33,125 nt of DNA from a bacterium. Lineage in GTDB: Bacteria; Bdellovibrionota_B; Oligoflexia; Oligoflexales; CAIYRB01. The notes beneath the pieces were generated by a model that was not told where the DNA came from, ran no database searches, and was given only the letters and a program-made list of their open reading frames with translations. This document shows, piece by piece, positions 1 through 33,125 of the stretch. The stretch covers positions 1-33,125 of the forward strand of contig OMIY01000234.1 of assembly GCA_900299215.1 (NCBI GenBank), read 5' to 3'. A program made the translations under genes and the position numbers. Positions within the stretch are counted from its first letter, which is position 1. Every line of letters begins with the position of its first letter.

Positions 1-1563
1 AACTTCGAACCTGAACTGAAGGTTTTAGTTAAACAAAAGGCCGACTTCACGAAGCCTGCTCGTCCGATCACTGAAAATGGTCGAAATTTTGTTAAAGCTT
101 GTGAGTACTATACTAAGGCCTATCCAAACGATAAGAAGAACGTAAAGTCTTGTGATACGTATTTAACTGAGATCTTTTATCGTAGCAACGATAGGAAGAT
201 GGCAGAAAAATACTTGCTTATGATGGCCAAGAAATACCCCAACGAAAGGGAAGGTCAGGAAGCAGTTGAGAACCTGATTCCACTTTACGGCAAAGACGAA
301 AAGGCTTTGGCGGCAGTTATCACCGATTTGCGTAAGATTCCGGCTTATCAAAAAGGTAAGATTGGCGAAAAGCTCGACAGCCTCGATCGTGGTTTAGCAG
401 TTGATGCCATCAAGTCCGACAAAAACGCATGTTCGAGAGCCAAGAAAGCTGAGGATCTCTTTAAGAAGAAGCCGACAGCTAAAGATAGTGACGCACTTAT
501 TTATAACGCAGCCTTGGATTGGGAAAAGTGCAACAAAGTCGCAGACGCTATCCGAGATTACTCGATTGTGCTCGAGAAGTTTCCGAAGTCTGAGGGGGCA
601 AAGCCTGCGCTCCTTCGTCTAGCAGTTTTGCATCAGAATCGCTTCGATCTTGGTGTGGCAGCTAAATTGTTCCGTGATTTCGCTAAGCGTTATCCGAAGG
701 AAAAAGAGACTATTACAGCCTTGGCTTATACATGTGAGGTCGAGGCGGCTCTCGGCGCTGAGGCTGCTGTTTCAAGCTGTTTGGAGTTTGCGCAAGCCGA
801 TCAAAACAGCGCGAAGGTGATTTTCTTCAGGATGTTGCGTACGGCCTTTTCGGCGGGCGAAGAGGGCCGCGTATCCCAGATTGCAAAAATCTTGGATGGA
901 AAGTTCAAGCTTACACCCGAAGAACGGATACAGGCCTACGCCGTTGTCATGAATACTCGTGGTGGATCTGCTGAGAGTGCGGCCAAAGAAATCATGACCA
1001 CCTTCCAAAAGTCAGGTGGTAACGTTTCCGGTGAGGCACTGCGGGCTGTCGGAGGCTTAGTGTTCCGCAGGGTCAACAACATTATAGGGCCGTTCCAAGG
1101 CATGCGATTGAAGGGCGGGACTGTGGATGCCTTGGCCGGCTCTATCCAGCAAAAAGTTGGAGCCTTAGGCAAGATTCAAGCTGCATATGACCAAGTGTTG
1201 GCGACAAAAGATGCTTACTGGGGTGTGGCTGCGTTTTATCAGTTAGGTTATGCGCGCGAATTAATTGCGCGCGATCTTGAGAATCCACCTGAGATTAAAG
1301 GCGCGCCGCATGCCGACGTTGTTAAGCAACTAGCCGGAGATGCACAGGCAGCTCGCAAAGAGGCGCTAGCATTTTACAATAAGGCCCTTGAGGCTGTCGG
1401 GAAATACTTGGTGTACAATGAATGGGCAGCAAAGGCACTTAGTGGTGTAGCGCGCATTCAAGGAAAGAAAATTAGCTTCGACGACCTGATAGTCCGCCCT
1501 GACTTTGTTGGTGCTGAGGTCCCCGAGAACGTTGCCCAAGAAGTCAAAGGTAAGGGGGATTGA
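1..1563 (+). CDS. TPR-rich envelope protein, 5' truncated by window edge
   Basis: The reading frame is open from base 1, so the ATG at 199 is internal and the real start lies outside the window; about 520 residues are visible. The sequence is almost all helical, Lys/Ala-rich and built of degenerate tetratricopeptide-like repeats, for example around the 'YTKAYPND', 'MAKKYPNE', 'VLEKFPKSEG' and 'FAKRYPKE' blocks. These repeats end in a Y/F-P pair, as in Sel1/YbgF-like TPRs. No catalytic motif is visible. Its stop overlaps the start of the next gene (TGATG), so the two are translationally coupled, and a GltG/PglI-like FHA protein follows. In myxobacteria, TPR proteins of the Glt/Agl gliding machine sit next to GltG; a periplasmic scaffold role is inferred from that context only. 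Confidence 0.8.
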   Translation, partial: NFEPELKVLVKQKADFTKPARPITENGRNFVKACEYYTKAYPNDKKNVKSCDTYLTEIFYRSNDRKMAEKYLLMMAKKYPNEREGQEAVENLIPLYGKDEKALAAVITDLRKIPAYQKGKIGEKLDSLDRGLAVDAIKSDKNACSRAKKAEDLFKKKPTAKDSDALIYNAALDWEKCNKVADAIRDYSIVLEKFPKSEGAKPALLRLAVLHQNRFDLGVAAKLFRDFAKRYPKEKETITALAYTCEVEAALGAEAAVSSCLEFAQADQNSAKVIFFRMLRTAFSAGEEGRVSQIAKILDGKFKLTPEERIQAYAVVMNTRGGSAESAAKEIMTTFQKSGGNVSGEALRAVGGLVFRRVNNIIGPFQGMRLKGGTVDALAGSIQQKVGALGKIQAAYDQVLATKDAYWGVAAFYQLGYARELIARDLENPPEIKGAPHADVVKQLAGDAQAARKEALAFYNKALEAVGKYLVYNEWAAKALSGVARIQGKKISFDDLIVRPDFVGAEVPENVAQEVKGKGD

Positions 1564-2738
1564 TGAGAGCCACCACCATCAAAACGATCCATATAGCTAC
1601 TGCATGGTCTGTCGCAGCCTGGCTTACTGCTTGTAGCAGCCCCGAGAAAAAAGACGGTCCGTCCAAGGCCGAGCAGGAACCAGTCAGTGCTGAGAAGGAC
1701 GAGGATGGACCTGAAAAGGCATCGGCAAACAGGGTTACGTTGACTAACAGTCTGGCAAATAACCCTCTAACCTCGCAAACGATCTCTCCAGCGAGGGCTG
1801 AGGCTGAAATCGCTAAATTCAAAGCCGCCAAGGGTGAACTTGCACTGCAGGGCGTAATTTCAACGCAACGCTTGGCACGAAAGAACTTAGGTGAGGTCAT
1901 TTCAACTGCGAAGAAGTTGGCCGACACTCAGATGGAAAAGGGTGCCGGGCGTCAGCTAAGCAGCGAAGTTAAGCTGGAAATTGCAATTGCTGCTTTGCAG
2001 TCACGAAATTTTGCTTTTGCTGAATACTTGTTGCAAGACCTTACCGACTCAAAAAATGCTCATGTCAAAGCTGGTGCTTACAATGCCATGGGTGTTGTCG
2101 CTCTCAAGGACGATCGTGTTCCTGAGGCGGTTCTCTACTTCAAAGAGGCTCTAAAAGCAGTGCCGAGTTATAAACCAGCTCTGATGAATCTCGGGTTTGT
2201 TGCCCTCAAGGGTGGCGAACTAGGCATGGCGAAGCAGCTTCTTGGTAAAATCGAAAACGATTGGTTTGTATCTTATGGTCTCATCTCGTTGCAGCGTCTT
2301 GATGGTGACGTTGGTGGGGCTCTTGAGCAGTGCGACAAAGTTCTTAAAAAGCAACCTGAGCACAGTGCAGCACTATTTAACTGCGGCTTGGTTGAATATC
2401 AAAATAAGAAAAACCTGGCGAAGGCAAAAGAATACTTCACCAAAGCTGGCAAGGCCAAACTTACAGCCGAGGGCTGGAATGAGAAGGCCTTCTTGATGGT
2501 TGCTCAGATAGATGCTGAAGAGGCCCAGATAAAGCGTGAGGAAATGCAGTCCAAGGCAGCTAAGGCGGCCGCGGATAAAGCTGCCGCCGACAAGGCCGCC
2601 ACCGAGAAGGCTGCCCACGACAAGACTAAAGGGCCTCCAGCACCGCCTGCAGGCGATAAGCCGAAAGCCAGTCCCCCCAAGGCTGAGGAAGGTGCAGATG
2701 GAGCCGATGAGGGAGAACCTGATGGTGGTGAAAAATGA
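1563..2738 (+). CDS. TPR lipoprotein (GltE/AglT-like context)
   Basis: Predicted outer- or inner-membrane lipoprotein of 391 residues. I chose the ATG at 1563 (TGATG overlap with the upstream stop, purine-rich AAGG/GGGG just before) over the TTG one codon earlier. A signal peptide ends in the lipobox L-T-A-C with the lipidated Cys at residue 24. Residues about 80-310 form TPR-like helical repeats ('AYNAMGVVALKDDRVPEA', 'ALMNLGFVALKGG', 'ALFNCGLVEYQNKKN'). The last 80 residues are a low-complexity Ala/Lys (A-A-A-D-K repeats) then Pro/Glu/Gly tail. It lies between another TPR protein and an FHA/TonB-like protein, which suggests a scaffold in a trans-envelope complex. A 139-base gap follows, so the third gene may have its own promoter. 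Confidence 0.85.
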   Translation: MRATTIKTIHIATAWSVAAWLTACSSPEKKDGPSKAEQEPVSAEKDEDGPEKASANRVTLTNSLANNPLTSQTISPARAEAEIAKFKAAKGELALQGVISTQRLARKNLGEVISTAKKLADTQMEKGAGRQLSSEVKLEIAIAALQSRNFAFAEYLLQDLTDSKNAHVKAGAYNAMGVVALKDDRVPEAVLYFKEALKAVPSYKPALMNLGFVALKGGELGMAKQLLGKIENDWFVSYGLISLQRLDGDVGGALEQCDKVLKKQPEHSAALFNCGLVEYQNKKNLAKAKEYFTKAGKAKLTAEGWNEKAFLMVAQIDAEEAQIKREEMQSKAAKAAADKAAADKAATEKAAHDKTKGPPAPPAGDKPKASPPKAEEGADGADEGEPDGGEK

Positions 2739-2877
2739 TGAGAACGTATGATTTTTGCTTTGAGTCTTTTCATTTCTTACGGCAAGCGGGATAATGAAAC
2801 TAATTACTCCCAACTACCGATTGAAGTTGACCGATCTGACCGTCTAAGTTCCGGTTCATAGCGCGGGAAGGATTCCC

Positions 2878-5028
2878 ATGTCTCTTGAGTTGCGATTCAC
2901 GATTCCAGGTCAAGTTGAGCGGCAGGTACCTGTCGACCAGCCTCCAATGAAAATTGGTGCGCTATTGTCGAACCAAGTGGTGCTTCGGGCGCCTGGTGTA
3001 GACCCCATTCATGCTCTGATCGAGGAGCCTAATCCTGGCGAGTATGTGGTCACTGACTTGGGGTCGGTGTCTGGCATTAAGGTAAACGATCAACATGTGG
3101 AAGTTGAGGCACCGCTAAAAGCCGGTGACGTTCTGACTGTCGGTACGATTCAAATACACGTGGTTGGGCCATCAGCAGCATCTGTAGTGCCTAAGGTCGA
3201 AAGTGGGGAGTCAGCCCGCTTTGGGGCTACCGTGAAAGCTCCTGAAAATCAGGAGCGGCGCGACGATAGCGGTGCGCAGCATAGTCCTCAGACTGGGGAG
3301 GCACGAGCCGAGGCTCCCGAGCGCCAATTGGATCTTTTATTTTCACCGCGCAAAGCTAAACCAAGTGGCGATGTACTTGAAGTCGTCGCCTACTGGGGTG
3401 ACACCGTCCTTGACGTCGAGCTGTTCCACCCGAGCACCAAAGGTTACGACCGAGTTACGATCGGTGACCCCACTAAGTCTCATTTGATCGCGGCCGGAAG
3501 TTCCGATATCGATGTGCATCCATTGGCAAGATTCAGTAGCGGTGGTTACAAGGTTTCGCTGATTGATGGCATGACCGCAAGGCTGCGTAAAGGCGGCAAG
3601 GTCGACAAGGTCACTAAGCCCGGTGAAATTTCCCTAGGAAGTCGTGATATCGCTCATATCAAATATGGAGCGGTTAGTTATTTCTTGATGTTTGTAAAGC
3701 CGCCACCACTCGAGTTTCCCAAAAGCGGCTTCCGAGATCCCTTTTTCTTCGGCCTTATGTCCGTCGCAATGTTGTTTTATATGATCCTTATTCCAATTGC
3801 TTGGACGCACGTTCCGGCAGAGAAGAAGGAAGACAAAGAGGATATTTGGCATGTGGTTTCGGTCCCTGAAAAGGAACCGGAGAAGGAAAAAGAAAAACCC
3901 AAGCCACCAGAAAAGCCAAAGCCAGAAGTCAAAATTGCTGAGGTCAAAACTCCGCCTAAAAAGCCGCCACCACCCAAGCCAAAGCCTGAGGTGAAGCCGG
4001 CTAAACCTACGGAGACGGAGAAGCCTGTTCAGACTAAACCAGTCGAGAAGCCGGTTGAACAGAAGAAGCCGACTGAGGTTTTGACGGAGAACAAGCCAAC
4101 ACCAGAACCCAAACCAGCAGAGGCCAAGCCGGCGGGACCACCGTCGACCAAGCCTAATTTAAATAAACTTTCGGCAGGAATGCCGTCGACTGGAGCCAAG
4201 GATCCTAACTTTAAAGCAGCCGGACCAACGTTGCCCAACACCGCCATTGGAAAATCGGGTGGTGCAGTGGGATCGGGGATGAATCAAGCCGGTGGTGCTA
4301 TTAAAGGCAACAACAAAGCCAGTGTCATGGGGGTCGAGGGAGCAAACAACGATAAGCCATCGGGTGTGAACTTGTCTAAACTTGGTTTAGGTGTAGGCAA
4401 GATCATGAGCAAGACCGGTGCTGGTGCGATTTCGTCCAACTTTAAAGACTCTGCTGGCGGTGCCGGCGGTGGGATGGGATCGGCAGGCAAAACCTACGGT
4501 CTAGGCGGTATCGGTTCTGGAAAATCACTGGGCCTTGCTGGTGCAGGTGGTGCCGTGAATAACTTCGGATCCGGATCCGGAGGATTGCTTAGCGGTCAAG
4601 GTGGTACCGGTGGCCGTGGTGGATCAGGACTTGGCCCAGGCTTTGGCAACGGTGGAGGTGCTGGAGGTGCTGGAGGTGCTGGTGGACACGGACGAGCTAA
4701 CGTAACCGTGCCAGCGGGCGATCCAGTTGTATCGGGTGGATTGACGTCACAAGAGATCATGGCAGTAATTCGTGCCAATCTTAACCAAATCCGTCACTGC
4801 TACGAACAGCTACTCCAGCGTTCACCGAGCGCCTCAGGTAAAATGGGTACTACCTTCGTCATAGATACAGGTGGACGCGTTTCTTCGGTATCTGTAGCGC
4901 AGGATACGATCAATGATGCCGTGATGCGTGGCTGTGTTACTGACAAGATGCGTCGGTGGGCGTTCCCCAAACCTCGCGGTGGCCAATCGGTTACGGTTAA
5001 TTACCCCTTCGTATTCAACCCGCTTTAA
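2878..5028 (+). CDS. FHA-domain / TonB-like trans-envelope protein (GltG/PglI-like)
   Basis: A 716-residue single-pass inner-membrane protein. Order: N-terminal FHA-like domain (about 1-95), linker, a second cytoplasmic beta-rich domain starting 'VLEVVAYWGDTVLDV' (about 165-280), one transmembrane helix (about 287-307), a Pro/Lys/Glu-rich rod (about 315-430), a Gly-rich flexible region (about 430-612), and a C-terminal AgmX/PglI-type TonB-like domain (about 619-716) with the hallmark 'IRHCYEQLLQR' and a second Cys ('RGCVTDKMRRW'). FHA domains bind phosphothreonine. The Pro-rich rod plus TonB-like tip would span the periplasm and touch outer-membrane partners. In Myxococcus, GltG has this design and is driven by a TolQR-like motor. 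SD GGGAAGG precedes the ATG. A terminator follows at 5038. Confidence 0.88.
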   Translation: MSLELRFTIPGQVERQVPVDQPPMKIGALLSNQVVLRAPGVDPIHALIEEPNPGEYVVTDLGSVSGIKVNDQHVEVEAPLKAGDVLTVGTIQIHVVGPSAASVVPKVESGESARFGATVKAPENQERRDDSGAQHSPQTGEARAEAPERQLDLLFSPRKAKPSGDVLEVVAYWGDTVLDVELFHPSTKGYDRVTIGDPTKSHLIAAGSSDIDVHPLARFSSGGYKVSLIDGMTARLRKGGKVDKVTKPGEISLGSRDIAHIKYGAVSYFLMFVKPPPLEFPKSGFRDPFFFGLMSVAMLFYMILIPIAWTHVPAEKKEDKEDIWHVVSVPEKEPEKEKEKPKPPEKPKPEVKIAEVKTPPKKPPPPKPKPEVKPAKPTETEKPVQTKPVEKPVEQKKPTEVLTENKPTPEPKPAEAKPAGPPSTKPNLNKLSAGMPSTGAKDPNFKAAGPTLPNTAIGKSGGAVGSGMNQAGGAIKGNNKASVMGVEGANNDKPSGVNLSKLGLGVGKIMSKTGAGAISSNFKDSAGGAGGGMGSAGKTYGLGGIGSGKSLGLAGAGGAVNNFGSGSGGLLSGQGGTGGRGGSGLGPGFGNGGGAGGAGGAGGHGRANVTVPAGDPVVSGGLTSQEIMAVIRANLNQIRHCYEQLLQRSPSASGKMGTTFVIDTGGRVSSVSVAQDTINDAVMRGCVTDKMRRWAFPKPRGGQSVTVNYPFVFNPL

Positions 5029-5037
5029 CGTCGCTTG

Positions 5038-5074
5038 GGAGCGAGGGCCTAAAAATCCTCGCTCCGGTTTTTTT
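5038..5074 (+). terminator. Rho-independent terminator of the Glt-like cluster
   Basis: Perfect 9-bp stem GGAGCGAGG (5038-5046) with CCTCGCTCC (5057-5065), a 10-base loop and a run of seven T at 5068-5074. It starts 10 bases after the stop of the FHA/TonB-like gene and closes that transcription unit. Confidence 0.92.
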
Positions 5075-5120
5075 CTCCAGTTAGTCTAGTTTTTGAATCC
5101 CTAGTCACTGCGAGCATTCA

Positions 5121-5678
5121 CTGCGAACAATCGGGCAAAAATTCGCATTAATTGCGTCTTTTTCGACGCTCTGCTTTTTGACGGCGTGTCAAACAAAGCC
5201 ATTGCCTCGCCAGCATGGGTCCGATCATTTTCAGGGAATATTCACTGATGGATTTGAACCATCGTCGGCAGATCAGGATGGTCAGCAAATGATGTCCTGG
5301 CCCTTAGCAGGTGACGTCAGTTCTCGATATGGTCGCCGTGGATTCAGGTTTCACCATGGAATTGACATCAGGGCTCGCACGGGCAGCACAGTTCGTGCGG
5401 CAGAGGCGGGTGAGATCGAATTTGCGGGGTGGCAGCATGGCTACGGCAAAGTGGTGATCATCAAGCACGGTAGGCTCAAAACGCTCTACGCTCATTTGCG
5501 TCGCATCCATGTATCGACCGGCGATAAGGTCGTGCGCCTCGAAGACATTGGTGAGTCCGGGCGGAGTGGGCGAGCGACCGGTCCCCACCTCCACTTTGAA
5601 GTGCGCGACGCGAATGGGGATTCTATTGACCCCCTTGCTGTGATAGACGGAAGGCAACTACTTTCGAGTCGTCGCTAG
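5121..5678 (+). CDS. M23 (LytM-type) peptidase lipoprotein
   Basis: Zinc metallopeptidase domain of the LytM/NlpD/EnvC family, acting on or regulating hydrolysis of peptidoglycan cross-links. The HxxxD zinc motif is seen in 'FHHGIDI', then 'YAHL' and the C-terminal HxH in 'GPHLHFEV', so all active-site positions are present. No LysM or coiled coil; the protein is short. The obvious TTG at 5178 lies inside a lipoprotein signal peptide: in frame upstream, codons read R-T-I-G-Q-K-F-A-L-I-A-S-F-S-T-L-C-F then L-T-A-C, with the lipobox Cys at 5187-5189. The frame is open back to a stop at 5094, and the only standard-like start is CTG at 5121; I use it with reserve because no clear ribosome-binding site precedes it. 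The ClC gene follows 13 bases downstream. Confidence 0.82.
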   Translation: MRTIGQKFALIASFSTLCFLTACQTKPLPRQHGSDHFQGIFTDGFEPSSADQDGQQMMSWPLAGDVSSRYGRRGFRFHHGIDIRARTGSTVRAAEAGEIEFAGWQHGYGKVVIIKHGRLKTLYAHLRRIHVSTGDKVVRLEDIGESGRSGRATGPHLHFEVRDANGDSIDPLAVIDGRQLLSSRR

Positions 5679-5691
5679 CTGGAGAGCGTTT

Positions 5692-6999
5692 GTGAGTTCA
5701 GATCGTACGAATCTTGCCATCTTTGGGCGCCGTCTCCCAAATTTAAATATTGCCGATCATTGGGGGCTTGGGGTTCAGCTGATCACGGTATCTGCGCCGT
5801 TGGGGATGGTCGTTGGTGTCGCCATTGCCGGATACGACTATGTAGTGAACTCATTGCTTTGGGAAAACTTGGCTGAGCACCTTCCACCGGTGTTGCTTTG
5901 TTTGATGCCGATAGTAGCTATGATGCTCACTTGGGCGATTATTAAGGTCGGTAAAGTTATTTATACAAGCATGGCAGACGAGGTTGTGAGGGCCTACCAC
6001 AGTCCCAATCAAGGCATCGATTATAGACGGGCCGGGGCTAAACTGGCAGCTTCCGTTGCAACGATGGGTTTCGGTGGCAGCGCCGGTATGGAGGGTGCCA
6101 GTAAGTGGTTAGGTGCCGTCATTGGCGGCGGTGTTCAAGCTGGTATTAATCGTGTTGGTCGTATTCGCTTACTTCATGCGAAGCAAGAGATCACGATGCT
6201 CGCTGGTGCAGCTGCAGGTATTGGCGCGATTTTCAGGGCTCCCCTAACTGGTGCCATCATGGGGATTGAGTCCCCTTATAAACACGATTTGGCCCATGAA
6301 GCTTTGCTGCACGGCTTGGTAGCTTCAGCGACTAGCTTCTTTACGTTCACGGCTATAGGCTCAGCTACCCCTTATTTCCCTATCAAGGTGAGCTATATTT
6401 TAACTTGGCGTGACCTTTTAGTTTGCATACCGCTTGGACTTGCAGCTGGTCTGGCATCGCATGTATTTCTGGGACTACTTGCTAAGATTAAATCCCATGT
6501 GAAGAATTCAAATTACCCTAGCTACCTCCATTATTTATTTGGGGGTGTGATTTTAAGCCTACTAGCGCTGCTAACTTTTTGGTTAAGTGGTGAACCGCTT
6601 ACACTTCAGGCCGGACTACCAGTAGCAAGAAGTCTACTTTACGGAAACTATCCTTTAACGATTTGTTTAGCGATCTTTGTCACAAAGATTATCGCTACTG
6701 CAGTGACTTTCGGCTGCGGTGGAGTTGGGGGGCTATTTGTGCCGTCTGCGACGATAGGAGCGGCACTTGGTTCCGTGTTTGATATCTTTTTTCCAACCAG
6801 TCAGCCCGGGCTTTTTACGATGGTGGGCGTGGCGGCATTCACCGGTGCAAGCTATAACAGCTTACTTTTTGCTGCAGTTTTTGTTGCTGAAGCTACGGGA
6901 AGTCCAGCTATGGTGGTGCCTGGACTCGTTGCGTCGTGCGTTGCATTTGTGACTTCGGCTGGAGTTTCTAACTCGGCACATCAGCAGCATCGACGATAA
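5692..6999 (+). CDS. ClC-type chloride channel / H+-Cl- antiporter
   Basis: Polytopic membrane protein of 435 residues without C-terminal CBS domains. ClC signatures: 'FGGSAGMEGASKWLG' corresponds to the G-K/R-E-G-P filter segment and retains the gating Glu; 'GIGAIFRAPLTGAIMGIE' matches the helix following it; 'GGLFVPSATIGAALG' is the GxFxP anion-coordinating loop; 'SYNSLLFAAVFVAEATG' follows. The first filter loop (GSGIP) is not recognisable and the C-terminal pore Tyr is not obvious, as in divergent bacterial ClC subfamilies, so channel versus antiporter behaviour cannot be decided. GTG start with SD GGAGAG, 13 bases after the M23 gene, so probably co-transcribed. Likely roles are chloride/proton homeostasis or acid resistance. 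Confidence 0.9.
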   Translation: MSSDRTNLAIFGRRLPNLNIADHWGLGVQLITVSAPLGMVVGVAIAGYDYVVNSLLWENLAEHLPPVLLCLMPIVAMMLTWAIIKVGKVIYTSMADEVVRAYHSPNQGIDYRRAGAKLAASVATMGFGGSAGMEGASKWLGAVIGGGVQAGINRVGRIRLLHAKQEITMLAGAAAGIGAIFRAPLTGAIMGIESPYKHDLAHEALLHGLVASATSFFTFTAIGSATPYFPIKVSYILTWRDLLVCIPLGLAAGLASHVFLGLLAKIKSHVKNSNYPSYLHYLFGGVILSLLALLTFWLSGEPLTLQAGLPVARSLLYGNYPLTICLAIFVTKIIATAVTFGCGGVGGLFVPSATIGAALGSVFDIFFPTSQPGLFTMVGVAAFTGASYNSLLFAAVFVAEATGSPAMVVPGLVASCVAFVTSAGVSNSAHQQHRR

Positions 7000-7187
7000 T
7001 TAGGTTGCTCGCATCGGTCCTGAATAAGCACTTTTAATGCCTAGACTTGTGACTAAAATTTAGCCAACTTTAACACCCCCCTTCGGAAGCAGCTAAGCGC
7101 CTAATTTAAAATATATTTTTTTTATTTCTAAAGTGTGCCTGGGACCTGGCCGATGACCCTCCATAAGTACCCGATTGCAAGGTCTTT

Positions 7188-10100
7188 GTGAGGTCGTCCA
7201 TGGAACCATGCGCCATACCTGTTTTAGCAAGATTTGCAGGAGCACTGCTGGCTTTGGTTGCTTGGTCAACGCCGTCCGCTGCTGGATCTCGTGACTTATC
7301 TTACGGCGGGCGGTTGACTGATTCAGGCGGGGTGGCAATCAGCGGTCCCGTAGATTTACAAATCCAATTTTTTAACTCGTCGACAGCAGGAACCGCATTA
7401 CTGGAGACTCCGTTATCTTTTCCCGGAGTTGCTCTGGTTGATGGAGTTTTTCAGATCACCATTCCGACTGCAGTTGCCAACACTGGGTCCTTCATGGATG
7501 GTAGTAGTGACACTTGGATTGAGGTCAAAGACGTCACCAATAATGTCACCTATCCCCGTCAGCAAATGATGGCTGCACCTTTGGCCCTCAAGGTACCGAT
7601 CGATACCAATGTTTTAGCCTTTGACGCCCAAGGCAAGCTTGGTCTCAGTCCGACTTTTCAACCGAATAAAATTGCTGGATTTCCAGTTGCTCCCACTCAA
7701 CCAAGCGCAGGCCAAGTGCTAGCTTGGGACGGTGTGAATTCGGCTTGGAAGCCGGCTAACATGGAATCACAGGTCTCTGGAACCGTCTCAGGTAATCTTA
7801 CCGTCCAGGGCAATAACAGTACTGCAAACAAATTGGTTCTAAATGATAAGGGAACGAACAACAGTGTGTCCCTGAAGGCCCCTGATAATTTGTCGGGTAG
7901 CGTCACTTTTACCATGCCCTCTACAAGCGGTATGCCTGGGCAGGTCATGGCCACAGATGGGTCGGGAAATCTGACCTGGGTCGCTGGTGCAGCCATAAGT
8001 GGAGTTGCTGGAGGTGATCTTACAGGATCGTATCCTAACCCAATGCTTGTTCAGACGGGAATCGCCCCCGGAACGTACACAAAATTACGAGTCGACAATC
8101 GAGGCCGGGCACTCCAAGGTGGGTCGTTGGGGTCAAACGACATACCCCCACTCAATGCATCCATCATAAACTCCGGATTTTTCGGTGTCCCATTTGGCGG
8201 TACTGGATCACAAAGCTTCACAAACAACGGTGTCATGCTTGGAAATGGTACCGGCAACTTATTCAGTACGTCGGCGGGTGCGCCATTTCAATCCCTGGTG
8301 GTTCCAGGCGGTGGAGGCGCACCAAGTTTTTCTGCACTGAATCTTAGCCAGCCAGCGGCAGTGACAGGTATTTTACCAATGAACCGCGGTGGCACCGGAG
8401 TTAATTCCACTGCAGTTTTTCCAGCATCTGGATTAATTGTGACGGATGATAGCGCTCTCACCTTAAAAAACAAAAGCCTCGATTCGCCGGTTATCACAAA
8501 CACTGGCTCTACAGGTGCCGCAGCGATCAGCTTTGAAACAGTAGGTACAAAAAAATGGGCTTTGGGAGTGGTGCCGGGTTCAGACCCTAATGTCGCCCTT
8601 GCAAACAGTTTCTACGTTGCTGATAAGGATAGCAATGCCAGCAGGTTGGTAGTCAATGCCAGTGGAAACGTGGGTATCGGTGGCGCAGGTACCTCTGCTT
8701 TACTTGAAGTAGCTGACTACGGGAATTTGCGCGTAAGTGGATTTGCATCCATTCCCAACGCTCAGGGTACCTACCTCTCCTGGAACCGCTCCGGTGGTAC
8801 TGGTGAGACCAACTTTGTAAATCACCGCGGCCAAGGCACAGGCGGCTTTACCTTCGATAATACTGCAACTGGTGCATCCATGACGCGATTGATGACTATC
8901 AATAGCAGTGGCAACGTTGGGATAGGTACGATGTTTCCAATGGCTGCGTTACATGTCAACGGCACCACCAATGGGCCAACTTCTTCCTATCTGAGAAACT
9001 CAAGTAACGGCACAAGTGCCTATACCATGTTTGCTTTGGGCAATGATTTGGCCCAAAATAAGCTTGTTTTGTTTACGAATAGTTCGACCAGAACTTTAGA
9101 TGGCGGAGCTGATAATTCTACCATTCGCACCGATTCAGGTGATTTGCATTTAGGTGCTGGTGGTGGACAGAAGATGACTATTCAGGCATCAACAGGCATG
9201 GTTGGTGTCGGTACGACTAATCCTGTCAGTAGATTAAGTGTGGTTGGCTCTGACAGTATCATATCCTCACAAGCAACGTCCCTGACGTCTTGGTCCGGGT
9301 TAAACTTATACAAGAACGACTCAACTCTCACCGCTAGTTTTGCTTACGGCAACGGAAGTGCTGGTATCTGGGCGGATCAAGTCGCGATTGCCTCGCGAAA
9401 TAACACGGCACCTATTGTCTTTGCTGTAGGAGTGACTCCAACAGAAAAGATGCGCATCAGCCAAAGTGGTAACGTAGGTATCGGCATCGCAGCGCCGGCG
9501 GCCTTGCTCGATGTCAATGGCACCGTAAGATCGAGAGCTGGTGGATTTCAATTTCCCGACGGCACCATTTTAACCACAGCGCCAGGTTCGGGCACGGTCA
9601 CCAATCAAACAAGCACGACCAACATCAATTTTGCGTCCGATACGGCGAGTAGCGGCAATTCAGCGTACAATATTTCATTCAGCACTAGGGGCTCACAGCG
9701 TATGGTTGTTGCCAATACGGGTGGTATCGGTATCGGTACTGCATCACCTGTTTCTGCTTTAGACGTAGCGGGTGGGCAGTCGATAGGTACCTATGCCGGT
9801 GTCACCAGTGCTCCGGCAAACGGACTGATCGTCAGCGGTAATGTTGGGATCGGTACGACTACTCCCAGCGCTAATCTTGAAGTTAACGGGAGCATCAAAT
9901 TCTCGGGCGACTCACGACAGATTAGCCGAGCACCTAACGTTATATTTGTCCCCGACGTTCGTACTGGTTGTCCTCCAACCTTGGCTGCGAATACGGATAT
10001 TCAGTCGTATACCTTTTCACTCAACAGGCCTGCGGCTATCAAGGTCGAGGTCGATACTGTTGCAATTTATACTGCAAGGGTTGATCATCTTTTGTTCGTG

Positions 10101-10283
10101 GACGGGATTAATGTAAAAAATCAGCTTACTGCTGCTGTAAATGCATCGTGGCAGCCAGTACACCTAGCTTGGGGCGGCATCCTAGCAGCAGGTAGCCACA
10201 CGATATCCTATCGGTCTGGGCAAGCTAGCACTACCGGCTGTGGGTCTCAGTGGGGTGCTATGATGATCACGGTATTCGAGTAA
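7188..10283 (+). CDS. Large secreted surface protein with tail-fibre-like repeats
   Basis: A 1031-residue Gly/Ser/Thr/Asn-rich protein with a Sec signal peptide (hydrophobic 'FAGALLALVAW', cleavage near 'PSAAG'). Start is GTG 7188 (AAGG five bases upstream) or the in-frame ATG at 7200 (GAGG six bases upstream). An N-terminal beta domain ('LSYGGRLTDSGG', 'VDLQIQFFNS') is followed by phage-tail-fibre-like 'GGDLTGSYPNP' and two 'GGTG' segments. Six copies of a motif G-N-V-G-I-G-T-x-x-P-x-A-x-L-x-V-x-G then occur near residues 490, 575, 670, 760, 845 and 884. A C-terminal roughly 110-residue beta-sandwich-like domain has two Cys. No S74 chaperone domain or enzyme motif. Predatory and relative genomes often encode such proteins; an adhesin or fibre role is inferred. 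The pseudopilin-like gene lies 114 bases downstream. Confidence 0.8.
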   Translation: MRSSMEPCAIPVLARFAGALLALVAWSTPSAAGSRDLSYGGRLTDSGGVAISGPVDLQIQFFNSSTAGTALLETPLSFPGVALVDGVFQITIPTAVANTGSFMDGSSDTWIEVKDVTNNVTYPRQQMMAAPLALKVPIDTNVLAFDAQGKLGLSPTFQPNKIAGFPVAPTQPSAGQVLAWDGVNSAWKPANMESQVSGTVSGNLTVQGNNSTANKLVLNDKGTNNSVSLKAPDNLSGSVTFTMPSTSGMPGQVMATDGSGNLTWVAGAAISGVAGGDLTGSYPNPMLVQTGIAPGTYTKLRVDNRGRALQGGSLGSNDIPPLNASIINSGFFGVPFGGTGSQSFTNNGVMLGNGTGNLFSTSAGAPFQSLVVPGGGGAPSFSALNLSQPAAVTGILPMNRGGTGVNSTAVFPASGLIVTDDSALTLKNKSLDSPVITNTGSTGAAAISFETVGTKKWALGVVPGSDPNVALANSFYVADKDSNASRLVVNASGNVGIGGAGTSALLEVADYGNLRVSGFASIPNAQGTYLSWNRSGGTGETNFVNHRGQGTGGFTFDNTATGASMTRLMTINSSGNVGIGTMFPMAALHVNGTTNGPTSSYLRNSSNGTSAYTMFALGNDLAQNKLVLFTNSSTRTLDGGADNSTIRTDSGDLHLGAGGGQKMTIQASTGMVGVGTTNPVSRLSVVGSDSIISSQATSLTSWSGLNLYKNDSTLTASFAYGNGSAGIWADQVAIASRNNTAPIVFAVGVTPTEKMRISQSGNVGIGIAAPAALLDVNGTVRSRAGGFQFPDGTILTTAPGSGTVTNQTSTTNINFASDTASSGNSAYNISFSTRGSQRMVVANTGGIGIGTASPVSALDVAGGQSIGTYAGVTSAPANGLIVSGNVGIGTTTPSANLEVNGSIKFSGDSRQISRAPNVIFVPDVRTGCPPTLAANTDIQSYTFSLNRPAAIKVEVDTVAIYTARVDHLLFVDGINVKNQLTAAVNASWQPVHLAWGGILAAGSHTISYRSGQASTTGCGSQWGAMMITVFE

Positions 10284-10397
10284 ATTCCGGACTTTAGCAG
10301 GCAATAACTAAATTAATTCCAGAAATTTCCGATTCATGGACGAAGTCCAACTTCCATGGCCTGAGCATCCTGCATCCAAAATTGAGGATCAAAAAAC

Positions 10398-11375
10398 TTG
10401 GCAAACGGCTCTGCAAAATACCTAGGGGCACCTTCGCTGCTTAAATCTGAGCAAGGGATATCTTTGATTGCCACCCTTGTGGCGGTGGCGGTCATGGGGA
10501 TTTTGGCCTCAGTTTTGACTCAGCTGATGACAAATATGATGCGGACTTCTCAGCATCTAGAGATCAAAGGCGATCGGCAGGCCTTGAAACAGTTGATTCT
10601 TGAAAGTCTGTCCTGCAGTGAGACGTTTAAACCAACGGCTGAGGAGGTTTGCAGGCAGCCTCGGATTACCCTCAAAGGCAAGCACCCAGATGGTACTCCG
10701 TTTGACATCATTTCGAGTGCCGGTAGCAAATATGGTAGGTGGACCTACCGTGCTGAGTGTAATTCCAGTAAGCAGGTTGTGGTGCGAGCAACCTTGGCCA
10801 AATCTTTGTCGGCCATCAGTTCTAATAACAGGGATGATTTCTTACCCTATCCGTTGAACAAAAAGCAGTATACTTGGAGTGCGGATGAGAGCTTGGTATT
10901 TCCAAGTGGCACCTCCCTGTGCGGAACAGGCTATAAATTGGTTAATATCGTTACTTCTACCTATCAAGGTCAATGCTCATATCCAGCAATCTTAAGTCCG
11001 TTTTCGATTACCTGTGGTTCGGTGCAGGAAATAGATCTTGGTGGTCGTCCGATTCGAGTAGAAATCATGGTGATGAATGATAACCCGTATATTCCCGCTA
11101 TTCCGGTAACCTTTGTCAAAACTGACTCAATGCCAGATTGGCGGACAGTAGTTTATAGACGAGAAGAAAGCGTGCCTGCCATAGTATTGCCCTTCAACCC
11201 ACTTAGTATGATCACCAATATTGCCCTAGCCTTGACTCAGCATCACCAAGGGATACTGTTCACGGATAAAGGCTTTAAGGTTAGGGCTGCGGCGAACGTG
11301 AAACTGCGGGATTTAATAACTGGAGGAGCCTTTATAAATACCCGCAATCACTTCACGGCCTACGTAGAGAAGTGA
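10398..11375 (+). CDS. Pseudopilin-like protein with type IV prepilin leader
   Basis: A 325-residue protein. The TTG start (AGGAT about 10 bases upstream) gives a short leader ending 'KSEQG' and then 'ISLIATLVAVAVMGILASVL', the prepilin-peptidase signature and hydrophobic helix of type II secretion/type IV pilus (minor) pilins. The residue at +5 after the cleavage Gly is Ala instead of the usual Glu, a feature of some minor pseudopilins placed at pilus tips. The remaining 280 residues are an unrecognised globular domain with several Cys (residues about 72-85 and 170-215), probably disulfide-bonded. It follows the large surface protein, suggesting that the two form one exported assembly. It converges on the DedA gene with a single base between the stops. 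Confidence 0.72.
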   Translation: MANGSAKYLGAPSLLKSEQGISLIATLVAVAVMGILASVLTQLMTNMMRTSQHLEIKGDRQALKQLILESLSCSETFKPTAEEVCRQPRITLKGKHPDGTPFDIISSAGSKYGRWTYRAECNSSKQVVVRATLAKSLSAISSNNRDDFLPYPLNKKQYTWSADESLVFPSGTSLCGTGYKLVNIVTSTYQGQCSYPAILSPFSITCGSVQEIDLGGRPIRVEIMVMNDNPYIPAIPVTFVKTDSMPDWRTVVYRREESVPAIVLPFNPLSMITNIALALTQHHQGILFTDKGFKVRAAANVKLRDLITGGAFINTRNHFTAYVEK

Positions 11376-11376
11376 G

Positions 11377-12054
11377 TTATCTTTGTATCGGCTCTGGTTC
11401 GGCCACTAGCCTAGCTGCACGTCGCGCTTTAATGACTTGAATCAGAGCTGGTGTGACCGACAGTAAGATGATTGCAACAATGATGTAATGAAAATTAGAT
11501 TTAATCACTGGGCTATTACCAAACATAAATCCAACGGTCAAAAATGGAACAATCCATAGACCGGCGCCGACTACGCTGAATGATATGAATCGCGTAAACC
11601 TCATTTGACCAACACCAGCGACAAATGGAGCAAATGTCCGAATGATGGGTACAAATCGGGCGATGATGATGGTCTTGCCACCATGCTTGCGATAGAAGTC
11701 TTCAGTCTGTTCCAAGTATCTTCTATTTAAAATCTTAGTCGTATTTTTATTAAAGAGTTTGGGTCCAAAGTTCTTGCCGATGGTGTAATTTGTCAGATCC
11801 CCTAGTAGTGCGCCAACGAAGCAAGTTAGTGCCAGAAGTGGAAGCTGTAGCGGTGTATCTGTGATAGATGCAAGTGCGCCAACAGCAAATAGCAGCGAGT
11901 CACCCGGTAGAAACGGCATCACAACCAGGCCTGTCTCGGCAAATATGATCGCAAATAGCACGACATAGAACCAAATCCCGACGCTGGCCAGCAAAGTGCC
12001 TAAGTGTGCATCTAGATGCAGTACAAAGTCGATAAGGGTGTGTAGCAGTTCCAA
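11377..12054 (-). CDS. DedA family (VTT/SNARE-associated) membrane protein
   Basis: A 225-residue polytopic inner-membrane protein. Family marks are the early 'AETGLVVMPFLPGDSLL' (acidic Glu and F-x-P-G-D re-entrant loop) and 'ARFVPIIRTFAPFVAGVGQM' (conserved Arg pair), followed by C-terminal helices. DedA proteins move undecaprenyl phosphate or phospholipids across the inner membrane and affect pH and envelope-stress tolerance. TTG start preceded by AGGGGG. It is the second gene after the thioredoxin-like gene on the minus strand with 42 bases between, which hold a hairpin; co-transcription is likely. Confidence 0.9.
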   Translation of the reverse strand: MELLHTLIDFVLHLDAHLGTLLASVGIWFYVVLFAIIFAETGLVVMPFLPGDSLLFAVGALASITDTPLQLPLLALTCFVGALLGDLTNYTIGKNFGPKLFNKNTTKILNRRYLEQTEDFYRKHGGKTIIIARFVPIIRTFAPFVAGVGQMRFTRFISFSVVGAGLWIVPFLTVGFMFGNSPVIKSNFHYIIVAIILLSVTPALIQVIKARRAARLVAEPEPIQR

Positions 12055-12080
12055 GTGAGCCCCCTGTGACGATTAACTTT

Positions 12081-12097
12081 GGTCCTATATTAGGACC
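12081..12097. repeat. Perfect intercistronic hairpin
   Basis: GGTCCTA (12081-12087) and TAGGACC (12091-12097) form a perfect 7-bp stem with a 3-base loop. It abuts the stop codon of the thioredoxin-like gene and sits 27 bases before the DedA start on the minus strand. There is no T run on either side, so it is not a classical terminator; it may tune downstream expression or mRNA stability. Confidence 0.5.
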
Positions 12098-13629
12098 TAA
12101 TTTGCCATCTGTCCAAGACCAGTAAAATGTTCTTGGCAGTTAGTTGGTCGTTTTTGTTCGTAGCAACGCTTGGCTGCTTTAGACACGATTTTTTTTATTG
12201 GATTTTGATCCAAAAAAGGCCGAATCGAGTCCGCCACTTTAGCTGCAGTGCGAGCATTGCGTCCCTGAAATCCGTCGTCAAGTGAGCTTGCGGTGTCGTA
12301 AAAATCTGCCAGCAAGGTCGCCAACCGCGGCACTTGTCGCCTATTCTTGATGCCTGCTGTCATGGCTACATCGGCTTGGATCCATTGTAGTTTGCTGGCC
12401 CGTCCCTTAGCTGATTTGCGTGCCTTGGCGATCAGTTCCAGAGCTTTATCTTCATGACCGGCAGCCTTTTCGAGGTGGGCCAGTGAGGCAAGGAGGTACC
12501 AAGGAGTATCCGTCTTCCTTAGCTCTTTGGAAAGTAGTTTGCGCGCACCATCAAAATCACCGACATCGCGAAGTAATGTTGCCGCCCCGCTGATGACAGC
12601 CTTTCTCTCATAGGGTGACTTGGCTTCCTGATCGCTTCTTGCAACCTCACGCACGACTAAATCTCGTAGCTCTTTGGGCAAGGCTTTATCAGGATACCTG
12701 CTGCCGTGTAAAAGCATCGGGGCCACACTCGCCCAAAGTCGAGTGTCTACCGAGCTATCTTTCGCTTGCGTCACTAAAACCGCAGCGCCTAGCCACCGTC
12801 GGTCAGCATCTGGGGCTTGTGCATCGTCATTTGGGTAGAGCCAAACTTCTACATTGGGTGAATATGCAAAAAGACTTCGCGCCGCGGTAGTGGTGGTTGC
12901 ATCACCATAGAGCCAACTTAGCTCTTGAATAGCGAACTGGCGGATTTCTGGTTGATTTTTCTCGCTCTCGGACGACGCGACGGTAGTTAGAAACAAGGTC
13001 ACCAGTCTGCTTCTCTCGGCGACTAAGTTCGAGGGAACGTTTTTAATCAAGGTCATGAGGTTTTGGATCAATTTGGCCGCGTCGCCGCCGTTGGTGTCTT
13101 CGTGCCAACTGTAGTTAGCTAGCAGGCTCCACTCGTCAGCTGATGCCTTTCCATTGAGACCATGCTGCAGTGCCAAATCAATTCCATCGGGATTTTTCAA
13201 GGCCACTGTGAGAGCTGCTTCGAATTCCTCCATACTAACCGCAGTCGGTAGGCGCATTAGCTCTTTGCCCTCTGGCGAAAGTAGCAATACGGTGGGATAG
13301 CCTTGAACGCGCAGCTTTTCAGCCCAGGCTTGAGCTTCGTCACTATCTCCGTCTAGTGCGACTGCGAGCATAGGGCGCATAAGCTCTGCAAACCGCGGCT
13401 GACTAAACACCTGACTTTTAAGTTCGTTACAGGGCGGACACCAGACCGCGCCCCAATACAATAGGATGTACTTGTGCCCAGCTTTAGCCGCATCTAAGGC
13501 AGTAGCAACGGAGCCTTGAAACCACGGAGACTTTGCACTTTCTGAACTTGCGTTAACCCTGGGGACTAGTGCTATATGAGCGGCGATCACCGCAGCGGTC
13601 CAGGCACTAAAAAAACGACCTAAAGTCAT
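12097..13629 (-). CDS. Exported thioredoxin-like protein with C-terminal helical repeats
   Basis: A 510-residue protein with a signal peptide (about 1-27). Thioredoxin fold at about 35-150: redox motif W-C-P-P-C with Cys64 and Cys67, and cis-Pro in 'GYPTVLLLSPEG' (P112), so a redox-active thioredoxin as in DsbD-gamma/thioredoxin_7 proteins. Residues about 160-510 are a long helical region without recognised catalytic motifs, including TPR-like stretches ('WYLLASLAHLEKAAGHEDKALELI'), plus Cys near the C-terminus ('KRCYEQKRPTNCQEHF'). Likely a periplasmic thiol reductase or isomerase coupled to a protein-binding scaffold. ATG start, divergent from the SEC-C gene, and leading the DedA gene. Confidence 0.85.
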   Translation of the reverse strand: MTLGRFFSAWTAAVIAAHIALVPRVNASSESAKSPWFQGSVATALDAAKAGHKYILLYWGAVWCPPCNELKSQVFSQPRFAELMRPMLAVALDGDSDEAQAWAEKLRVQGYPTVLLLSPEGKELMRLPTAVSMEEFEAALTVALKNPDGIDLALQHGLNGKASADEWSLLANYSWHEDTNGGDAAKLIQNLMTLIKNVPSNLVAERSRLVTLFLTTVASSESEKNQPEIRQFAIQELSWLYGDATTTTAARSLFAYSPNVEVWLYPNDDAQAPDADRRWLGAAVLVTQAKDSSVDTRLWASVAPMLLHGSRYPDKALPKELRDLVVREVARSDQEAKSPYERKAVISGAATLLRDVGDFDGARKLLSKELRKTDTPWYLLASLAHLEKAAGHEDKALELIAKARKSAKGRASKLQWIQADVAMTAGIKNRRQVPRLATLLADFYDTASSLDDGFQGRNARTAAKVADSIRPFLDQNPIKKIVSKAAKRCYEQKRPTNCQEHFTGLGQMAN

Positions 13630-13694
13630 GGACTGATCTCTCAGGGTTGAGACGTGGCATTGGTACCACCGGTAAAATGCTCGACAGTGAGCTC

Positions 13695-13736
13695 GCCAAT
13701 GAGCTCGTTGGCAAAGAATTTAACTAGTATTTTATG
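13695..13736 (+). promoter_or_regulatory. Possible promoter with overlapping palindromic operator
   Basis: An 18-base near-palindrome (13695-13712, GCCAATGAGCTCGTTGGC, 16 of 18 positions symmetric) lies in the divergent gap between the thioredoxin-like gene and the SEC-C gene. Its last bases form a -35-like TTGGCA (13708-13713) followed 17 bases later by a weak -10-like TTTATG (13731-13736). TGAGCTCG also occurs as a direct repeat (13688-13695, 13700-13707). The layout would suit a repressor site over the plus-strand promoter; the promoter match is only moderate. Confidence 0.35.
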
Positions 13737-13765
13737 CATGTTAGGTCAATAGGAGTTACATTGCT

Positions 13766-13963
13766 ATGACGCAAGAAACGCAACATTCTGGCCAGGTTAA
13801 GGCTGAAACTGCCGCTGAAGAGCATCATGTGCATGGTCCAGGCTGTAGCCATCACCACCATCACCACCAAGTCGAAACCTACGTACGGGCTCAGCCCAAA
13901 GTTGGTCGTAACGACCCATGTCCCTGCGGTTCGGGCAAGAAATCAAAGAAGTGCTGTCACTGA
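13766..13963 (+). CDS. Small His-rich SEC-C zinc-binding protein
   Basis: A 65-residue protein. The C-terminal 20 residues are a SEC-C motif ('[19 protein letters not shown]', CxC-x8-CH), the zinc-binding module known from the SecA C-terminus, where it contacts SecB and ribosomes. The middle holds H-G-P-G-C-S followed by six consecutive His, so two potential metal sites. The N-terminus is Gln/Glu/Ala-rich. ATG start with AGGAG 11 bases upstream. Stand-alone SEC-C mini-proteins are common but poorly understood; a metal-binding or ribosome/Sec-associated role is inferred. Confidence 0.85.
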
Positions 13964-13979
13964 GCCATCCGATTGCAGG

Positions 13980-13999
13980 ATCTAACCTATTGGTTAGAT
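13980..13999. repeat. Perfect 8-bp inverted repeat before fliG
   Basis: ATCTAACC (13980-13987) and GGTTAGAT (13992-13999) with the tetraloop TATT. It lies 17 bases after the SEC-C stop and about 60 bases before fliG. There is no T run, so it may be an operator or a Rho-independent-like structure lacking a U tract. Confidence 0.5.
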
Positions 14000-14057
14000 T
14001 AGCCGACTCAAGAAATAGCTGAATTTTGCCGATGCCCTTTTTTGGGAGGGGTCGGTC

Positions 14058-15053
14058 ATGACTAAAGTCAAACTCTCCAATGCTGAAAAGGCTGCAATTG
14101 TCCTGCTGAGCTTGGGAGAAGAAGTGGCCAGTCAGATTATGAGTCAGATGAACCCGGCTGAGGTCAACCGGGTCGCCATGGCCATGAGCAGTCTAGGTCG
14201 TGTCGAGAACGACGTCGTGCAGCTGGTAGCAGGTGAGTTCTACTCTAACTTAAGTAATCACAAACCACTTTTGACGGGCACTCCTGCTGGGACCAAGCGC
14301 ATTTTGCAAATGGCTGGTCGTGTAACAGAGGCTGATGCCATTGAGAGTGAGGCAGCCTTAGCTTCCCATGAATTATCGGACCTTTTGAGTCAGATGACTG
14401 CCGAAGCATTAGCTAAATGGCTGCAGACTGAGGCTCCGCAAACCTTGGCTGTGGTGCTGGCACACTGTGCTCCCGCGCAAGCTGGTAAGTCGGTGAGTCT
14501 AATGCCAGCCAATTTGCAAATCGAGGCTGTTCACAGGTTGGCGAAGATGGGAGACGTCGACCTAAACAGTCTCAAGGCCATCACGGAGACATTGAAAGAA
14601 ATTCGCAGCCGTCCCCATGGGGAAGCTCATGCCATCGGTGGTGTGACTAAGCTGGTCGGGCTCTTAAATGCGATGCCTCAGGCTGAAGCTGAACGGTTAA
14701 TGTCGGAGATTGAAGGTCGGGATCCCGCGCTTGCAGCAACACTTAAGCAGCAAATGTTTACCTTCAGTGATCTTACAAGGTTGAGCGATCGCGATATGCA
14801 GACACTTCTCGCACAAGTCCCAGCGGCAGCGCTAAGGTTAGCGCTAAAGCAGGCTGATGATGCAGTGAGTCAGCATATTTACAGAAATCTCTCTGAGCGT
14901 GCCGCTAAGCTCTTACGTGATGACGTCGCTGCTTTACCAAAAACTCGACTTCAGGACGTGCAAGCAGCGCAGCAGCAGCTCGCTGATTTAGCCCAGCAAA
15001 TGGCAGCTCAGGGAAAAATCACAATCATGAGTAAAGATGAGGTTTATGTTTAG
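14058..15053 (+). CDS. fliG: Flagellar motor switch protein FliG
   Basis: A 331-residue protein, exactly the length of E. coli FliG. It couples rotor to stator and, with FliM/FliN, forms the switch complex. The N-terminal domain starts 'LSNAEKAAIVLLSLGEE'. The middle domain has E-A-P-Q at 125-128, where the family has E-H-P-Q, a FliM contact site. The hinge Gly-Gly is at 194-195. The C-terminal torque helix retains all charged residues known to matter: K264, R281, D288, D289, R297 at the same numbers as E. coli. C-terminal 'KDEVYV' matches the family end. ATG start with GGGAGG. No other flagellar gene is present, so this is an orphan copy. It overlaps the convergent glycerol dehydrogenase by 29 bases. 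Confidence 0.93.
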   Translation: MTKVKLSNAEKAAIVLLSLGEEVASQIMSQMNPAEVNRVAMAMSSLGRVENDVVQLVAGEFYSNLSNHKPLLTGTPAGTKRILQMAGRVTEADAIESEAALASHELSDLLSQMTAEALAKWLQTEAPQTLAVVLAHCAPAQAGKSVSLMPANLQIEAVHRLAKMGDVDLNSLKAITETLKEIRSRPHGEAHAIGGVTKLVGLLNAMPQAEAERLMSEIEGRDPALAATLKQQMFTFSDLTRLSDRDMQTLLAQVPAAALRLALKQADDAVSQHIYRNLSERAAKLLRDDVAALPKTRLQDVQAAQQQLADLAQQMAAQGKITIMSKDEVYV

Positions 15054-16137
15054 CCGATGCTCCAATCCGGTCAGCTGTGACGATAGCGGCATAAACGCTC
15101 TCAGGTGTCACCGCAAACGGCATATTGTGAATGGATTCGTTTGGAGCTGTGGCAAGTTTAGCGACTTCTATCAGGCGCTCCGGGTCAACCTTGCTCACAC
15201 CGAGATCAGCAAGACAGGTCGGTAGGCCGACGCTTAGGCAGTAGTTTAGGACTTCGTTTAGTTCCTTTTGATCCGCATTTTCTAGTACTAGCTGGACTAG
15301 AACGCCGAAGGCGACTTTCTCTCCGTGATAGACTGAATGAGTTTCGTGAAGTGCCGTTAGACCGTTGTGTACAGCATGGGCAGCTGCTAAGCCGCTGCTC
15401 TCAAAACCTAGGCCGCTAAGTAGGATGTTTGCTTCGACAATGTTTTCTAGCGCCTGGGTTACAACCTTGGCATCGCAGGCAGCTAGCGCCTTAGTTGAGT
15501 CCTCAAGTAGGGTTTCGTAGCAAAGCTTGGCGATAGCGAATCCGGCCTTAGTGGATAATCCGCCCGGGATATTTTTAGAGAACGACCTTAGACAGGCTCT
15601 GGCTTCAAAGTATGTGGATAGTGCGTCCCCCATACCTGCAACTAGAAACCGCCGCGGTGCTTTTGCGATGACCGTGGTATCGACAAGGACCAGGTCTGGG
15701 TTGCGGTCAAAGACCCAATATTCGTCAAAAGACCCATCTTCCGTATAAAGCACGCCAACAGAGCTACATGGTGCATCTGTAGAGGCTATGGTCGGTACGA
15801 CGATACATGGTAGTTTAGTCACATGAGCGACGCACTTCGAAGTATCTAGGGCCTTGCCGCCACCGACTCCTACTATCACATCGCATTTTTGGCTGAGGGC
15901 GGCCTCCTCCAGGCGATGGATTTCCTGCTTGGAACATTCGCCACGAAATTTGCCGCTCACCATGGTGATGTCGACCTCACCCTGACTGGCTTCAAGTTCG
16001 TGCCTAAAACGTTCAAGCTCCGTGTCTGTAACTACCAGTAAAGCCCTCTTGCCGAGCCTTTTGATGTGCGCACCTAGTTGTGTCAGTTCACCTTCACCTT
16101 GCAGATATTTACTTGGCGAAATGAATATCTTTTTCAT
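15025..16137 (-). CDS. gldA: Glycerol dehydrogenase (NAD+, zinc-dependent)
   Basis: Family-III alcohol dehydrogenase converting glycerol to dihydroxyacetone with NAD+. I chose the ATG at 16137 (protein starts 'MKKIFISPSKYLQGEGEL', 370 residues, with GGGG 8 bases upstream) over the in-frame GTG at 16146, whose putative SD would be too close. The dinucleotide motif G-G-G-K is at 92-95, the 'PTIASTDAPCSSVGVLYT' block is present, and the metal ligands D171, H254 and H271 occupy the classic family positions. Similarity to E. coli GldA is strong along the whole length. No dihydroxyacetone kinase nearby. The 3' end overlaps fliG tail-to-tail. Confidence 0.95.
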   Translation of the reverse strand: MKKIFISPSKYLQGEGELTQLGAHIKRLGKRALLVVTDTELERFRHELEASQGEVDITMVSGKFRGECSKQEIHRLEEAALSQKCDVIVGVGGGKALDTSKCVAHVTKLPCIVVPTIASTDAPCSSVGVLYTEDGSFDEYWVFDRNPDLVLVDTTVIAKAPRRFLVAGMGDALSTYFEARACLRSFSKNIPGGLSTKAGFAIAKLCYETLLEDSTKALAACDAKVVTQALENIVEANILLSGLGFESSGLAAAHAVHNGLTALHETHSVYHGEKVAFGVLVQLVLENADQKELNEVLNYCLSVGLPTCLADLGVSKVDPERLIEVAKLATAPNESIHNMPFAVTPESVYAAIVTADRIGASAKHKPHLYS

Positions 16138-16244
16138 TAATTTCACCCCTCTCTTTAGTGTTCGAAGTCAGCCTACACTTAGAGGTCGGGCGCGTAAACA
16201 TCTGAAGTGTTGTCCCTAACTAATCAAAATTCCGTGGATTTCTT

Positions 16245-16301
16245 TTGAGCTCTGCATTAGTGAAAGCTAAACTAGGCGCCTTAGATTAAGGGGCTTAGAT
16301 T
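16245..16301 (+). promoter_or_regulatory. Predicted promoter and operator-like repeats upstream of the ABC operon
   Basis: TTGAGC (16245-16250), 17-base spacer, TAAACT (16268-16273) resemble sigma70 -35/-10 boxes. Directly downstream, around the expected start site, is the palindrome CCTTA-GAT-TAAGG (16279-16291), and CTTAGATT occurs twice (16280-16287 and 16294-16301). This is suggestive of a repressor site controlling the putative metal-uptake operon; it does not visibly match a textbook Zur box. Confidence 0.4.
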
Positions 16302-16319
16302 CAGTTCATTGAGGTAGTT

Positions 16320-17033
16320 TTGGATCGCGAAAGCCCAGCAGTTTTAATCAATGCATTAAGGTTCTCCTATTCAAAGGAACGAGCTATCCTGGACATTCCC
16401 AAGCTGACAATCGAGCGCGGCGAGCGGGTGTTTGTTCATGGACCTAGCGGTTGTGGCAAGACCACTTTACTTGGCATCATCGCAGGGATCCTAGACCCTC
16501 AGGGCAGTCAAGTTTTAATACACGGATCAGACTTAGCCAAGATGCGCCCGAGGCAGCGGGACGTTTTTCGCGGAAGTCAGATTGGCTATATATTCCAGAT
16601 GTTCAACTTGATTCCTTATTTAAACGTCCTCGACAATATCACTTTGCCGTGTTTTGTCAGTCCGGCTCGTCGGGATAGGCTAGGTTCTACCTCGCCGATC
16701 AAGGCTGCTGGCGAGATTGCATCTAAGTTAGATATCCAACATCTGTTGAATAAGATGATAAGCGAGTTAAGCGTGGGAGAGCAGCAACGAGTGGCGGCTG
16801 CTCGGGCCTTGCTTGGGGCGCCGGCACTCCTGATAGCTGATGAGCCCACATCTGCACTGGATGGGAATCACCGCGATGAATTCATCAGCCTGCTCAACTC
16901 CGTCGCGGATGAATCGCAGGCGACGGTGCTTTTTGTGAGTCATGATTTAAGTCTTTCGAGGCATTTTGGCCGGCAAATTTCATTGCCTGGACTGAATGTG
17001 GTCAACATGATCTCTGCGGAGGTCTCATTGTGA
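16320..17033 (+). CDS. ABC transporter ATP-binding protein (LolD/MacB-type)
   Basis: A 237-residue ATPase. Walker A GPSGCGKTT (41-49), Q-loop Gln at 93 ('YIFQMFNLIPYL'), signature LSVGEQQR (150-157), Walker B LLIADE (170-175), D-loop 'SALD', H-loop His 208. The closest class is LolD/MacB/FtsE, which powers mechanotransmission rather than classical import. TTG start, with GAGG five bases upstream. Its stop overlaps the permease start by 4 bases (GTGA), giving tight coupling. With the following permease and DUF3299 gene this resembles the Zur-regulated PA4064-PA4066 group of Pseudomonas. Confidence 0.93.
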   Translation: MDRESPAVLINALRFSYSKERAILDIPKLTIERGERVFVHGPSGCGKTTLLGIIAGILDPQGSQVLIHGSDLAKMRPRQRDVFRGSQIGYIFQMFNLIPYLNVLDNITLPCFVSPARRDRLGSTSPIKAAGEIASKLDIQHLLNKMISELSVGEQQRVAAARALLGAPALLIADEPTSALDGNHRDEFISLLNSVADESQATVLFVSHDLSLSRHFGRQISLPGLNVVNMISAEVSL

Positions 17034-18292
17034 TCATCTTTAAGCTCGCTATGAAGTCAATGGTTTCGAGGCGACTTGTCACGACTTTGACGGTGCTTTC
17101 GATTGCTCTTTCAACGACACTGCTGCTAATTGTGGAACGGGTGCGCGTCGGTGCTCGTGCAAGTTTTGTCGGTGCCATCAGTCAAACCGATTTGATCATT
17201 GGGTCGCGCGGTGGCTCCTTGCCTCTGCTGCTGAACTCTGTGTTTCACATTGGCTCGCCAGCCACAAATATGAAGTACTCGACATTCAAGCAAATTCAGG
17301 CTGACTCTAAGACGGCGTGGGCAGTGCCTATCGTGATGGGTGATAGCCACCGTGGTTATCGTGTGGTTGGAACGTCCCAAGATTTTTTTAGTCATTTCCA
17401 GGCGCGGCGCAGTCAAAAGCTCACCTTCGCCTTAGGCAATGTTAGTGACCAAACGTTTACGGCGGTGATCGGCAGTAACGTAGCCGCACGGCTAAAATAC
17501 AAGGTTGGCGGTTTTTTAGCTTTAAGTCACGGGATTGGTGAGGTGTCTTTTCACAGTCACGAAGACCGCCCCTTCTTGATTACCGGGATTCTAGAACCAA
17601 CCGGAAGTCCCGTAGATCGCTCGATCTATATTCCGCTCGCGGGGACCGAAGCGATACATGCCGATTGGCATGATGGGGCACCGCCGCGTCGTGAAGACGC
17701 AATCTCTGCGCAGGATTTGGCCGGCAGGACTTTCGAGGTTGATGAGATTTCTGCGGTATTCGTCGGTGTCAAATCTAAGGGAGATATTTTGAATTTGCAG
17801 AGGCAGTGGAGCAGTTTTAGGGACGAACCATTGACTGCGGTGATTCCAGGTGTCGCCTTGGATGAGCTTTGGGAGGGGCTAGGTTACGGCGAAGAGGCGT
17901 TGCGTTTGGTCGCTGTATTCGTTGTATTAGTCGGCCTCACCGGAATGCTTGTTTCGGTATATAATTCACTTAGTGAGCGGCGGCGCGAAATGGCAATTCT
18001 CCGCAGTTTAGGGGCCACTCCCTCAGTTATTTTTGGCCTTTTACTGGCAGAGGCAGCTCTACTTGTTGGCGGTGGTGCAGCGTTTGGATTACTGTTGACT
18101 CGAGTATTCCTAACGGTGCTGCAGCCAATGATTGTCAACCAATTTGGCTTATACCTAACTCTCGATTCTTTTACGTCGGTTGAGTTAATTTATTTCAGTT
18201 TGATCCTGGTTAGTGGGGTACTGCTCGGCGCGGTACCTGCATGGCGTGCATACCGCAATAGCCTTAGCGATGGATTAGTGATTCGTTTATGA
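17030..18292 (+). CDS. MacB/FtsX-type ABC transporter permease
   Basis: A 420-residue permease with the MacB topology: one N-terminal helix (about 12-35), a large periplasmic domain (about 40-285) starting 'TDLIIGSRGGSLPLLL' with 'VFHIGSPATNM', and three C-terminal helices. 'LSERRREMAILRSLGAT' is the usual cytoplasmic coupling segment after the second helix. GTG start with SD GGAGG, overlapping the ATPase stop, and its own stop overlaps the next start (ATGA). The family works on lipoproteins, peptides or, in the PA4064-4066-like group, has been linked to metal acquisition; substrate here is unproven. Confidence 0.92.
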   Translation: MIIFKLAMKSMVSRRLVTTLTVLSIALSTTLLLIVERVRVGARASFVGAISQTDLIIGSRGGSLPLLLNSVFHIGSPATNMKYSTFKQIQADSKTAWAVPIVMGDSHRGYRVVGTSQDFFSHFQARRSQKLTFALGNVSDQTFTAVIGSNVAARLKYKVGGFLALSHGIGEVSFHSHEDRPFLITGILEPTGSPVDRSIYIPLAGTEAIHADWHDGAPPRREDAISAQDLAGRTFEVDEISAVFVGVKSKGDILNLQRQWSSFRDEPLTAVIPGVALDELWEGLGYGEEALRLVAVFVVLVGLTGMLVSVYNSLSERRREMAILRSLGATPSVIFGLLLAEAALLVGGGAAFGLLLTRVFLTVLQPMIVNQFGLYLTLDSFTSVELIYFSLILVSGVLLGAVPAWRAYRNSLSDGLVIRL

Positions 18293-18798
18293 GCTTACTC
18301 CGCAGTAAATTAGTGCTTTCAGTCTTAGCATTCCTACCTGTTTTAGTTGTAGGGGGTTACTGGGCTACCCAGAGCTTGCTGCACCATGATGATACTGTCG
18401 AAGTGGTGGCGGATGATGCTTACGAGGAAGTGGACTGGCTAAAACTTCGCGAATTAGATCTGAATACAGGTAAGATGCCCGAGGCTCTCGCAAAGTTAGA
18501 TGGTAAGCCAGTCAAAGTACCTGGTTTTGTCGTGCCGCTTGAGGACGACGATCAGGGCTTATCAGAGTTCCTTCTGGTCCCAAGTCCTCAGGCTTGTATT
18601 CATGTACCGCCACCGCCGCCAAATCAAATGGTCATGGTTCATATGCGCAGCGGCCAGGCTCCTAAGAGGTCCTGGGGGCCCGTATGGATCAAAGGGCATC
18701 TGTATATCAGTGATACAGAAAGCCAATATGGCAAAATATCCTATAAAATTCGAGGGGATAGTGCCGTGAAGTACGAGATGACCAGCGCCGGGGGCTAG
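18289..18798 (+). CDS. DUF3299 periplasmic protein of the ABC operon
   Basis: A 169-residue protein with an N-terminal membrane anchor or signal sequence (about 7-30). The conserved DUF3299 core runs from 'VKVPGFVVPLEDDDQG' to 'FLLVPSPQACIHVPPPPPN' with a Cys-Ile-His pair and a run of five Pro, followed by 'VWIKGHLYISDTES'. DUF3299 genes sit with MacB-like transporters in zinc-responsive clusters. It starts inside the permease stop (ATGA, 4-base overlap). The usual DUF2796 metal-binding partner is not in this window. The palindrome 18791-18802 spans the stop codon. Confidence 0.85.
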   Translation: MSLLRSKLVLSVLAFLPVLVVGGYWATQSLLHHDDTVEVVADDAYEEVDWLKLRELDLNTGKMPEALAKLDGKPVKVPGFVVPLEDDDQGLSEFLLVPSPQACIHVPPPPPNQMVMVHMRSGQAPKRSWGPVWIKGHLYISDTESQYGKISYKIRGDSAVKYEMTSAGG

Positions 18799-18853
18799 CC
18801 CCTCACTAAGTTCCCGTCCTTCCCCAGCCGATGTCCAAGGGGAGGAGTACGGT

Positions 18854-21142
18854 GTGGTTTTGTCGTGGTTTAAAAATCCCCCAACTTGGGCCTATAGGCT
18901 ACTGGCAATATTGCCTGCCTTGGTCTTTGTAGCGATTGTACCAGTGTTGCCGGATGTTGGTGGCTTCGACGGTAGCTTGTACCGCGTTGAACGCTATGTC
19001 GGGCCATTGGATTCAAACCTGGATTCAATCGAGGTTATAAAAAATCAGTCAGCAAATCTATGGGTCGCTGAGGATCCCCAATATCACTTTGGCGTGAAGG
19101 GCGCTAGGGAGCCAGTATGGTACCGCATTACCATTCCAGCAGTGGCGCACCCTAAATCTTTGATCTCTGAGGTTGGGTACCATCTGTTGCCCAAAGCGGA
19201 TTTCTATTTAGTCGACGGTCAAAGTGTGACTGCAAGCGTGTTTGGTGGATCAGAGCGACCAGCATTGGTGGATAATCTTTTTACAAGTATTAAATTTCGT
19301 CCCGAACAGTCTAGAGAGGTGTATCTCTATCTACGACTCGAGACTCAAGCGCCAATAGTGGCACCTTTGTTCATCGGTGATGAGCAGAGCTTCCTGGCAC
19401 TAAATTCAATGCGTGGATGGTTTCATGTTCTAATCACAGGTGTTTTGATCGGCTTCGGATTGTATAGCTTAGCCTTGTTTCTAACTATGCGGAAACCGCT
19501 CTATGCAATTCTGCTGGTGTCCCAGTTTACGGTAGCTATATTTCCAACTTTTTTTAGCGGTCAAATCTATAACATCTGGCCAAATTTTACTCGGGATCTA
19601 TCGATCAATCTGCTGATCATTATGGAAACAGTTCTAATTCCGCAGATTCTCATATTCTTTTTTAATCAAAGTTATGTTGCTAGAGATTTAGGCGCCAAAT
19701 CATTTAATAACTTGGCGAAAATAGTCGCGACCATGACGATTGTTGAATTTGTCTCTGCTCCTTTCTTTAGTTCTTCGCCGATACTTATTGTTTTAGTTAC
19801 GGTTTCAAATCTCGGTGTGATTGTGGCCGTTATCATCGACATTATGAAGTGGCCGATCAAAAATCTCATCTTTTATCGTATGTTCCTCAGTTCGGTCATT
19901 CCAGGGATCGCGATCAGCGCAGCATCGTGGCTAGGTGTTACGGCGCCATCTTATTTTAAGCATTATTTTTTCGATGTAAACGCAGTGGTTAGCTTTATAC
20001 TCTTGGCAGCGGCGATGACTCATCGAATCCGCAATCTCGAGTTGAAGCATCGGCGCATAGTCCGCGCTCTTCGAAGTGATAATCTCCGGCTCACCGATCA
20101 ACTCGTCGATGTTGATTTAAATCTGGTGCCCATTGATCATAGAGAAATCGATGTCACTATTATGTACATCGATATCATGTCGTTTTCCTTGGTGGCAGAG
20201 AGGGACTCGGGCCGCGAGATCTTTACTGACCTAACTCGCAGACTATCGTCACTTAGCCGCATCGTCACGGCTCATAATGGCGTGATAGACCGATCACTAG
20301 GGGACGGTCTGCTTTGTTTCTTTTCAGGCAATAGGAATTCAAGTTTTGGTCATGCGACAGATGCATTTAACGCAGCATCTGAAATTCAGAACATGCTAAT
20401 CGATGAAGCATTACGTATCAAAAGTCAGGGGATTTATGACAAGGATCTCCTGCTACCAGTTCGTATCGGTTTGCATTCTGATCGAGTATTGCTTGCCAAT
20501 TTGGGTGGGGGAGTTCGCGTAGACTTCACTATGGTGGGTCATGGCGTTAATTTTGTTGCAAGCTTAGAGCAGGCGTGTGGTCCGTTCAACGTGATGATTA
20601 GCGAGAGCTGTTACCATAAGCTCATTACAAGTGGTCATGTGGTGGACGATTTTGCTCCTGTAAAAGTTTCGCTTAAATATCAACGTGACTTGATTCAAGC
20701 ATATGAACACAGCATGGGAATGAAGCGGCCGTACGACATGAAGACAGCGATTGGCGTTTACTTCAATCAAGTTGGCGTTTTTCCGCGGGAAACAAGACAT
20801 TCAATCGTCAGTGAAAGATCGGTAGCGCTGATTTCCAATGGTACTCATTTTTACGTCCTAGATTATTCTCCGAGTGGTATGAGGCTAGTCTCTGACAATT
20901 ACTTTGCCCAGAAAGTAGTTATGGAATTTGTCGTAGAGACTGGTGTTGAGCATCTAAATAAGAAGTTGAGAGATAAGTTCATAGATCGGATCATTGCCGA
21001 AGTTAAATGGAGTCGTAAGACCGAAGCGGGTTTTGAACACGGTATCAAGCTTATGGGCGGCAATCAGCGGCAGATGGAATTGTTGATCCATGTGCTCTCC
21101 AAACGACATACTATGCCGGAATCTTGGCGAACTGGAGCATAG
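18854..21142 (+). CDS. Receptor-type class III cyclase, C1-like subunit (7TMR-DISM + cyclase + PilZ-like)
   Basis: A 762-residue inner-membrane sensor. Order: N-terminal anchor (about 12-35), extracellular 7TMR-DISM ligand-binding-like domain (to about 188), seven-helix DISM block (about 189-395), helical linker, class III nucleotidyl cyclase (about 430-615), and a PilZ-like tail (about 640-755) with D670-x-S-x-x-G and 'AEVKWSRKTEAGFEHGIKL'. Cyclase residues: metal Asp D440 and D484 (GDG) are present, the adenine-selecting Lys position is R480, D557 and N566 are present, but the transition-state Arg position is S570. A homodimer should therefore be catalytically weak; the next gene supplies the missing Arg. 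GTG start with strong GGAGGAG. The gap to the DUF3299 gene is 55 bases, possibly the same operon. The PilZ RxxxR motif is degenerate, so c-di-GMP binding is uncertain. Confidence 0.88.
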   Translation: MVLSWFKNPPTWAYRLLAILPALVFVAIVPVLPDVGGFDGSLYRVERYVGPLDSNLDSIEVIKNQSANLWVAEDPQYHFGVKGAREPVWYRITIPAVAHPKSLISEVGYHLLPKADFYLVDGQSVTASVFGGSERPALVDNLFTSIKFRPEQSREVYLYLRLETQAPIVAPLFIGDEQSFLALNSMRGWFHVLITGVLIGFGLYSLALFLTMRKPLYAILLVSQFTVAIFPTFFSGQIYNIWPNFTRDLSINLLIIMETVLIPQILIFFFNQSYVARDLGAKSFNNLAKIVATMTIVEFVSAPFFSSSPILIVLVTVSNLGVIVAVIIDIMKWPIKNLIFYRMFLSSVIPGIAISAASWLGVTAPSYFKHYFFDVNAVVSFILLAAAMTHRIRNLELKHRRIVRALRSDNLRLTDQLVDVDLNLVPIDHREIDVTIMYIDIMSFSLVAERDSGREIFTDLTRRLSSLSRIVTAHNGVIDRSLGDGLLCFFSGNRNSSFGHATDAFNAASEIQNMLIDEALRIKSQGIYDKDLLLPVRIGLHSDRVLLANLGGGVRVDFTMVGHGVNFVASLEQACGPFNVMISESCYHKLITSGHVVDDFAPVKVSLKYQRDLIQAYEHSMGMKRPYDMKTAIGVYFNQVGVFPRETRHSIVSERSVALISNGTHFYVLDYSPSGMRLVSDNYFAQKVVMEFVVETGVEHLNKKLRDKFIDRIIAEVKWSRKTEAGFEHGIKLMGGNQRQMELLIHVLSKRHTMPESWRTGA

Positions 21143-21145
21143 CAT

Positions 21146-23437
21146 ATGGCTTCGAAGACATTCATTTATGCCCTAGCGTCAAGGTTGCCAGCGCTTTTAT
21201 TCTTATTCGCGATCGTCTTTTCACCTGACATCTTGTCAGTTAAGTCTCAGCATGTAGCCACCAGTATTTTGAATACCCAAGAAGACCCAACGGATATTGC
21301 TGCCGTCCTGGATCTGCCCGAATCATCCTGGCAAACCTCAACGGTTTCGAGAAAGTACATTCCAACTGATGCCTGGCATACTCACTGGTATCGACTAGAA
21401 GTCGACTCCTTGCCATCCAACAATGATGACTGGTTGGTGACAATGGAGGGTACCGGAATCATGGACTTGTCAAAGGTTGAATTTTTCCTAGTTTCAGGTC
21501 AGCAGGTGTTGAGCCGATTTAACACAGGTGGTGATTATCCAGAGACTTTTTCTAGTCAGCAAGATTCCAGATATTTATTTAAATTTCGGGTCGAGAAGCC
21601 TGACACGCGCATCTATATTAGGACTGCATCCAACGGGGATTTGATTAACACGCCGCAAATTTACAGCGAGCGCGATTACAAAGACCACGCCAGATCTTTG
21701 GTTTTTATTGTGTCAATCCTAAATGGATGTCTGCTGGGATTAGCTATTTATTCCCTTGGGCTGTTTGTAGTCCTTCGTGATGTAACCTATTTTTACCTTG
21801 GTTTTTGGCAAATTTGCTCAGTGTTCATGGCGATATACGTCTCGCGATTCATTAAGACCATTGCACCGATGATTGCTATTAAAAGCGAGCAGCTCTATCC
21901 CGTGGGAGCCGTGTTCTTTGGTGGATTTTTTGTATTTCTTTTCTTATTTGCGGGTAAGTATTTTGATTACAGGCGTAACTTTCCAAAGTCCGTTCTCTAT
22001 TTGAAAATTCATCTTTATGCCTCAGTGATGTCGACCGTCACGTTTGCATTTGCAAAGCCATCATGGATTATTGTCCAGTTGGGATTTTTGATAGTGAGCG
22101 CAATCGTAAGAAATATGTTTGTCTACAGTGGCCATTTGAAGCAATCGTTTGTTTTTCTTTTTTCTACAGCTGCGTCATTTTATATTGTCGGTGGCATTGC
22201 CTTTGTGCTTTCTGATGTGGGAATTATTGAGTGGACACAGTTTAGGTATTTTTCCCTTCATATTGGTTCAATTTTTGGTTCGGCAATTCTGTCGGTGTCT
22301 ATGAGTCAGCGACTAAAATTTATGGAGAAGAGACACAAAGATATTGTCAACGCTATTAAGAAAGATGATGAATTAGTCAAATTAAATGCATTGCTCAATG
22401 AATCATTCTCCGGTCATTTCAATACAAGTGATCTTGATGTCTCAATGATGTTTGTCGACATTGCATCATTTTCTGAAATTTCACTTGGGCGCACTCAATC
22501 AGATATTTACCGTGATTTATCAGCTCTCATTACCAGTGTTGTAGGGATTGTTGAGGAGCACGGAGGATCTATCGATCGCTCAGTAGGCGCTGGCGTGCTC
22601 TGCTTATTTGGTTATAAAAAGGTTGGTAAGTCCTTTGATCCATCCGTAGATGCATTTTCGGCTGCCTGCCGTATCCAAGAGATGAATGTGCAAAGGTCGC
22701 TTGGCAGCGTGAACAAAATTATCATGCCTATGCGAATTGGTATTCATACCGCTAAGGTTACTATTGGTAATTTGGGCGACCAAGGACGAATTGACTTTAC
22801 TGTTATTGGTGCCGGCGTCAACTTGGCAAGTCGGCTAAAGGAATCATGTAGCCCTTACAAAGTCATTCTGAGTCAGGCGGTTCGTGATCAGCTTAAGGCA
22901 GGTGGTCGGGACGTGGAGCGCTTGAGTCCAATATCCATTGCCGTCAAGCATCAGGCTAAATTGTTAGAAGCATTTGAGTTCAATCCATTTGGTGCAGCGC
23001 CAGAATTATTGCAACGGGTGGAATCAGTGTTTTTAGAGCATATCGGTATGAGGTCTCTCGATCAGCGTTTTCGCCTAAAAAATGATGCTCAGATTAATTT
23101 GGTTAGCGACGTCGGAGTTTTTCAGGTCCGCGATTTTTCTAACTACGGATTCAGAGCAGTCAGTACTAAGCTGCTTGGAAGACAGACCGTCATTAATGTC
23201 AAGATTCAAACCTCTAATCCGCATATTGATGCTCAGCTAAGTGAGGCATTGTTATCAGATGTTGCACTTGAGGTGCGTTGGAGTCGCCAAACTGAGCATG
23301 GCTTTGAGCATGGATTCAAGATTTACGGAGGTGGCTCAAGGCAAAGTGAGTTTATCTTTAATACGTTTAAAATTGGGTTTGCCGGCGATGCTATAAGTCA
23401 AACATTGGATCAGATTGTTACTGAGGTGGCGTCTTAG
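21146..23437 (+). CDS. Receptor-type class III cyclase, C2-like subunit (7TMR-DISM + cyclase + PilZ-like)
   Basis: A 763-residue paralogue of the preceding protein with the same architecture: anchor (about 4-29), 7TMR-DISM extracellular domain (to about 182), seven helices (about 182-390), cyclase (about 428-605) and PilZ-like tail with D663-x-S-x-x-G and 'LEVRWSRQTEHGFEHGFKI'. Cyclase residues: first metal Asp D438 is kept, the second is replaced by Ala (A482 in 'SVGAGVLC'), the Lys position is R478, and D550, N559 and R563 are intact. It thus has lost the metal site but keeps the transition-state pair, complementary to its neighbour. The start follows the upstream stop by 3 bases with no strong SD, favouring translational coupling and co-production. 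It is more AT-rich than the neighbouring genes. The 3' end overlaps msrQ by 20 bases. Confidence 0.88.
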   Translation: MASKTFIYALASRLPALLFLFAIVFSPDILSVKSQHVATSILNTQEDPTDIAAVLDLPESSWQTSTVSRKYIPTDAWHTHWYRLEVDSLPSNNDDWLVTMEGTGIMDLSKVEFFLVSGQQVLSRFNTGGDYPETFSSQQDSRYLFKFRVEKPDTRIYIRTASNGDLINTPQIYSERDYKDHARSLVFIVSILNGCLLGLAIYSLGLFVVLRDVTYFYLGFWQICSVFMAIYVSRFIKTIAPMIAIKSEQLYPVGAVFFGGFFVFLFLFAGKYFDYRRNFPKSVLYLKIHLYASVMSTVTFAFAKPSWIIVQLGFLIVSAIVRNMFVYSGHLKQSFVFLFSTAASFYIVGGIAFVLSDVGIIEWTQFRYFSLHIGSIFGSAILSVSMSQRLKFMEKRHKDIVNAIKKDDELVKLNALLNESFSGHFNTSDLDVSMMFVDIASFSEISLGRTQSDIYRDLSALITSVVGIVEEHGGSIDRSVGAGVLCLFGYKKVGKSFDPSVDAFSAACRIQEMNVQRSLGSVNKIIMPMRIGIHTAKVTIGNLGDQGRIDFTVIGAGVNLASRLKESCSPYKVILSQAVRDQLKAGGRDVERLSPISIAVKHQAKLLEAFEFNPFGAAPELLQRVESVFLEHIGMRSLDQRFRLKNDAQINLVSDVGVFQVRDFSNYGFRAVSTKLLGRQTVINVKIQTSNPHIDAQLSEALLSDVALEVRWSRQTEHGFEHGFKIYGGGSRQSEFIFNTFKIGFAGDAISQTLDQIVTEVAS

Positions 23438-24047
23438 CGGGCGCGTCTTTATGACTCTTCCTTGTCGCATTCAGGCGTAACACCATAAGTGAGCTGAAGA
23501 TTAGCAGGTAGAAAGCAGGTAGGCTGATATCAGCTTTCACAAGCCACCAGTAGTGTGTGATAGCCAATAGACACACTAGATAGACCGATTTATGAATTTT
23601 TTTCCACTTTTTAGCACCGAGTCGCCGTATCATGCGGTCTGTTGAGGTCAGGGCAAGTGGGATCATCAGTCCGAGTGCGATCGTGCCCAATAAAATATAA
23701 GGTCTCTTTTTTATATCCGTGAGAGTGTCGGCAAAATTAAGTTCCTGATCAAAGATCAGATAAACACTAAAGTGCAACAGCGCGTAGAAGAATGCCAGGA
23801 GGCCAAGTAGGCGCCTGTAAAGGATGATTTTACGCCATTTAAAGAGGCGCTGCATTGGGGTCACGGCTAGCGAGATCAGCAGTATCCGTAATGCCCAGTC
23901 ACCGGTGACGTGCGTCATCTTTTCAACTGGGTTAGCACCTAGATTATCGGTGAAGAATCCAGTTATAAGCATGCCAAGCGGCACCATCAATATGGCGCCT
24001 AATAGCATCTTGGTTAAAAGTAGTTTTTGCTTGATGGTGAGTGGCAT
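23418..24047 (-). CDS. msrQ: MsrQ, heme b subunit of periplasmic methionine sulfoxide reductase
   Basis: A 209-residue membrane protein of the YedZ/ferric-reductase-like family. It carries electrons from the quinone pool or cytoplasmic flavin to MsrP. Six hydrophobic segments with candidate heme ligands: 'MTHVTGDWAL', 'FYALLHFSVYL', 'KKIHKSVYLVC' and 'AITHYWWLVKAD'. The ATG overlaps the msrP stop (TGATG), the standard msrPQ arrangement. It runs tail-to-tail into the second cyclase gene. Confidence 0.93.
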   Translation of the reverse strand: MPLTIKQKLLLTKMLLGAILMVPLGMLITGFFTDNLGANPVEKMTHVTGDWALRILLISLAVTPMQRLFKWRKIILYRRLLGLLAFFYALLHFSVYLIFDQELNFADTLTDIKKRPYILLGTIALGLMIPLALTSTDRMIRRLGAKKWKKIHKSVYLVCLLAITHYWWLVKADISLPAFYLLIFSSLMVLRLNATRKSHKDAPAKTPPQ

Positions 24048-25018
24048 CAGTAGTCTTTTTTCAGGTCCATACCCTGGTAAAGGCTAGCAACCTGCTCGTA
24101 TCCATTAAACATCAAGGTATCTCGTTTAAAAAGCTCACCGATGCGGCGCTCTCGGGCCTGGGTCCAACGGGGATGATCTACTTTAGGATTCACATTTGAA
24201 TAGAAGCCGTATTCCTCCGGCGCCATCATGTTCCATGTGGTTTTAGGTTGAGTGCTGGTGAAACTGATCTTCACGATAGATTTGATGCTTTTGAAGCCAT
24301 ATTTCCACGGTACTACCAGGCGTAATGGTGCGCCGTTTTGATTGGGTAGCACTTCACCATATAAGCCAACGGCCAAAAAAGTCAGTGGATGCAGGGCTTC
24401 GTCTAGCCTGAGTCCTTCGCGATAGGGCCAATCTAAAATGGGGTGCTTTTGGCCGGGCATTTGTTCCTGATTTTGCAAGGTAGTAAAGGCGACGTATTTA
24501 GCTTTGCTGTTTGGTTTGGCCGCCTTGATGACATCGGCAAGCGGAAAGCCAATCCAGGGTATGACCATGGACCATGCTTCGACGCAGCGGAGGCGATAGA
24601 TTCGCTCCTCTAGTTTCTGAGGCTTGATGAAGTCGTCCAGTTCGATACTTGCCGGCTTGTCACACTCACCTTCAATTATTAATTTCCAAGGTTTAGTGTG
24701 AAATCCGGCGCTGAGACGCTTAGGGTCTTCCTTGTCGGTACCAAACTCATAGAAATTGTTGTAGCTGGTGACGTCCTTCTCGGGTGTTAGCTTTTCTTTA
24801 ACGTCGAACGCGGAGTTTCGCGTCACACTCTCGAATATCTTAGTGGCTTTTGCTGCTCGGGCCTCTGGGGCCTCAAATGGCATAGTGATAGCAGCCGTGC
24901 CAATTCCAATAGCTGCACTCGAGGCTCCAGCAATGATCTCCCGACGGTTTAGATAAAGTTCTTTGGGTGTGATCTCTTGTTCAGTGGCGGCGCAGTGATC
25001 GCGGATTTTTATTAGCAT
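24047..25018 (-). CDS. msrP: MsrP, molybdopterin methionine sulfoxide reductase catalytic subunit
   Basis: A 323-residue YedY-family oxidoreductase that repairs oxidised methionine in envelope proteins. A twin-arginine signal is visible (R25-R26 in '[11 protein letters not shown]', then a hydrophobic stretch ending 'PEARAA'), as expected for a cofactor-loaded Tat substrate. Molybdenum-ligating Cys is C145 in '[15 protein letters not shown]'. Other family blocks: '[29 protein letters not shown]' split over about residues 219-247 and '[16 protein letters not shown]'. AGGA lies 8 bases before the ATG. Divergent from the HIT gene. Confidence 0.95.
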
Positions 25019-25124
25019 AGCTGCATTCCTAAGCTTTGCGCATTGCCTGCACGTGCGACTTTAGAGTTTTGGTTTTTAGGACTTTGTTGATGTGCTAAAA
25101 GTTTAGCATACAGCGGAGGCAAAT

Positions 25125-25472
25125 ATGTCGGATGTCACCATTTTTGATAAGATTATTAATCGAGAAATTCCCGCCCAAATCGTCTATGAGGATGCATCGG
25201 TGTTGGCATTTCGTGATATTCAACCACAAGCGCCAACCCACGTGCTGGTAATCCCGAAGAAGAAAGTGGCGCGGTTTAGTCAGCTGGCAGACTTGTCTCC
25301 TCAGGACGTCGGGCAGTTTTTTGCTGGAGTAGCAAAGGTAGCAGCGCAATTAGGCTTGGACAAAAACGGCTATCGCGTCGTGGTGAACAACGGGCGCGAT
25401 GGGCAGCAAACGGTCGAGTACCTGCATGCCCACATCCTAGGTGGACGTAGTCTGACCTGGCCTCCGGGTTGA
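25125..25472 (+). CDS. HIT-family nucleotide hydrolase (HinT-like)
   Basis: A 115-residue histidine-triad protein, likely a purine nucleoside phosphoramidase acting on AMP-lysine-type substrates. The start 'TIFDKIINREIPAQIVYED', the 'ALVIPKKK'-like strand and the C-terminal 'W-P-P-G' are typical of HinT. The triad reads Y99-L-H101-A-H103, so the first His of H-x-H-x-H is Tyr, while the catalytic middle His and the third are kept. SD GGAGG 5 bases before the ATG. A GCTAAA-TTTAGC inverted repeat lies in the divergent msrP/HIT gap. It converges on the HAD gene 10 bases downstream. Confidence 0.92.
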   Translation: MSDVTIFDKIINREIPAQIVYEDASVLAFRDIQPQAPTHVLVIPKKKVARFSQLADLSPQDVGQFFAGVAKVAAQLGLDKNGYRVVVNNGRDGQQTVEYLHAHILGGRSLTWPPG

Positions 25473-25482
25473 AGTAGGCTCG

Positions 25483-26175
25483 TTACGAGCGCTTGGCCAC
25501 CCTGGGATGCAGCGATCTGAGGCGTTCGTCGCATTGGTGGCCACCGCTTAAAAGCAAGACGTCGATACCCATTGCTGTACCAACTTCCAAGTCGTGGTCA
25601 GTGTCGCCCACTAAAAGTACCTTGTCAGGATCGTGTGCAATTGCCTGCATGAGCTGCTTGCCGCGTTCCAGCTTGGAGACGGCATGGTGGTCACCTAAAC
25701 CATAAACGTAGACAAAGTAGTCGCGCAGGCGGTGCTTTTCTAAGAGCTTCAGTAGATCGCCTTCGTGATTAGCTGAAAGCATCGAGCAAGCGACTCCGCG
25801 TTTTGCAAGCTCTTCCAGAATGTCCCTCACACCTGCATACAGCTGGGTGCGAGTCTCCATTCCGGCTTTGTAGGTCGTGATAAAGTGCTTACTAAGTGCT
25901 GCAAAAGGGACTAGATCGTAGCGGAAGCCAAGTTCTTCGTAGTAGTCGACAATCGGGAAGCGAAAGCGCTTCAGATATCGATTTTTATCAAGCGACGGTA
26001 AACCATGATCAGCAAGCATTGCGGCAATGATTTCAATGCAGAAATCGACGTCATCTAGCAGCGTGCCGTTCCAGTCCCAGATGATGTGTTCTTTACCTGC
26101 AAATTGTGGCAACAGGTTTAGCATGACAAATGACAATGCCTCGTGGAAATGTCTGAAATTCATGTTTGACGACAC
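25483..26175 (-). CDS. HAD-superfamily phosphatase (phosphoglycolate phosphatase-like)
   Basis: A protein of up to 230 residues. HAD motifs: I D34-W-N-G-T, with Asn in place of the usual second Asp; II Ser in 'SMLSANHE'; III Lys in 'LERGKQLM'; IV 'VGDTDHDLEVG'. The cap inserted after motif I is helical (C1 type), as in phosphoglycolate phosphatases and Gph-like enzymes. The nucleophile Asp is intact; the DxN variant occurs in some active phosphatases, but general acid catalysis could be altered. Start uncertain: GTG at 26175, ATG at 26163 or the Met at residue 18, none with a good SD. It follows the tRNA-Gly gene on the same strand without a visible terminator between. Confidence 0.85.
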   Translation of the reverse strand: MSSNMNFRHFHEALSFVMLNLLPQFAGKEHIIWDWNGTLLDDVDFCIEIIAAMLADHGLPSLDKNRYLKRFRFPIVDYYEELGFRYDLVPFAALSKHFITTYKAGMETRTQLYAGVRDILEELAKRGVACSMLSANHEGDLLKLLEKHRLRDYFVYVYGLGDHHAVSKLERGKQLMQAIAHDPDKVLLVGDTDHDLEVGTAMGIDVLLLSGGHQCDERLRSLHPRVAKRS

Positions 26176-26263
26176 GACTTCAGACCAAGCAATTAATGCC
26201 TACTGACCAACTTCATTAACATGGATATTCTATATAGGAAGATTGGAATATAGGGGAGGTTGT

Positions 26264-26340
26264 TGGAGCGGGAAAGGGGATTCGAACCCCCGACCTTCGC
26301 GATGGCAACGCGACGCTCTAGCCAGCTGAGCTATTCCCGC
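26264..26340 (-). tRNA. tRNA-Gly (anticodon GCC)
   Basis: Minus-strand tRNA of 77 bases including encoded CCA (26264-26266). The 7-bp acceptor stem GCGGGAA/TTCCCGC is perfect. The D arm is GCTC...GAGC, the anticodon stem TCGCG/CGCGA closes a loop TTGCCAT with anticodon GCC, and the T arm carries GGTTCGAATCC. Reads GGC and GGU glycine codons. A consensus-like promoter lies 16-44 bases upstream. Confidence 0.96.
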
Positions 26341-26355
26341 AACAAGGTAGGTGTT

Positions 26356-26384
26356 TAATTAGAGATCTTGCCCCGAGATGTCAA
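26356..26384 (-). promoter_or_regulatory. Sigma70-type promoter of tRNA-Gly
   Basis: On the minus strand, perfect -35 TTGACA (26379-26384), a 17-base spacer and -10 TAATTA (26356-26361). A start site about 7 bases further would leave a short leader before the tRNA 5' end at 26340. The -35 box lies only 9 bases from the divergent gene starting at 26393. Confidence 0.75.
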
Positions 26385-26392
26385 GGTATTAA

Positions 26393-26956
26393 ATGAGCGT
26401 AAGTTGGATAAATTGGTTGAGGCGGCGGCGCCACCCGGAAAGGTCAATGGTAACAGATCTTCCGGAAGTCCCGCAGCTCAAAGGGTTGCCGGTGTCTGGC
26501 GCAGGCAACGAGCAGCGTCGCGCGCTAATTAAGGACCGTCCCGTGTCGCTTGAACAGCGTTACGGACTCTTGGGCAGCAATGATCAGGCCGATGAGATCT
26601 TCCTGCGCCTTAAGCAGAACCTTTACGCTGCCTTGGACGCACACGTCCACGGGCGGACCATATTCCGGGAAAGTGGTCGCGTTGCCCCGGGGCGCCCCTA
26701 TTTTTACCTAAAACCTGCTGGCGAGAAAGGCTGGCTCTGTGAGCGTCAAGGGACTGGCTGGGTGATCACTCGCGCGGAAAAGATTGTTGATCGCAACCTG
26801 TTCCTGCGCGACGAGGAACCTTTCGACTCAGTTGAGCTTTACGTGGCTAACGATCGTCTAGCGATGCCCAGGGTCCGAAGTCAGTCTCTCGGGCAGGACC
26901 TCCTGGCGATGGCTGTTTACGAACAGAAGTTAAGACAGCAGCTAGCCTTTTTTTGA
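26393..26956 (+). CDS. Unrecognised 187-aa protein upstream of ExbB/ExbD pair
   Basis: I do not recognise this family. The protein is basic at the N-terminus ('INWLRRRRHPERS'), has no signal peptide or membrane helix, and is likely cytoplasmic. Middle part ('QADEIFLRLKQNLYAALDAH') looks helical, then a region resembling a small beta domain ('YFYLKPAGEKGWLCERQGTGWVITRAEK') with one Cys. ATG start with AAGG six bases upstream. It sits 52 bases from the tRNA 5' end, and 87 bases before an ExbB-like gene on the same strand, so co-transcription with the motor genes is plausible. Confidence 0.75.
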   Translation: MSVSWINWLRRRRHPERSMVTDLPEVPQLKGLPVSGAGNEQRRALIKDRPVSLEQRYGLLGSNDQADEIFLRLKQNLYAALDAHVHGRTIFRESGRVAPGRPYFYLKPAGEKGWLCERQGTGWVITRAEKIVDRNLFLRDEEPFDSVELYVANDRLAMPRVRSQSLGQDLLAMAVYEQKLRQQLAFF

Positions 26957-27043
26957 CCACAAAAGTCGAGTATCCTACTGATATCCGTCAATTGGCAGTG
27001 ACAGCTGGCTGGAAGGATCCGGCCGACATGGGGTGACTGGATT

Positions 27044-27673
27044 ATGGAATTCAACATCGTCGATAAGCTCCTTGGTATCACTTTGCTTGGAACGGAGTGG
27101 ATCCTCTGGCTGCTGGTAGCGCTAAGTGTTGTGTCTGTTACGGTCATGCTTGAACGCCTGCTCTTCTTCAGCCGTATGCGGATTGATTTTCCGCAGTTCA
27201 CTAATGACCTGGCCAAGTTGCTCATCGACCGTGACAGCGAGGGTATTCGTCGCCTCTGTTCCAACCGTGGCGCTATTGAGGCGCAGGTGGTGCTTCGCGG
27301 GATTGATTACAGTTCGCGCGGCGTCACCGCTATGCGGGAGAGTATGGAAGGGTTTCTCGTGGGTAACCGCCAAGTCCTGGACCGGGGACTTGTAGTCCTG
27401 GGGACACTAGGCAACAACGCCCCCTTCATTGGTCTTTTTGGAACTGTTATCGGAATTATTATGTCTTTCAAAGACTTGTCAGAAAATCCGGCCGGTGGCC
27501 CTTCGGTGGTGATGGCTGGAATTTCCGAGGCTCTTGTGGCGACGGCGGTAGGTCTGATGGTAGCTATTCCCGCAGTCATTGCTTTTAACGCCTTTAACCG
27601 CGTGGTTAAACGGCGCCTGGCCAATGCCGAGGCCGTCATGAAGATGGTCCTTTCATCCTACGAACACGGCTGA
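27044..27673 (+). CDS. MotA/TolQ/ExbB-family proton channel protein
   Basis: A 209-residue inner-membrane protein with three helices (about 18-36, 116-140, 162-184) and the family core 'NNAPFIGLFGTVIGIIMSF' followed by 'SEALVATAVGLMVAIPAVIAFN'. Forms the pentameric stator ring that, with an ExbD/TolR dimer, converts proton-motive force into movement. ATG start. The ExbD-like gene follows 22 bases later. No TonB or TolA gene accompanies the pair; a partner elsewhere, possibly the GltG-like protein at 2878, is conceivable. Confidence 0.93.
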   Translation: MEFNIVDKLLGITLLGTEWILWLLVALSVVSVTVMLERLLFFSRMRIDFPQFTNDLAKLLIDRDSEGIRRLCSNRGAIEAQVVLRGIDYSSRGVTAMRESMEGFLVGNRQVLDRGLVVLGTLGNNAPFIGLFGTVIGIIMSFKDLSENPAGGPSVVMAGISEALVATAVGLMVAIPAVIAFNAFNRVVKRRLANAEAVMKMVLSSYEHG

Positions 27674-27695
27674 CAAAGCCAGAATCGGAGCTGCC

Positions 27696-28121
27696 ATGGC
27701 TGGTAGTTTAAGTGATAGCGACGATGAAATCACCGGCATCAACGTGACGCCACTTGTGGACGTGATGTTGGTGCTTCTCATCATTTTCATGGTGACAGCG
27801 ACCTATATCGTCAATCGTTCGATAAACGTCAATTTGCCTAAGGCAGATACCGGCGAAAACAGCGAGAAAACCAAAAACCTCGCATTCGTCCTCGATGGCA
27901 AGAGTCAGCTCTACCTCGACGGCAAGCCGATCTCGTTCGAGCAAGTGCCCGGTCTGATCAAAGAGCAACAGGCAAAAACCGGTGCAGGTCCGCTGAACGC
28001 CCTGATTTCTGCCGACAAAGAGACGCCTCACGGTGTCGTCATTAAATTGATTGATACGGTAAGAAAACACGGTATAACCGACTTCGCAATTAACGTCGAA
28101 ACCAGCGCTGGAGGGTCCTGA
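27696..28121 (+). CDS. ExbD/TolR-family proton channel partner
   Basis: A 141-residue single-pass protein. 'EITGINVTPLVDVMLVLLII' is the family start, with proton-carrying Asp22 in the membrane helix (about 20-40). The rest (about 45-141) is the periplasmic TolR/ExbD domain: 'LPKADTGENSEK' linker, 'LAFVLDGKSQLYLDGKPI', 'ISADKETPHGVVIKLIDTVRKHGI'. ATG start with GGAG. It forms a stator unit with the preceding gene. Confidence 0.93.
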   Translation: MAGSLSDSDDEITGINVTPLVDVMLVLLIIFMVTATYIVNRSINVNLPKADTGENSEKTKNLAFVLDGKSQLYLDGKPISFEQVPGLIKEQQAKTGAGPLNALISADKETPHGVVIKLIDTVRKHGITDFAINVETSAGGS

Positions 28122-28219
28122 TCAGGCTGCCGGCAAAGTAGACGCGGCATCTTGCACCTCAAGCTTAGTCAGCAGATCAGCGGCTAGGAGGTGCGTGCCT
28201 CTAATGGGAGCATCGTCGT

Positions 28220-29716
28220 TTGAAGTTAGTGTCAGCTCAGTCGCAGCAGTCGGCGTCCGGAGCCTCCGGCGGTGGAACACGGCTCACGCGTGAGGACTGC
28301 CGCCGTCATCTGGCCGAGCACGCTTTCAGATTGCGAGCGCCAGACTATCACGAGAAGTACCCACAGTGGCCCGGTCAGGTTGGCTTAGAAATTGAGATGC
28401 TTCCCGTATTGCCGCGCAGCGGTGCGGTGATCCCTGCTCCGGTTCCGCTGCAGGGACCTAGCCCTTCGATTGCTTCTGTCTTGCGAAGTGCGGCTGCCAG
28501 CCGAGCTTGGGTGTTAGAGGATACCGATGGAGACAAAGGTGAGCCTTTGCTCCTTCGTGTAGCTTTGGATGATGGTGATCAAATCACGTTTGAGCCCGGT
28601 GGGCAGGTCGAATTTTCCTCTCGCCCTTATCCTTGTCTAGGCGATGCACTGCGCCGCATGACCTCCGTGCAGCATGATCTCGATGCAGTATTTGCGGCAG
28701 TGGGAATTCATTTGGTTCAGGTTGGGGTCAACCCCTGGCATACGCTAGGTGAGCTTGGGTTGCAGATGCCAAAGCCGCGTTACCGGGCGATGGACCGTTA
28801 CTACGCTGCGATAGGTCCTTATGGCCAGCAGATGATGCGTCAGAGCTGTACGCTCCAAGTCAATTTGGATTTCGGCAGTGATGAATCCACCATGGTCAGG
28901 CGCTACATTGCTAGCCAATTATTGGCGCCTATTGCGGCGGCGACCTTCGCTTTGTCACCCGTGGTTAATCGGCAGTCGACGGGAATCCGTGGTTACCGGA
29001 CACGTATTTGGCGTCACACCGACCCGACTCACACGGGCATACCAACAGTTAGCAAGTTGGCGCAGGTCAGCGATGCTGAATTGGAGCGTCAATTCACGCG
29101 CCAGGCGATGATCGACGAGTATCTGGATTTTGCTCTACGTGCTCAAGTGGTGTTCATTGCTGAGCTGGATTACCGTTCACCTCACATCTCTTTTGGTGAA
29201 TGGTTGGAGCGACCAGTCGAAGGCGTCAGTCCGACACTTAACGACTTTATCACTCACTTGACGTTGATGTTTCCAGAGGTACGGCCGCGAGGATTTCTTG
29301 AGCTGAGATCCGTGGACTGTCAGCCGCGGGCATTCTCCAGTGTGCCGGCATCGTACTGGACTGGTCTATTGTACGACGACAAAACTTTAGATGCTTTGTT
29401 GGCGTTGTTACTACCCGAACGCCAAAGGCTCAATGACTTACTGATTAAGGCTGAAGATGGCTTGGCGCACCCGGCGCTGAGAACGCTGGCGGCGGCTGTA
29501 GCCGAGCTAGCTCAATCTGGCTTTTCAACTTTACCTCCCTGTTTCAAGTCGGATGGTGTCGAGCGCGAACTCCAAGCTTTTGTCGGACATTTCACGGCCC
29601 AGGGCAGAACGCCCGCCGATGACGTGCTCGACCTTTTGCGGCGCGAGAATTCGTCGTTCCCATCGTTCGCCGGCTATCAAGCCTTGGCGGGGGAGTGGAC
29701 TAAACTAGTGACCTAA
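28220..29716 (+). CDS. GCS2-family glutamate-cysteine ligase (plant/EgtA-type GshA-like)
   Basis: A 498-residue ATP-dependent ligase making gamma-glutamylcysteine, first step of glutathione (or related thiol) synthesis. Motifs of the plant/alphaproteobacterial class: 'VGLEIEM' at 54-60, 'ITFEPGGQVEFSS' at 122-134, 'MPKPRYRAMDRYY' near 183-195, then 'MMRQSCTLQVNLDF', and a C-terminal 'RPRGFLELRSVDCQPR'. TTG start (GGGAG 9 bases upstream); GTG nine bases further is an alternative. The strongest SD-like sequence, AGGAGGTG (28186-28193), instead precedes a short overlapping ORF starting at ATG 28204. The NAD-glutamate dehydrogenase follows after 22 bases, so both glutamate-using enzymes are probably co-expressed. 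Confidence 0.88.
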   Translation: MKLVSAQSQQSASGASGGGTRLTREDCRRHLAEHAFRLRAPDYHEKYPQWPGQVGLEIEMLPVLPRSGAVIPAPVPLQGPSPSIASVLRSAAASRAWVLEDTDGDKGEPLLLRVALDDGDQITFEPGGQVEFSSRPYPCLGDALRRMTSVQHDLDAVFAAVGIHLVQVGVNPWHTLGELGLQMPKPRYRAMDRYYAAIGPYGQQMMRQSCTLQVNLDFGSDESTMVRRYIASQLLAPIAAATFALSPVVNRQSTGIRGYRTRIWRHTDPTHTGIPTVSKLAQVSDAELERQFTRQAMIDEYLDFALRAQVVFIAELDYRSPHISFGEWLERPVEGVSPTLNDFITHLTLMFPEVRPRGFLELRSVDCQPRAFSSVPASYWTGLLYDDKTLDALLALLLPERQRLNDLLIKAEDGLAHPALRTLAAAVAELAQSGFSTLPPCFKSDGVERELQAFVGHFTAQGRTPADDVLDLLRRENSSFPSFAGYQALAGEWTKLVT

Positions 29717-29738
29717 AAGACGACTTGAAGGATTGCCG

Positions 29739-32700
29739 ATGGCACCAAAAAACCTACAGAAAAAAGTGATTCCGCTAGATGTCGATGAGGAAATCGAGCC
29801 CCAGGAACCTGCCCTTGAAGGTCAGCAGGCGTCATGGGAGGAGATCAAAACTGGCGACGAGCTCGAGCATTACATTGAGGACATCGCGGACACCGTCCGG
29901 ATTGGCCTAGATCAGAGTATCGCAATACTGACGCCGTGGTTTTTCAACAACATGCCGCGCGCCTACTATCAGACCACACCGCGACCTGAGAAGGTGCGTC
30001 ACCTGTCAGCTGTGATCACTGGGCACGTCTTTGAGACCAAGCAAACAGTCGAACTTTGGGATCGGGACCGAGCTAAAGTGACCTATATCGGACCCGGTGG
30101 CGATCGCGCCATCCTGATCGATATGGCCCGCCGGCTTGCACCAAACCCATTAAAGATGGGCTCGCTTTATTTCTCGCGCGACAAGCTGCTATTTCTGTCG
30201 ACCTTTCATTGCAAAGATCATAAGCCGCTTGACCGTGAAAATCGCCGCATCATGGAAAAGGTCAAGGTTGCGCGCGGCATGCTCGTGGAAGAATTTCCGG
30301 ATGATCTGACGCGCATCGATTCGTATTTAAAGAATCTTGATAATGATTTCGTGATGTATGCCACCGCCGGCAGGATTCAGATCCTTTACCGGATGGTGCG
30401 GTACATGATCGATCACGAGGGCGCTCACACCTTCTTCGAGCCGGTCGACAATAGCCCCAATGCGCGCCTGACACTTGGGATGAAGAACGTCAACCCATCG
30501 CAAGTGCTTGAGGCTATCCTCGATCTTATAAATAGGTATGAATTTACTGTTGTGCGGGCCTTCATGGTGAGGTTTACGCAAGGCTACGATGAGCCGATTT
30601 CAGTATTTCATATCATCCTCGGCCGCATGGACGAAGAGCCGGTCGATTTCAATGCAGTGCCAGTTATGAGGCTCAATAAGGCGCTGCGTACCTTGGGTTG
30701 GGTGGATGTTGATGATTACGGTGAGCTGACTAAGCCGCCGTACGGCTTTTCCATCAATGCCACTAACTTGATTCGCAGTATCGCAACCTGGGCGCATGTG
30801 ATGCTGGGTAAGGAAAATCCCTACTACTACTCCCAGTACAAGGTCAGAACCACCTTCTTTAAGTACAGTGATTTCACCCGCGAGCTGGTGCAGCTGTTCC
30901 GCCTGAAGTTTGACCCACTGAAAGAGCAAGAGCGTAACGCTGGTGGTTACGCCGATAAGCGCATCCTTCTCCTCGAGATGATCAAAGAGGTCATCGACGA
31001 AGTCGAGAAAACGATTCTGCTCGAGGCCATCAATCTTCTGGATAACATCCTGAAGACCAACTACTTCCTGCCAACCAAGACCGGTCTCGCCTTCCGGATC
31101 GCCCCGGAAGTGCTGAGCAACAAGTTTTACCCGATGCGGCCTTTTGGCATCTTCTTCATCGTCGGTAAGGACTACAGGTTGTTCCACGTGCGGTGGAAGG
31201 ACATTTCGCGTGGTGGTCTCCGGGTGGTGATGCCGCGCAATGGTTCCGATTTTGACTTTGCCTTAGCCGGTATGTTTGACGAAGTCTACGGACTAAGCCA
31301 CGCTCAGCAGCTCAAGAATAAAGACATTCCTGAGGGTGGGTCAAAAGCTGTGCTCGTGCTTAAACCGGGTGGCCATAGGCAGCAAGCCGTGCGCGGTGCG
31401 GTCAACGCTCTGCTCGATCTCTTGGTGGCCCGTGGCGAGTCAGATGAGCCAACTGCGGCCAGCATCAGCTATTACGACAAAGAAGAAATTATTTATCTAG
31501 GTCCGGATGAGAACATCACCAACGACCTGATTGAATGGATACCTGTGCAAGCGGCACGCCGTGGCTACAGGTACGCTGCAGCATTTATGTCGTCTAAACC
31601 TGGAGCAGGGATCAACCACAAGGAATACGGTGTGACCTCCGAGGGCCTCAACGTGTTCCTCGAGAACATGCTCAAGTACCTCGGCATCAATCCTCGCGAG
31701 CAACGCTTCACGGTCAAGATGACCGGTGGACCAGACGGCGACGTTGCAGGTAATGAGCTTAAGATTCTCCATCGTGAATACGGTGAGAACGCGCGTGTTG
31801 TTGCGATTGCCGATGGCTTTGGCGCTGCTCACGATCCTGACGGACTGGCTTGGCCAGAGCTGCTGCGTCTCTTTAAGCAGGGCAAGTCTGCTGCGGACTT
31901 TAACCCAACGCTACTGAGTGGAGCTAAGGGCGCCTTCGTAATTAAGGCCGACACGCCCGATAACATCCGTACGCGCAATAATTTGCACTTCAACGTGAGA
32001 GCCGACGTCTTTATCCCTGCGGGTGGACGCCCTTACACAGTTAACGAGAAAAACTGGACCAACTTTATCGACAAAGAGGGTAAACCTACTTGCCGTGCGG
32101 TGGTCGAGGGCGCCAACATCTTCTTCAGTAGCGAAGCAAGGCAAGAGCTGCAGAAGAAGGGCATCCTCAACATTAAGGATTCGAGCGCAAATAAAACGGG
32201 GGTGATCTGCTCCTCCTACGAGATCATCGCCAGTCTGACGCTATCTACCGAGGAGTTCTTGGCGATCAAGGACGTCTACGTGCAGCAGGTTATCGAGATC
32301 CTGCGGCAGAAGGCAGATCAGGAAGCTAAGTTGCTATTTAAAGAGTACGCGCTTAACGGCGGCCGCAAGACCCTGGTCGAACTATCGATGGCCATCTCAC
32401 GTCAGATCAATGACGTCACTGACGTCATCCTCGAGAACCTGACCAAGCAGCAGGATCAGGTCTTGGCGGATCACTTCTACCACGGCCTGATTTATCGTCA
32501 TGTGCCGAGGATTTTGGTGGAACGTTACAAAGATCGGCTGCTGAAACGACTGCCAGCGGCGCACCAGATCGCCATATTGTCAGCTTATATTGCCAGCTAC
32601 ATCGTGTACCGCGAGGGGCTGGGGTGGTTGGATGGTATCCCGCCCGAGGCAAGATTCGAAGCAACCCGGACCTACATGCTGCAAGACAATGTCACCAATA

Positions 32701-32819
32701 CCTTGCTAAGCAGTGTTGAGGGATCGGCGCTCCCAGAGAAAGAGAAGATTGCGGCTATTATCCGCATGAGTGCGACGCGTGATTTGACCATACTTGAGAT
32801 GGAGAAATCGCGTCACTGA
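29739..32819 (+). CDS. NAD-glutamate dehydrogenase-type large enzyme
   Basis: A protein of about 1026 residues. I chose the ATG at 29739 because AAGGA lies 6 bases before it; the TTG at 29733 touches the SD. The long N-terminal region (about 1-450) is regulatory-like, without ACT domains I can name. The catalytic half carries glutamate dehydrogenase features: 'GGLRVVMPR' near 492, a Lys-bearing 'EGGSKAVLVLKPG' near 530, 'GGPDGDVAGNELKI' near 664 in the Rossmann domain, and 'VVEGANIFFSSEAR' near 790 followed by 'DSSANKTGVICSSYE'. It oxidises glutamate to 2-oxoglutarate and ammonia. Shorter than the roughly 1600-residue GDH of Streptomyces/Pseudomonas, as in many deltaproteobacterial homologues. 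A strong terminator follows. Confidence 0.9.
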   Translation: MAPKNLQKKVIPLDVDEEIEPQEPALEGQQASWEEIKTGDELEHYIEDIADTVRIGLDQSIAILTPWFFNNMPRAYYQTTPRPEKVRHLSAVITGHVFETKQTVELWDRDRAKVTYIGPGGDRAILIDMARRLAPNPLKMGSLYFSRDKLLFLSTFHCKDHKPLDRENRRIMEKVKVARGMLVEEFPDDLTRIDSYLKNLDNDFVMYATAGRIQILYRMVRYMIDHEGAHTFFEPVDNSPNARLTLGMKNVNPSQVLEAILDLINRYEFTVVRAFMVRFTQGYDEPISVFHIILGRMDEEPVDFNAVPVMRLNKALRTLGWVDVDDYGELTKPPYGFSINATNLIRSIATWAHVMLGKENPYYYSQYKVRTTFFKYSDFTRELVQLFRLKFDPLKEQERNAGGYADKRILLLEMIKEVIDEVEKTILLEAINLLDNILKTNYFLPTKTGLAFRIAPEVLSNKFYPMRPFGIFFIVGKDYRLFHVRWKDISRGGLRVVMPRNGSDFDFALAGMFDEVYGLSHAQQLKNKDIPEGGSKAVLVLKPGGHRQQAVRGAVNALLDLLVARGESDEPTAASISYYDKEEIIYLGPDENITNDLIEWIPVQAARRGYRYAAAFMSSKPGAGINHKEYGVTSEGLNVFLENMLKYLGINPREQRFTVKMTGGPDGDVAGNELKILHREYGENARVVAIADGFGAAHDPDGLAWPELLRLFKQGKSAADFNPTLLSGAKGAFVIKADTPDNIRTRNNLHFNVRADVFIPAGGRPYTVNEKNWTNFIDKEGKPTCRAVVEGANIFFSSEARQELQKKGILNIKDSSANKTGVICSSYEIIASLTLSTEEFLAIKDVYVQQVIEILRQKADQEAKLLFKEYALNGGRKTLVELSMAISRQINDVTDVILENLTKQQDQVLADHFYHGLIYRHVPRILVERYKDRLLKRLPAAHQIAILSAYIASYIVYREGLGWLDGIPPEARFEATRTYMLQDNVTNTLLSSVEGSALPEKEKIAAIIRMSATRDLTILEMEKSRH

Positions 32820-32872
32820 AGCTCTGTGAGCCAGGTAATTAAACTAAATAATTAAAATACATTTCAGCGATC

Positions 32873-32913
32873 AGCCGACTCCGTAGCAACTTGTGCAAGG
32901 AGTCGGCTTTTTT
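32873..32913 (+). terminator. Rho-independent terminator after glutamate dehydrogenase
   Basis: 10-bp perfect stem AGCCGACTCC (32873-32882) with GGAGTCGGCT (32899-32908), a 16-base loop and six T at 32908-32913. It closes the operon ending with the glutamate dehydrogenase gene. Confidence 0.92.
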
Positions 32914-32985
32914 ATATGGTGCGTCACTTTGTGTCTCATTGCTGTCCGAGTTGTAGGTTGTGAGCAGCGTAACGGGAGCCATACC

Positions 32986-33125
32986 ATGACGAGAGAGACA
33001 AAAACCGATTCTCCATCATCGCAAAATAAAACATTTCTTGATTTGTTCTCTGTCGAGGCTGCTTTAGCTCCTAAAAGTCATCGCGCCAAGATTCAAAGTT
33101 TCGGGCGCGCTAAGCCCATGACTAC
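32986..33125 (+). CDS. Unidentified protein, 3' truncated by window edge
   Basis: ATG with GGGAG 7 bases upstream, open to the window end (46 codons visible). N-terminus is polar ('MTRETKTDSPSSQNK') followed by 'FLDLFSVEAALAPKSHRAK'. No signal peptide, membrane helix or known motif in the visible part. It begins 73 bases after the preceding terminator and thus starts a new unit. Function unknown. Confidence 0.65.
   Translation, partial: MTRETKTDSPSSQNKTFLDLFSVEAALAPKSHRAKIQSFGRAKPMT

Follow-up and report, generated by a model that had tools for sequence, protein, structure and literature searches.

Introduction

The closest described counterparts of the fibre analysed here belong to the mosaic adhesive trimer (MAT) superfamily, which, according to excerpts of PMC10769870, was described in 2024 in Bdellovibrio bacteriovorus and has 21 members in HD100. 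In the same excerpts, MAT proteins begin with a leader and a conserved domain of about 130 aa, continue as a trimeric shaft and differ in their tips. Bd2133 is a MAT fibre of B. bacteriovorus whose structure has been solved, and Bd2439, which binds GlcNAc, and Bd2734 carry TNF-like tips (PMC10769870, excerpted text).

Two pilin systems bear on the gene that follows the fibre. In PilV of conjugative plasmids such as TP114, a conserved pilin base carries variable C-terminal ends that are adhesive (excerpts of PMC9045228). At the tip of the Kil (Tad) pilus of Myxococcus xanthus, several minor pilins expose variable domains toward prey, and these pilins are encoded as tip complexes linked to the Tad system (PMC12075869, as far as its excerpts go).

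We analysed two adjacent genes in the window, by which we mean the whole stretch of 33,125 nucleotides under study. An earlier note, made from the letters of this DNA, had seen a surface fibre next to a prepilin-like protein and had proposed, from the pairing, a pilus-tip or T2SS-displayed adhesin. We favour a different reading, to which we give a probability of about three in four: the two genes encode separate cell-surface proteins that are neighbours by chance, a MAT fibre with a TNF/C1q-like head and an orphan minor pilin or pseudopilin.

Two adjacent genes

The 1031-aa and 325-aa open reading frames listed in the earlier note are real, at positions 7188-10283 (plus strand, GTG start) and 10398-11375 (plus strand, TTG start). 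For the fibre gene, an ATG at 7200 that is preceded by GAGG appears to be a likelier start than the annotated GTG. The gap between the two genes is 114 bp, and no terminator-like site was found in it. The host is uncultured; the named relatives found are lake-sediment MAGs (Lake Pavin), a Loclat MAG, and one weak match elsewhere.

7188..10283, plus strand: MAT-family fibre protein, 1031 aa (shaft match to Bd2133, 8ond, E 1.4e-17; N-domain common to 18 other ORFs of the genome)
10398..11375, plus strand: divergent minor pilin or pseudopilin, 325 aa, TTG start (N_methyl E 0.0048; family in 27/58 genomes)

A putative MAT fibre with a predicted lectin-like head

The fibre divides into the following parts.

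7188..7283, plus strand: putative Sec-type signal peptide, residues 1-32 (judged by eye from the translation)
7284..7682, plus strand: conserved MAT N-domain, about residues 33-165 (alignment of 14 sequences, 30-52% identity to the window fibre)
7683..9905, plus strand: repetitive, putatively trimeric shaft, about residues 166-906 (motifs and PDB sequence matches)
8664, 8910, 9195, 9468, 9720 and 9837, plus strand: six starts of the motif G-x-[VI]-G-[IV]-G, in the shaft
9906..10280, plus strand: tip domain at the C-terminus (residues 907-1031), its predicted fold a TNF/C1q-like lectin head (AF2 and VIA-align)

Sequence comparison points to the 1031-aa protein as a MAT fibre, a new member of the family known from predatory bacteria. 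In a phmmer search against the PDB, shaft residues 564-834 matched Bd2133 (PDB 8ond) at E 1.4e-17. Three further chains, deposited as 'Cell wall surface anchor family protein', matched at E 2.3e-5 to 0.0015, and their entry numbers suggest that they come from the same study as Bd2133. A fifth match, to a heme-binding protein at E 0.02, was set aside as weak. Compared with the MAT proteins as excerpts of PMC10769870 present them, the window fibre is alike in its putative leader, in having a conserved domain directly behind it, in a long shaft homologous to Bd2133, in its many paralogues and in its exchangeable tips; the solved chains that were matched comprise shaft and tip only. Bd2133 is also 1031 aa long. 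The two fibres come from different lineages, there is no near-identical Bd2133 in the 58 genomes searched, and the tip sequence of the window fibre is unique among them.

The first 32 residues, with an Arg, a hydrophobic stretch and small residues ahead of G33, look like a Sec-type leader; MAT fibres appear to have a leader of their own together with the conserved N-domain. The N-domain (about 130 aa, directly after the signal peptide) was found in the fetched loci in 19 ORFs of the fibre's own genome, window fibre included, so that at least 18 paralogues carry it there. A profile search for the N-domain gave at least 21 matches in genome G000 and from at least 6 to at least 47 per genome in five congeners; across the class, at least 11 of 58 genomes were matched.

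Six glycine motifs of the form G-x-[VI]-G-[IV]-G lie at residues 493, 575, 670, 761, 845 and 884. Their number is that given in the earlier note; in 2000 shuffled versions of the protein the motif occurred 0.04 times on average and never more than once. Their spacings are 82, 95, 91, 84 and 39 residues. The final shrink to 39 is as had been described, while the range of 85-95 given for the others was slightly off because two spacings are 82 and 84; the actual range is 82-95. Five of the six motifs have a P three to four residues further on and are like, though not identical to, the MAT capping-loop consensus as printed in PMC10769870.

No Pfam or NCBIfam family covers the fibre. PHROG tail-fibre families match it (phrog_9942, E 3.9e-16; phrog_18345, E 4.8e-14), which agrees with the phage-tail-fibre-like blocks noticed before and is what a prophage tail fibre remnant would produce. 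We give that origin almost no credence: no phage gene occurs among the scanned window proteins, the protein has a putative signal peptide and MAT N-domain and belongs to a large paralogue family, and the MAT fibre Bd2133 ranks first among its PDB matches. A search of the fibre for an S74 domain gave no match, and the fibre is therefore NS74-like.

The tip comprises 125 aa with two Cys (928 and 1018). From the single sequence, AF2 predicted a beta sandwich (pLDDT 70.7, pTM 0.66), and VIA-align ranked the predicted fold closest to the Pgp3 C-domain (Z 12.3, rmsd 2.5, 111 aligned), followed by the lectins Bc2L-C N-domain (Z 12.2, rmsd 2.4, 114 aligned) and PLTL (Z 11.8, rmsd 2.1, 110 aligned), with the BclA and C1q heads next. 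We take all five of these to be trimeric TNF/C1q-like domains, and the tip fold is accordingly predicted to be a TNF/C1q-like lectin head. The likeness to the Bc2L-C N-domain and PLTL is one of predicted fold, at an identity of 10-14%. A PDB sequence search with the tip gave nothing useful, and the tip sequence has no relative in the 57 other genomes searched. The TNF-like tips of MAT fibres are not among the best 50 VIA-align entries, a ranking that excludes nothing. Because the predicted fold is TNF-like and TNF-like MAT tips are known, that of Bd2439 binding GlcNAc, glycan binding is the likeliest function of the tip.

The earlier view of the 1031-aa protein as a surface fibre or adhesin thus gains support from MAT family membership and the predicted lectin-like tip. 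A Sec signal peptide would direct its export and the conserved N-domain would anchor it to the cell surface; from there a trimeric, beta-helical shaft would reach outward, and the TNF/C1q-like head at its end would probably bind glycans of other cells.

A divergent pilin with a hypervariable end

The second gene encodes a protein of three parts.

10398..10457, plus strand: putative prepilin leader (residues 1-20), G20 being the last residue before the predicted cut (family members keep both leader and G20)
10458..10940, plus strand: hydrophobic N-helix followed by a globular base module that ends near residue 181, with Cys 73, 85, 121 and 175 (family alignment)
10941..11372, plus strand: hypervariable C-terminal end, residues 182-325 (ends alike in only 18/666 member pairs)

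The leader, KSEQG/ISLIA around the predicted cut, is prepilin-like and has Ala rather than Glu at +5, as had been read from the translation. The Pfam N_methyl match, at 16.9 bits and E 0.0048, falls short of the cut-off of 21.2 bits. Relatives of the pilin were found in 20 of 43 genomes of the order by single-sequence search, and a profile search recovered the family in 27 of 58 genomes of the class. Members share the prepilin leader, the hydrophobic helix and a four-Cys base. The pilin-like nature that the earlier note had given the protein is supported. Of the 37 members taken, one escaped the pattern used for parsing, and the other 36 have G or A at position -1. Glu at +5 is present in 16 of the 36 parsed members and absent from 20, so that Ala at this position is ordinary within the family. 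Glu at +5 is the rule in major pilins and dispensable in some minor ones, and the tip pseudopilin GspK is likewise without it; Ala therefore does not exclude a minor pilin. The description of the large domain as Cys-rich was overstated, as the protein has 6 Cys in 325 aa; four of these are kept in the family, with Cys 73, 85, 121 and 175 present in 33, 35, 35 and 36 of 36 members. AF2 with six sequences gave a helix at 16-55 followed by strands in a poor model (pLDDT 41.7). Counted against our reading of the locus are this model, the sub-threshold Pfam match and the cutting of MAT ORFs at contig ends.

We took the 37 members whose module is full and whose end is 60 residues or longer, and compared all 666 pairs of them (blastp, 1e-3). 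The pilin module links 514 pairs, the module without the helix 243, and the end 18; the first two counts are favoured because members were chosen by the module, yet the gap to the ends stays wide. The 18 pairs with similar ends are all linked by the module too and consist mostly of orthologues or tandem copies; divergence thus accounts for much of the variability of the ends. One end goes beyond what divergence alone explains: in G019 (locus L114), residues 200-344 of a 345-residue pilin are, within the same ORF, a phage tail-collar fibre domain (phrog_1800, E 1.6e-21; Pfam score 21.5, below the cut-off of 24). This domain is the only convincing match that Pfam and PHROG produced for the pilin ends, and none of the listed open-licence papers that we read through describes a tail-collar domain on a pilin. 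The pilin family, with one member carrying such a domain, is the remaining novelty of the locus.

Like PilV in the excerpts of PMC9045228, the family joins a conserved pilin base to variable C-terminal ends, which are adhesive in PilV and would be so here. In a PilV-type shufflon, an adjacent recombinase and inverted cassettes switch the C-terminal end; the variation of the present family runs between genes and species. The exposure of variable domains by several minor pilins, a feature of the Kil tip in the excerpts of PMC12075869, is the other likeness, and there the difference is one of gene order: the family's genes are orphans, sometimes in tandem, with few neighbours that recur between loci, in small clusters only, and no pilus machinery was recognised among the recurrent neighbours.

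This scattered gene order also suits a plainer account of the pilin, in which it is an assembly-priming minor pilin or accessory T2SS pseudopilin and no adhesin, its variable end merely diverging fast. Most ends are without a known binding domain, and NCBIfam gave the family weak matches only, to pseudopilins and competence minor pilins. Set against these points are the collar domain and the far greater variability of the ends than of the base, and we place this account somewhat short of even odds. It deals with the pilin only and does not conflict with what we favour for the fibre. In our favoured reading, the orphan minor pilin or pseudopilin would be processed by prepilin peptidase, for which the genome has one gene match (PF01478, E 1.3e-19), and would sit at or close to the tip of a type IV filament or T2SS pseudopilus, exposing its variable C-terminal end.

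One insertion, no conserved pair

The two genes share one further feature of the window.

7000..11376, no strand: insertion of about 4.4 kb with both genes (relative to three congeners)

CLC and VTT, the genes on either side, converge in G001, G002 and G004, leaving 8, 20 and 20 bp between the matched ends (tblastn, 70-87% identity), and the site there is without fibre and pilin genes; the CLC gene of G004 is cut by a contig end. Because the flanking genes abut in these three congeners, both window genes occupy a single 4.4-kb insertion. G003 and G005 are uninformative, since their CLC and VTT genes lie away from the thioredoxin-like gene. By eye no target-site duplication was seen at the insertion, and GC revealed no foreign base composition, the insertion being host-like. 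Fibre and pilin may have been acquired in either one event or two.

Among the fetched loci, only 1 of 64 MAT ORFs, that of the window, has a family pilin within three genes. Of these ORFs, 38 have an intact 3' end, and for 35 a downstream gene can be seen; the neighbours of many own-genome MAT ORFs are out of view because these ORFs run off contig ends. None of the 33 fetched pilin loci outside the window (0/33) holds a MAT N-domain ORF. MAT matches occur without a pilin-profile match at E 1e-8 in G018 (at least 30 MAT), G005 (at least 6) and G031 (at least 1). The fibre's own genome has 16 N_methyl matches, and C234 is the only contig that they share with a MAT match; many MAT contigs end inside the MAT gene. 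Under a loose prepilin rule, candidates also turned up next to seven further MAT ORFs (L041, L043, L046, L170, L180, L184 and L189), as did the VTT gene of the window; these were rejected, as none fits the family model and by eye all are ordinary membrane or signal segments.

We therefore reject the pair as a conserved module. The earlier note had proposed a search for the gene pair in relatives and had rested its pilus-tip or T2SS-displayed adhesin on the outcome; the search finds the two genes not kept together, and that adhesin, as derived from the pairing, is not supported. Fibre and pilin are each, alone, plausibly a surface adhesin.

The shared strand, the 114-bp gap without a terminator-like site and the one insertion count against chance neighbours and also fit a two-gene cassette. 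Such a cassette would be lineage-specific and serve recognition, the minor pilin presenting or secreting the fibre or both acting at one contact site. An insertion of exactly two genes, absent from three congeners, leaves room for a link of this kind, and excerpts of PMC10769870 call the surface anchor of MAT N-domains unknown and type IV pili possibly of interest. We nevertheless consider the cassette improbable, given that no other MAT ORF of the 64 has such a neighbour, that the 33 other pilin loci are without MAT, and that the MAT-bearing G018 and G005 give no pilin-profile match at E 1e-8. On the reading we favour, of two separate surface proteins, the genes share an insertion flanked by a CLC channel gene and a VTT-domain gene and form no conserved functional unit.

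Discussion

A more far-reaching proposal, which we regard as unlikely in its entirety, makes the window pilin a member of an undescribed mosaic tip pilin family that parallels the MAT fibres. Its four-Cys base, plausibly with two disulphides, would carry hypervariable, exchangeable recognition ends, one of them the phage tail-collar fibre domain, and the 4.4-kb insertion would bring one pilin and one fibre as a recognition cassette.

MAT-type fibres are greatly expanded in this uncultured genus, with at least 6 to at least 47 N-domain matches per genome in the five congeners. The expansion puts prey- or partner-recognition fibres in another lineage, and these genomes hold a second candidate repertoire for recognition in the pilin family, whose base is constant and whose ends are hypervariable.

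Neighbouring genes

Genes around the fibre/pilin pair:
199-5028, upstream of the pair, GltE- and GltG-like genes (gliding motility)
14058-15053 (+), complete FliG with domains C, M and N

The GltE resemblance is weak and the GltG match (E 9.5e-36) falls under its cut-off; for the GltG-like gene the match to an AgmX/PglI C-terminal domain exceeds its cut-off. Besides FliG, no flagellar genes were noticed in the scanned parts of the window.

Family members elsewhere

One pilin-family ORF, in a locus from another genome (L114:10040-11074, +; the same gene as L092, G019:C7), matches phage tail collar fibre proteins over its C-terminal 145 residues (phrog_1800, E 1.6e-21). A MAT-type ORF in the window's own genome (L030, G000:C43, 2466-7736, -) carries at least three copies of a shaft block of ∼255 residues that matches residues 197-451 of the window fibre.

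MAT N-domains in congeners, among the matches listed, with open frames
G004:C223:50755-51234, short
G004:C181:5121-5603, short
G004:C91:35945-36424, short
G004:C249:8755-9135, short
G001:C18:44535-45050, 15,097 aa
G001:C20:14236-14748, 12,490 aa
G002:C24:27823-28356, 9,481 aa

The G004 frames span just 135-171 aa and, barring truncation at contig ends, are possibly stand-alone anchor domains. The three long frames are predicted giant fibre-like proteins.
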